Below are positions 1 through 43,470 of a stretch of 43,470 nucleotides of DNA, one piece after another; the first letter of the stretch is position 1; the number at the start of each line of letters is the position of its first letter. Location of the stretch: positions 1 to 43,470 of the forward strand of contig NZ_JALKFX010000044.1 in the NCBI RefSeq assembly GCF_023243045.1. The letters run 5' to 3'. The DNA comes from Frankia sp. AgB32 (GTDB lineage: Bacteria > Actinomycetota > Actinomycetes > Frankiales > Frankiaceae). The notes below the pieces were generated by a model that was given only the letters and a program-made list of their open reading frames with translations, was not told the origin of the DNA and did no database searches. Position numbers and translations under genes: made by a program.

Positions 1-266
1 ACGATGATTACTTGAAAAGACAGTCCGCTGCGTAGATCAGCTTAATAACGCCTGTCCGGAATCAACGGGGCACACCAGTCCAGGTCTCGAGAGTGCTCAC
101 CTGCCGGCAGCTACCGGCACCGAGCCTGCCCTACGGCGACCCGGCACGTCCCATTAGGTCTTGTAGATCGTTTGTTTTTGGTTCCCCGGCTGGTGGGGAC
201 GTTTCGATGGCCGGACGACCCCGGGGTGTTGGTGCGGCATGGTTGATCGGACCGTAGGGTCCGGGT
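1..266. other. Non-coding stretch before the IS66 fragment
   Basis: No convincing coding frame is seen. The stretch is noticeably less GC-rich in places (for example around 1-60 and 160-185) than the rest of the window. It directly precedes the 5' part of an IS66-type transposase, so it may contain the left end of that element. I could not define a terminal inverted repeat because the right end is absent from the window. Confidence 0.4.
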
Positions 267-684
267 GTGTCCGATGATCCGCTCGTGCCGTCGGTGCCGT
301 CGGTGCCGTCGTATGACGAGCTCGCGGCGCTGGTGGTGGAGCAGGCGGCACTGATCGCGCAGTTGCGTGCCGAGTTGGAACAGGCCCGGGCGCGGATCGC
401 GGAGTTGGAGGCCCAGGTCGCCAGGACCTCGCGGAACTCCTCGAGGCCACCGAGTTCGGACGGGCTGGCCAAGCCAGCGCCGACGTCACTGCGGACGAAT
501 GCGGGCCGGCGCCCTGGTGGGCAGAACGGCCATCCCGGGTCGACGCTGGGCATGGTCGCCGATCCTGATGTGCGCGTGGCGCACGAGCCGGGGCCGTGCT
601 CGGGGTGCGGGACGTCGCTTGCGGGTCGGCCGGTGACCCGGACCGAACGCCGGCAGGTGTTCGACCTGCCCGAACTACGCCCGG
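267..684 (+). pseudogene. IS66-family transposase (TnpC), 5' fragment
   Basis: The reading frame from the GTG at 267 encodes the N-terminal part of an IS66 TnpC transposase. It shows a leucine/glutamate-rich coiled coil (about residues 20-52, with LAALVVEQAALIAQLRAEL), the RTSRNSSRPPSSDG segment and GGQNGHPG. A zinc-finger-like CSGC and the conserved QVFDLPE motif then follow near residue 130. Full-length IS66 transposases are about 450-550 residues. Here homology stops after about 140 residues, and the frame then runs antisense through a methyltransferase gene (675-1046), so the catalytic DDE domain is missing. A 9-base repeat (gtgccgtcg) encodes a VPS tripeptide repeat near the N terminus. 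The fragment cannot be active. I infer an insertion followed by deletion or recombination at about 680-690. Confidence 0.8.
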
Positions 685-1046
685 TCGTTGTCGACGTAGA
701 GGATCCGCGACTCCGGCGCGACCCGCTGGACGACCTCGTGCAGGTTCGGCGCGGTCGGCAGGCCGGCGCCGATGTCGAGGAACTGGCGGATGCCGTGATC
801 GCTGGCGAGCACGTGACCCAGGCGCGCCATGAACTGGCGATTGGCGCGCATGGACGTCGGCAGGTTCGGCCAGTGCGCGACGATCTGGTCGGCGGCCGCG
901 CGGTCGACCGGATAGTTGTCCTTGCCACCGAGGATGTGGTCGTAGACCCGCGCCGAGTGCGGGACGTCGGTCCGCAGGTCGAGCCCCTTCGCGGGATCAG
1001 GGGTGGCGGTACCCGGCTGGTGTCCGGCACTGGCGAGTTCGCTCAC
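675..1046 (-). pseudogene. SAM-dependent methyltransferase (DUF574 type), 3'-truncated
   Basis: This reads on the minus strand from a GTG at 1046, preceded by a GGAGGA ribosome site. The protein carries the diagnostic N-terminal motifs of actinomycete S-adenosyl methyltransferases of the PF04672/DUF574 family: DVPHSARVYDHILGGKDNYP, then RANRQFMARLGHVLA, FLDIGAGLPT (the SAM-binding glycine motif) and ILYVDND. Family members are about 260-280 residues. This one stops at about 123 because the sequence runs into the IS66 fragment, and the stop codon at 675 comes from IS66 DNA. The SAM-binding half is present and the C-terminal half is lost, so activity is unlikely. It could have been co-transcribed with the upstream diguanylate cyclase (109-base gap). 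Confidence 0.8.
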
Positions 1047-1155
1047 GGTGATCCTCCGTCGACGGATGCGCGAGGCCATGGATAGCACGCACCCGGACCG
1101 TCGCATGACCCTTCGTGGCATGGTGACCGGTCCCGGCGAAACCGGGCCGGACTGG

Positions 1156-3006
1156 TCATTCCGGATCGTTGGCCGCCGACCGGGGGCGAACGTCGTGGCA
1201 CCGCAGATCGTCGTAGCCCGCTGGAGTCCGGCTCCAGAAACTCGACGCTCTGGTGTCGAGCCGCGGTTGGCGAACCTCGCCTGAGGCGGCACTGGATGGC
1301 GTGGCCGAGGCTGCTGTCCAGCCTGACGTCGCCGCATTCGTGGTGGGAGGGCGGGTCCGGGCCGGCGGCCGGCCGGAGCGCCGTCCGCGGGCCTTGACGC
1401 AGTACATCGCGTAGTCGGCCTGGCGCAGGAGGTCCTCGCTGGTCTCGACGGACTCGCCGCTGCCGTCGGCGACGGCGACACCGATGCTGAGGCCGATGTG
1501 CAGGTGGCGGCCGCCGAGGGTGAACACGGGATGCATGACGTCGGTGATGCGGCGGGCGGTGTGGTCGCTGGCGGTGGAAAGGTCGTCGGTGTCGCGGAGC
1601 AGGACGGCGAACTCGTCGCCGCCGAGGCGGGCGGCGAGGTCGCGCTCGCGGATGGCGCCGCCCAGGCGGCCGGCGACGGCGCGCAGGAGGTCGTCGCCGA
1701 CGGCGTGGCCGTAGGTGTCGTTGATGGATTTGAAGGCGTCGACGTCGCAGTAGAGCAGGGCCAGGCCGGCGCCGTTCGCAAGGTGTTCGGCGACGGCGGC
1801 GTCGAGTTCGTCGGCGAACAGGGCGCGGTTGGCCAGGCCGGTGAGCGGGTCGTGGTTCGCCTGGTGGTGCAGCCGGCGTTGGGATGCCTGGACCTTCACC
1901 AGCAGCCGGGCGTTCTGGCCGATCATGACGACCTGGCGGATGGTCACCAGGGCCGCGAGGGCGACCGCGAGCTGGAGCGTGACGCCGCCGAGGTTCTCGC
2001 CGCGTACAGCGCGTGGCAGTACCAGGACGGTCGCGACCCCGAAGGGCAGGTACGGCAGGCACTGGTGGGCCCAGTGCAACAGCGTCTCGGTGCGTTCCGA
2101 GCGCTCGCGGCCCTGCTGGTCCGCGCGTCGCGGTGGCGCGATGATGGCGAGCCCGAGCAGCAACGGCGCGATCGTCAGCCCGAGGACGGCGATGATCGTC
2201 TGGTTGGCCGGGTCCGGCCCGTTCTGGGTCACGTGGATGATCGATGCCTCCGCCGCGGTGGTCAGGGACATCCCGGCGATGAGCAGGGCCATCGTGCGCA
2301 CGTTGCGGGGCCGGCGGAAGGTCAGCACCAGCAGCAGGCCGACGATGGTCGCCGTCCCGGCGAGGGAATGGGTCAGCGCGAGCACGAGCCGCAGGCCGTG
2401 GATCCGCGCGGTCGATTCGTGCAGCAGCACGACCCACGAGATCAGCGTCATCGACGCCACGATCAGCAGGGTGTCGATGAGTACGACGGCGTCGCTGCGG
2501 ATCCGGGTGCCGCGTTCCCCGGGTGACGGTGGCGCGCGGGAGTCGCGAACCGACTGGCTGGGATAGGCCACCAGCGCCAGCATCGCGAGCAGGAGGGGAA
2601 CAAGATGCGCCGCGTCCGCCGGCCGCGGGGCCTGGGTGGCATATCCCGCGACGATGTCAAGATAGAAGAAGCTCCACTCGACCGCACCGACGAAGATCGC
2701 GAAGACGCTGGGGATCAGCAGTGCCCGCCAGAGGCGTTCGCCGGCGGGCGCGCGGGCGAGACCGGAACCAGCGAGGACGAGCCCCGTGGCACTCGCCGCC
2801 AGTGGTGGCACCCCCGTGGCGTACTCCCCGGCGGTGCCGGTCAACACCTGCCGCAGCACCAGGGCCACGGCGAGGATCCCGGCGAGCACCAGGACAAGCC
2901 GCCGGAAGGCGGTCTCGCTGATGGGCCGCCCCGATGCGGTCCAGGCCGGTCGGCCACGCGGCCAGGGGGAGCGGCTGGACGCGACCGCCGTCCCGAACAG
3001 CCCCAC
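1156..3006 (-). CDS. Membrane-bound diguanylate cyclase (GGDEF domain)
   Basis: A 616-residue protein that should make cyclic di-GMP from two GTP. The GTG at 3006 is preferred over the longer frame to 3069 because AGGAGG lies 9 bases upstream. The N-terminal half (about residues 35-370) holds roughly eight to ten hydrophobic segments and forms a membrane sensor. A C-terminal GGDEF domain follows (about 380-545), with the NHDPLTGLANR entry motif, DVDAFKSIND and the GGDEF signature at about 462-466. RERD lies five residues before GGDEF, matching the RxxD inhibitory I-site, so product feedback inhibition is likely. After YAMYCVKARGRR the sequence becomes low-complexity and unlike any domain. In another frame this tail resembles the linker that normally leads into an EAL domain, so the C terminus may be frameshifted or decayed. 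Confidence 0.88.
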   Translation of the reverse strand: MGLFGTAVASSRSPWPRGRPAWTASGRPISETAFRRLVLVLAGILAVALVLRQVLTGTAGEYATGVPPLAASATGLVLAGSGLARAPAGERLWRALLIPSVFAIFVGAVEWSFFYLDIVAGYATQAPRPADAAHLVPLLLAMLALVAYPSQSVRDSRAPPSPGERGTRIRSDAVVLIDTLLIVASMTLISWVVLLHESTARIHGLRLVLALTHSLAGTATIVGLLLVLTFRRPRNVRTMALLIAGMSLTTAAEASIIHVTQNGPDPANQTIIAVLGLTIAPLLLGLAIIAPPRRADQQGRERSERTETLLHWAHQCLPYLPFGVATVLVLPRAVRGENLGGVTLQLAVALAALVTIRQVVMIGQNARLLVKVQASQRRLHHQANHDPLTGLANRALFADELDAAVAEHLANGAGLALLYCDVDAFKSINDTYGHAVGDDLLRAVAGRLGGAIRERDLAARLGGDEFAVLLRDTDDLSTASDHTARRITDVMHPVFTLGGRHLHIGLSIGVAVADGSGESVETSEDLLRQADYAMYCVKARGRRSGRPPARTRPPTTNAATSGWTAASATPSSAASGEVRQPRLDTRASSFWSRTPAGYDDLRCHDVRPRSAANDPE

Positions 3007-3335
3007 AGTCCCTCGCCTCCTACCCCAGTACTTCCCCGCCACCTGCGGTTTGGCACCTCGCAGCCACATCCCGGCCCGAGGGACCGGGATACGACGTTCG
3101 GGAGCTCTCGCGCCGGGCGGGCGTCATGGCGACGTTGTCGTTCCCACGCGTGCGCGACCAGCGACCAGCCTGGCGCAGGCGCGAACCGGAGCTCGGGGGC
3201 GGCGCTACACAGCCGTACCGTCGACCGCCAGAGCAGGTACGAACATTCGGGTAAGAATTCACGATTCGCGCGTATGCGAACGATGTGGCGGCGGTTCGTG
3301 GTGTTGTGGCCGGCGCAGGGTGGTCGAGGGCGTGC
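3007..3335. other. Intergenic region between cyclase and cupin genes
   Basis: It holds the upstream region of the diguanylate cyclase and the 3' flank of the cupin gene. Both genes run leftwards. The frames here are antisense or random, and I recognise no gene, RNA or clear terminator. The A/T-richer part near 3245-3290 is the most promoter-like stretch. Confidence 0.4.
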
Positions 3336-3881
3336 TCAGCACTCGGTGCCGGCGGTGCCCTGCTCGTCGGTGTGGACCTCGGACCAGTCGAGGCCGTCGA
3401 GGTTGACGACGATGGCCTCCTGGGTGGTGCGGGCGATGACGACGACGGCCTCGACGGAGGGGTCGGGGTTCTCCTCGCGGTGCGGGACGAACGGCGGGAC
3501 GAAGATGTAGTCACCAGGCGCGGTCTCGACGCGGGTCTCGACGGGCTCGTCGCCGTCGACGTCGAGGAACACGAACACCGGGTTGCCGGCGACGATGTAG
3601 ATCGCGGTCTCCGACGCGCCGTGGTGGTGGTTGCCGGACGCGGTCGACGCCGGCACGTGGGTCTGGCCCATCCACAGGTTGCGGGCGCCGACGGTCTTGC
3701 CGCTGATCGCCTCGCGGCGGCGCATGCCGGAGGTCTGCGTGGTGTCCTCGACGAGGCCGGCGGGCGCGACCCGGTGCAGCCGGGTGTGGAACGGGTCGAT
3801 GTCGGCGGGCAGCAGCACCCCGGCGGGGGAGCGGACGAACTCCCCGTCGGCGCTGCCGGCGGGGACATGGATCGCGGGCAT
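3336..3881 (-). CDS. Cupin-domain protein
   Basis: A 181-residue single-domain cupin. The ATG overlaps the stop codon of the upstream LysR gene (TGATG, one-base overlap), so the two are translationally coupled. The first cupin motif is visible as the histidine-rich GNHHHGASETAIYIVAG at about residues 83-99, with several histidines and a glutamate that could bind a metal. The second motif lies in PGDYIFVPPFVPHREENP. There is no signal peptide, so it should be cytoplasmic. The substrate is unknown. Cupins of this layout act as small-molecule dioxygenases, isomerases or ligand-binding proteins. Its pairing with a LysR regulator divergent from a flavin monooxygenase operon suggests a role in the same catabolic process, as an enzyme or as an effector-binding partner. 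Confidence 0.8.
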   Translation of the reverse strand: MPAIHVPAGSADGEFVRSPAGVLLPADIDPFHTRLHRVAPAGLVEDTTQTSGMRRREAISGKTVGARNLWMGQTHVPASTASGNHHHGASETAIYIVAGNPVFVFLDVDGDEPVETRVETAPGDYIFVPPFVPHREENPDPSVEAVVVIARTTQEAIVVNLDGLDWSEVHTDEQGTAGTEC

Positions 3882-4816
3882 CAGGCTCCCTTGGCCAGTT
3901 CGGTCGTCGGAACGCGGTTGAGCTTCGGCGCGGGATCGAGGTCCGCCGCTGCCGGCCCGGGCGCGGCCCGTTCGGCGAGCAGGCCGCGCAACGCCTCCGC
4001 GACCCGCCACGAGATCGTCTCCGCCAGGCCCTGGCGGGACCAGACGGCGAGCGGCAGCGGTCGGGGGGCCGGCAGGTCGTCGCGGGCGACGAGCCCCTCG
4101 GGAGTCTGGCTGAGCGTCGCCATCAACGCCACCCCCAGTCCCGCGCCGACGGCGGCCTGCACGCCGGCGAGCTGGATGGCCTCCGCGCCGATGACAGCCG
4201 GGATGGCGTGCGCCGAGAGCGTCTCCAGCGCCCGGGTGCGCAGCGCGCAGGGATGGTCGAAGGCCACCACCGGCACCGGATCCGGACCGGCGGGCCGCTG
4301 CCACAGCGGCGAGCTGTACCAGACGAGCTCCAGCTCGCCGATGTGGATGGCGCGCGGGTCGTCGGCCGGGCCGAGCAGCAGGGCGAGGTCGACGCCGCCG
4401 CCGTCGAGGCGTTCGCGCAGCTGGGAGCCGCGGTCGAGGCGGAACCGGATGGCGTGGTCGGGCAGCGAGCGTTCCAGCGCGGCGGCGAGGTGGGGCAGCA
4501 GTTGCGCCGCGGCGTGCTCCGTCGACCCGATGACGACCGACCGCTCGGCTCCGCGGCCGAACTCGCGCAGCGTCTCGTCGTGGATGGCGAGCAGGCGCCG
4601 CGCCTGGGCGAGCAGCCGCTCCCCGTCGGGGGTGAGCCGCGACCCGCGGCCCGCCCGCTCCACCAGGGTCCGCCCGGTCACCGCCTCCAGTCGGCGGACA
4701 TGCTGGCTCACCGCGGCCTGACTCAGGTGCAGCGAGGTGGCGGCCCGCTGGAACCCGCCGCAGTCCGCGACAGCGACGAGGCTGCGCAGCGGCGCGATGT
4801 CCAACGTATGGCCCAC
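3881..4816 (-). CDS. LysR-family transcriptional regulator
   Basis: A 311-residue regulator with the standard LysR layout. An N-terminal winged helix-turn-helix (about residues 8-66: LRSLVAVADCGGFQRAATSL, then LSQAAVSQHVRRLE) is followed by a LysR substrate-binding domain (about 92-290). The start is a GTG at 4816, giving MGHTLDIAPL. It is transcribed with the downstream cupin gene and divergently from the leader peptide and monooxygenase operon, the classic arrangement for a LysR protein that controls its neighbour and itself. A perfect 7-base inverted repeat lies 33 bases upstream (4849-4868) and is the best operator candidate. The likely inducer is a sulfur metabolite or the operon substrate, inferred from context only. 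Confidence 0.88.
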   Translation of the reverse strand: MGHTLDIAPLRSLVAVADCGGFQRAATSLHLSQAAVSQHVRRLEAVTGRTLVERAGRGSRLTPDGERLLAQARRLLAIHDETLREFGRGAERSVVIGSTEHAAAQLLPHLAAALERSLPDHAIRFRLDRGSQLRERLDGGGVDLALLLGPADDPRAIHIGELELVWYSSPLWQRPAGPDPVPVVAFDHPCALRTRALETLSAHAIPAVIGAEAIQLAGVQAAVGAGLGVALMATLSQTPEGLVARDDLPAPRPLPLAVWSRQGLAETISWRVAEALRGLLAERAAPGPAAADLDPAPKLNRVPTTELAKGA

Positions 4817-4848
4817 GCCGCCACACTACTCACAAATCCATAAGGAAA

Positions 4849-4868
4849 CGTGATGTTTCGTCATCACG
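4849..4868. promoter_or_regulatory. Inverted-repeat operator candidate between LysR and monooxygenase operon
   Basis: CGTGATG, six bases, CATCACG: a perfect 7-base inverted repeat in the 97-base gap between the LysR start and the leader-peptide start. An overlapping GAAAC-N5-GTTTC repeat lies at 4845-4859. The position fits an autoregulatory and activation site for the LysR protein encoded next to it. No binding evidence is available from sequence alone. Confidence 0.6.
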
Positions 4869-4913
4869 AAGAGTCGTTGGACATCGACACGCCCGCGCCG
4901 CATGCTCACTGAC

Positions 4914-4994
4914 ATGACCCAGCTGACCGCCGTGATGCTCACGTGTTGTCGCTGGCTGGACCTGGCCCGCGGCCAGGCAGCCCTCTGTAGCTGA
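4914..4994 (+). CDS. Cysteine-containing leader peptide (putative attenuator)
   Basis: A 26-residue ORF starting ATG at 4914, with an internal in-frame ATG at 4935 as a possible start. It contains VMLTCCRWLDLARGQAALCS and stops at 4994. This matches the pattern of the short actinobacterial 'putative leader peptides' found in front of sulfur-metabolism genes: MLTxRRxxDLxR followed by a C-terminal Ala-Leu-Cys. Three of the last sixteen residues are cysteine, including a Cys-Cys pair. Known relatives act in cis: ribosome stalling at cysteine codons under cysteine starvation changes expression of the genes downstream. Here the next gene is an NtaA/SnaA/DszA-type monooxygenase 284 bases downstream, which fits. 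No strong ribosome site is seen, so leaderless translation is possible. Confidence 0.7.
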   Translation: MTQLTAVMLTCCRWLDLARGQAALCS

Positions 4995-5088
4995 CCCCTC
5001 CGGCTGGCCGCGCCTCCCGGACGGGAACCGTGATTGTCACTCCGCGTGATCGGTCGCGGAGCGGTCGCCGCCCCCGGAACGACCCGCG

Positions 5089-5111
5089 GGCCCGCGCGAC
5101 CGTCGCGGGCC
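5089..5111 (+). promoter_or_regulatory. GC-rich hairpin in the operon leader
   Basis: Between the leader-peptide stop (4994) and the first monooxygenase (5279) lies a 284-base untranslated stretch with no convincing ORF. It contains a compact hairpin at 5089-5111, in which GGCCCGC pairs with the distal GCGGGCC and GCGAC pairs with GTCGC around a single base, with one possible bulge. No U-tract follows. It is a candidate alternative structure for attenuation by the cysteine leader peptide. The exact switching partners would need folding of the whole leader. Confidence 0.35.
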
Positions 5112-5278
5112 GACCGCCTCGCCGTCGGCCCGGCGCCTCCCCCTTCTGATCGCCACCGCCCGCCTGCCCGCCGGTCGCATGTGCCGGCGCCCGGGTCCGC
5201 CCCCATCACCGCCGTCCGGCCGTCCGCCCGTCCGCCACCGCCCGCAGGCCCGCCGCCCACCGTCTGGAAGGTCCCACC

Positions 5279-6748
5279 ATGTCTCGTCGCACCCTCACGC
5301 TGGGCGCCGTGCTTTTCGGCGTCGGCGGGCCCGGCCAGCATGCCACCTGGCTCAACCCCGAGATCCCGACCGACGCCAGCGTCGACGTCCGGTGGTACAT
5401 CGCCCGCGCGCAGCAGGCGGAGGCGGCGAAGTTCGACCACATCTTCATCGTCGACAGCCAGTTCATCACCGCCGACTCGCCGAACCACTATCTCAGCCGG
5501 CTCGAGCCGCTCACCCTGCTGTCCGCGGTCGCGGTGCACACCAGCCACATCGGCCTGGTCGGCACGATCACCACGTCCTACAACGAGCCGTTCAACGTCG
5601 CGCGCCGCCTCGCCTCGCTCGACCACATCAGCGGCGGGCGCGCCGGGTGGAACGTCGTCACCAGCGGCGACGCCGGCACGGCCGGCAACTACAGCCGCGA
5701 CGCGCACTTCGACTACCCGACCCGCTACGGCCGCGCGCTCGAACACGTACGCGTCGCCCAGGGACTGTGGGACTCCTACGAGGCCGACGCGTTCCCCCGC
5801 GACCGCGAGCGCGGCGCGTTCTTCGACCGCTCCCGCCAGCACGAGCTGAACCACCGCGGCGAGCACTTCTCCGTCGTCGGGCCGCTGAACCTGGAGCGCA
5901 CCCCGCAGGGGCAGCCCGTCATCTTCCAGGCGGGTGACTCCGAGGAGGGCCGTGACCTCGGCGCGAGCGTCGCCGAGGCCATCTTCACCCACGCCGAGAG
6001 CCTGGAGCAGGCGCAGGCCTTCCGCCGGGAGATGCGCGCCCGGGTGGCGGCCAAGGGCCGGGATCCGGAGAACCTGCTCATCGTCCCCGGCATCTTCCCG
6101 ATCATCGCGGACACCGACGAGCAGGCCCGGGCCAAGGAGGCCGCGGGCCGCGGCGAGCTCAGCTTCGAGCGCGCCCTGGCCGAGCTCGGCCGGCCCTTCG
6201 GCTGGCACGACTTCTCCCGCTACGACCTCGACGCCCCGTTCCCCGAGGTCGGCGACGCCGGCGAGCGCAGCTTCCGGACCCAGGCGGACGCGATCAAGAA
6301 GCTGGCCCGGGACAACGACCTCACCCTGCGCCAGGTCGTCGAGCACCAGCTGGGCGCCTCGCGCTCGCCGTTCGTCGGCTCGCCGCTGACGGTGGCGAAC
6401 GAGATCCAGCGCTGGTTCGACGCGGGCGCGTTCGACGGCATCAACATCATCGTGACCGCCCCGAGCGAGTTCGCCCGCTTCACCGACGAGGTCCTGCCGA
6501 TCCTGCGCGAGCGTGGCGTGGCGCGGACCGAGTACGAGTCCACGACGCTGCGCGGCAACCTCGGCCTGCCCGTCCCCGCCAACCGCCACACCGCCGCGCG
6601 GCAGCCGTCGCCGGCACCCGCAGAGCCCGCCGCCACGCCGCCCGCCGCCACGCCGCCCGCCGCCACGCCGCCGGCCGACGTCCACGGGTCCGCCGGTGTC
6701 GCTGCGGCCGCCGACGTCGCGGCCGTCCCGCCCGCGCTCGTGTCCTGA
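5279..6748 (+). CDS. NtaA/SnaA/DszA-family FMN-dependent monooxygenase (first copy)
   Basis: A 489-residue luciferase-like monooxygenase of the NtaA/SnaA/DszA/SoxA group. These use reduced FMN and oxygen to oxidise organosulfur or amine substrates such as dibenzothiophene sulfone, nitrilotriacetate or sulfonates. Family hallmarks are an N-terminal GGPGQHATW, FDHIFIVDSQF, SRLEPLTLLSAVA, EPFNVARRLASLDHISGGRAGWNVVTS, YGRALE and QPVIFQAGDSEEGR. The C-terminal FTDEVLPILRERG and LRGNLGLP motifs are typical of the family. Residues after about 440 form an Ala/Pro-rich tail. A weak ribosome site (GAAGG) precedes the ATG. It is the first structural gene after the cysteine leader peptide and is followed after 58 bases by a close paralogue. 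The substrate cannot be read from sequence. Confidence 0.85.
   Translation: MSRRTLTLGAVLFGVGGPGQHATWLNPEIPTDASVDVRWYIARAQQAEAAKFDHIFIVDSQFITADSPNHYLSRLEPLTLLSAVAVHTSHIGLVGTITTSYNEPFNVARRLASLDHISGGRAGWNVVTSGDAGTAGNYSRDAHFDYPTRYGRALEHVRVAQGLWDSYEADAFPRDRERGAFFDRSRQHELNHRGEHFSVVGPLNLERTPQGQPVIFQAGDSEEGRDLGASVAEAIFTHAESLEQAQAFRREMRARVAAKGRDPENLLIVPGIFPIIADTDEQARAKEAAGRGELSFERALAELGRPFGWHDFSRYDLDAPFPEVGDAGERSFRTQADAIKKLARDNDLTLRQVVEHQLGASRSPFVGSPLTVANEIQRWFDAGAFDGINIIVTAPSEFARFTDEVLPILRERGVARTEYESTTLRGNLGLPVPANRHTAARQPSPAPAEPAATPPAATPPAATPPADVHGSAGVAAAADVAAVPPALVS
6626..6670 (+). repeat. 15-base tandem repeat in the monooxygenase tail
   Basis: Three copies of a 15-base unit (cccgccgccacgccg) encode the PPAAT-type repeats in the C-terminal tail of the first monooxygenase. 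Similar sequence recurs just after its stop codon (about 6750-6776). It looks like replication slippage in an unconstrained linker. Confidence 0.75.
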
Positions 6749-6806
6749 CCGCGCCCGCCGCCCGCCGCCACGCCCGCATCCGACCAAGCCAGGAGGGAGA
6801 ACCGAG

Positions 6807-8240
6807 TTGACCCGCACGCTGCACCTCGCGCTGAGCGCCTACGGCGTCGGCGGCCCCGGCCAGCACGGCCTGTGGAAGGACCCGCGGGTCCCGGCCAACG
6901 CCAGCATCGACATCGACTACTACATCCGGCAGGCGAAGACCGCCGAGGCGGCACTGTTCGACGCGTACTTCATCGTCGACAGCCAGTTCATCAACGCCAC
7001 CTACCCGTCGCACTACCTCAACCGGCTCGAACCGCTGACGCTGCTGTCGGCGGTCGCGACGCACACCCGCCACCTCGGCCTGGTCGCCACCGCGAGCTCC
7101 ACGTACAACTCGCCGTTCAACCTCGCCCGGCGCCTGGCCTCCCTGGACCAGATCAGCCACGGCCGGGCCGGCTGGAACGTCGTGACCAGCTTCGACTCCG
7201 GCACGTCCCGCAACTACGGGCTCGACGAGCACCTCGACCACCCCACCCGCTACGGTCGGGCGCTGGAGTCCGTCGAGGTGGTGCGCGGCCTGTGGGACTC
7301 CTACGAGGACGACGCGTTCCCCGCCGACGTCGAACGGGACATGTTCCTCGACCCGTCCCGCCTGCACGCCCTCGACCACGTCGGCGAGCACTTCCGGGTC
7401 GCCGGACCGCTGAACGTGTCCCGCTCGCCGCAGGGCCAGCCGGTCATCTTCCAGGCCGGCGTGTCCGAGGAGGGCCGCGACCTGGCGGCCCGGGTCGCCG
7501 AGGGGATCTACGCGCCGGGCGGCTCGATCGAGGCGTCGCGGGCCTACTACCGCGACGTCAGGACCCGGGCCGCCGCGCTCGGGCGCGACCCGCGGCACGT
7601 GGTGATCCTCGTCGGCGCCGCGCCGGTGATCGCCGACAGCGACGAGGGCGCCTACGAGCTGTCCCGGGACATCTTCGAGGCCGACAACGACTTCGGCCGC
7701 AAGCTCGGCTTCCTCGGCCGTGCCTTCGGCGCCCACGACTTCTCCCGCCACGACCTCGACGCCCCGTTCCCCGACGTCGCGCACCTCGCCGAGCGCAGCG
7801 GGCGCACCCGCGGCCTGGAGATCGTCCGGCAGGCCCGAGAGGAGCAGCTGACCCTGCGCGAGGTCGTCGAGGCCGTCACCGAGTACACGCCGTCGCCGTT
7901 CACCGGCGCACCGGACACCGTCGCCGACGCCATCGAGGACTGGTTCCTCACCGACGCCGCCGATGGCCTCAACCTGCACTTCCGCACGCAGGACGACCTG
8001 GAGCGCTTCACCGGCGATGTGGTGCCGCTGTTGCAGCAGCGCGGGCTGTACCGCACCGAGTACGAGGCCGACACGCTGCGCGGCCACCTCGGCCTTCCGA
8101 TCCCCGCCAACCGCCACACCGTCGAACGCGAGCGCCGGGCCGCGGCGGCGCCGGTCGCGGCGGAGCGGACCGCGTCGTCGGCGTCGTCCGCGCTGGCGTC
8201 GGCGGCGCGGAGCACCGAACCCGAACCGGCAGGAGTCTGA
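6807..8240 (+). CDS. NtaA/SnaA/DszA-family FMN-dependent monooxygenase (second copy)
   Basis: A 477-residue paralogue of the upstream monooxygenase, collinear over its whole length. Shared motifs include VGGPGQHG, FIVDSQFI, LNRLEPLTLLSAVA, ARRLASLDQISHGRAGWNVV and QPVIFQAGVSEEGRDLA, ending with LRGHLGLPIPANRH. The start is a TTG at 6807 with an ideal AGGAGG 10 bases upstream. An in-frame extension back to 6513 exists but overlaps the first gene and is rejected. It should be a soluble flavin monooxygenase using FMNH2 from the flavin reductase at the operon end. Two tandem copies suggest successive oxidation steps or different substrates. Confidence 0.85.
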   Translation: MTRTLHLALSAYGVGGPGQHGLWKDPRVPANASIDIDYYIRQAKTAEAALFDAYFIVDSQFINATYPSHYLNRLEPLTLLSAVATHTRHLGLVATASSTYNSPFNLARRLASLDQISHGRAGWNVVTSFDSGTSRNYGLDEHLDHPTRYGRALESVEVVRGLWDSYEDDAFPADVERDMFLDPSRLHALDHVGEHFRVAGPLNVSRSPQGQPVIFQAGVSEEGRDLAARVAEGIYAPGGSIEASRAYYRDVRTRAAALGRDPRHVVILVGAAPVIADSDEGAYELSRDIFEADNDFGRKLGFLGRAFGAHDFSRHDLDAPFPDVAHLAERSGRTRGLEIVRQAREEQLTLREVVEAVTEYTPSPFTGAPDTVADAIEDWFLTDAADGLNLHFRTQDDLERFTGDVVPLLQQRGLYRTEYEADTLRGHLGLPIPANRHTVERERRAAAAPVAAERTASSASSALASAARSTEPEPAGV

Positions 8241-8245
8241 CCGCG

Positions 8246-9163
8246 ATGACCGACCCCCGCGTCACCGATCCGCTCGCCCTCGACCCACCACCGGGGCTGC
8301 GTACCCGGGGAACCGTGCTGGTCGTGCCGGGCCGCGGCGAGTCCACCGGCACCTACCGCCGGTTCGGCACCCGCCTCGCCGTCGACGCCTACCAGGTTCG
8401 GGTCCTGTCGGCGCCGACCCTCGACCAGGCCGATCTGCGTGGCTCGCTCGACCGCCTCGGCGCCCGGCTGAGCGCCGCCGTCACCGCCCTTGACGGCCCG
8501 GCGCCAGCGCTCGCCGCCGCGAATGCCCCCGCCGGCGGCGGAACGGGCGCCGCCGCGAGTGCCCCCACCGGTGGGGGAGTGCCCGCCGGTGGGGGAGCAT
8601 CTGCCTGCCGGGGGGCCGGCGCGGCCGGTGAGGGGCTGGTGCGCCCGCTCGTCCTGGTCGGCGCGGACAGCGGCGCCGCCGCCCTCGCGGCGCTCGCCGC
8701 GACAGTCCCGCCCGGCGCCCGCTGGTGGCCCGACGCACTCGTCCTGGCCGGCCTGCCCGGCCACGGCGCCCGCGTGATCGGCGACTGGGACAGCGAACTC
8801 GACGCGCGCACCCACTGTCCCGTGCACCGCGGCGCACTGCGTGACGATCCGGCCGTGCGACCCGGCGCGCTCGCCGAGGCCGTGCCCGACGCGCTGCTCG
8901 ACGCGGCCTACGGCAGCACCGCCGAGCTGCCCCAGCTCCTGCTCGTCGGCGACGCCGACCCGCTCGCCGACCGCGCCGCGCTCGCCCGGCTCGCGAAGGG
9001 ACTGCCCGCGGCCCGCCTCGCCGTCGTCCGCGGCGGGCACCGCGACGTCCTCAACGACCTGCAGCACCGCTCCGTCGCCGCCGAGATCGTGAGCTTCCTC
9101 GAGGTTCTGCGCGGCGGCCTGCCCCTCGTCCCGACCATCACGGTGGAGGCCAGCTCATGGTGA
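8246..9163 (+). CDS. Alpha/beta-hydrolase-like protein with GADSG elbow
   Basis: A 305-residue protein with an alpha/beta-hydrolase pattern. It has an N-terminal RGTVLVVPGRGESTGTYRRF (strand and oxyanion loop) and a predicted nucleophile elbow in LVGADSGAAAL. It also has LLLVGDADPLAD (acid residue) and RGGHRDVLND (histidine). In the usual G-x-Nu-x-G alignment the nucleophile is aspartate rather than serine, as in haloalkane dehalogenases and epoxide hydrolases. The alternative reading, serine in ADSGA, cannot be excluded. A glycine-rich low-complexity insertion sits before the elbow (about residues 92-125). The ATG is 5 bases after the second monooxygenase stop with AGGAG upstream, and the 3' end overlaps the flavin reductase by 7 bases. 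It probably processes a product or substrate of the monooxygenases. Confidence 0.75.
   Translation: MTDPRVTDPLALDPPPGLRTRGTVLVVPGRGESTGTYRRFGTRLAVDAYQVRVLSAPTLDQADLRGSLDRLGARLSAAVTALDGPAPALAAANAPAGGGTGAAASAPTGGGVPAGGGASACRGAGAAGEGLVRPLVLVGADSGAAALAALAATVPPGARWWPDALVLAGLPGHGARVIGDWDSELDARTHCPVHRGALRDDPAVRPGALAEAVPDALLDAAYGSTAELPQLLLVGDADPLADRAALARLAKGLPAARLAVVRGGHRDVLNDLQHRSVAAEIVSFLEVLRGGLPLVPTITVEASSW
8515..8612 (+). repeat. GC-rich imperfect repeat insertion within the hydrolase gene
   Basis: A cluster of imperfect units built around gtgccc-cc-ggtggggga, in frame, encodes the Gly/Ala/Pro-rich insertion APAGGG, APTGGG, VPAGGG. Each unit is itself partly palindromic (cccaccggtggg). It interrupts an otherwise well-conserved fold in a surface position, which suggests expansion of a mobile or slippage-prone palindromic unit. 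Confidence 0.55.
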
Positions 9164-9651
9164 GCCCGACGCAGGTGTTCGACCCCCGCCGGCTGCGGCA
9201 CGTCTTCGGCGCCTTCCCGTCCGGGGTCGCCGCCGTCGCCGCCGTCGTCGACGGTGCGCCGGTGGGGCTGCTGGTCAGCTCGTTCACGTCGGTGTCGCTC
9301 GACCCGCCGCTGGTGTCGCTGTGCGTCGCGCATGCGTCGTCGACCTGGCCGGTGCTGCGCGCCGCGCCCCGACTCGGCGTGAGCATCCTCAGCGCCGTGC
9401 AGGAACGCGCCGGGCGCCAGCTCGCCGGCCGCGGCGCCGACCGGTTCACCGAGCTTGCCTGGCGCGCCAGCGACGACGGTGCCGTGCTGCTCGACGGCGC
9501 CAGCGGCTGGCTGGAGACCAGCGTCGACCAGCAGGTCCGCGCCGGCGACCACGACATCATCGTGCTGCGCGTCCACGACCTCGACGCCGACCACGACGTC
9601 AGCCCGCTGGTCTTCCACGCCAGCCAGTTCCGCCGCCTCGGCCGCACCTGA
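9157..9651 (+). CDS. Flavin reductase family protein
   Basis: A 164-residue flavin reductase-like FMN-binding protein. It should reduce FMN with NAD(P)H and hand it to the two monooxygenases. Features are LRHVFGAFPSGVAAVAAV (N-terminal strand), the VSSFTSVSLDPPLVSLCV motif characteristic of the family, LGVSILSAVQE and a GDHDIIVLRVHDL C-terminal strand. Length is normal. The ATG overlaps the preceding gene (ATGGTGA, 7 bases), giving translational coupling. It is the last gene of the operon and is followed by a strong hairpin. The combination of paired monooxygenases and their reductase makes a two-component flavin monooxygenase system. Confidence 0.88.
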   Translation: MVSPTQVFDPRRLRHVFGAFPSGVAAVAAVVDGAPVGLLVSSFTSVSLDPPLVSLCVAHASSTWPVLRAAPRLGVSILSAVQERAGRQLAGRGADRFTELAWRASDDGAVLLDGASGWLETSVDQQVRAGDHDIIVLRVHDLDADHDVSPLVFHASQFRRLGRT

Positions 9652-9659
9652 CCCACGTG

Positions 9660-9694
9660 CCGCCCACGCCCCTGCCGGGCGGGGGCGTGGGCGG
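9660..9694. terminator. Bidirectional terminator hairpin
   Basis: A perfect 13-base stem (CCGCCCACGCCCC at 9660-9672 pairing with 9682-9694) with a 9-base loop. It lies between the stop of the flavin reductase on the plus strand and the stop of the SDR on the minus strand. It has no T-tract, as is common in actinomycetes, and can serve both convergent transcripts. Confidence 0.75.
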
Positions 9695-9740
9695 GCGGCG
9701 CGACCACACGGCGCTTCGTCCCGCCCGCACCGCCCCAGGG

Positions 9741-10691
9741 TCAGGCGCTGGCCAGCGCCGTTGTCGACAGCTCCCACAGGCGGGCCGCCGCGGCCGGGTC
9801 GAGGGCGTACTCGGCGACGCCGTTGCGGGGGCCGCGGACGCCGCGTTCGGCCTCGTGGCAGTCCTCGAAGTAGCGACCGCCGATGCCGTCGAGCAGGGGT
9901 GAGGTCGCGACCAGCACCGACGTCGCCGCACCCTGCTCGGTGGTCTTCCAGCGCAGCTCGGTGTCGCCGGCGCCGGCGGCCGCGCGCATCCGGTCCAGCT
10001 CCTCCTCGGTGATGTAGCGCTGCAGGTTGGTGCGGATGCCGCCGGGCATCAGCGCGTTGACGGTGATGCCGTCACCGGCCCAGCGCCGGCTCGCCTCGAC
10101 GGCGAACAGCACGTTCGCGGTCTTGGACTGCCCGTAGGCCGCCCACGGGTCGTAGTCGCGGCGCTCGAAGTGGATGTCGTCGAAGACGACCGGCGAGCGG
10201 TGGTGGGCGCTGGAGCTGACCGAGACGACCCGCGCGCCCCCGCCGGCGGCGGCCAGGGCGCCGTGCAGGCCGGTGGTCAGCCCGAAGTGGCCGAGGTGGT
10301 TGGTGGCGAACTGCAGCTCCCAGCCCTGCGGGGTGCGCAGCAGCGGGGACGCCATGATCCCGGCGTTGTTGACCAGGATGTCCAGCGGGCCGTCCCAGCG
10401 CGCGACGAAGGCGGCCACGCTCGCCTGGTCGGCCAGGTCGAGCGGGCGGACCAGAAGCTGCTTGCTGCCGGTGCTGTCGGCGAGTTCCGCGGCGACGCGC
10501 TCGCCGGCCTCGACATCACGCACGGCGAGGGTCACCTCGGCGCCGGCGCCAGCGAGTGCCCGCGCGGTCTCCACGCCGATGCCGGAGGCACCGCCGGTGA
10601 CGATGACCCGCTTTCCGGTGAGGTCGATGCCGTCGACGACCTCGGCGGCCGTCGACTCCGCGCCGAACGGGGTGGTGAGCCGGTCGATCAT
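9741..10691 (-). CDS. Short-chain dehydrogenase/reductase
   Basis: A 316-residue classical-type SDR of the retinol-dehydrogenase/WW-oxidoreductase-like group. The Rossmann cofactor motif TGGASGIG is at about residues 33-40. The NNAG motif follows, then the catalytic VSVSSSAHH serine and YGQSK (Tyr-x-x-x-Lys), and MPGGIRTNL, in the expected order. It is soluble and NAD(P)-dependent; the substrate is unknown, probably a hydrophobic alcohol, aldehyde or ketone. It is divergent from a TetR gene, with two palindromes in the gap, so repression by that TetR protein is likely. Confidence 0.87.
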   Translation of the reverse strand: MIDRLTTPFGAESTAAEVVDGIDLTGKRVIVTGGASGIGVETARALAGAGAEVTLAVRDVEAGERVAAELADSTGSKQLLVRPLDLADQASVAAFVARWDGPLDILVNNAGIMASPLLRTPQGWELQFATNHLGHFGLTTGLHGALAAAGGGARVVSVSSSAHHRSPVVFDDIHFERRDYDPWAAYGQSKTANVLFAVEASRRWAGDGITVNALMPGGIRTNLQRYITEEELDRMRAAAGAGDTELRWKTTEQGAATSVLVATSPLLDGIGGRYFEDCHEAERGVRGPRNGVAEYALDPAAAARLWELSTTALASA

Positions 10692-10717
10692 GGACGTCCC
10701 CTGTCGGTAGAATGAAT

Positions 10718-10764
10718 CGGAGGAACCTCCGCTTGCTGTCCCAGGCTAACCGGAGGTTCCTCCG
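10718..10764. promoter_or_regulatory. Pair of palindromic operators between SDR and TetR genes
   Basis: Two sites, CGGAGGAACCTCCG at 10718-10731 and CGGAGGTTCCTCCG at 10751-10764. Each is a perfect 6+2+6 palindrome and each is the reverse complement of the other. Their centres are 33 bases apart, about three helical turns, so two regulator dimers would bind the same face of the DNA. They fill the 93-base gap between the divergent SDR and TetR starts and are the obvious operators for the adjacent TetR protein. Confidence 0.8.
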
Positions 10765-10784
10765 CAACATTCCCGGGAGGTGGG

Positions 10785-11348
10785 ATGGCGAGCGCACGAC
10801 CGCTGCGCGCCGACGCCCGACGCAACCGCGAACGGCTACTCTCCGTTGCCGTCCAGGCGCTGTCCCGCGAGGGCGCGGACGTCTCGCTCGAGGCGATCGC
10901 GCGCGAGGCCGGCGTCGGTATCGGCACGCTCTACCGGCACTTCCCGACCCGTGAGGCCCTCGTCGACGCCGCCTACCAGGGCGAGCTCGACCGGCTCTGC
11001 GACCGGGTCGACGACCTGCTCGCCGCCGCGCCGCCCGAGCAGGCCCTGCGCGCCTGGATGAACCACTTCGTCGACTACATGGGCACCAAGCGCGGCATGG
11101 GCGACGCGCTGCGCGCGCTCATCGCCAGCGGCGGCGACCCCTTCGCCCGCAGCCGGGACCGGCTGACCGCCGCCGTCGCCGCCCTGCTGGGCGCCGGCGC
11201 CGCGGCCGGCACGCTGCGCGCCGACGTCGCCCCCGACGACGTCCTGGTCGGCCTCAGCGGCATCTCGCTGGCCGCCGCCGACCGTCGCGACCGCGCGCAG
11301 ACCGACCGCCTTCTCGGCCTGCTGATGGACGCCCTGAGACCCCGCTGA
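10785..11348 (+). CDS. TetR-family transcriptional regulator
   Basis: A 187-residue repressor. The N-terminal helix-turn-helix spans about residues 10-55 (RRNRERLLSVAVQALSREGA, SLEAIAREAGVGIGTLYRHF, PTREALVDA). A C-terminal ligand-binding domain contains GMGDALRALIASGGDP, which is seen in the large group of actinomycete TetR proteins next to SDRs. The ATG follows GGGAGGTGGG. It is divergent from the SDR with paired palindromes between (10718-10764), so it should repress both itself and the SDR. The ligand is unknown. Confidence 0.88.
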   Translation: MASARPLRADARRNRERLLSVAVQALSREGADVSLEAIAREAGVGIGTLYRHFPTREALVDAAYQGELDRLCDRVDDLLAAAPPEQALRAWMNHFVDYMGTKRGMGDALRALIASGGDPFARSRDRLTAAVAALLGAGAAAGTLRADVAPDDVLVGLSGISLAAADRRDRAQTDRLLGLLMDALRPR

Positions 11349-11641
11349 CCCGGCCGGCCCCGCCTCGGAGATCCGTTCGGGCGGCTCGTCGCCGAGAGGT
11401 GCAGGATGCTCGTCCCGTGGACGGCCTCGCACCCATCCCGGCCGAGTTGCTGCGGAGTGACGGAAGTCACGTTGAGTCGATGGCAGCGTCAATGCTCACG
11501 TACCGCGATTTCTTGGGCAACGAGCAACAACGGACGCGTATCGATACCGCTGATCGAAAAGCTCGCCTGTCGCCGCGCTAAGTCCGGGCTGGTCGAACGA
11601 CCGGCTTTCGTGGGCCCGGCGGCTGCCCGGCGCCGTACTCG
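11349..11641. other. Intergenic region without recognisable gene
   Basis: It lies between the convergent TetR and PASTA kinase genes. Short frames exist but show no family motif. A small hairpin (GTGAC-ggaa-GTCAC, 11457-11470) and a patch of lower GC near 11490-11560 are the only visible structure. It may hold terminators for either gene or the remains of a lost gene. Confidence 0.35.
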
Positions 11642-13834
11642 TCAGGGCATGGGCGTCGCCGACGATCGCGGTGGCGCCGGATCCGGCGGGGGCGGGGGCG
11701 GGGAGCTGGAGCTGGCGGCGCTGGCGACGGTGAGCGTCACCGTGGTGTCGCGGCGAACCGTGCCCGCTTCCGGTGACTGGGCGAGAACCGTGCCCGCCGC
11801 CTGGCCGGTCGCCGGCTGCTGCTGCACGATGACGTCGAGACCGTAGCCCTGAAGCGTCGCCTCGGCGGTGGCGACCGGCTGACCCTTCACGGTGGGCACG
11901 CTGATCTGCGTGCTCACCACGGTGATCGTCACCGGCGAGCGGGGTGCCACCCGGGTGCCCACCGGGGGCTGCACCGCCTCCACCCGGCCGGGCCCGATCG
12001 AGGACGGGCCGGTCTGGGTTCGTACCGTCACCACCAGGCCGAAGGTCGTCAGGGTTCCCCGCGCGTCCAGCTCGGTGCGGCCGATCACGTCGGCGACGGT
12101 GGCGAACTCCGGCCCCTGGGTCTCGGTCGCGCCCGGCTCGGGCGTCGTCCCGGTCGGCGGGTTCGGGCTCACCCCGGACGGCCCCGCGGTCCGGTCGCCG
12201 GGGGAGGCGGTGACGCCCGCCGTGGCGGCGGTGTCCCCGTCCGACACCGTGATCGTGATCTTCGTCGAGCGGCTGACGACGCTGCTGCTGGGCGGACTGA
12301 CCTGCACGACCCGGTCTCGCGGGACGCTTGCGTCCGGCTTCGTCACCCACGCGATGTTGGTGAGACCGGCGGCGCGCAGTCGCGCGGCAGCGTCGTCGGC
12401 GGTCAGGCTGATCAGGGCGGCGGGGACGACGAGGTGCCCGGCATCGGCGATGGCGGTGGGGGTGGTGGCGGGGCCGGGCCCACGCGGGTCGCGTGCGGCG
12501 AGCGCCACGGCGCTGGCCGTGACCAGCGCGGCCAGCGTCATTACCGCGATCAGAACTCTGCCCCGGCGCCCGATCGCCCTCGTCGTGGGCTGCCGGCCGC
12601 CCCGCGTGACAGGCTCCCCGACACCGCCGAGCGCGTCCACGCCGGCGGCACCGGCCGGCGCCGCGGCCGCCGCGGATGCCGAGCAGTCGGCGGATGCCGA
12701 GCAGTCGGCGGATGCCGAGCAGTCAGCGGATGCCAAGGAGCTAGCGGACGCCGAGGAGCCAGATGCCGAGGAGCCGGCGGACGCCGGGGGGAGGGCCGTA
12801 CCCGCGGCGCCGGCCGTCCCGGGAAGGCCGGCGGCGTCGGCGGGGGTCGGCGCGGCGGTGGGGCGGCGCAGGTCGAGGAGCCCGGTCGCCGGGTTCGTCG
12901 GTGCCGCGGACGGTGCGTCGAGCTGCACCCCGAGCCGGACCATGCGGGCGAAGATCTCCTCGGCCGTCGGGCGTGCGGCCGGATCGCGGCGCATCGTGTC
13001 CCGGACGATCGCGGCGAGGTGCTGGTCCAGTCCGTCGAGATCGACGTCCGTCGTGGCGATGCGGTACAGCAGCGTGGGCACCGAGCCGGTGCCGAACGGC
13101 GGCCGTCCGGTGCTCGTGAACACGACCAGGCCGCCCCAGGCGAACACGTCGGTCGCCGGCGACACGGGCTCACCCCGGGCCTGCTCCGGCGCCATGAACA
13201 TCGGCGTGCCGATGGCCTTGCCCTGGGTGATGGTCGGGCTGTCCGCGGCCCGGGCGATCCCGAAGTCGATCACACGGGGGCCGAGCGGGGAGAGCAGCAC
13301 GTTCGACGGCTTGAGATCGCGATGGACCAGCCCGGCGCCGTGGATCGCGGTCAGCGCCGCCGCGACGCTCACCGCGACCCGCTCGCCGTCCGCGGACCCG
13401 AGCGGGCCGTCCGCTGCGACCTGATCCGCCAGCGTCCGCCCGGCGATGAACTCGGTGACCAGGTACGGCGCGGCGTCCGGCGGGTCTGCGACGGCCAGCA
13501 CCTCCGCGGTGCAGAACCGGGCGACGCGGCGGGCGACCTGCGCCTCCCGACGGAACCGGGCCCGGTACTCGGCGTCGTCGGCGAGCTCCGCACGGACCAC
13601 CTTCACCGCGACCAGCCGGCCCGTCGCGGTGTCCCGGCCGAGATAGACGGTGCCCATCCCGCCCTCGCCGAGGCGGGAGAGCATCTCGTACCCGCCCAGG
13701 TCACGGGGGTCGGACGGCCGCAGCGGACTCCCCGGGGGGTCCGCGCCACCGGACGCGGCGTCGCTCCGCTCGCCACGGCGGGGGTCCGCGCCCGGCCCAG
13801 GCCCGCCCGCAGCCGCGTATGAGTGCGAGTTCAC
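11642..13834 (-). CDS. Membrane Ser/Thr protein kinase with PASTA domains (PknB type)
   Basis: A 730-residue receptor kinase. The GTG at 13834 is chosen because GGAGG lies just upstream. The kinase domain (about residues 48-305) has the glycine loop LGEGGMG (55-61), lysine K78, catalytic HRDLKPSN (171-178) and DFG (190-192), then GTPMFMAPEQA; all key residues are intact. A long Ala/Ser/Pro-rich juxtamembrane linker (about 320-410) contains a SADCSA repeat, and one transmembrane helix follows (RVLIAVMTLAALVTASAVALAA). The extracellular part carries three PASTA-type repeats separated by Pro/Thr-rich linkers, and a Pro/Ser-rich tail ends the protein. PASTA repeats bind peptidoglycan fragments, so a role in cell-wall or growth sensing is expected. 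It is a stand-alone gene, away from the usual pknB division cluster, and has three repeats rather than the four usual in mycobacterial PknB. Confidence 0.9.
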   Translation of the reverse strand: MNSHSYAAAGGPGPGADPRRGERSDAASGGADPPGSPLRPSDPRDLGGYEMLSRLGEGGMGTVYLGRDTATGRLVAVKVVRAELADDAEYRARFRREAQVARRVARFCTAEVLAVADPPDAAPYLVTEFIAGRTLADQVAADGPLGSADGERVAVSVAAALTAIHGAGLVHRDLKPSNVLLSPLGPRVIDFGIARAADSPTITQGKAIGTPMFMAPEQARGEPVSPATDVFAWGGLVVFTSTGRPPFGTGSVPTLLYRIATTDVDLDGLDQHLAAIVRDTMRRDPAARPTAEEIFARMVRLGVQLDAPSAAPTNPATGLLDLRRPTAAPTPADAAGLPGTAGAAGTALPPASAGSSASGSSASASSLASADCSASADCSASADCSASAAAAAPAGAAGVDALGGVGEPVTRGGRQPTTRAIGRRGRVLIAVMTLAALVTASAVALAARDPRGPGPATTPTAIADAGHLVVPAALISLTADDAAARLRAAGLTNIAWVTKPDASVPRDRVVQVSPPSSSVVSRSTKITITVSDGDTAATAGVTASPGDRTAGPSGVSPNPPTGTTPEPGATETQGPEFATVADVIGRTELDARGTLTTFGLVVTVRTQTGPSSIGPGRVEAVQPPVGTRVAPRSPVTITVVSTQISVPTVKGQPVATAEATLQGYGLDVIVQQQPATGQAAGTVLAQSPEAGTVRRDTTVTLTVASAASSSSPPPPPPDPAPPRSSATPMP
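12676..12730 (-). repeat. 18-base tandem repeat in the kinase linker
   Basis: Three near-identical copies of an 18-base unit (gccgagcagtcggcggat on the plus strand) encode the ADCSAS repeats in the cytoplasmic linker of the kinase. Related shorter units continue on both sides. It adds cysteines to a linker normally made of Ala/Pro/Ser. Confidence 0.7.
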
Positions 13835-13909
13835 GACACCTCCGCCCGGGAACACCTGAGTGCTCGGACGGCGTTCCGCCCTCGCACACCGTGACGCGCG
13901 GGACCATCA

Positions 13910-15646
13910 TCAGGTTGCCCGGCTCCGGCGCGTCGGCGACTGTCCACCACCCGACACCGGGCCGGGCGTTTGGTCGGTCTCGGGCGGGAGAAGGGTCAGG
14001 CGCTCATCGTGCCAGCGGCGGCGGATCGCCCGGTCATGGCTGACCAGCACGATCGCGCCCGGGTAGGCGTCGAGCGCCGCCTGCAGCTCCTCGACGAGCG
14101 CCAGGCTGAGATGGTTCGTCGGCTCGTCGAGCAGCAGCACGTCGACGGGGTCGCGCAGGACCCGGGCGAGGGCGAGGCGCTGGCGCTGGCCGGCGGAGGC
14201 CCGGCCGATCGGCAGGCTCAGCTGCTCGGCGGTGAACAGACCGAACGACAGCAGCGCGGCGGCGTGCTCCCGGGCGTCACCCGGATGGCCCCGGGCGAAG
14301 GTCGCGAGCAGGCTGCGGTCGGGGTCGTCGACGTCGATCCGCTGCGGAAGGTGGCCGGCGGTGGCCCGCCGGGTCAGCGTGCCGTGGTCGGGGGCGAGCT
14401 CCCCGGCGAGCACGCGCAGCAGGGTGCTCTTGCCCGCGCCGTTCGCGCCGTCGACCAGCAGCCGCCCGCCGGCCGGGACGGCGACGGTGACGGGCGCCAG
14501 CCGGCCGGCGACCGACACGTCGACCGCGTCGAACAGGACGCCACCGCCCGTGCCTGTTGGCGCCGGGCCCGCGGGCAGGGCGAAGCGCAGCGGCTGCGGG
14601 GGTGCCGCGACCGGATGGTCGAGCAGACGGCGCAGCCGTTCCTCGGCGTTGCGTACCCGGCTGGCGACCGCCTGCTGGACACGATCCCCGGCGATGCCGT
14701 AGGACATCTTGTTCTTGTCCGTCGGGCCGCGGTGGGACGCGCCCCGGCGGGCCGTGCTCGCGGCGGCCTCGCGCTGGCGGGCGACGTCGGCGGTCCAGGT
14801 GGCGTGCGCCTGGGCCCGGCGGGCGCGGGTGGCGGCGCGGGCGGCGAGGTAGCCGCCGTAGCCGTCGCCGTAGCGGCGGACGCCGTGGGTGTCCCCGTCG
14901 ACCTCGATGAGGGTGTCCGCGACCTGGTCGAGGAAGATCCGGTCGTGGGAGACCACCGCCGTCGTCCCGGTGCGGGCCCGCAGGTGGCTGGCGAGCCAGG
15001 CGAGCCCGTCGTCGTCGAGGTGGTTCGTCGGCTCGTCGAGCAGCAGCACCTCGCGGCCGGCCGCGAGCACGCAGGCCAGCCGCAGCCGCGCCTGCTGACC
15101 GCCGGAGAGCGCGCCGAGCGGCCGGTCGCGGCGCAGCCCGCCGAGGCCGACGCCGTGCAGCACCTGTTCGACGCGGGCATCCGCGTCATAGCCGCCGCGC
15201 AGCTCGAACGCGGCGAGCAGCGTGCCGTACTCGGCGAGCACCCCCGCGTCGCCATCGCTGTTGCCGCTGTGGGCGCCGCCGTCGCAGAGTGGCGGACCGG
15301 CGGACATCGCCGACTCCAGCGCGCGCAGCCGGGCCTCGATCGCCCGCAGGTCGGCCAGCGCGTCGTCGACGGCGTCGGCGACCGTCCAGCCGGGCGTCGG
15401 GGTCGCCTCCTGCGGCAGATGTCCGATGCCGCCGCCGGCCTGGCGGATCACCCGACCGTCGTCGGGCAGTTCGACCCCGGCGAGCAGGCGCAGCAGGGTG
15501 CTCTTGCCCGAGCCGTTCTCGCCGATGATGCCGGTGCGGGCGCCGGTCGGCAGCGAACAGGTCACCTCCCGCAGCACGGGGCGATGATCATAGAACTTGC
15601 TGGCAGCGTCCAGCGTGAGCTGGGTGGATGTGAGAGGGGAAGACAC
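13910..15646 (-). CDS. ABC-F family ribosome-associated ATPase
   Basis: A 578-residue protein with two fused ABC ATPase domains and no membrane segment. First domain: Walker A GENGSGKST (about 42-50), signature LSGGQQARL, Walker B EVLLLDEPTNHLD. Second domain: Walker A GANGAGKST, signature ASAGQRQRL, Walker B DVLLLDEPTNHLS, each followed by the VVSHDR or LVSHDR switch. The linker (KNKMSYGIAGDRVQQAVASR) is charged, as in actinomycete antibiotic-resistance ABC-F proteins such as TlrC, OleB and Lmr(C). Such proteins act on the ribosomal E site and displace macrolides, lincosamides or streptogramins. A housekeeping translation-factor role cannot be excluded. The GTG at 15646 is used (GAGG upstream); the same frame is open far beyond this point, antisense to htpG, which is only a GC artefact. 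Confidence 0.85.
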   Translation of the reverse strand: MSSPLTSTQLTLDAASKFYDHRPVLREVTCSLPTGARTGIIGENGSGKSTLLRLLAGVELPDDGRVIRQAGGGIGHLPQEATPTPGWTVADAVDDALADLRAIEARLRALESAMSAGPPLCDGGAHSGNSDGDAGVLAEYGTLLAAFELRGGYDADARVEQVLHGVGLGGLRRDRPLGALSGGQQARLRLACVLAAGREVLLLDEPTNHLDDDGLAWLASHLRARTGTTAVVSHDRIFLDQVADTLIEVDGDTHGVRRYGDGYGGYLAARAATRARRAQAHATWTADVARQREAAASTARRGASHRGPTDKNKMSYGIAGDRVQQAVASRVRNAEERLRRLLDHPVAAPPQPLRFALPAGPAPTGTGGGVLFDAVDVSVAGRLAPVTVAVPAGGRLLVDGANGAGKSTLLRVLAGELAPDHGTLTRRATAGHLPQRIDVDDPDRSLLATFARGHPGDAREHAAALLSFGLFTAEQLSLPIGRASAGQRQRLALARVLRDPVDVLLLDEPTNHLSLALVEELQAALDAYPGAIVLVSHDRAIRRRWHDERLTLLPPETDQTPGPVSGGGQSPTRRSRAT

Positions 15647-16030
15647 GGCGAACCTCGGAGACGGGACCGGGCACACGTCCGGGCAGGGGCCGGCGTGCGA
15701 GGGCGGCGTCTCACAGGTCCATCTGGCGGCTCCCGGGGAAGGCAACGTGTCCGTCCGTGACGGTGCCATGCCCACGGGCGGCCCGCAACATGTTTTCCGG
15801 CCGCGGCCACGCCGGGCGGCCGCGGGCGGCGGGCTGGCCGAGGGACCGGACGGATCCGGTCGAGGGCGCGTCGCGTCCCGGTATGATTCCTGCCGCTGAA
15901 CCTGCTGGATAATCCGCTCACGGCCGGGGGCGCGGCTCCTGCGGCGCCGGTCGTCGCGGAGAATCGGCGCCGGTCGCATTTCTTGCCACCTGTCCAACAC
16001 CCTGTCCGTGTCCGCATGGAGGAAATCCCC
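15647..16030. promoter_or_regulatory. Divergent promoter region of ABC-F gene and htpG
   Basis: A 384-base gap between two divergent genes. On the ABC-F side it is long enough for a regulatory leader. A short ORF encoding Met-Asp-Leu-stop with a GGGAG element sits at about 15713-15724 on the minus strand, and several GC-rich inverted repeats lie close by. ABC-F resistance genes are often induced by ribosome-mediated attenuation, so a leader is plausible but not shown. On the htpG side no HspR-type HAIR box or CIRCE element is recognised. Confidence 0.35.
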
Positions 16031-17995
16031 GTGAGTAGCCGGGTCGAGACGCTGGAATTCCAGGCCGAGGCGCGTCAGCTTCTGCGGCTGATGGTTCATT
16101 CGATCTACTCCGACAAGGACGTGTTCCTGCGGGAACTCATCTCCAACGCGTCCGACGCGCTGGACAAGCTGCGCCTCGCCTCCCTGACCGACCAGGACCT
16201 GCGGGTCGACCTCCCCGATCTGCACATCGAGCTGGTCGTCGACCGCGACGACCGGACGCTGACCGTGCGCGACAACGGCATCGGCATGTCCCGCGACGAC
16301 GTCGTCGGCCTCATCGGCACGATCGCCCGCTCCGGCACCGCCGAGCTGCTGGGCAAGCTCCGCGAGGCCCGGGAGTCCGGGGACGCGGGCGCCTCGGCGG
16401 ATCTCATCGGCCAGTTCGGCGTCGGCTTCTACTCGACCTTCATGGTCGCCGACCGCGTCACGCTGCTCACCCGCCGCGCCGGCGAGGACACCGGCACCCG
16501 CTGGGAGTCCACCGGCGAGGGCACCTACGTCATCGAGGCCGTCGACGACGCGCCGCGGGGGACCGCGGTCACGGTGCACCTCAAGCCCGAGGACAGCGAG
16601 GACCGGCTGTTCGACTACACCGACGAGCGCAAGATCCGCGAGATCGTCAAGCGCTACTCCGACTTCATCGCCTGGCCGATCCGGATGGCCGTCGAGCGCC
16701 CCGCCCCGGCCGCCGCCGACTCCGACGGCGAGGGTGACGGCGAGCCCGCGGACGACGCGACGGTGACCGAGATCGAGACGCTGAACTCGATGAAGGCGCT
16801 GTGGGCCCGCCCCCGCGAGGAGGTCGACCAGGCCGAGTACAACGAGCTCTACCGCCACCTCAGCCACGACTGGACCGACCCGCTCGAGGTCATCCAGATG
16901 AAGGGCGAGGGAACGTTCGAGTACGAGGCGCTGCTGTTCATCCCCGCCCGCGCGCCGCTGGACCTTTACACCCGCGACGCCCGCCGCGGAATCCAGCTCT
17001 ACGTCAAGCGTGTGTTCATCATGGACGACTGCGAGGCGCTGCTCCCGAACTACCTGCGCTTCGTCAAGGGCGTGGTCGACGCCCGCGACCTCTCGCTGAA
17101 CATCTCCCGGGAAATCCTGCAGCAGGACCGGCGGATCCAGCAGGTCCGCCGCCGGCTCGTCCGCAAGGTGCTCGCGTCGGCGCAGAGCCTGCTCGACGGC
17201 GACCGCGAGCGCTACCGCACCTTCTGGGGGGAGTTCGGCGCGGCGGTGAAGGAGGGCCTGCTGGAGGACGCCGACAACACCGAGGCGATCCTCGAGATCG
17301 TCTCCGTCGCGTCGACGGCCGACCCGGAGGCGACGACCACCCTGCGCGAGTACACCGAGCGGATGAAGGACGGCCAGACCGAGATCTACTACATGACCGG
17401 CGACTCCCGGGCGACCATCGAGAACTCCCCGCACATGGAGGCGTTCGTGGCCCGCGGGTACGAGGTGCTGATCCTCACCGACCCCGTCGACGAGGTCTGG
17501 GTCGAGCGGGTCGGCGCCTTCGACGGCAGAACTCTGCAGTCGATCGCGAAGGGCCAGGTCGACCTCGGCACCGACGAGGAGCGCAAGGAGGGCGAGGCCG
17601 AGCGGGAGCGGCAGCGCAAGGAGTACGCGGACCTGCTCACGTGGATGGCGCAGCGCCTCGGGGAGGACGTCAAGGAGGTCCGGCTGTCCTCGCGGCTGAC
17701 GACGTCGCCGGCCTGCGTCGTCGGTGACACCTTCGACATGACCCCGGCGCTGGAGAAGATGTACCGCGCGATGGGCCAGTCCGTCCCGCACCCCAAGCGC
17801 ATCCTGGAGCTCAACCCGACCCATCCGCTGGTCACCGCGCTGCGCCGGACACACGAACAGGACGTCGAGTCCGTCGCCCTCGCCGAGACCGCCGACCTGC
17901 TCTACGACCTGGCGCTGCTGGCCGAGGGCGGCGACCTGCGCGACCCGGCGCGGTTCACCCGGGTCCTCGCCGGTCGCCTGGCGAGCGCCCTGTAG
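16031..17995 (+). CDS. htpG: Molecular chaperone HtpG (Hsp90 family)
   Basis: A 654-residue bacterial Hsp90. The GTG at 16031 follows GGAGGAA with a 7-base spacing and gives VSSRVETLEFQAEARQLLRL, the expected N terminus; an in-frame ATG at 15983 is less likely. The GHKL ATPase motifs are intact: ELISNASDALDK, DNGIGM, and the lid GQFGVGFYS. An acidic linker (about residues 228-245) joins to the middle domain (WARPREEVDQAEYNELYRHL, SLNISREILQ). The C-terminal dimerisation domain contains RILELNPTHPLV. Length is normal for HtpG. It folds or stabilises client proteins in the cytoplasm with ATP hydrolysis. Confidence 0.95.
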   Translation: MSSRVETLEFQAEARQLLRLMVHSIYSDKDVFLRELISNASDALDKLRLASLTDQDLRVDLPDLHIELVVDRDDRTLTVRDNGIGMSRDDVVGLIGTIARSGTAELLGKLREARESGDAGASADLIGQFGVGFYSTFMVADRVTLLTRRAGEDTGTRWESTGEGTYVIEAVDDAPRGTAVTVHLKPEDSEDRLFDYTDERKIREIVKRYSDFIAWPIRMAVERPAPAAADSDGEGDGEPADDATVTEIETLNSMKALWARPREEVDQAEYNELYRHLSHDWTDPLEVIQMKGEGTFEYEALLFIPARAPLDLYTRDARRGIQLYVKRVFIMDDCEALLPNYLRFVKGVVDARDLSLNISREILQQDRRIQQVRRRLVRKVLASAQSLLDGDRERYRTFWGEFGAAVKEGLLEDADNTEAILEIVSVASTADPEATTTLREYTERMKDGQTEIYYMTGDSRATIENSPHMEAFVARGYEVLILTDPVDEVWVERVGAFDGRTLQSIAKGQVDLGTDEERKEGEAERERQRKEYADLLTWMAQRLGEDVKEVRLSSRLTTSPACVVGDTFDMTPALEKMYRAMGQSVPHPKRILELNPTHPLVTALRRTHEQDVESVALAETADLLYDLALLAEGGDLRDPARFTRVLAGRLASAL

Positions 17996-18012
17996 TCCCG
18001 CCCCGCCCGGTG

Positions 18013-18813
18013 TCACCGCGCCGGCGCCGTACCCGTGGCGCCGGCGCGGGCAATGATCGCGAAGGCGTCGCCGTGCGGACCGGCGGCCAGCGCGAAGCGG
18101 CCGGTGGGCAGGTCCGACGCCGTGACGAGCACGGTGCCCCCGAGCTCGCCGACCCGGGTCAGTGCGGCGTCGGTGTCGGCGACGGCGAAGTAGGTCAGCC
18201 AGCGCGACGGCACCTGGGCCGCAACGACCGGGGGCATCGCGAGCAGCCCGGCCACCGGCGCGCCGGCGAGCTTCCACTCGTAGTACTCCATGGGACCGTC
18301 GCCGGGACCGGGATCGGCGATGGTCCAGCCGAACACCGCCGGGTAGAAGGCGCGGGCGGCGCGGAGATCACGACTGTCGAGCTCGTTCCAGCAGAAGGAG
18401 CCGGGCTCGCCCCGCACCCCCGCCCCGGGGAACGCGCCCGGCTGCCAGACCGAGATCGCCGCGCCGGCCGGATCGGCGAACACCGCCATCCGCCCCAGGT
18501 CGGACACGTCCCGCGGCGCCGCCAGGACCGCGCCGCCGGCCGCCCGCACGGACCTGGCGACCTCGTCGGCGTCCTCGACGCGGAGGTAGGTGGCCCAGGC
18601 CGCCGGCCACGCCGGATCGAGCCGCGGGCCGAGGCCGGCCACGGGCAGTCCGCCGAGGGTGAAGATCGTGTAACCGCCGGCGGCGGGGTCCGGGAAGACC
18701 TGGGCCTCCCAGCCGAACAGGGCGCCGTAGAACGCCCGCGACGCCTCGACGTCGGGACTGGCGAGGTCGACCCAGCACGGCGTCCCGGGTTCGTACGCGG
18801 TGATCACGGCCAT
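18013..18813 (-). CDS. Two-domain VOC (glyoxalase-like) protein
   Basis: A 266-residue protein with two tandem vicinal-oxygen-chelate modules. One spans about residues 8-125 (PCWVDLASPDVEASRAFYGALFGW, FADPAGAAISVWQP) and the other about 135-260 (FCWNELDSRDLRAARAFYPAVFGW). The layout matches the actinomycete 27-kDa antigen/hydroxylase-like group (Cfp30B type). Members bind small molecules or metals; the true reaction is mostly unknown. It is convergent with htpG, with only 17 bases between the stops, so the genes may share a terminator. No neighbour suggests a pathway. Confidence 0.85.
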   Translation of the reverse strand: MAVITAYEPGTPCWVDLASPDVEASRAFYGALFGWEAQVFPDPAAGGYTIFTLGGLPVAGLGPRLDPAWPAAWATYLRVEDADEVARSVRAAGGAVLAAPRDVSDLGRMAVFADPAGAAISVWQPGAFPGAGVRGEPGSFCWNELDSRDLRAARAFYPAVFGWTIADPGPGDGPMEYYEWKLAGAPVAGLLAMPPVVAAQVPSRWLTYFAVADTDAALTRVGELGGTVLVTASDLPTGRFALAAGPHGDAFAIIARAGATGTAPAR

Positions 18814-18964
18814 CGGGGCAGCCCTTCGTCGCGGAACGGGACCGCACCGCCCGTTCGATGAACCCGCACGCTAGCGCCGGCGTCCGACAGTTCCGGGCTC
18901 CGGCGCCGGCTGCCGACGTCACACCCGCGGGCCCCGCACCCGCCCGTCGCATTACGGTGACCGG

Positions 18965-19957
18965 ATGAGGCACGTTGACCCCGATCGGGAGGACACCGGC
19001 GCTTTCGTCGCCCTTCCCGCGGCCGGCCACACCCCCCCGCGACGGCGCCCGGTGACCGAGGCGGTACAGCCGGTGCTGCTCGCGGCCGGCTGCTACGCGC
19101 TGTCCGGGCTGTTCGCCCCGGTGCCGCGGCCCCGGGGGACCATCGTGGCGCTGCACGGCGGCGGTGTGAACGCCACCTACTTCCACTGCGCCGCGGACCC
19201 GGAACTGTCGCTGCTCACCCTGGCCGCGGCGGCGGGCTGGCAGGTGCTCGCGCTGGACCGCCCCGGCTACCGGGCGTCGGCGGACCTGGCCCCCGCCGAC
19301 CAGAACCTCCCCGCGGGAGCCGAGATCGTCCACCGCGCCCTCGACACCTTCGCCGCGTCCCACGAGGTCGGCGCCGGGTGGTTCGTCCTCGCCCACTCCT
19401 ACGGCGTGGAGCTGGCGATCCACCTCGCCGCCCACGCCCGTGGCGGGGAGCTGCTGGGCATCGACGGTTCGGGCTCGGGACGCCGCTTCCAGCCCGGCCG
19501 CTTCGGCCTGGACCCCCACGCCACGGCCCCCCGGACGGCCCGCGAGGTGATGGCGCTGTTCTGGGGTTCGCCCGAGCTCTACCCGCCGGGGGTCCTGCGG
19601 GCCCGCCAGGGCCTGCTCGAGCCGGTGCTGCCGGGCGAGGCCGCCGAGGCGCCGACCTGGCCGGACGCCTTCCCCGCGCTGGCCGGGCGGGTCCGGGTGC
19701 CGGTGCGCCTGACGATGGCGGAGCACGAGCAGTGGTGGATCTCCGACGACGTCGAGCTGGCCGCGACTGCCCGGGCGTTCACGTCGGCGCCGCTGGTCGA
19801 GACCGCCCGCCAGCCCGGCGCGCCGCACAACGTCAGCCTGAGCTGGGCCGCGCGGTCCTACCACCTCGCCGCGCTGGCGTTCGCCGAGCGCTGCCTGCTG
19901 CGGGCCCGTCTCGGCGAAGGCCACCTGCCGCGGCAGGCCGCGCCGACCCACGAGTGA
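18965..19957 (+). CDS. Alpha/beta hydrolase
   Basis: A 330-residue serine hydrolase. The oxyanion-hole motif ALHGGG follows strand 3, the nucleophile elbow is LAHSYG (G replaced by A at the first position), and a C-terminal histidine lies in PGAPHNVSLSW. Between them an insertion (GSGSGRRFQPGRFGLDPHAT) probably forms the lid. No signal peptide is seen. The ATG at 18965 lacks a clear ribosome site and may be leaderless. The substrate is not predictable. It stands alone between a VOC gene and an aldo/keto reductase pseudogene. Confidence 0.8.
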   Translation: MRHVDPDREDTGAFVALPAAGHTPPRRRPVTEAVQPVLLAAGCYALSGLFAPVPRPRGTIVALHGGGVNATYFHCAADPELSLLTLAAAAGWQVLALDRPGYRASADLAPADQNLPAGAEIVHRALDTFAASHEVGAGWFVLAHSYGVELAIHLAAHARGGELLGIDGSGSGRRFQPGRFGLDPHATAPRTAREVMALFWGSPELYPPGVLRARQGLLEPVLPGEAAEAPTWPDAFPALAGRVRVPVRLTMAEHEQWWISDDVELAATARAFTSAPLVETARQPGAPHNVSLSWAARSYHLAALAFAERCLLRARLGEGHLPRQAAPTHE

Positions 19958-20093
19958 CCGGGGCCGCCCGTCCGGTCTGACCCGACTCCCGACGCCACGG
20001 GACACCCGTGGCGCGGTGGCCCGGTCACGCGGCGGGATAGTGGCGGGAGCGGCCCGCGGGCGCGGGTGGTGGACGAAAGGGAAATCGCAGGGC

Positions 20094-20600
20094 CTTCCCG
20101 GCGGTACCTGTCGGGTCGGGGATCTGGAACGCACCCGGATGGGCCACGGCGCCCTGCGGCTCGCCGGGCCGGGCGTCCTCGGCCCCCGAAGGACCGTGAC
20201 GGCGCGCTCGCCGTGCTGCGGGCCGCGGCCGTCGACCTTCGGCATCCGCCACCTCGACACCGCGGACTTCTACGGGCCGCACGTCACGAACGAGCTCATC
20301 CGCGAGGCGCTCGCGCCCGCACCCCCGCCGAGCGGCGCGCCGCGGTCCACGACCACCTGCGCCCCCTCCTTCCCGCTCGGCGGGTTCACGCCGCTGCGGT
20401 CCGACGCGCTGGGCGCCGTGGCCGGCGAGCTCGGTGCGACACCGATGGCGGTGGCGCTCGCCTGGCTGCCGCAGCGGTCACCGAACATCCTGCTGATCCC
20501 CGGCACCTCGTCGGTGGCGCACCTGCGGGAGAACGTCGCCGCCGCGGGCCTGCCCGCCGGCGTCCTGCGCGGCGACGCCGCCGCGCGGCTTCGGACTGGC
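20094..20600 (+). pseudogene. Aldo/keto reductase, decayed by internal deletions and frameshifts
   Basis: Three blocks of an NADPH-dependent aldo/keto reductase are visible in order. The N-terminal block is GDLERTRMGHGALRLAGPGV, then HLDTADFYGPHVTNELIREA with the catalytic Asp and Tyr region. A short middle block is PAERRAAVHDHLR (another frame). The C-terminal block is FPLGGFTPLRSDAL, WLPQRSPNILLIPGTSSVAH and LRENVAAAGL. Roughly 130-160 residues are missing between blocks, including the catalytic lysine and histidine. In addition a base is missing in a C-run near 20177 and an extra T occurs near 20238; these compensate each other. The homopolymer slips might be sequencing errors, but the internal deletions are not, so the gene is non-functional. 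Confidence 0.75.
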
Positions 20601-20866
20601 GCCGCAGCGCCGCTCCGGTGCGCCCCGCTATTCGCGCCGGTAATGCGGCGTCGGGCATTCTCGATTCCCGATTCCACCGCGCTGCGTGGCCGCCTGCTGA
20701 TTGCTGGGATGTGACGGATGTTTAGGGCGGCAGCGCAGGAACGATGATCCTGCCCGATCGGCGGCATGTCGACTGTGAGATGAATCATGGCCGGATCGGA
20801 TGACTCTCCGGGGGTCGGTTTCACGGATTGCTTTCCTGCAAAAATCGAACCCCGCGGAAGTGTTGT

Positions 20867-21682
20867 TCAGTGCCAACCAACGATCTCTTCGACGAGGTCG
20901 GCGCGGTCGGCGGTGACCCGGTTGCAGTAGGCGTCCATGTGCGCGGCCATGAGTCGTTCGGCCAGGTTCGCGTCGCCGAGGAGAACGGCCTGGGCTATCG
21001 CCGCGTGCGCCGCCATCGTGGTGTGCCGCTCGTGCGGCTCGTTGAAGACCGGGTGCTCGATGCGGGCGAGCGCGATGTCGCGGATGGATTGGCAGACAAG
21101 GCCCAGGACTGGATTGCCGGACGCGGCGATGAGCGCGGTGTGGAAGCTGGCCGCCCGGTCGCGATAGGTGTCCTGGTCGCCGTCGGCCGGGCTGCTGGTG
21201 ACGAACTGCTCCAGCTCACGGACCTGCGCGCGTTCGGGATTGGCGGCGGCGAGCCGGGCCATCAGTGGTTCGAGTGCCGCCTGGCCGCGTAGGAGATGGG
21301 CGTACCGGGCCTGGAGGAGGTGAAAGAACAGCGTCTCCGTCCGAGCGAGAAAGGTGCTGCGCGGACCGACGAGCATCGGGCCACCGCCCGGTCCGGGGCG
21401 GATCGAGATGAGCCCCTGCACTTCAAGGATTCGCAGTGCCTCGCGTACCGAACCGCGACTGGCGCGGTAGTTTTCGATCATCTCGGCCTCGCTGGGCAGA
21501 TTCGTGCCCCGGGGCATGCCTGCCAATCCTCGGACGATCTCCCGTGCCAGCCGGATGGGAACCTTCTCGGCGCGCGTCAATCGGGGATCCGGGACGGAGG
21601 AGGGGAGGGTACCGGCATGTGAGGGGTGCCCCTTCGCCGCAGTGGTGGTGGCGTCGTCTCGACCGGTCCGAACTGAACCCAC
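20867..21682 (-). CDS. GntR-family regulator, FadR/FCD subfamily
   Basis: A 271-residue regulator. The N-terminal winged helix (about residues 38-105) has the GntR pattern VPIRLAREIVRGL, LPSEAEMIENY, ASRGSVREALRILEVQGLI. The C-terminal all-helical FCD domain (about 120-260) carries the metal/ligand residues in FHTALIAASGNPVL and HAAIAQAVLLGD..HMD. The annotated GTG start has GGGAGG only two bases away, so the exact start is uncertain; the first 35 residues are poorly conserved in kind. It is divergent from the purple acid phosphatase gene. FCD regulators usually sense small carboxylates or sugar acids. Confidence 0.85.
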   Translation of the reverse strand: MGSVRTGRDDATTTAAKGHPSHAGTLPSSVPDPRLTRAEKVPIRLAREIVRGLAGMPRGTNLPSEAEMIENYRASRGSVREALRILEVQGLISIRPGPGGGPMLVGPRSTFLARTETLFFHLLQARYAHLLRGQAALEPLMARLAAANPERAQVRELEQFVTSSPADGDQDTYRDRAASFHTALIAASGNPVLGLVCQSIRDIALARIEHPVFNEPHERHTTMAAHAAIAQAVLLGDANLAERLMAAHMDAYCNRVTADRADLVEEIVGWH

Positions 21683-22099
21683 GGCCTCCCATGGCGGTGC
21701 GCGGTTCGCCCGGGTAATGCGACAGTAGCAGCAACGACATTGTGCCGTTGCCGAGGCAACTATCGTTGTCCGGCGCTTCCGGCACCGCTTTGTCCTGACG
21801 CGGACGAGACGCGGGATCGGCGGATGCCCTCGACGGGCACGTTACTGTAGGCTGCTTTCGCTGAGCGGAGCGTACCCGCGGGCTGGGGCGGTGATCATCT
21901 CTCGTGTGGTCTGCGCGGCTGCTGGCCATCCGGAGGGCCGCGGACCAGTCAGGAAGGCGGCGCAGGCGGTGCGGACCAGGGTGATCGACTGTCGACACGA
22001 GCGAAACGTCGTGCTTGACCATCGTGTTTACCCACTTTTTGGGCGGTGGCCATCCAGACATGGGGGCGGGCGACCGGCGGTAAGCCTACGTTCGGCGCC
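21683..22099. promoter_or_regulatory. Divergent intergenic region (GntR gene / acid phosphatase)
   Basis: This 417-base gap has no convincing gene. A CAACG-N9-CGTTG inverted repeat lies at 21732-21750, 50 bases upstream of the GntR start, a reasonable but unproven operator. The stretch around 22020-22045 (GTTTACCCACTTTTT) is A/T-rich and only loosely like a PHO box, so phosphate control of the phosphatase is a guess. Confidence 0.35.
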
Positions 22100-23800
22100 A
22101 TGCCTGTGAGTCCAACCAGCGAAGTTGTGGCGTCCGGCGTTCCGGCGCAGATTGCCCGCGACATGTCCATTGCGGAGCAGCACGACTGGCTCCAGACCTT
22201 TCTTCGTCGCCGCCCGGTGAGCCGGCGCGGCCTGCTGGTCGGCAGCCTGGCCGGCGCCGGCGCGGCGACACTGGGCACGACGCCGTTCGGCCGGGCCGCC
22301 TACGCCGCGAGCACCGAGGCGCCGCTGCTCGTCGGTGGCCGGCACACCGCCTTCGGCGCGGACCCCGCCCGTCAGCTCCGCCTCGCGGGCCAGCTGACGC
22401 GTAACCCCGGCCGCGGCCGGATCCTCGTCGACATCGGCCCGACGCGCGCCCTCGGCGGCACCGTGGAGGCCGAGATCCGGCCGCTGCTCTCGCAGGTCCC
22501 GCAGGTCGACGGGTCGATCCTGGCGGTCGAGCAGTTCTACGTCCACGCCGCGTTCGACCGGCTCGCCCCGGGCCGGGAGTACTACTACCGCTTCCGTGTC
22601 CCCGGCGGCGCCGCGACGCCGCTGCAGGCGGTGCGCACCGGCCACGCGAAGGGCCGTAACGGCGGGTCGTTCCGCTTCACCATGATGGGCGACCACGGCT
22701 CGAACTCCACGCCGCCGGGCGACCCCAAGGGCGTCTTCGACGACAACTACTACAAGCCGGACAACGAGCCGACCGTCGCGCACGCCTCCGCGATCACCGC
22801 GGCGATCGCCCGCCTCGACCCGGCGTTCCACCTGCTCGCCGGCGACATCTGCTACGCCGACCCGTCCGGCGCCGGCAAGCCGCCGAAGCGCACGACCACC
22901 GGCACCCCGCCCGTCGGCTTCGACAACTACGACCCCACCGTGTGGGACGTCTACCTGTCGGACATCGAGCTCAGCGCCGCCCGTACCCCGTGGATGTTCG
23001 CCACCGGCAACCACGACATGGAGGCGCTCTACTCGCCGCACGGCTACGGCGGCCACGCCGCCCGCCTCGACCTGCCGACCGACGGCCCCAAGGGCTGCCC
23101 GAGCGTCTACTCGTTCGTCTACGGCAACGTCGCGGTCCTCTCGCTGGACGCCAACGACGTCAGCTTCGAGATCAAGGCGAACGCCGGCTACTCCGGCGGC
23201 GCGCAGACCTCCTGGGTCGAGCGGACCCTCAAGGCCTACCGCGCCGACCCCGACATCGACTTCATCGTCTGCTTCTTCCACCACTGCGCGTACTCGACGA
23301 CGTCGCAGCACGCCAGCGACGGCGGCGTCCGCGCCGCGTGGACGGCACTGTTCGACCGCTACCAGGTCGACCTCGTGCTCCAGGGGCACAACCACCTCTA
23401 CGAGCGCTCCGACCCGATCCGCGGCAACGCGCCCACCCGCGAGGCGCTCGACGGCTCCACGATCGAGCCGGCCAGGGACGGCACGATCTACATCACCGCC
23501 GGCAGCGCCGGCCGCCCGCGCTACGCGTTCCAGACGGGCGAGCAGGAGTCCTACCGCGGCAAGATCGTCCCGGCGTCGAACGTCGTGCCCAACAGCTACG
23601 TCTGGGCCGCCGACGGCACGAAGACCCCGGAGTCGATCAGCTGGTCGCGGACGCGGTTCGACAACTACGCGTTCGTCGCCGTCGAGTCGGCACCCGGCCG
23701 CCCCGGCGGCGCGTCGACGCTGACCATCCGCGGCGTCGACGAGCACGGCACCGAGTTCGACCGCGTCACCCTGAGCCGCCCCGTTCCGAAGCGCCACTGA
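22100..23800 (+). CDS. Tat-exported purple acid phosphatase-like metallophosphoesterase
   Basis: A 566-residue exported phosphatase. The ATG at 22100 gives MPVSPTSEVV; a GTG at 22046 in the same frame is possible. A twin-arginine signal lies about 35-70 residues in (RRRPVSRRGLLVGSLAGAGA), so the folded, metal-loaded enzyme should be exported. Next comes a fibronectin-like N-terminal domain, then the calcineurin-type catalytic domain with all five metal motifs: GDHG, GDICYAD, GNHD, FFHHCAYS and GHNHLYER. It probably releases phosphate from organic esters outside the cell. A strong terminator hairpin follows. Confidence 0.9.
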   Translation: MPVSPTSEVVASGVPAQIARDMSIAEQHDWLQTFLRRRPVSRRGLLVGSLAGAGAATLGTTPFGRAAYAASTEAPLLVGGRHTAFGADPARQLRLAGQLTRNPGRGRILVDIGPTRALGGTVEAEIRPLLSQVPQVDGSILAVEQFYVHAAFDRLAPGREYYYRFRVPGGAATPLQAVRTGHAKGRNGGSFRFTMMGDHGSNSTPPGDPKGVFDDNYYKPDNEPTVAHASAITAAIARLDPAFHLLAGDICYADPSGAGKPPKRTTTGTPPVGFDNYDPTVWDVYLSDIELSAARTPWMFATGNHDMEALYSPHGYGGHAARLDLPTDGPKGCPSVYSFVYGNVAVLSLDANDVSFEIKANAGYSGGAQTSWVERTLKAYRADPDIDFIVCFFHHCAYSTTSQHASDGGVRAAWTALFDRYQVDLVLQGHNHLYERSDPIRGNAPTREALDGSTIEPARDGTIYITAGSAGRPRYAFQTGEQESYRGKIVPASNVVPNSYVWAADGTKTPESISWSRTRFDNYAFVAVESAPGRPGGASTLTIRGVDEHGTEFDRVTLSRPVPKRH

Positions 23801-23817
23801 GGTTGCTCCACGTTCCA

Positions 23818-23856
23818 CCGGCCGGTGGGTGACGGTGAGTGTCACCCACCGGCCGG
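23818..23856 (+). terminator. Rho-independent-type hairpin after the phosphatase
   Basis: A perfect 16-base stem (23818-23833 pairing with 23841-23856) with a 7-base loop GGTGAGT begins 18 bases after the stop codon. There is no T-tract. It separates the phosphatase transcript from the TIR-NACHT gene 49 bases further on, so that gene should have its own promoter or be leaderless. Confidence 0.8.
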
Positions 23857-23904
23857 GCACGGACCCGCTGGCACAACCCCGACACGCGGTGACATCCTGT
23901 CCCG

Positions 23905-26900
23905 GTGACGTCGGGGGACGATACGGGTGTACCCGCACGCCGGGTGTTCGTCAGCTACACCCAGGACGACGTGGGCTGGGCGCGCTGGATCGCCTGGCAG
24001 CTGGCCGCCGAGGGCTGGCAGGTCGACCTGCAGGACTGGCATTCCGTGCCGGGCACGAACTTCGTCGCCTGGATGGACGCCTGCCTCGCCGCCGCCGACC
24101 ACGTCCTGCTGCTGCTCTCCCCGGCCTACCTGCGCTCCACCTGGGCCGCCAGCGAATGGCAGGCCCGCTACGCGCCGCGTCGGCGCACGCTCGTCCCGGT
24201 GCGGGTGAAGCTGTGCGAACCGGTCGGACTGCTCGGGCCGCTGGTCCGCGTCGACCTGTACGACCAGGACGAGGACGGCGCCGCCCAGGCCCTGCTGCGC
24301 GGCCTGCGCGGCGCCCGCGACGGCCACCTCGTCCCCACCGACCAGCCCCCGTTCCCACGGGCGACACCGGCCTCGTCGCCGCCGGCTTTCCCCGGCCTGG
24401 ACGCGGAGACGTTCACCGGCTGGGTCCGCGACGCCTGCCGCGACCGGTGGCCGGGCGCCGCCGTGCGCCTGATGCCGCCGGCCCACGCCGGCGAGCCGCG
24501 CTACCTGGAGGTCAGCGGCGAACTCGACGGGGAACGCGCCGTCTGGCCGGTCGGCCTGTGCCCCGGGCGGGTGGACGCGGACCTCGTCGAGGCGTTCCGC
24601 ACCGGCGTCCACGCCCGCTACGACGCCCGCGGCCAGTACGTCGACTCCTACCTCGTGCACGGCGCCGGGCTGGGCGTGCCGGAGCTGCGCCGCCGCGCCC
24701 ACCGCGGCGGGATCCGGCTGCGCGGCCTCGCCGAGTTCGAGGGCCGCTGGGATCCCCACGGCTACGTCCTGCGCCAGGTGAGCCGGCTGGGCTCGGACGG
24801 GCGCTACCCGCCGTCGCTGTACGTCCCGCAGCGCTACGTCCTGCTCGACGATCCTGGCGAGCAGGCGCCGACCGACGACGCGTTCACGGCGATGCTCGAC
24901 TGGCTGGACACCGAGTCGGCGCGGTTCCTGCTGGTCCTGGGCGACTTCGGCCACGGCAAGAGCTTCCTGCTGCGCGAACTGGCCCGCCGGCTGCCCGAGG
25001 AGCTGCCCCGCCTGGTGCCGATGCTGGTGGAACTGCGGGCCCTGGAGAAGAGCCACGACGTCGCGGACCTGCTCGCCCTGCACCTGTCGAAGGTCCGCGA
25101 GCCGGAGCCGCGGGTGCCGGCGGTGCTGCGCATGCTGGACCGCGGGCGGGTCGTGCTGCTCTTCGACGGCTTCGACGAACTCGCCCAGCGGGTCACCTTC
25201 GACCGGGCCGCCGAGCACCTGCGGATGATCCTCGACGCGGTGTCGGGCAGCGCCAAGATCGTGCTGACCAGCCGCGCCCAGCACTTCGCCTCCGACGACC
25301 AGTGGCGCACCGCGTTCGGCGAGCGGGTGCGCCAGCTCGCCGGCAGCCGCCAGATCCGCCTCCTCGACTTCGACGCCAGCCAGATCCGTGACTACCTCGT
25401 CCGCCTGTTCGCCCTCGCCGAGCCCGACCGGGCCGCCGCCGAGCGCCGGGCGGACGAGCGGCTGCGCCTCATCCACGACCTGCGCGACCTCGTCGACCTG
25501 TCCACCAACCCGCGGATGCTGTCGTTCATCGCCGAGCTGCCCGAGGCCGACCTGCGCGCCGCCCGCGCCGCCGACGGCACGCTGAGCTCGGCGGACCTGT
25601 ACGCGACGCTGGTCGGCCGGTGGCTGCGTTTCGAGGCCGACCGGCGCCGGGTCACCCCCGGCTCCCACCAGAGCCTTGATGAGGCGCAGCTGCGCACCGC
25701 CGTGGACGCCCTGGCCATGGCCCTGTGGGAGAGCGACACCGATGCTGTTGACCAGAGCGAACTGACCGAGACGGTGCGCACCACGCTGACCGACCTCAGC
25801 GAACGGCGGATGAGCGTCGCGGAAGCGGCGTTCGCGGTCGGCTCCAGCAGTCTGCTGCGCCGCGGCGACGACGACCGCTTCGCCTTCACCCACCGCTCGA
25901 TCATGGAGTACCTGGTCGCCGCCACCATCGCCGCGCACTTCTCCGAGGGCCGCACCGACACATCGACACCACTACATGATCGTCCACTGACCGAGCTGAT
26001 GATCGATTTCCTGGTCGGCCTGGCGGACCCGGAACAGTTGCGATCCTGGGCCCGCGACGCGCTGCGCCACCACGACGAGGCCATCGTCGAGGGGGAGGAA
26101 GACGGTGACGACTGGGAGATGCCCCTTCCCCGGCTGTTGCGCGGATCCGTCCAGGCGGCGCGGGACAACGCCCTCGCGCTTGGCCACCGCCTCGGTTTCC
26201 CGCTGGGCGCCGTCCACCTCGAAGGCCAGGACCTGCGCGGGCGGGACCTGTCCGGCGACGACCTGCGCTACGCCGACCTGCGCGGGGTGAACCTCGCCGG
26301 CCAGCGACTGCACGGCATCGACCTCACCGGCGCCGACCTGCGCGGCGCCGACCTGCGCGACGCCTGGCTCGTCCGCCCGGTGCTCACCGGCGCGCGCCTC
26401 GCCGACAGCCGGTGGGACCGCGCCGTGCTCCTCGAACCCGTCCTCGACGACGACCAGCGCGACGCACCCGAACTCGCCACGGCCATCCTCGGCGGCCGCG
26501 ACGAGCCACGGGCGGAGGTGCGGGGCTGGGCCGACCTCGACGGCGACCCGGTTCTCGCCTTCTCCGCCGACGAGACGATGCTCGCCGTCGCGGCCGGCGC
26601 CACCGTCGCGCTGTTCGACGTGCCGAGGCTGGACCCCCGGGGCGAGGTGCGCCACGAGGTCGCCGTCCGCGCGCTGGCCTTCACCGGCGCCGACCAGCTG
26701 GCCGTGGTCGGCGTGGACGACGAGGCGGTCGTGCGCGAGCTGCGTACCGGCCAGGTCGTGCACCGCTGGCCGATCGGCGCGGGCGCCGCGGTCAGCGCCA
26801 CCTTCGCCGCGGACGGGGCCTGCCTGGCCGTGGCCACGCGGGGCGAGGTGACGGTGTACGAGGTGGCCGCGGGTCGCCCGCGCGTGGTCTGGACGCCGCC

Positions 26901-28662
26901 TTTCCGCGCGGCGGGCCCACCTGTGTTCTCCCCACGCGGCGACCTGCTCGCCATCCGCGATCACCATGGCCAGCTGTGGATACATCACGGCACGAGCGGA
27001 CAGCTGATCAGCTGTGTCTCCTCGAACGCCGACCCGCGGGACCGGTGGGCGTTCCTGCCCGAGGGCAGCCTCGTCTCGATCAGCCCGGAGCGTTCCTTGC
27101 GAGTGTGGAGCGTCGCGACCGGTCAGCAGATGGCCCAGACATACCTGCCGCCCGACGGGGTGCTCGGGGTCCCGACGAGCTGGCGGTTCAACCCGGCGGA
27201 CACGTTCCGGGGGTTGATCGTTCACAAAGTGGAGAGCGCGCTCCGGCAGCTACAGGCCGAGCAGTCCGCAGCGAGGTACGCGATCTCGCCCCACGGTCGC
27301 TGGTTCGCGACCGCTGTGCGCCACGGCTGGATCCGGCTGGAGACCATGCCCGGCGGGCAGGAGGTCCTGCGGGCGGCGGACCGGGCCAGCCAGCGCTTCA
27401 CCGTGGACGGGGCGGCGGTGGTGACCGTGCGGAACACCGCCACGCGGTGCTTCGTCGACGTACGGCTCGTGCGCACCGGCCACCAGGTCTCCGTCCTGCC
27501 TGGCCGCGACCTGCCCACCGCCACCCTGGCCGACCCGCTATCACCCGCGGTGGCGCTGGCCGTGTCGGCGGACGGGCTGCTGGCCGTGCGGGACCTTCCC
27601 GGCCGCGGCGGTCCGGGCGCGGTCACCGTCCTGCGGGTGCTGCCGCGTGGCTGGCCGGAGCTGCCGGTGCACGGGCATCCGCTGGACATGGACCTGGACA
27701 GTGCCCTGAACGTCGAGATGCCGGGCGGCGTCACCGCGGCGGCGTTCTCCCCGGACGGGCGGACGCTGGTGCTCGGCGGCGCCCGCGGTGAGATCAGCGT
27801 CGTCGATCTGGCGTCGCGGCGCCGTCAGATCCCCACGGGCATGGCCGGTGCGGATGACGACGTCCACAGCGGAGTGCGCGCCCTCGCCTTCGCGCCGGGC
27901 GGCGCGGCCGTCACCGGTATCGAGGGGACCAGCCTGAGCACCTGGCTGCTGAGCACCGGGCGCCTGCTGGTCGAGTGGCAGCTCGCGTTCGACGCGACGA
28001 TCGCGTCCTACTCCCCGACGGGACACCTGCTCGCCGTGGCGGGGCGCGGCATCAGCCTGCTGCGTCTCGGAGCCGGTGCGCCCGGTGCGCCCGAGGCACT
28101 CGAGGCCCCCGATGAGCTGGAGATCACGGCGGTCGTGTTCGCGCCGCACGAGCGGCTGCTCGCGGCCGCCGGCCGGGAACAAGGCCGGCATCGGCTGTGG
28201 CTGTGGGACGTCCTCACGGGCCGCCGGGCCGCTGGCCTGGAGGTGTCGGCGCCCGTGTGCGATCTTGCCTTCTCACCGGGCGGGGGAGAGGTACTGGCTG
28301 CCGCCTGCGTCGATGGAACCCAGCGCTACTTTGACGTGGACTCGCTGGTGCCGGCGGCCACGGTGGTGCCCTTCGACGACGGCGGCCACGCGGTGCTGCT
28401 GCCCGACGGTTCCCATCGGATCGTCGGCGATCCGGGCGGCGCCGTGCGGTGGACGGCGCGGGGCCGGGAGTTCACCCTCCACGAACTCAACCTGCTGCTC
28501 GCGCCGGGCCGCCGGCTGGGAGCCGGTGACAGGATCCCGGCCCTGGCGGCCTTTCCCGCTCCCGAACCCGACGCGAGTTCCTGGGCTCACCCGCCCGGCC
28601 GTACGGACGACGAGCCCGACGCGGGCTCCTGGCTTCGCCTGCTCGGCCGTCGCCGTCGATGA
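23905..28662 (+). CDS. TIR-NACHT-pentapeptide-WD40-like NLR protein
   Basis: A 1585-residue multidomain protein. Residues 12-105 are a TIR domain (RRVFVSYTQDD, DLQDWHSVPGTNFVAWM, LLLSPAYLRSTWAASEW); E84 sits where TIR NAD-hydrolases have their catalytic glutamate. Residues 165-315 form an unassigned module ending in SLYVPQRYVLL. A NACHT-type STAND ATPase follows: Walker A GDFGHGKS (346-353), Walker B VVLLFDGFDE (416-425), TSR (455-457) and the helical part with FTHRSIMEYLVA. Residues 772-846 are pentapeptide repeats (DLRGRDLSGDDLRYADLRG). From about 860 to 1530 lie degenerate WD40-like repeats (SLRVWSVATG, WLWDVLTGRR). This is the plan of bacterial NLR-like immune proteins: a sensor C terminus, an oligomerising NACHT and a TIR effector that could deplete NAD. 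Phage defence is inferred. The GTG start has no clear ribosome site. Confidence 0.88.
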   Translation: MTSGDDTGVPARRVFVSYTQDDVGWARWIAWQLAAEGWQVDLQDWHSVPGTNFVAWMDACLAAADHVLLLLSPAYLRSTWAASEWQARYAPRRRTLVPVRVKLCEPVGLLGPLVRVDLYDQDEDGAAQALLRGLRGARDGHLVPTDQPPFPRATPASSPPAFPGLDAETFTGWVRDACRDRWPGAAVRLMPPAHAGEPRYLEVSGELDGERAVWPVGLCPGRVDADLVEAFRTGVHARYDARGQYVDSYLVHGAGLGVPELRRRAHRGGIRLRGLAEFEGRWDPHGYVLRQVSRLGSDGRYPPSLYVPQRYVLLDDPGEQAPTDDAFTAMLDWLDTESARFLLVLGDFGHGKSFLLRELARRLPEELPRLVPMLVELRALEKSHDVADLLALHLSKVREPEPRVPAVLRMLDRGRVVLLFDGFDELAQRVTFDRAAEHLRMILDAVSGSAKIVLTSRAQHFASDDQWRTAFGERVRQLAGSRQIRLLDFDASQIRDYLVRLFALAEPDRAAAERRADERLRLIHDLRDLVDLSTNPRMLSFIAELPEADLRAARAADGTLSSADLYATLVGRWLRFEADRRRVTPGSHQSLDEAQLRTAVDALAMALWESDTDAVDQSELTETVRTTLTDLSERRMSVAEAAFAVGSSSLLRRGDDDRFAFTHRSIMEYLVAATIAAHFSEGRTDTSTPLHDRPLTELMIDFLVGLADPEQLRSWARDALRHHDEAIVEGEEDGDDWEMPLPRLLRGSVQAARDNALALGHRLGFPLGAVHLEGQDLRGRDLSGDDLRYADLRGVNLAGQRLHGIDLTGADLRGADLRDAWLVRPVLTGARLADSRWDRAVLLEPVLDDDQRDAPELATAILGGRDEPRAEVRGWADLDGDPVLAFSADETMLAVAAGATVALFDVPRLDPRGEVRHEVAVRALAFTGADQLAVVGVDDEAVVRELRTGQVVHRWPIGAGAAVSATFAADGACLAVATRGEVTVYEVAAGRPRVVWTPPFRAAGPPVFSPRGDLLAIRDHHGQLWIHHGTSGQLISCVSSNADPRDRWAFLPEGSLVSISPERSLRVWSVATGQQMAQTYLPPDGVLGVPTSWRFNPADTFRGLIVHKVESALRQLQAEQSAARYAISPHGRWFATAVRHGWIRLETMPGGQEVLRAADRASQRFTVDGAAVVTVRNTATRCFVDVRLVRTGHQVSVLPGRDLPTATLADPLSPAVALAVSADGLLAVRDLPGRGGPGAVTVLRVLPRGWPELPVHGHPLDMDLDSALNVEMPGGVTAAAFSPDGRTLVLGGARGEISVVDLASRRRQIPTGMAGADDDVHSGVRALAFAPGGAAVTGIEGTSLSTWLLSTGRLLVEWQLAFDATIASYSPTGHLLAVAGRGISLLRLGAGAPGAPEALEAPDELEITAVVFAPHERLLAAAGREQGRHRLWLWDVLTGRRAAGLEVSAPVCDLAFSPGGGEVLAAACVDGTQRYFDVDSLVPAATVVPFDDGGHAVLLPDGSHRIVGDPGGAVRWTARGREFTLHELNLLLAPGRRLGAGDRIPALAAFPAPEPDASSWAHPPGRTDDEPDAGSWLRLLGRRRR

Positions 28663-28687
28663 GCGGCGCTGGCGGCACGCCCGGCTG

Positions 28688-28777
28688 TCAGGACCAGGCC
28701 GGGCAGGACAGGGCCCGTCAGGACAGGGCCCGTCAGGACAGGGCCCGTCAGGACAGGGCCCGTCAGGACCGTGCCCG
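28688..28777. repeat. 15-base tandem repeat, six units
   Basis: Six adjacent copies of tcaggacagggcccg; the three units 28718-28762 are identical, and the units before and after differ by a few bases. It starts 26 bases after the stop of the TIR-NACHT gene, in a stretch (28663-28969) with no convincing gene. The period is a multiple of three, so it reads through in both strands as QDRAR or PDGPC repeats. No start or family motif supports coding. Confidence 0.85.
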
Positions 28778-28969
28778 TGTTCTGCACGGCGGTGGGCCGG
28801 CCGTGCAGCCCGTGTTCGGCCAGCGTGCGCCCGTGGGCGCGGGGCCGGGCGGGCGGGGGCCGCGAGCCCGCCGCGCATCGCGGGCTGGCGGGCGGGGGCG
28901 AGGCGGGTGTGGGCGGCGCGGACGACGGCGGTGGGAGCACCCTCGACGCTCGACGGTGCGGGGGCCACG

Positions 28970-29212
28970 TCAGGAACCCCCCGTCGCGGCGTGGGTCGCC
29001 CCGCTGCCGCTCCACACCGTCGACCCGGCGGGACTCCACGTCCCCGGGCTGGCGGCGTCCGAGGTACCGGTGGAACCGGTGGTCGTCGTGGCCGCCGGGG
29101 CGGTGTGTTCCTGGGCCGGCATGCCGAAGCCGATCATGCCGGCGGCCGCGATGGCGGCCAGTCCGGCCGTGACGGGACCGACCCGCCGTGGTCCCTGCTC
29201 TCGTGTGGCCAC
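28970..29212 (-). CDS. Small secreted or membrane-anchored protein, unknown function
   Basis: An 80-residue protein read from a GTG at 29212, with GGGAGG six bases upstream. The N terminus has a basic stretch (ATREQGPRRVG), then a hydrophobic segment (PVTAGLAAIAAAGMIGFGM) and an Ala/Thr/Ser/Gly-rich tail (APAATTTTGSTGTSDAASPG). This resembles a signal peptide followed by a short flexible secreted chain. No family is recognised. The good ribosome site and signal-like start support it as real. It could also be a membrane-anchored peptide. Confidence 0.5.
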   Translation of the reverse strand: MATREQGPRRVGPVTAGLAAIAAAGMIGFGMPAQEHTAPAATTTTGSTGTSDAASPGTWSPAGSTVWSGSGATHAATGGS

Positions 29213-29347
29213 CGGCAACCTCCCACCGTCGGCGCCCCGGAACGGAGCGGATGATGACCGCAGTGGGAGCCGCGGCTGTGGGGTGGCTGTGAGCTGGCGT
29301 TGCGTCGGCCAGGTACAGCGCGCCGCGGGCCGGCGGCCGGGCGGGGG

Positions 29348-29767
29348 TCAGGCCCAGAAGGTCGGCGCCGCGGCGTCGATCTCGCGGGCGGACTGTTCGT
29401 AGCCGGCGGCCACGGGCGCCAGCACGTCGGTGCCCAGCCGGCGGATGACCTCGGCGTTGAGCCGGGCCCGGGCGGCCACGACCAGGGCGAAGGCCGCCGG
29501 GTCACCGTCGTGGCCGTAGGCGTCGAGCAGCAGCCGCAGCCGCCGGGGCCGATCGTCGACGTCGGTGAGACCGGCGCCCGCCACCGCGCCCGGGGTCAGC
29601 AGCGGCACCCAGGTCAGCGCGGTGAACGCCAGGTCGAGCTCGCGCGAGGACGGGCCGGCGGCCGGGGTCCACGGCCCGGTTCCCCGGCGCACCGTGTCAC
29701 CCACCCGCACCCCGCCGACGTGACGCCCGCCCGGCAGGGGCAGCTCGGTTTCGAGATCGTCAACCAT
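29348..29767 (-). pseudogene. Aminoglycoside-phosphotransferase-like (APH fold) gene with internal deletion
   Basis: The N terminus (LPGGRHVGGVRVGDTVRR, GTGPWTPA) is the start of a phosphotransferase of the APH-like family. After GPWTPAAGPSSRE the sequence jumps straight to LDLAFTALTWVPLL and DRPRRLRLLLDAYG, which belong after the catalytic and DFD-type metal motifs near the C terminus. About 120-150 residues are missing, including the catalytic HxD and metal-binding residues, while the frame is kept. The remaining 139 residues cannot phosphorylate anything. I infer an in-frame deletion, or a collapsed assembly. Confidence 0.7.
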
Positions 29768-29906
29768 GAGTGAGGTGTAGCCGTGCGGGCCGCCGGCGAC
29801 AACCGGATATCGCGCGGGTGAGGTGGCCGTCGCCGTGCCGCGCGGAATGTCGGACCCCGGTGGCACGCTGGTTCCAGCACCGGGACACCACGGGCGGAGG
29901 ATGCGG

Positions 29907-30384
29907 ATGGGCAGCGGGAACCGGTCGGCCGGCCTCGAGTCGGTGGACTGTGCGGAGACCTTCATCGCGGTGGCCGAGGACTGTCCGGTCGAGGCGGGGA
30001 CGGAGCCACCGCGTCATCCTGAGCGCCCGTCGATCGCCGCCCGGACCTACGAGATGATCGCCGCGCAGCCCTACCGGTTCACGTCGGCGGACGTGCTGTT
30101 CGGCGTGTTCGCCGATCGCACGGGCATCCCGGCGCCGGAGCGGGTCGCCGCCCGCGCCGCCTTCTTCGCGCGCGGCCAGGCGTGCCTGCGAGCCAGCGAT
30201 CTCGGCCGGCGTTACGGCTGGGGGCTGCACGCCGACGCCGCCGGCCGCCTCGCGCTCTACGGCCGGGAGACACCCGAGTACGCCGCGTTCCTCGCCGGTC
30301 GGCCCCCGGCGGGCGCCGAGGGCGCGGGGCCGGTCCAGGTCGTCCGGGCGATGCGGCGCAGCCGCGCGGGCAGACCCGCCGGGC
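29907..30384 (+). CDS. DUF6157-type protein, 3' end disturbed by poly-G
   Basis: The ATG at 29907 has GGAGG six bases upstream. The protein starts NRSAGLESVDCAETFIAVAE and contains PSIAARTYEMIAAQPYRFT, SADVLFGVFADR and ARAAFFARGQACLRASDLGR. It ends in YGWGLHADAAGRLALYG and VQVVRAMRRSRAG. This is the pattern of a short conserved family (DUF6157) of about 140-150 residues, function unknown. The family normally ends soon after the AMRxxRA motif. Here no stop follows; the frame enters a G-run at 30385, so the true 3' end is missing or corrupted. The protein is soluble, with no signal peptide. Confidence 0.65.
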
Positions 30385-30418
30385 GGGGGGGGGGGGGGGC
30401 CCCGCGGGGGGGGGGGGG
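30385..30418. other. Poly-G junction, probable sequence artefact
   Basis: Fifteen G (30385-30399), then CCCCGC and thirteen G (30406-30418). Two convergent genes both lose their 3' ends exactly here: the DUF6157 protein lacks its stop, and the AraC-type regulator lacks its C-terminal half. Such runs are not seen elsewhere except at 41793 and at the window end. The simplest reading is missing sequence bridged by low-quality G calls rather than real biology. Confidence 0.7.
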
Positions 30419-30424
30419 CGCGGG

Positions 30425-30860
30425 GGCCGGCGCCGGGTGTCCCGGCGGGAACGTGGACCACCTCCGGCAGCACGGTGAACAGCGGCGTGGTGACGGCGGG
30501 ATCGTGCCGGTAGGAGGCGCACAGGATCCTGGTCCGCGCCGGTCCGGGCCCGACGTCGAGGCGACCGCCGGCGGCGAGCGCGGCCTTCGACGCGGCGTGG
30601 TCGAACGGCTCCAGCGGGCCCGCCGGATCACCGGCCAGCCCGTGTTCGGACCCGGTGGGCAGGAGGACGACGTCGCCGGGCATGAGCCGCAGCGGGGGTT
30701 GGCCGGGCAGGCGCAGCCAGGCGGTGCCGGCGGTGACGGCGTGGAAGGCCGCCGCGGAGATCTGGAACAGCCGCAACCCCCACGGATCGCCGGCGTGGAC
30801 CGTGGCCGCGACGGTTCCGCGCACCCCGGCGACGCTCAGCACGTCGGCGAGCAGATCCAT
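30425..30860 (-). pseudogene. AraC-family regulator, N-terminal cupin half only
   Basis: From the ATG at 30860 the protein reads MDLLADVLSVAGVRGTVAAT, then the cupin-like sensory part PWGLRLFQISAAAFHAVTAG, LRLMPGDVVLLPTGSEH and ILCASYRHDPAVTTPLF. This is the N-terminal ligand-binding domain of an AraC regulator of the type with a cupin_6 domain. After VVHVPAGTPG the sequence ends in the poly-G junction. The rest of the sensor and the two helix-turn-helix motifs (about 150 residues) are absent. It may be a genuine truncation or an assembly gap. It is divergent from the SDR at 30999, which would be its natural target. Confidence 0.7.
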
Positions 30861-30998
30861 TGTCGAAGCCTACCGATGGGCTCATGATGCACCGAGCCGT
30901 GAGACGAACAGACAAGTTTCTGAGACTTTCTGTCATCGATTGATGCTCTGACGCGCCATACGGTTGCCCCACCGAACATTTCGACCGGAAGGCGACCC

Positions 30999-31718
30999 AT
31001 GAACGTCAAAGGCAGCACCGCCCTGGTGACCGGCGCGAACCGGGGCCTCGGCGCCCGCCTGGTCGACCAGCTCCTCGACGCCGGCGCCAGCAAGGTCTAC
31101 GTCACCGCCCGGGACCCCCGTGACGTCGCCTCGACCGTGAGCGCCGACCCGCGGGTGAGCGTCCTCGCACTGGATGTCACCGACCGGGCGAGCGTGGACG
31201 CCGCGGCCACACTCGCGACCGACGTCACTCTGCTGGTCAACAACGCCGGGGTGCTCGGGTTCGGCAGCGCCCTCGAGGGCGATCTGGACCTTTTCCAGCG
31301 TGACATGGTGACGAACCAGATCGGCCTGCTGCGGGTGAGCCGGGCCTTCGTCCCGATTCTGACGGCAAACGCTCCTGGCGCGATCGTCAACGTGCTGACC
31401 CTGATCGCGCTGGCGCCGGTGGCGGGAATGGCGGGGTACTGCGCGTCGAAGGCCGCGGCGCATTCCGTCACCCAGTCCCTGCGGGCGGAACTGCGCGGCC
31501 GGGACATCGAGGTCGTCGGGGCCTACCCGGGCGGCATCGACACCGACATGCTTGCCGGTGTCGATGCGGAGAAGGCCGCCCCGGAGGTCGTCGCCGCACG
31601 GATCGTCGCCGGTGTCGCCGCCGGACAGACGGTCATCTGGCCCGATGACGCCTCCGCCGGCGCGGGCTCGGTCTACCTCGGCGACCCGACGGGACTCGAA
31701 CGCATGCTCGCGGGCTGA
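30999..31718 (+). CDS. Short-chain dehydrogenase/reductase
   Basis: A 239-residue SDR with TGANRGLG at about residues 11-18, LDVTD, LLVNNAGVLG, a catalytic region and YCASK (Tyr-x-x-x-Lys), then AYPGGIDTDM. The usual catalytic serine position reads VNVLTLIAL rather than a VNVSS motif, so the serine is replaced; activity may be altered, and the point deserves a check. The ATG follows GGAAGG. It is divergent from a truncated AraC regulator. The substrate is unknown. Confidence 0.85.
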   Translation: MNVKGSTALVTGANRGLGARLVDQLLDAGASKVYVTARDPRDVASTVSADPRVSVLALDVTDRASVDAAATLATDVTLLVNNAGVLGFGSALEGDLDLFQRDMVTNQIGLLRVSRAFVPILTANAPGAIVNVLTLIALAPVAGMAGYCASKAAAHSVTQSLRAELRGRDIEVVGAYPGGIDTDMLAGVDAEKAAPEVVAARIVAGVAAGQTVIWPDDASAGAGSVYLGDPTGLERMLAG

Positions 31719-31799
31719 CCGGACGCCGCCCGGTTCACTCCGCGGGTGCCGGCAGCGTCGTCACCCGCAGCGGCCACAGCAGCGTCCGGTGAGGCCGTG

Positions 31800-31882
31800 C
31801 GGCGGTAGACATACCACAGAAGATCGAAGACCAGCAGCGTCGCGACGGCCTGAACACCCAGTGGCAGCCGGGCCAGGGTCCG
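31800..31882 (-). pseudogene. Fragment of a membrane protein (possibly sterol-desaturase-like)
   Basis: In one minus-strand frame the sequence reads LARLPLGVQAVATLLVFDLL followed by WYVYRR. This looks like a transmembrane helix and cytoplasmic edge of a fatty-acid hydroxylase or sterol-desaturase-type protein. It has no start, and nothing conserved is found on either side. It lies directly next to a TetR C-terminal fragment on the other strand, so the region appears to be a join of two gene remnants. Confidence 0.25.
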
Positions 31883-31896
31883 AAACCGTCCTGGCT

Positions 31897-32083
31897 CACC
31901 AGTGCGCCGGCGGCGAGGACGCCGACGGTCTCGGCGAGGCGGCGCGTGATTCCGCAGTGCTTGCCCGTCAGCTGCTCGTGCTTTTCGACGGCGTCAAGGC
32001 GCGCGGCCTGAGTGGCAACTCCGGCCAGCCGGGCAGGGACGCCAGATCAGTGGCTGGAACCCTCCTTGCGACGGCATCCTGAG
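31897..32083 (+). pseudogene. TetR-family regulator, C-terminal fragment
   Basis: The plus-strand frame reads LAHQCAGGEDADGLGEAARD, then VLARQLLVLFDGVKARGL and DARSVAGTLLATAS before a stop at 32083. This matches the final helices of many actinomycete TetR proteins, in which (L)ARQL-LLxDGA is followed by an Ala-rich last helix. No helix-turn-helix is found upstream. It is a remnant. No other gene is seen between 31719 and 32135. Confidence 0.45.
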
Positions 32084-32135
32084 TCGGCGCGGCGGATCTG
32101 TGTTCGCACAGTGGTTCACGCGGCGAGGGGCGGCC

Positions 32136-32675
32136 TCAGGCGTTCAGCCCGGCGATCACCACGTCGATTGCGCGGCTGATGGTGCGAGGTGTCGTCGGCG
32201 TGGTGGCACAGGCCTGGGCGAGTCCGCGGAGCAGGAGGTAGACCTCGTCAGCCCCGACGTCGCGGCGGACTGCTCCTGACCGCGCCGCGCGGTCCATCAG
32301 GTCCTCGACGGTCGCGCGCAGCGTGTCCGCGCCCTGCCGGACGCTCGGCGGGAACTGTCCGTCGGGCATCTGGGCGGCGAGGGTCAGCTTCGTCGCCCCG
32401 CCCTCGACCATGGTTCGCAGCAGATCTCGGAACGCCTGCCCCGCGTCGGCGCGGGCGGCCAGGGCGCAGGCTCGCTCGTTGAGCAGGTCGAAGTGGCGGA
32501 CCAGGGCCGCCTCGATGAGATCGGCCTTCGTGGGGAAGTGGCGGAACACGGTCGCGATGCCGACCTCGGCGCGGCGCGCGACGTCCTCGGTGGAGCCGGC
32601 CGCGCCGTGCTCGCCGAACACCGCCTCGGCGGCGGCCAGGATGCGTTCGCGGTTGGCGACGGCGTTTTTTCGCAC
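32136..32675 (-). CDS. TetR-family transcriptional regulator
   Basis: A 179-residue repressor from a GTG at 32675, with GGGAGG upstream. The helix-turn-helix spans about residues 5-50 (VANRERILAAAEAVFGEHGA, STEDVARRAEVGIATVFRHF, PTKADLIEAAL). The C-terminal domain contains YLLLRGLAQA, common in TetR proteins controlling small metabolic genes. It is divergent from a SnoaL-like gene. A perfect inverted repeat at 32706-32721, with an outer half-site at 32741-32748, is the likely operator for both. Confidence 0.88.
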   Translation of the reverse strand: MRKNAVANRERILAAAEAVFGEHGAAGSTEDVARRAEVGIATVFRHFPTKADLIEAALVRHFDLLNERACALAARADAGQAFRDLLRTMVEGGATKLTLAAQMPDGQFPPSVRQGADTLRATVEDLMDRAARSGAVRRDVGADEVYLLLRGLAQACATTPTTPRTISRAIDVVIAGLNA

Positions 32676-32705
32676 GGCTGCCTCCCATCGGGTCCGCCTG
32701 GTAAA

Positions 32706-32721
32706 CGAAGTCTGGACTTCG
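32706..32721. promoter_or_regulatory. TetR operator candidate (inverted repeat)
   Basis: CGAAGTC-TG-GACTTCG, a perfect 7-base inverted repeat. A further half-site, ACTTCGTT at 32741-32748, is the inverse of AACGAAGT at 32704-32711. All lie in the 84-base gap between the divergent TetR and SnoaL-like genes. Confidence 0.75.
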
Positions 32722-32759
32722 CTACCGTAGGGGAGTCGCCACTTCGTTTTGGAGGCTCG

Positions 32760-33593
32760 ATGCTACCGACACCTGACCCGGCCGACGTCGTTCGCATGGT
32801 CACCGCTGGCGTGAGCCGGCTGGTTTCCGATGATCTCGCTCCGGACGAGCGCGAGCGCCAGCTTGACGCACTCGCCGGCCTGTACGGCGAGCGGACGGAC
32901 GTCCGGCATCCGTTCGCGCCGTTGGGTGGTCGACCGATGCGCACCCGCGCCGAGCTGCGCCAGCACTTCGCCGGGTCAGCCGGACGAGTAGCCGGCGTTC
33001 GGTCGTTCGCGCCGACGGACCTCGTCGTGCACCGGACGGTGGATCCCGAGGTGGTCGTCGCGGAGTTCTCCTACGCCGGAACGGCCGACCGCGGCGAGTT
33101 CGCCGTGCCCTGCGTACTCGTGATCCGCGTCCGTGACGGGCAGATCGTCGAGTCCCGCGACTATGCCGACCACATCGGAATGGCCCGAGCGCTGGGTCGG
33201 CTCGAGCCGCTGGCACGGGTGCTCGTGGACGACACCATGCGCGCACCTGTCAGCCCGAACAAGGCTCAGACGAGTCGGAACCTGGCGCTGCGGATGCATG
33301 CGGCGTTCAACGCGCTCGACCTGCCGGCGGTCGACGAGGTCTTCGCCGACGACTTCTACAGCCATCCGCTTCAGTCCCGCGGTCCCGGCATGGTCAAAGA
33401 ACGATGGCTCGCCATGCGCACAGCCGCACCGGACCTGCGCACGGAGATTGTCGACCTGTTTGCCGAGGACGACTGCGCGATGATCCGTTCCAGGCTGACC
33501 GACGACTCCGGCGAACTCATCGAGGTCATCCGTGTCGCCGACGGACGGATCGCGGAACTGTGGGGCGCCCGCACCAGTCCCGTCGGGACATGA
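32760..33593 (+). CDS. Protein with two SnoaL-like (NTF2-fold) domains
   Basis: A 277-residue protein from an ATG at 32760, with GGAGG eight bases upstream. Two NTF2-like modules are apparent. The first (about residues 5-150) has LYGERTDVRHPFAPLGGRPM, LRQHFAG and VLVIRVRDGQIVESRDYADH. The second (about 170-270) has MHAAFNALDLPAVDEVFADD, VKERWLAMRTAAPDLRTEI and RVADGRIAELWG. The SnoaL-like family includes ketosteroid-isomerase-type and polyketide-cyclase-type enzymes and many small-molecule-binding proteins; the activity here is unknown. Control by the divergent TetR protein is likely. Confidence 0.8.
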   Translation: MLPTPDPADVVRMVTAGVSRLVSDDLAPDERERQLDALAGLYGERTDVRHPFAPLGGRPMRTRAELRQHFAGSAGRVAGVRSFAPTDLVVHRTVDPEVVVAEFSYAGTADRGEFAVPCVLVIRVRDGQIVESRDYADHIGMARALGRLEPLARVLVDDTMRAPVSPNKAQTSRNLALRMHAAFNALDLPAVDEVFADDFYSHPLQSRGPGMVKERWLAMRTAAPDLRTEIVDLFAEDDCAMIRSRLTDDSGELIEVIRVADGRIAELWGARTSPVGT

Positions 33594-33639
33594 TCCCGCA
33601 GGGGCCCGGCACGCCCGTGAGAGGCAGACGAGCCAGCGC

Positions 33640-34344
33640 CTACGAATGGCCGCCGGGAACCACTGTTCCCGTTTCGTAGGCGATGACGACGAGCTGAGCC
33701 CGATCCCGCGCGTGTAGCTTGGTCAGTAGGCGGCCGATGTGTGTCTTGACGGTGGCCACGCTGACGTACAACGTCTCGGCGATCTCCGTGTTGGACTGTC
33801 CGGAGGCGACTTTCACGAGGACCTCCAGCTCACGTTCGGTCAGCGTGGCGCGGAGGTCCGTCCGGACTGCCAGGGGCCGCGGCTGACGCGCGAACTCGGC
33901 GATGAGCCGCCGGGTGACGGTGGGTGTCAGTAGCGCGTCTCCGCTGGCCACGATCCTGATCGCGGCGAGGAGGTCCTCCGGCGGAGTGTCCTTGAGGATG
34001 AAGCCGCCGGCGCCACCGCGGAGCGCCTCGAAGACGTGCTCGTCCTGGTCGAACGTCGTCACCACCAGAATGCGCGGAGCCGGGCCCTCGGACGCGATGA
34101 CCCGGGTGGACTCCAGGCCGTCCATGATCGGCATGCGGATGTCCATGAGCACGACGTCGGGCCGGAGCTGTCTGGTCAGGCGCACGGCCTCCACGCCGTT
34201 GCCGGCCTCGGCCACCACCATCAGATCGCGTGCCGATTCGACCAGCGCCCGGAAACCGGCTCGGACGAGCGCCTCGTCGTCGGCGATGAGTACACGGATC
34301 TGAGCGTGCTGGCCCGGCGAACCGGCTCGTCCGTCCTCTGTCAT
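33640..34344 (-). CDS. NarL/LuxR-type response regulator
   Basis: A 234-residue two-component regulator. The receiver domain (about residues 16-130) has the acidic pair DD at 22-23, phospho-acceptor D68 in VVLMDIRMP and a conserved threonine in LVVTTFDQD, with lysine in FILKDTPPEDL. The C-terminal LuxR helix-turn-helix spans about 165-225 (LTERELEVLVKVASGQSNTE, ETLYVSVATVKTHIGRLLTK). It overlaps the upstream histidine kinase gene by four bases (ATGA), so the pair is co-transcribed and translationally coupled. The regulated genes are not apparent. Confidence 0.93.
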   Translation of the reverse strand: MTEDGRAGSPGQHAQIRVLIADDEALVRAGFRALVESARDLMVVAEAGNGVEAVRLTRQLRPDVVLMDIRMPIMDGLESTRVIASEGPAPRILVVTTFDQDEHVFEALRGGAGGFILKDTPPEDLLAAIRIVASGDALLTPTVTRRLIAEFARQPRPLAVRTDLRATLTERELEVLVKVASGQSNTEIAETLYVSVATVKTHIGRLLTKLHARDRAQLVVIAYETGTVVPGGHS

Positions 34345-35705
34345 TGAGCGTGACCCGCCACTTCATCAGCCATTTCCTGAGCGCCGGAGTCATCCGCTGG
34401 GAAACGGGCTACAACGGCGAATCCGCCCTCGTCCCGTGGCGCGGCGGTGAGCGTCCCGCCGAACAGCTCGGCCCGCTCACGCATCCCGATCAGACCGAGC
34501 CCCCCGCCCTGTCCGCTGAGCCGCCGCACCCCCGATTGGACGTCGCTGCCGGGGCCCGGGTCCGCCTGCTGGTCGACCCGGCCGTCGTCGACGATGCTCA
34601 GGACCAGTTCCTGGTGACCGTGGTGGACCTCGACCTGTGCGCTGGTGGCGTGGGCGTGCTTCACCACGTTGGTCAGCGCCTCCTGCACGATGCGATACGC
34701 CGAGGTTTCCAGGACCGGGAGGTAGTCACGAGGCTGGCCGGTGGCACGGTAGGAAACCCGGAGGCCGTCGTGGCGCAGGCCGGTGACCATTGGTTCCAGG
34801 TCACGTAGTGTCGGCCCCCCGATCCGCTTGGAACCACCGAGCGAGGTCGGGTCCGGTGCCGCCCGTCCGGCCTCGGTTCGAGTCTGGCGCAGGACGTGAC
34901 GCACCTCGTCGAGGGCCGACCGGCTGGTGGTCTCGATCGCGATCAGAGCGTCCCGCGCCTCCGCCGGCCGCTCGTCGAGCAGCAGCCGAGCCACCCCCGA
35001 GCGGACAGCAATCATGCTCAACGTGTGCGAGACCACATCGTGCACATCCCGGGACACCTGCAGCCGTTCCTCCGCTCTGATGCGGCGCTCCCGTTCGGCG
35101 GCCTCGCGTCGGCTCTCCCACGCGAGGCGACGCCGGTAGTCGCGCCGGACGTGCAGGGCGTCGCCCAGCAGCGAGGCGGGCGCGGCGATCAGGACCTGGA
35201 CGAGATCCTGATCCTGGTCGGGATGCAGCGGCATCGCGGTCGCGGCGGCCGCGGCCACCGCAACCATGGCCGCGCCGCACCAGAGCAGCGAGGTGCGCCG
35301 CGGGCACCGGTCGGCGACGGCGAAGAAGGCGAGGGGCATCGCGGGCCCGGCGTTGCTCACGAACGGCGTGAAGCGCACCCCGAGCAGGGCTGCGGAGCAC
35401 TCGACCGCCGAGACGCCGACGAGTGCCGCGAGCGGCCACCGCCGGCGCATGATCAGCGGTGCCACGGCCAGGGCGCCAAACAGCACGACGTGCGTTGTCG
35501 ACCCGTACGTGGCCGGCCCCGAGCCGATGGCCACGCCCACCGCGCCCGGCAGGGTGAACGCGGCGAACGAGACCGCGGCGAGCACGACATCCACCGGACC
35601 AACCCGGCTCTGCCGACCCGGCCGCCGGCCCAGCACGCGGCTGAACGGGGAGACTCGGGTCGAGTCGGCGGATCGCGGCGTGGGCGCCGGTGTCCCGTTC
35701 ACCAT
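34341..35705 (-). CDS. Two-component sensor histidine kinase (HisKA_3 type)
   Basis: A 454-residue sensor kinase. Four to five hydrophobic segments occupy residues 38-178. A dimerisation/phosphotransfer helix follows, with SRDVHDVVSHTLSMI and phospho-acceptor H222. The HATPase domain runs from about 320 to 440, with YRIVQEALTNVVKHA (N box), IVDDGR and GGGLGLIGMRERAELFGG (G boxes). No periplasmic sensor domain of recognisable type is seen; the membrane part may sense the envelope. It partners the response regulator encoded immediately downstream (4-base overlap). Confidence 0.93.
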   Translation of the reverse strand: MVNGTPAPTPRSADSTRVSPFSRVLGRRPGRQSRVGPVDVVLAAVSFAAFTLPGAVGVAIGSGPATYGSTTHVVLFGALAVAPLIMRRRWPLAALVGVSAVECSAALLGVRFTPFVSNAGPAMPLAFFAVADRCPRRTSLLWCGAAMVAVAAAAATAMPLHPDQDQDLVQVLIAAPASLLGDALHVRRDYRRRLAWESRREAAERERRIRAEERLQVSRDVHDVVSHTLSMIAVRSGVARLLLDERPAEARDALIAIETTSRSALDEVRHVLRQTRTEAGRAAPDPTSLGGSKRIGGPTLRDLEPMVTGLRHDGLRVSYRATGQPRDYLPVLETSAYRIVQEALTNVVKHAHATSAQVEVHHGHQELVLSIVDDGRVDQQADPGPGSDVQSGVRRLSGQGGGLGLIGMRERAELFGGTLTAAPRDEGGFAVVARFPADDSGAQEMADEVAGHAQ

Positions 35706-35871
35706 GAGGGTGACGGTAGACGCGCAGTTCGGTCCTCGGCGTCAGTCTGGAGTCGGACCGCCGTGGTCATCCCCGGGTCGGATCGAACGGCTGACATGGG
35801 TCCGCGGGCGGAGCCGAAGTAGCGCCCGTGGCCGGACGACGGTTTGCGCCACAGGCTCGACATTGGTTCTC

Positions 35872-36591
35872 ATGAAATCGACCGCCAGATTCTCGACGTC
35901 GTCCGCCGGAACGCCGATCCGCTCCGTCGCCCGGCAGTTGTCCCTGCCGCTCGTGGGGTTGTGCGTGGTTATGCTGGTCGCGGGCATTGCGTCCGGTGGC
36001 CTCAGCTACCGTCACCGGTCACCGGTTCGGGAAGGACACAGCGCGGGCACCGCCGCCTGGTGGCCGCACCTGGGCGTGCTCGTCCTGTGCGTGGTGTTTC
36101 TCGGTGGGGCCTGGCTGCGCTGTCGGCGGGTCCGCCCGACCGGTGACGGCCGGCTGTTTCTGCTGATGCCCCTCGGCAGGTCGGCGGCCCGCCGCCTGCG
36201 GCGCACGATGTCGGCCGCTCGACGCCGGCCGGCCGTGCTCGTGCGGCTCGCCGCCGCGGTGCTTCCGGCCGCGCTGCTGCTGTATTCCTGCTGGCGCGTC
36301 GGTGACCAGGTTCTCGGCGGCCTGGACCCGAACTTCACCGTCAACGCCTGGGGAGGTCCGACCTACCTGGGCGCCATGGCCTGCCACTACCTCGACGCTG
36401 TGGCGATGGCCATCCCGGCGGTCTGGCTCCTCGACCGACTGCTGCTTCCCGACGGACCCACCCCGAATCGCCGGCGCGGCCGGGACCGCCGGCAGTCCGG
36501 CTCCGCCACGGGTCAGGTGGGGCGTCAGGAATGGGCGCGCAGGGCTCGGGCGTACCACTCCCAGGTGTCGATGATATCGGTGGGCGCCTGA
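35872..36591 (+). CDS. Four-helix membrane protein, unknown function
   Basis: A 239-residue protein from an ATG at 35872; a weakly supported in-frame extension exists. It has four predicted transmembrane segments: LSLPLVGLCVVMLVAGIASG, LGVLVLCVVFLGGAWL, VLPAALLLYSCW and YLDAVAMAIPAVWLLDRLLL. The loop regions are Arg-rich and the cytoplasmic tail is basic. No family is recognised. It is divergent from the sensor kinase and could be its target, but that is speculation. The last 67 bases overlap the 3' end of the convergent MerR gene, which is unusual and may mean a lost stop codon. Confidence 0.55.
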   Translation: MKSTARFSTSSAGTPIRSVARQLSLPLVGLCVVMLVAGIASGGLSYRHRSPVREGHSAGTAAWWPHLGVLVLCVVFLGGAWLRCRRVRPTGDGRLFLLMPLGRSAARRLRRTMSAARRRPAVLVRLAAAVLPAALLLYSCWRVGDQVLGGLDPNFTVNAWGGPTYLGAMACHYLDAVAMAIPAVWLLDRLLLPDGPTPNRRRGRDRRQSGSATGQVGRQEWARRARAYHSQVSMISVGA

Positions 36592-37415
36592 GCGGGGGCC
36601 CAGCCGTTGATGATGCCGACCAGGGTCCAGTAGCGGCCGACCCGGCGGTCGGTGAAGGCGTCTATGCGGTCGGCGATAGCGGTGCGGTTCTCCGGCGGGG
36701 CCGGGCTGAGTGATGCGAGACGCTCGACCACGGTCAGGGCTTCGAGGGAGGCCGGGTCGACACCGGCGCGGGCGGCGGGACCGGCGATCTCGCCGACGGC
36801 CTTGCCGACGTCGAACTGCGCCACGTCCGGCTCCGGGCCTTCGGTGCGGGCCCGTTCGGCCATCCTGCGGCTGGTGGCGATGAAGTCGGGATCGCGCAGC
36901 AACTCGACGATCTCCACCCAGGCCGCGACCTGTTCCGGGGTGGGGTCCTCGGGCAGTTCGGGCGCGCCCATGGACAGCTTGTCGGCGACGGTGCTGGGGC
37001 TGTCGCCGAAGACCGCGTCGAGGTAGTCGTCGACGATCCGTCGGCGTTCCTCGGCGGTCTGGTTGGTCAGGTCGGTCATGCGTCCCAGCTCCTCGGGGTC
37101 GGTGGATCCGGTGAAGGCGCGCAGCACCGCGCGCTGCAGCCGCAGCACGCGAATCTGGGCCTCGAGGGCGCGTACGTGCTCGGCGGCCACTTCGGCCAGG
37201 GATGCTTCGGCACCGAGCACCCGCCTGATGTCATCCAGGCCGACGCCGAGCTCGCGCAGTGTGCGGACCAGCCGTGCCCGGGCCACGGCGTCCGGCCCGA
37301 ACAGCCGGTACCCCGACGTCGAGCGTCCCTCGGCGGGCAGCACGCCGGCGTCGGCGTAGAACCGCAACGTCCGTACCGAGAGCCCGGTGCTCGCCGCCAG
37401 CTGGCCGATCAGCAT
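36525..37415 (-). CDS. MerR-family transcriptional regulator
   Basis: A 296-residue regulator. The winged helix-turn-helix covers residues 1-70 (MLIGQLAASTGLSVRTLRFY, GYRLFGPDAV, LRELGVGLDDIRRVL). A long coiled coil for dimerisation follows (about 75-115: LAEVAAEHVRALEAQIRVLR). The C-terminal 180 residues hold no cysteine pattern of metal sensors and look like a helical effector domain of the type found in drug-sensing MerR proteins (ERRRIVDDYLDAVFGD, DTWEWYARAL). The ligand is unknown. The target promoter is expected upstream of the gene itself. Confidence 0.88.
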   Translation of the reverse strand: MLIGQLAASTGLSVRTLRFYADAGVLPAEGRSTSGYRLFGPDAVARARLVRTLRELGVGLDDIRRVLGAEASLAEVAAEHVRALEAQIRVLRLQRAVLRAFTGSTDPEELGRMTDLTNQTAEERRRIVDDYLDAVFGDSPSTVADKLSMGAPELPEDPTPEQVAAWVEIVELLRDPDFIATSRRMAERARTEGPEPDVAQFDVGKAVGEIAGPAARAGVDPASLEALTVVERLASLSPAPPENRTAIADRIDAFTDRRVGRYWTLVGIINGWAPAQAPTDIIDTWEWYARALRAHS

Positions 37416-37497
37416 GGAGCGATCCTCAGGCCTCCACCGAGTGGAGAGTCAATCCGGCCTCCTCAGCCGGGGGTCTTCAGCCCGTTGCCGGGTTGGA

Positions 37498-37960
37498 TCA
37501 GCGGGTCGTGGAGTGGGTGAACGTGGCCCGGTAGGCACTGGGGTGAGGCCGATCCGCTTCGCCAGGTGCTGGCGCAGCGAGTCGGTCGTCGCCAGGCCGC
37601 TGAGGCGGGCCACCTGCGTCATCGGCAGGTCGGTGGTCTCGAGGAGCGTCGTAGTCGACGCGGACGAGGTGCAGGCACAGATCGATGCCGGCGGCCAGGC
37701 CGGCGGAGGTGAGCACATTGCCTTCCTCGACATAGAGGACATCGGGGCGCAGGTCCACGGTCGGGAAGCGGGCGGTGAACTCCGCGGACCGGGCCCAGTA
37801 GGTGGTGGCGGTTCGGCCGTCCAGCAGACCAGCCTGGGCCAGGACGAACGCACCGGTGAGATGGACGCGACCCGTTCTCCCGCGGCTGATGCCCCGCGCA
37901 GCGCGTCGAGTACGCGCGGGTCGATGCCGTCGCGGGCGCGACGGTAGTGGTGCCGGCCTG
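37498..37960 (-). pseudogene. GlxA-type regulator (DJ-1/PfpI + AraC HTH), decayed
   Basis: Pieces of a GlxA-family regulator occur in order on the minus strand but in different frames. They are GRHHYRRARDGIDPRVLDAL, then LAQAGLLDGRTATTYW, VDLRPDVLYVEEGNVLTSAG and LAAGIDLCLHLVR. The C-terminal AraC helix-turn-helix piece LLETTDLPMTQVARLSGLAT, DSLRQHLAKRIGLTP and SAYRATFTHS ends at 37498. At least one small deletion breaks the frame near 37860. About 60-100 residues, including the first helix-turn-helix, are missing between HLVRVDYDAPR and LLETTD. The N-terminal third is also absent. It is not functional. Confidence 0.75.
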
Positions 37961-38107
37961 GGAATTTAAGGGACGTGACCGGTTCCGGCCATGACGTTGA
38001 CCGGGTGGGGTGGCGTTGTCCGAAGAGTGGCAGCCATGCCAGTCCGGTAAAACGGTGACCGGAGAGCTGCTGGTTCCGCCGGTGAGTGAATCACCGAGTG
38101 CTCTCGG

Positions 38108-38716
38108 TCAGAGTGTGCCGAATCCTTGTTGGAGCCGGGCCAGGGCGTTGTCGACCGCAGCGCCCGGGTCTCGATCCGGAGAGGTCGCCGAGGGTCGCCT
38201 GAACGCGTCGAGCTGAGTGATCATCATGATGCCGATGATGGCGCCGCTGACCGCGACGATGTCAGGGTCGTCCGCGTTGCGTCCGGCGCGTTCCGCCACA
38301 GCAAGGGTGAATTCGTGCGCGGCGGACGTCAGGTGGTCCAGGTGCGCCGCGCGGACTTCGGGTATCGCGGCGATGAGGTCGTTGCGGTGCTGCTCCAGGG
38401 CGCGCTGCTCCGCACTCAGGGTGGCGTAGCCGGCGCGCAGCGCCTCGCGGAAGGCCGTGATGACGCCCTCGCCTGCCGGGCGGGCGCGGAACTGGGCCAA
38501 CATGTCGTAATCGGCGGCGTCCCACAGGACCATGTCGGGCTTCGTCGGGAAATGGCGGAAACAGGTCCGCGTGGCGACCCCGACCTCTTCGGCAATCATG
38601 CTGACCGTGGTTTCGGTGTACCCACGCTCGGCGAACAGCCGCAGGGCGGTCGACTGGATTGCCTGCCTGAGTGCGAGAGTCTGCGTCTGACTCCACGATG
38701 GCCGGTCCGGCGACAA
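38108..38716 (-). CDS. TetR-family regulator of the MFS exporter
   Basis: A 202-residue repressor. It starts at a TTG (38716) that directly abuts the TAG stop of the upstream MFS gene, with AAGGG nine bases upstream, so the two form one operon. The helix-turn-helix spans about residues 12-62 (LRQAIQSTALRLFAERGYTE, VSMIAEEVGVATRTCFRHF, PTKPDMVLWD), a pattern of the mycofactocin-regulator-like TetR branch. The C-terminal domain has DPDIVAVSGAIIGIMMI. It most likely represses the operon through the inverted repeat at 40423-40439, and the exporter substrate is the probable ligand. Confidence 0.87.
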   Translation of the reverse strand: MSPDRPSWSQTQTLALRQAIQSTALRLFAERGYTETTVSMIAEEVGVATRTCFRHFPTKPDMVLWDAADYDMLAQFRARPAGEGVITAFREALRAGYATLSAEQRALEQHRNDLIAAIPEVRAAHLDHLTSAAHEFTLAVAERAGRNADDPDIVAVSGAIIGIMMITQLDAFRRPSATSPDRDPGAAVDNALARLQQGFGTL

Positions 38717-40393
38717 CTACTCGTTCCCTTCGACGACGGTGCCAACGCGTGCTGCGTCGATCATTGCCACCCCACCCGCCGGGCTGACCGTCGACGGCAG
38801 CGGAGCGCCATCGGTAGCGCTGGCCGTTTCGCCGGCCGCGCCGTCATCGCCACCGGCGACGGCCAGCGAGGCGGTGGTCGCCCGGCGTGGGAACAGTGCC
38901 AGCGCCAGAAGCGCCCCGGTGAACGCTATCCCGCCGCAGACGAGCAGGGCGGTGTCGAGGCCGTCGACGAACGCCGAGCGGACGTCGGCCAGCAGGGCTG
39001 GTGAGTGGAGCCGGTCGGCCAGCGCGGTGCCGTCGAAGACCCCGCCGCGTGCGGCACCGGCCTGGGCCGGGGTGAGTCCGGTCATCGCCGGGCTGAGGTC
39101 GAGGTGGGAGCGGTAACTGGCGAGTGCGGTGGTGCCGAGCACGGCGGCGCCGAACGGGCTGCCGGCGTCCTGCAACGCCTGGATGAGGGCCGAGGCGACA
39201 CCGGCCCGGGCAACGGGGATACGCCCGAGCGCGGCGGCGGTGGCCGTGGCGAGGACCACGCCGATCCCGGCACCGGTGATCGAGGTCCAGCTGGACACGA
39301 ACCCGAATCCGCTGCCCGGGCTCGTCTCGGATCCGAGTACCAGGCCGGCGCCGAGCGCCGCGAAGCCGCCGACGAGCACCACCTTCGCGCCGATCGTCCT
39401 GGTGAGTGCCTCGGCCCCGATCGCGCCGACGGCGAGCCCGCCGAGCAGCGGGAAGAGCCGCAGGCCGGAGCCGATGGAGTCCACGCCGAGCACGGCCTGG
39501 AAGTACTGCGGCAGGGTGAACAGCACCCCGATCATCGTCAACGAGCACAGGAAGGCCAGGACCGTGCCCCAGACGTAGTCGGGGATGCGGAACAGGCCGA
39601 CATCGACGAGCGGCTCCCACGGGGAAGTCGACGCCGACGACGCGGGCAGGGCGCGGGTGAGACGGCGCTGCCAGAGGGCGAAGACGAGCACCAGCAGGGC
39701 GCCGGCCAGCAGCGCGGCGATCACGACGGCCGAACCCCAGCCACGCGTGCCCGCCTCGGCGAATCCGTAGACCAGCCCGGCCAGTCCGGCACCGAACAGC
39801 GTCATTCCCACGAGATCGAGCCGTCCCCGGCGCGGCGCGCGGGACTCCGGCACCAGCGTCACCACCGCGACCAGCGCGATGACCACGACCGGCATGTTGA
39901 TCAGAAAGACCCAGCCCCACCAGAACCGGTCGAGCAGCCAGCCGCCCAGGATCGGCCCGGTCGGCAGGGCCAGGAAGTTCACGCCCGCCCACACGCCGAC
40001 CGCCCGGGAACGCTCCTCCTCGGCGAACATCACCGTGACCGCCGACATGGCCATCACGACGATCCCGGCCCCGGCGACACCGCCCACCGCGCGTGCGGCG
40101 ATGAACATGGCCGCCGAACCCGACCAGGCAGCCCAGGCCGAGGCGGCCCCGAAGGCGGTGAGCGAGGCGAGCATCACCCGGCGCCGCCCGTACCGGTCAC
40201 CCAGCGATCCCAATGGCAGCATCGCCGCGGCCCAGGTCAGCAGATACGCCGAGGAGAACCACACCAGATCCGTGGCCGAAGCATGCAGCTGCGGCGCCAG
40301 CGTCGGCAACGCCACCGCCAGCACTGTCCCGTCCACGCCGACGGCGAAGACCGCCACCGCGACGCCGGCCAACGCCCACCACTTCCGATCCAT
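38717..40393 (-). CDS. MFS multidrug exporter, EmrB/QacA (DHA2, 14-helix) type
   Basis: A 558-residue transporter from the ATG at 40393, which has GGGGTGG just upstream. An in-frame ATG at 40411 would lie only 11 bases from the operator and is less likely. About 14 hydrophobic helices are visible. Helix 1 has the acidic motif VFAVGVDGTVLAVALPTL, and motif A is LGSLGDRYGRRR after helix 2. Helix 5 has the proline/glycine-rich antiporter motif GPILGGWLL. A cytoplasmic Ala/Gly-rich tail ends the protein. DHA2 proteins export drugs or dyes by proton antiport. It is co-transcribed with its TetR gene. Confidence 0.9.
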   Translation of the reverse strand: MDRKWWALAGVAVAVFAVGVDGTVLAVALPTLAPQLHASATDLVWFSSAYLLTWAAAMLPLGSLGDRYGRRRVMLASLTAFGAASAWAAWSGSAAMFIAARAVGGVAGAGIVVMAMSAVTVMFAEEERSRAVGVWAGVNFLALPTGPILGGWLLDRFWWGWVFLINMPVVVIALVAVVTLVPESRAPRRGRLDLVGMTLFGAGLAGLVYGFAEAGTRGWGSAVVIAALLAGALLVLVFALWQRRLTRALPASSASTSPWEPLVDVGLFRIPDYVWGTVLAFLCSLTMIGVLFTLPQYFQAVLGVDSIGSGLRLFPLLGGLAVGAIGAEALTRTIGAKVVLVGGFAALGAGLVLGSETSPGSGFGFVSSWTSITGAGIGVVLATATAAALGRIPVARAGVASALIQALQDAGSPFGAAVLGTTALASYRSHLDLSPAMTGLTPAQAGAARGGVFDGTALADRLHSPALLADVRSAFVDGLDTALLVCGGIAFTGALLALALFPRRATTASLAVAGGDDGAAGETASATDGAPLPSTVSPAGGVAMIDAARVGTVVEGNE

Positions 40394-40422
40394 CACGACC
40401 ACCCCTGTCATCTAACGCGCAT

Positions 40423-40439
40423 CTGTCAGTGAGTGACAG
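40423..40439. promoter_or_regulatory. Operator candidate upstream of MFS-TetR operon
   Basis: CTGTCA-GTGAG-TGACAG, a perfect 6-base inverted repeat with a 5-base spacer, 29 bases upstream of the preferred MFS start. The size and spacing are typical of TetR operators, and the local TetR gene is the obvious binder. Confidence 0.7.
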
Positions 40440-40627
40440 TAACACCGTGGATGACATTCGTGCAGAGGATGACCAGGGACCGCTGTACCCAGCTTCATCC
40501 GGAAGGGCGACGGCCGAACACCGCCGCCCAGACACGCGCGTTCCTGCGTGATCGTCCGCGTGTCGGTCGCACCATGCCCGCGGGACCCGTGGTTGGTGTG
40601 GTCTTACTGCCGGACCGCTGGACCTCC

Positions 40628-40801
40628 TCAGCGGCCGAGTTGCCGGCGGGCGAGCGAGACGAGTTCGGCGTTGGTGTGGGCGTGGCCGTCGATGCCCCAG
40701 CCGCCGTCCGGCGCCATCGGGCCGCCCGCGTCGGGACGGGTGATCATTGTGATGTCGATGACGGCGCCGCTGACCGCGATGGCATCGGGGTTGTCCGCTT
40801 G
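40628..40801 (-). pseudogene. TetR C-terminal remnant, paralogous to the 38108-38716 gene
   Basis: The minus-strand frame reads QADNPDAIAVSGAVIDITMI and ends HTNAELVSLARRQLGR before a TGA at 40628. The first part matches NADDPDIVAVSGAIIGIMMI of the intact TetR upstream of 38108. The DNA is also clearly alike: 38218-38277 and 40741-40800 align with only scattered mismatches. There is no helix-turn-helix or start. It is the tail end of a second, related TetR gene. The stretch 40440-40627 next to it has no recognisable gene. Confidence 0.65.
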
Positions 40802-40803
40802 AC

Positions 40804-40938
40804 CACCTCGCGCGACACCTGCACACGGAGCTCTTCAATCCCAGCGAGTGCGCCAGCAACTACGAGTTCTGCTACCTGACCACCGGGAAGCTGCCCCCGG
40901 AGGGCACCGTCTGCCCGCAGAGCGTGCGACCGTTCTGA
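40804..40938 (+). pseudogene. C-terminal fragment of an unidentified cysteine-containing protein
   Basis: An open frame of 44 residues ends with a stop at 40936-40938. It reads DHLARHLHTELFNPSECASN, then YEFCYLTTGKLPPEG and TVCPQSVRPF, with three cysteines and a protein-like composition. No start codon with a ribosome site and no family match can be given. The sequence immediately to the left is the TetR remnant on the other strand, so this is probably the end of a gene cut by rearrangement. Confidence 0.35.
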
Positions 40939-40964
40939 GCGGCAGAATGCGTCCCGCCGTGGGT

Positions 40965-41702
40965 CTACCAGGAGACCGGTCCGCCGGCGTCCATGAACAT
41001 GCCGGAGTCGGCGTGCGCGGGGAGCGTCGCCGCGGTCACCACGACCTGCGCACCCTGCTCGGGCGTCAGCGGTGCCTGCTGCCTGTTCATCGGGGTCAAC
41101 TCTGTCCGCACAAAACCCGGGCACACGGTCGTGACTTTTATCGGAGTTCCCTTGAGGCTCTTTGCCAACTCGACGGTAAGGCTGTTCAGTGCGGCCTTCG
41201 AGCTCCGGTACGCCGGTAGGAGCATCGAGTAGTACGGGGAAAGCGGGTTGTTCTGATCGGTGAGTGAGCCCATCGTGGAGGACACGTTGACGATCCGACC
41301 GGCGTCGCTCCGCCGTAGCAGTGGCAGGAAGATCTCGACAACCGTGACCACGCCGAACACGTTGGTCTCAAACGTCCGCCGGAAGATGCCCGGGTCGACG
41401 AACTCATGCTCACCGTCGTCCGTCGCCTCGGGCAGAATGCCCGCGTTGTTCACCAGGACGTCAAGCCGACCGTACCGGTTCTGGATGGCGGTCGCGGCGG
41501 TTCGCACGGTTGACGGACTGGTGACGTCAAGGTGGACCCAGTCCGCCTTGCCGGGTCCTTCGCCCAACGCCTCGACAGCCGCACCGGCACCCGCTTCCTG
41601 GCGCGCGCCGATGACGACGGTGGCACCTGTTCGGATCAGCGATCTGGCCGCAGCGAACCCCAGCCCCCGGTTGCCGCCGGTAATGAGAACAATGCTCGGC
41701 AT
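40965..41702 (-). CDS. Short-chain dehydrogenase/reductase
   Basis: A 245-residue SDR. The motifs are TGGNRGLGFA (about residues 8-17), HLDVTSP, LDVLVNNAG, IVNVSSTMG with the catalytic serine, YRSSK with the catalytic tyrosine and lysine, and CPGFVRTEL. The C-terminal DSGMFMDAGGPVSW is typical of the carbonyl-reductase-like SDR group. The ATG follows GAGGAG at good spacing. Substrate unknown. It is flanked by gene remnants on both sides and is the only intact gene between 40440 and 42676. Confidence 0.88.
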   Translation of the reverse strand: MPSIVLITGGNRGLGFAAARSLIRTGATVVIGARQEAGAGAAVEALGEGPGKADWVHLDVTSPSTVRTAATAIQNRYGRLDVLVNNAGILPEATDDGEHEFVDPGIFRRTFETNVFGVVTVVEIFLPLLRRSDAGRIVNVSSTMGSLTDQNNPLSPYYSMLLPAYRSSKAALNSLTVELAKSLKGTPIKVTTVCPGFVRTELTPMNRQQAPLTPEQGAQVVVTAATLPAHADSGMFMDAGGPVSW

Positions 41703-41792
41703 TCTTGTCTCCTCTGTCCTGCGCCATCTTTCGTTTCGAAACTAGCGTCGCCTCCTCGCCGAGCGCTGGCGGAAATGCGACATCGTGTTCCT

Positions 41793-41801
41793 GGGGGGGG
41801 G
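41793..41801. other. Nine-G run, possible local artefact
   Basis: A run of nine G separates the SDR promoter side from an MFS-like remnant. Together with 30385-30418 and the end of the window it suggests G-run base-calling or assembly problems in this sequence. A real G-tract cannot be excluded. Confidence 0.4.
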
Positions 41802-41805
41802 CTCG

Positions 41806-42008
41806 TCCCGCCAGGTGCCGCCGACTCGAACACCCGGGTCGGCCGCGCCCTCGCCGCGTCGGTGGCCGGAGTGACAGGCACGATCCCTCGTGGGAGGGAC
41901 GCCGCGGTCACCCTCGCGGTGACGGCCGCGACCGTCCTTTCCGCCGTCGCCCTCCGCGAGCCTGGTGGATCACCGGCTGGCGATCCTCGTGTCGGTTCCG
42001 GTCCGTAG
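41806..42008 (+). pseudogene. C-terminal fragment of an MFS permease (tentative)
   Basis: The frame reads VPPGAADSNTRVGRALAASV, AGVTGTI and AAVTLAVTAATVLSAVALRE before a stop at 42006-42008. This resembles the last two helices of actinomycete DHA2 exporters, where an N-T-R-x-(V/L)-G-x-A-L motif precedes the final hydrophobic helix. Upstream sequence is lost at the G-run. With the TetR remnant at 40628 it could be the other half of a decayed exporter cassette. Confidence 0.35.
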
Positions 42009-42676
42009 CGGCGGCACGCCCCCATCCGGAACGGTTGGTGCTGCTGATCGAAATGATGCTGGACCGGCGGGTGTCGGAAGGGGCAGACGCTCCGGGGCGC
42101 GTCGCGAGCCGCCAGGCTGTCGGGCGTCGTAGATCGCTGTTGACGGACCGATCATCGCGTCCGCCGATATCCGACTTCGGGCATTGCCTCGTGCTGGCCC
42201 AGACGAGCTGGTTATTCGAGTTGTTCAACGCATTTTTCGACACAAGGAGACGTCTTCGTCCACTCTGTGGCCGAAGAAAAACCGACATGGGTCGTCCCGC
42301 TGGGCCCGAGCCGACCGGGACAGCACATCGAAGTCCGGGTGCAGACTGGAGCCAGACCTTCCGGCTGGTTGTGCTGCCGACGCTATGACGCGCCGGTGCG
42401 CACCAGCTATGTGACATGTGGTCGGTTTGCGTGGACACTGCAGAGCGCCTGAAGCGCTTCGCATACCTCCTTCTTCGGAGCGGCATTATGGTACTTTCTG
42501 CGCCGGTCCAGACAGGTGATTCTGCGGGTCGGAATGCCTAGTTGGAGTCTTCGGGAGGAAGCAGAAAATCTGCGTGTCCGCGCCGGCGCGCTCGCCGGAC
42601 GCATTCGTTCGCACGCCCATCGAGCTAGATTGCGTTTGCGGCCAGGGAAAGCCGCAAATCCTAGAATGGTGGTCAA
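42009..42676. other. Long stretch without recognisable gene, lower GC
   Basis: Several short frames exist (for example 42267-42452 on the plus strand, 61 residues) but show no family motif or good start. The part from about 42180 to 42660 is clearly richer in A/T than the rest of the window. It probably holds the promoter and leader of the secreted repeat protein at 42677, and perhaps remains of transferred DNA. Confidence 0.4.
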
Positions 42677-43339
42677 ATGAAAAATGTAATGGGGCGGTGC
42701 GCCGCTCTCGCCACGATGTCCGGTGTGGCCGTAGTGGTGGCGCTGGGTCCGGGAGCTGTCGCGGCTCACGCCTCGGTCGTCACCGATGGCCCCGGCGGGG
42801 TTGTCAGTACTTCGGACCCGTCCGGGGAAGACGCATCGTCGTTCTCGGACTCCGGGCCGTCCTGGAGCTCGGATGAGCAGCCGACTGACGAGGACAACTA
42901 CAGACGGTATCCAGATGGCAAGAAGCTCGACATCAAGAAGAAGAAGGACACCATCAAGGTCGAGAGTGTGACCTGGTTCGAGAAGAACAAGAACAAGAAC
43001 AAGAACGACGATCACCAGGGCTGGGGCGATAACTGGCCGGCCGAGGAGGAGCAGACCGAGGGTGACGCAGGTCATTCGGACCTCGTGGCGGGAGACCCGT
43101 GGCTCGGCCAGTCGGACCCCAGGCACAAGAAGCAGGACATCAAGAAGAAGAAGGTGACAATCCAGGCCCAGCGTGTGATCTGGTTCGAGAACAAGGACCA
43201 CGACAAGGGCAAGGACCACGACAAGGGCAAGGACCACGACAAGGGCAAGGACCACGACAAGTGGGATGACAACGGCTCGGACTGGTTCGGGGACGGCGGG
43301 CCGGTGGATGATGACTCCGCGCCGGTCGACTGGCGATGA
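42677..43339 (+). CDS. Secreted lysine/aspartate-rich repeat protein, unknown function
   Basis: A 220-residue protein. The ATG at 42677 is preceded by GGTGG, and residues 1-33 form a Sec signal peptide ending AAHA-S. The mature chain has an acidic Ser/Asp-rich stretch, then two copies of a module. Module 1 is KKLDIKKKKDTIKVESVTWF followed by a KNKNKNKN tract. Module 2 is KKQDIKKKKVTIQAQRVIWF followed by four KDHDKG-type repeats. The shared core is KKxDIKKKKxTIxxxxVxWFExNK, and acidic, Trp/Gly-rich segments follow each module. No cysteines occur outside the signal region. I recognise no family. The pattern of alternating basic and acidic blocks suggests a surface or cell-wall polyelectrolyte or metal-binding role, but this is a guess. 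Confidence 0.75.
   Translation: MKNVMGRCAALATMSGVAVVVALGPGAVAAHASVVTDGPGGVVSTSDPSGEDASSFSDSGPSWSSDEQPTDEDNYRRYPDGKKLDIKKKKDTIKVESVTWFEKNKNKNKNDDHQGWGDNWPAEEEQTEGDAGHSDLVAGDPWLGQSDPRHKKQDIKKKKVTIQAQRVIWFENKDHDKGKDHDKGKDHDKGKDHDKWDDNGSDWFGDGGPVDDDSAPVDWR
43193..43264 (+). repeat. 18-base tandem repeat encoding KDHDKG
   Basis: Four adjacent copies of aaggaccacgacaagggc, the last one altered at its end (aagtgg), encode the KDHDKG repeats in module 2 of the secreted protein. The copies are identical in DNA, including synonymous sites, which points to recent expansion. Module 1 has instead a 6-base repeat (aacaag, about 42987-43006). Confidence 0.9.
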
Positions 43340-43470
43340 CGTGGTAGCTGCCGGACCTCCTGGGTCAGGACCGCGGCAGTGTCTGGCAGTCAGTTAGGCG
43401 GGTGTCCGGGTGGTGATCGTGGGGGGGGGGGCGCCCGCCGGCCCCCCCCCGGGGCCCCCCCCGCCGGCCC
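43340..43470. other. End of window with low-complexity G/C runs
   Basis: No gene is seen after the stop of the secreted protein. The last 50 bases (43421-43470) are runs of G and C only, unlike any natural sequence in the window, and look like low-quality contig-end sequence. Confidence 0.6.

Follow-up and report, generated by a model that had tools for sequence, protein, structure and literature searches.

A probable cysteine-responsive leader peptide, unseen by curated models, ahead of a YtnJ-like monooxygenase operon in Frankia

Leaderless cysteine-rich leaders were reportedly described in mycobacteria by Canestrari et al. in 2020. Curated NCBIfam models now cover leaders of this kind: NF042933 (leader_Ms5788A) and NF042936 (leader_Ms4527A) for the mycobacterial forms, with a cut-off of 45 bits, and NF042934 (cis_reg_atten) for putative leader peptides of actinobacteria, with a cut-off of 27 bits. 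Leaders of the Ms5788A type in mycobacteria are reported to respond to cysteine (PMC13236596, PMC9094748), and Shell et al. 2015 (PMC4633059) name Msmeg_5788 as the counterpart of cysA2 in M. smegmatis. Earlier work set out cysteine leaders without terminators and offered Rho-dependent termination as a weak prediction (Seliverstov et al. 2005, PMC1262725). Judged by titles, our literature search found no paper on leaders with the NF042934-type motif and, judged by title and the start of the abstract, none on cysteine leader peptides in Frankia.

Here we describe a 26-codon ORF in a 43,470-nt stretch of DNA from Frankia sp. AgB32 (the window), which in all likelihood governs an organosulfur or cysteine-salvage operon through cysteine-responsive ribosome-mediated attenuation, a conclusion drawn from sequence comparison. 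The leader resembles those of NF042934 in its frame, LTxxRxxDLxRxxxAxC, in the TGT codon at its conserved Cys and in the C-rich, G-poor spacer behind it; it differs from them in an extra Cys pair and in having RWLD or CCRWLD where they have RRHVDL or RRAVDL. Like the mycobacterial leaders of NF042933 and NF042936, which stand ahead of sulfur genes, it is a short ORF that is predicted to be leaderless and that places Cys codons close to its stop. Unlike them, leaders of the window type have no run of Cys, mostly three Cys codons (one of them invariant) and a YtnJ-like monooxygenase cluster downstream. With the leaders of Seliverstov et al. 2005 it has in common that a Cys leader stands without a terminator, but the genes and genera are others, and those leaders show several Cys codons in a row close to the stop (PMC1262725).

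In the mechanism that we favour, a leaderless mRNA would begin at the ATG of the 26-codon ORF, so that a ribosome would translate the leader once transcription begins. A shortage of cysteine would be sensed by ribosomes stalling on the leader, and sulfur scavenging would be switched on; with plentiful cysteine, the ribosome would run off the leader and expression would be damped. The damping may well act through the exposed C-rich, G-poor spacer, at which Rho would terminate transcription, the alternative being translational sequestration. The leader system also bears on two wider questions: whether the sensitivity of cysteine attenuators depends on codon identity (TGT over TGC), on the nascent peptide or on the two together, and whether Rho takes the part of hairpins where genomes are GC-rich.

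The leader ORF and its conservation

The ORF at positions 4914–4994 of the forward strand encodes MTQLTAVMLTCCRWLDLARGQAALCS, followed by a TGA stop; its Cys codons, 11, 12 and 25, are all TGT. A reading of the sequence alone (the sequence-only reading) had pointed to this ORF and credited it with a Cys-Cys pair and a C-terminal Cys. The ORF and the pair, residues 11 and 12, stand; the last Cys does not occupy the C terminus, Cys25 being penultimate and Ser the last residue. The ORF is a real gene, and chance is excluded. Over codons 2–26, pN/pS is 0.35 in frame versus 0.78 and 1.73 in the other frames (16 equal-length leaders, with L022, L024 and L025 left out of the set of 19 on account of length), and over codons 9–26 it is 0.20 versus 1.03 and 2.50 (16 distinct leaders), which places the peptide under purifying selection. 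Synonymous change is seen in the leader alignment at the codons of L15, D16, A18 and R19. Across an alignment of 18 diverse leaders drawn from both the RWLD and the NF042934 groups (alignment A2), five of which match NF042934, residues L9, D16, R19 and C25 are invariant, and the window leader shows the arrangement LTxxRxxDLxRxxxxxC towards its stop.

We searched for the first monooxygenase of the operon in 58 genomes, the window's own included, and found a homolog at E 1e-30 or better in 36. Close orthologs (81–88% identity, tblastn) occupy 18 loci in 18 other genomes. Absence of the ORF ahead of orthologous operons, which the sequence-only reading had named as the observation that would count against it, was not what we encountered: the leader precedes the monooxygenase in all 18 close orthologs (57 other genomes searched), 13 of these leaders having been picked up by an initial pattern scan and the other five (L018, L019, L022, L023 and L027) by reading the sequence.

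A wider set of 80 named homolog loci gives the taxonomic range. Within the 500 nt ahead of the gene, the strict motif is present at 14 of 15 Frankiaceae loci and at 18 of 33 other actinobacterial loci, one of which (L109) has just 212 nt of upstream sequence; the genera beyond Frankiaceae are Amycolatopsis, Actinokineospora, Kineosporia, Nocardioides and Pseudonocardia, together with metagenome-assembled genomes. It is found within 500 nt upstream at none of the 31 usable non-actinobacterial loci (32 in the set, with L146 starting inside the gene). Over 100 dinucleotide shuffles, the mean counts were 0.00, 0.01 and 0.00 for the Frankiaceae, other actinobacterial and non-actinobacterial loci, respectively. 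The motif is unmatched at 15 of the 33 other actinobacterial loci. Two of these, from Kineosporia, have shortened leaders of 13 codons, MTRTATVTLTGCR and MTRTALANPANCR, that retain the Cys-Arg-stop end; the remaining 13 gave no clear leader by motif search, with degenerate look-alikes at L086 and L102.

Some leaders closer to the window also depart from the standard form. That of Protofrankia (L022/L080) is shortened, with RSHC at its C terminus. Two Parafrankia leaders (L024 and L025) read HLIDL[TA]CRGAAVCRGAA.RCR, with a repeated CRGAA unit and extra Cys codons near the stop; they have lost RWLD, and the spacer behind them is not C-rich. Distant homologs of the monooxygenase (39–44% identity; 11 loci, L028–L038) showed no leader in a 700-nt motif scan, a weak negative because the same narrow pattern had missed 5 of the 18 close-ortholog leaders.

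A leader profile, at E < 1e-13, has matches at the monooxygenase operon in at least 14 of 40 genomes, the window's own included, with up to 150 candidates scored in each genome. Among the matches listed, those of this strength lie solely beside that operon, one per genome, with the exception of one genome (G004), in which a second copy of the leader stands ahead of the second monooxygenase. A sister form, LLTCRRCIDFGRAESSRCR, is present in seven genomes, again including that of the window, and in six of the seven a luciferase-like monooxygenase gene follows 0.3–1.7 kb downstream on the same strand.

The operon and its link to sulfur

Downstream of the leader, on the forward strand, lie genes for two luciferase-like monooxygenases (LLMs) of the NtaA/DmoA family TIGR03860, at 5279–6748 and 6807–8240; for the second, the TTG start at 6807 was chosen by eye and searches used 6513–8240 or 6801–8240. 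They are followed by an alpha/beta-hydrolase-like protein with a weak Hydrolase_4 match (8246–9163) and by a flavin reductase (Flavin_Reduct, 9157–9651) that is the likely electron supply for the LLMs. A LysR-family regulator is encoded divergently, on the reverse strand, at 3881–4816.

For both LLMs the nearest relative with a solved structure is B. subtilis YtnJ/MoxC, which scores 422 and 374 bits; 3sdo, a structure named nitrilotriacetate monooxygenase, comes next, and DszA ranks lower. The leader stands upstream of such a YtnJ/MoxC-like LLM operon at 19 of 19 loci. In its LLMs the operon resembles B. subtilis YtnJ/MoxC and salvage of the CmoJ type; it differs in its leader, a type that the 31 usable non-actinobacterial homolog loci lack. 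We take CmoJ and YtnJ to be the same protein. The function of YtnJ is called unknown in one report (PMC5819316). According to another, CmoJ, a homolog of DszA and YxeK, cleaves alkylcysteine sulfoxides and salvages cysteine from S-alkylcysteine (PMC10863075).

Because a Cys leader occurs together with YtnJ/MoxC-like LLMs, organosulfur use or cysteine salvage appears to be the likeliest role of the operon, and the likeness to YtnJ/MoxC adds support to the assignment to organosulfur use that had been made from the leader. Regulation would here serve as evidence that links a poorly annotated flavin monooxygenase operon, which Frankia shares with further actinobacteria of the soil, to the acquisition of sulfur or cysteine. 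The scanned operon genes of the window include no salvage acetylase or deacetylase, and the LLM family also holds nitrilotriacetate- and EDTA-type monooxygenases, which do not necessarily serve sulfur. The orthologous operon of one Frankia relative (L039) carries, between its two LLM genes, an ABC transporter of the Opp/Dpp type that is missing from the window operon; another relative (L045) encodes an SsuA-type binding protein nearby. Several of the other Frankiaceae operons in the group L039–L044 appear to resemble L039 in the sizes and order of their ORFs.

Relation to the curated leader families

The window peptide hit no NCBIfam family in hmmscan at E up to 10, and its place is absent from the NF042934 search of the genome at E up to 10, among the best 150 of 265 candidates. 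It falls below the 27-bit cut-off of NF042934 and has no match to NF042933 or NF042936. Ten further RWLD and sister leaders were scanned singly against NCBIfam; nine had no match of any kind, and the tenth (L107) matched the Ms5788A model weakly (E 0.018, 14.7 bits against the cut-off of 45). Besides the window peptide, eight RWLD-type leaders thus scanned gave no NF042934 match at E up to 10. Because the window peptide and the scanned RWLD relatives fail NF042934, we read the RWLD leader as a divergent new branch of an already known kind of regulator, one that the curated leader-peptide models miss. It has the skeleton of the NF042934 leaders and probably works as they do; by the curated cut-off it is not a member.

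The sequence-only reading had also appealed to a sulfur-responsive leader motif of actinobacteria, and rightly so: at E 1e-5, 75 of the 118 Actinomycetes genomes sampled contain NF042934 leaders, and sulfur genes lie downstream of many that we looked at. In the window genome, NF042934 matches eight other places at E 1e-3 or better, five of them above the cut-off, and sulfur genes follow two of them. The only plainly sulfur genes in the survey of neighbours are a sulfite reductase and TauD; at five of the seven loci with a scanned gene, the downstream genes have no certain sulfur role (two family-5 solute-binding proteins, a 2OG-Fe(II) oxygenase, a transcriptional regulator domain and a carbonic-anhydrase-like protein). 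In this survey L004 gave no ORF, and at L006 we scanned TauD, the second ORF, and passed over the first, of 82 aa. Elsewhere, ten loci picked from 30 are followed by rhodanese (four), sulfite reductase (three), an LLM (one), an NMT1 binding protein (one) and CbiX (one); the ten come from 15 of the 30 listed, and at L152 and L155 the second ORF was scanned, not the first (165 and 173 aa). The polycysteine leader at L152, which precedes a 277-residue rhodanese, scores 56.3 bits with leader_Ms5788A and 44.5 bits with NF042934.

The two groups meet at the enzyme itself. A Pseudonocardia leader ahead of a homologous LLM (L103) reaches 27.9 bits with NF042934, above the cut-off of 27, and another (L101) stays just under it at 25.3 bits. 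Since L103 passes, Pseudonocardia has a recognised leader at the very site, ahead of the same enzyme, where Frankia has an RWLD leader.

On a contig of the window genome (G000:C257), two cysteine leaders of different subtypes lie back to back, at 28377–28433 on the reverse strand and 28710–28775 on the forward strand (L008, L071 and L182). One precedes genes for a carbonic-anhydrase-like protein and a methyltransferase, the other an LLM at 29075–30502.

Cysteine codons, promoter and output step

Of 32 window-type leaders, 30 use TGT for the conserved Cys, versus 43 of 281 background Cys codons (15%) in neighbouring Frankiaceae ORFs. The conserved Cys is also TGT in 21 of 26 parsed NF042934 leaders versus 27 of 163 in the background, a count in which four of 30 loci (L161, L162, L164 and L166) could not be parsed and the 'conserved' Cys is ambiguous within Cys runs, and in all eight NF042934 peptides of the window genome. 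The shared ancestry of the leaders, together with the choice of background ORFs by high GC3, makes these codon tests overstate significance. At the remaining Cys positions of these leaders the bias is smaller (42 TGT to 20 TGC in the window type, 17 to 39 in NF042934), and nine window genes chosen by coordinates have 6 TGT versus 24 TGC. The bias at the conserved position suggests that the decoding of this codon is what matters, and codons and family together point to cysteine as what the window leader would sense.

Upstream, a −35 element, TTGGAC (4877–4882), and a −10 element, CATGCT (4901–4906), lie on the forward strand with the −10 element 18 nt past the −35 and 7 nt ahead of the leader ATG. 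In 29 of 32 leaders TTGGAC stands 37 or 38 nt ahead of the ATG. A −10 hexamer resembling CATGCT lies 12–13 nt before the ATG; a script located it in 28 of the 32, and L015 and L093 were added by eye. The 32 leaders, used alike for promoter, codons, spacer skew and the leader–Shine-Dalgarno swap described below, are a set without the Pseudonocardia leaders. Because the spacing from promoter to ATG is fixed, transcription in the window probably begins at the leader ATG or right beside it, which would give a leaderless mRNA.

Between the leader stop and the first LLM lies an untranslated spacer of 284 nt (4995–5278, forward strand) with a C content of 0.50 and a G content of 0.31, a candidate Rho-loading region. 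Its C skew is at the 99th percentile of window segments. The mean C skew of 19 spacers is 0.148, and that of 66 intergenic regions taken as controls is 0.025 (p 1e-4; the leader sequences are phylogenetically related, and p-values here overstate independence); leader spacers were left in among the controls, which makes this contrast conservative. Past the stop, C outnumbers G in 30 of 32 window-type spacers. Behind NF042934 leaders, the first 100 nt show the same excess in 24 of 26, and it is higher there than in the upstream or coding region. A C-rich, G-poor post-leader region, which Rho-dependent attenuation of the tna type would call for, is the rule, with L024 and L025 lacking it. That this composition recurs suits Rho loading. 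The output step itself is out of view, because there is neither a conserved terminator or antiterminator nor covariation between leader and Shine-Dalgarno sequence; from composition, we would put Rho at its centre with a confidence that falls a little short of even.

Attenuation through translation would place the output step elsewhere: at high cysteine, the vacated leader RNA would fold onto the Shine-Dalgarno sequence of the first LLM (GGAAGG, 5266–5271, forward strand), and a stalled ribosome would keep the site open. A mechanism of this kind is reported for mycobacterial cysteine genes, according to work cited in PMC13236596, and the short spacers outside Frankia (59 nt at L088 and 38 nt at L101), short for classical Rho loading, fit it better than Rho. 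The mean probability of pairing between leader and Shine-Dalgarno sequence reaches at least 0.37 in 5 of 19 folds, but is below 0.2 in the other 14. Compensatory pairing between the two, first hinted at by L023 and L027, was dropped after a swap across 32 leaders, in which a leader paired with its own Shine-Dalgarno sequence no better than with a swapped one (permutation p 0.30); we regard this variant of the output step as possible and rather doubtful. An intrinsic terminator and antiterminator built on the GC hairpin that the sequence-only reading had noted is far less probable. That hairpin exists, with an 8-bp stem GGCCCGCG-N7-CGCGGGCC at 5089–5111 on the forward strand, and it overlaps a 9-bp hairpin at 5106–5132 such that the two are mutually exclusive, a stem of 9 bp being reached by about 5% of 60 shuffles. 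However, no T-run follows either of them, and the 19 ortholog spacers compared have no perfect hairpin common to all: most of the best stems are at shuffle level, and those that recur are confined to two groups of close relatives (L013–L015; L016, L020 and L021). Nor do the common 6- and 7-mers of the 19 spacers leave the range of 20 shuffles, the top one, CGTCGCC (12 of 19), being at its upper edge and equalled by the best shuffle, and positions 4700–5400 match no Rfam family at E up to 1. The hairpin is thus neither conserved nor terminator-like.

Other explanations concern what the peptide does. The nascent RxxDLxR segment may stall the ribosome besides the Cys codon and set its sensitivity, as an arrest peptide would; this would be a layer added to attenuation and compatible with it. 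Because L9, D16, R19 and C25 are invariant in A2 and the codons of L15, D16, A18 and R19 change synonymously, peptide residues outside the sensor codon appear to be selected. Against this, the segment is lost in the two Kineosporia leaders and altered in the two Parafrankia leaders, and the TGT bias at Cys25 points to decoding, so that we hold an arrest function only tentatively. Purifying selection would likewise be expected if the ORF encoded a small functional protein acting in trans, and an unregulated upstream ORF that delivers ribosomes to the operon would be a related case. Both are improbable: the strong profile matches are confined to the LLM operon among the matches listed, save the second copy in G004 before a second LLM, and the terminal Cys sits at the stop, as it does in attenuators. 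Reading the leader as a cysteine-responsive attenuator, one may also imagine a single ancient actinobacterial cysteine leader in which TGT, kept in the face of a strong preference for TGC, is a tuned slow-decoding sensor backed by the RxxDLxR nascent segment, a C-rich Rho window stands in for a hairpin switch, and the RWLD arm, invisible to current models, is dedicated to YtnJ-like cysteine-salvage enzymes; this wider picture is speculative.

Two features of the DNA around the leaders may be added. The spacer of Parafrankia colletiae (L010) contains a 22-bp perfect hairpin that is absent in the other 18 spacers and is perhaps a mobile repeat. In the window, a 7-bp inverted repeat, CGTGATG-N6-CATCACG (4849–4868), sits just ahead of the leader promoter, on the side of the divergent LysR gene, with similar half-sites recognised by eye upstream of the 19 leaders; it may be the operator of the LysR-family regulator.
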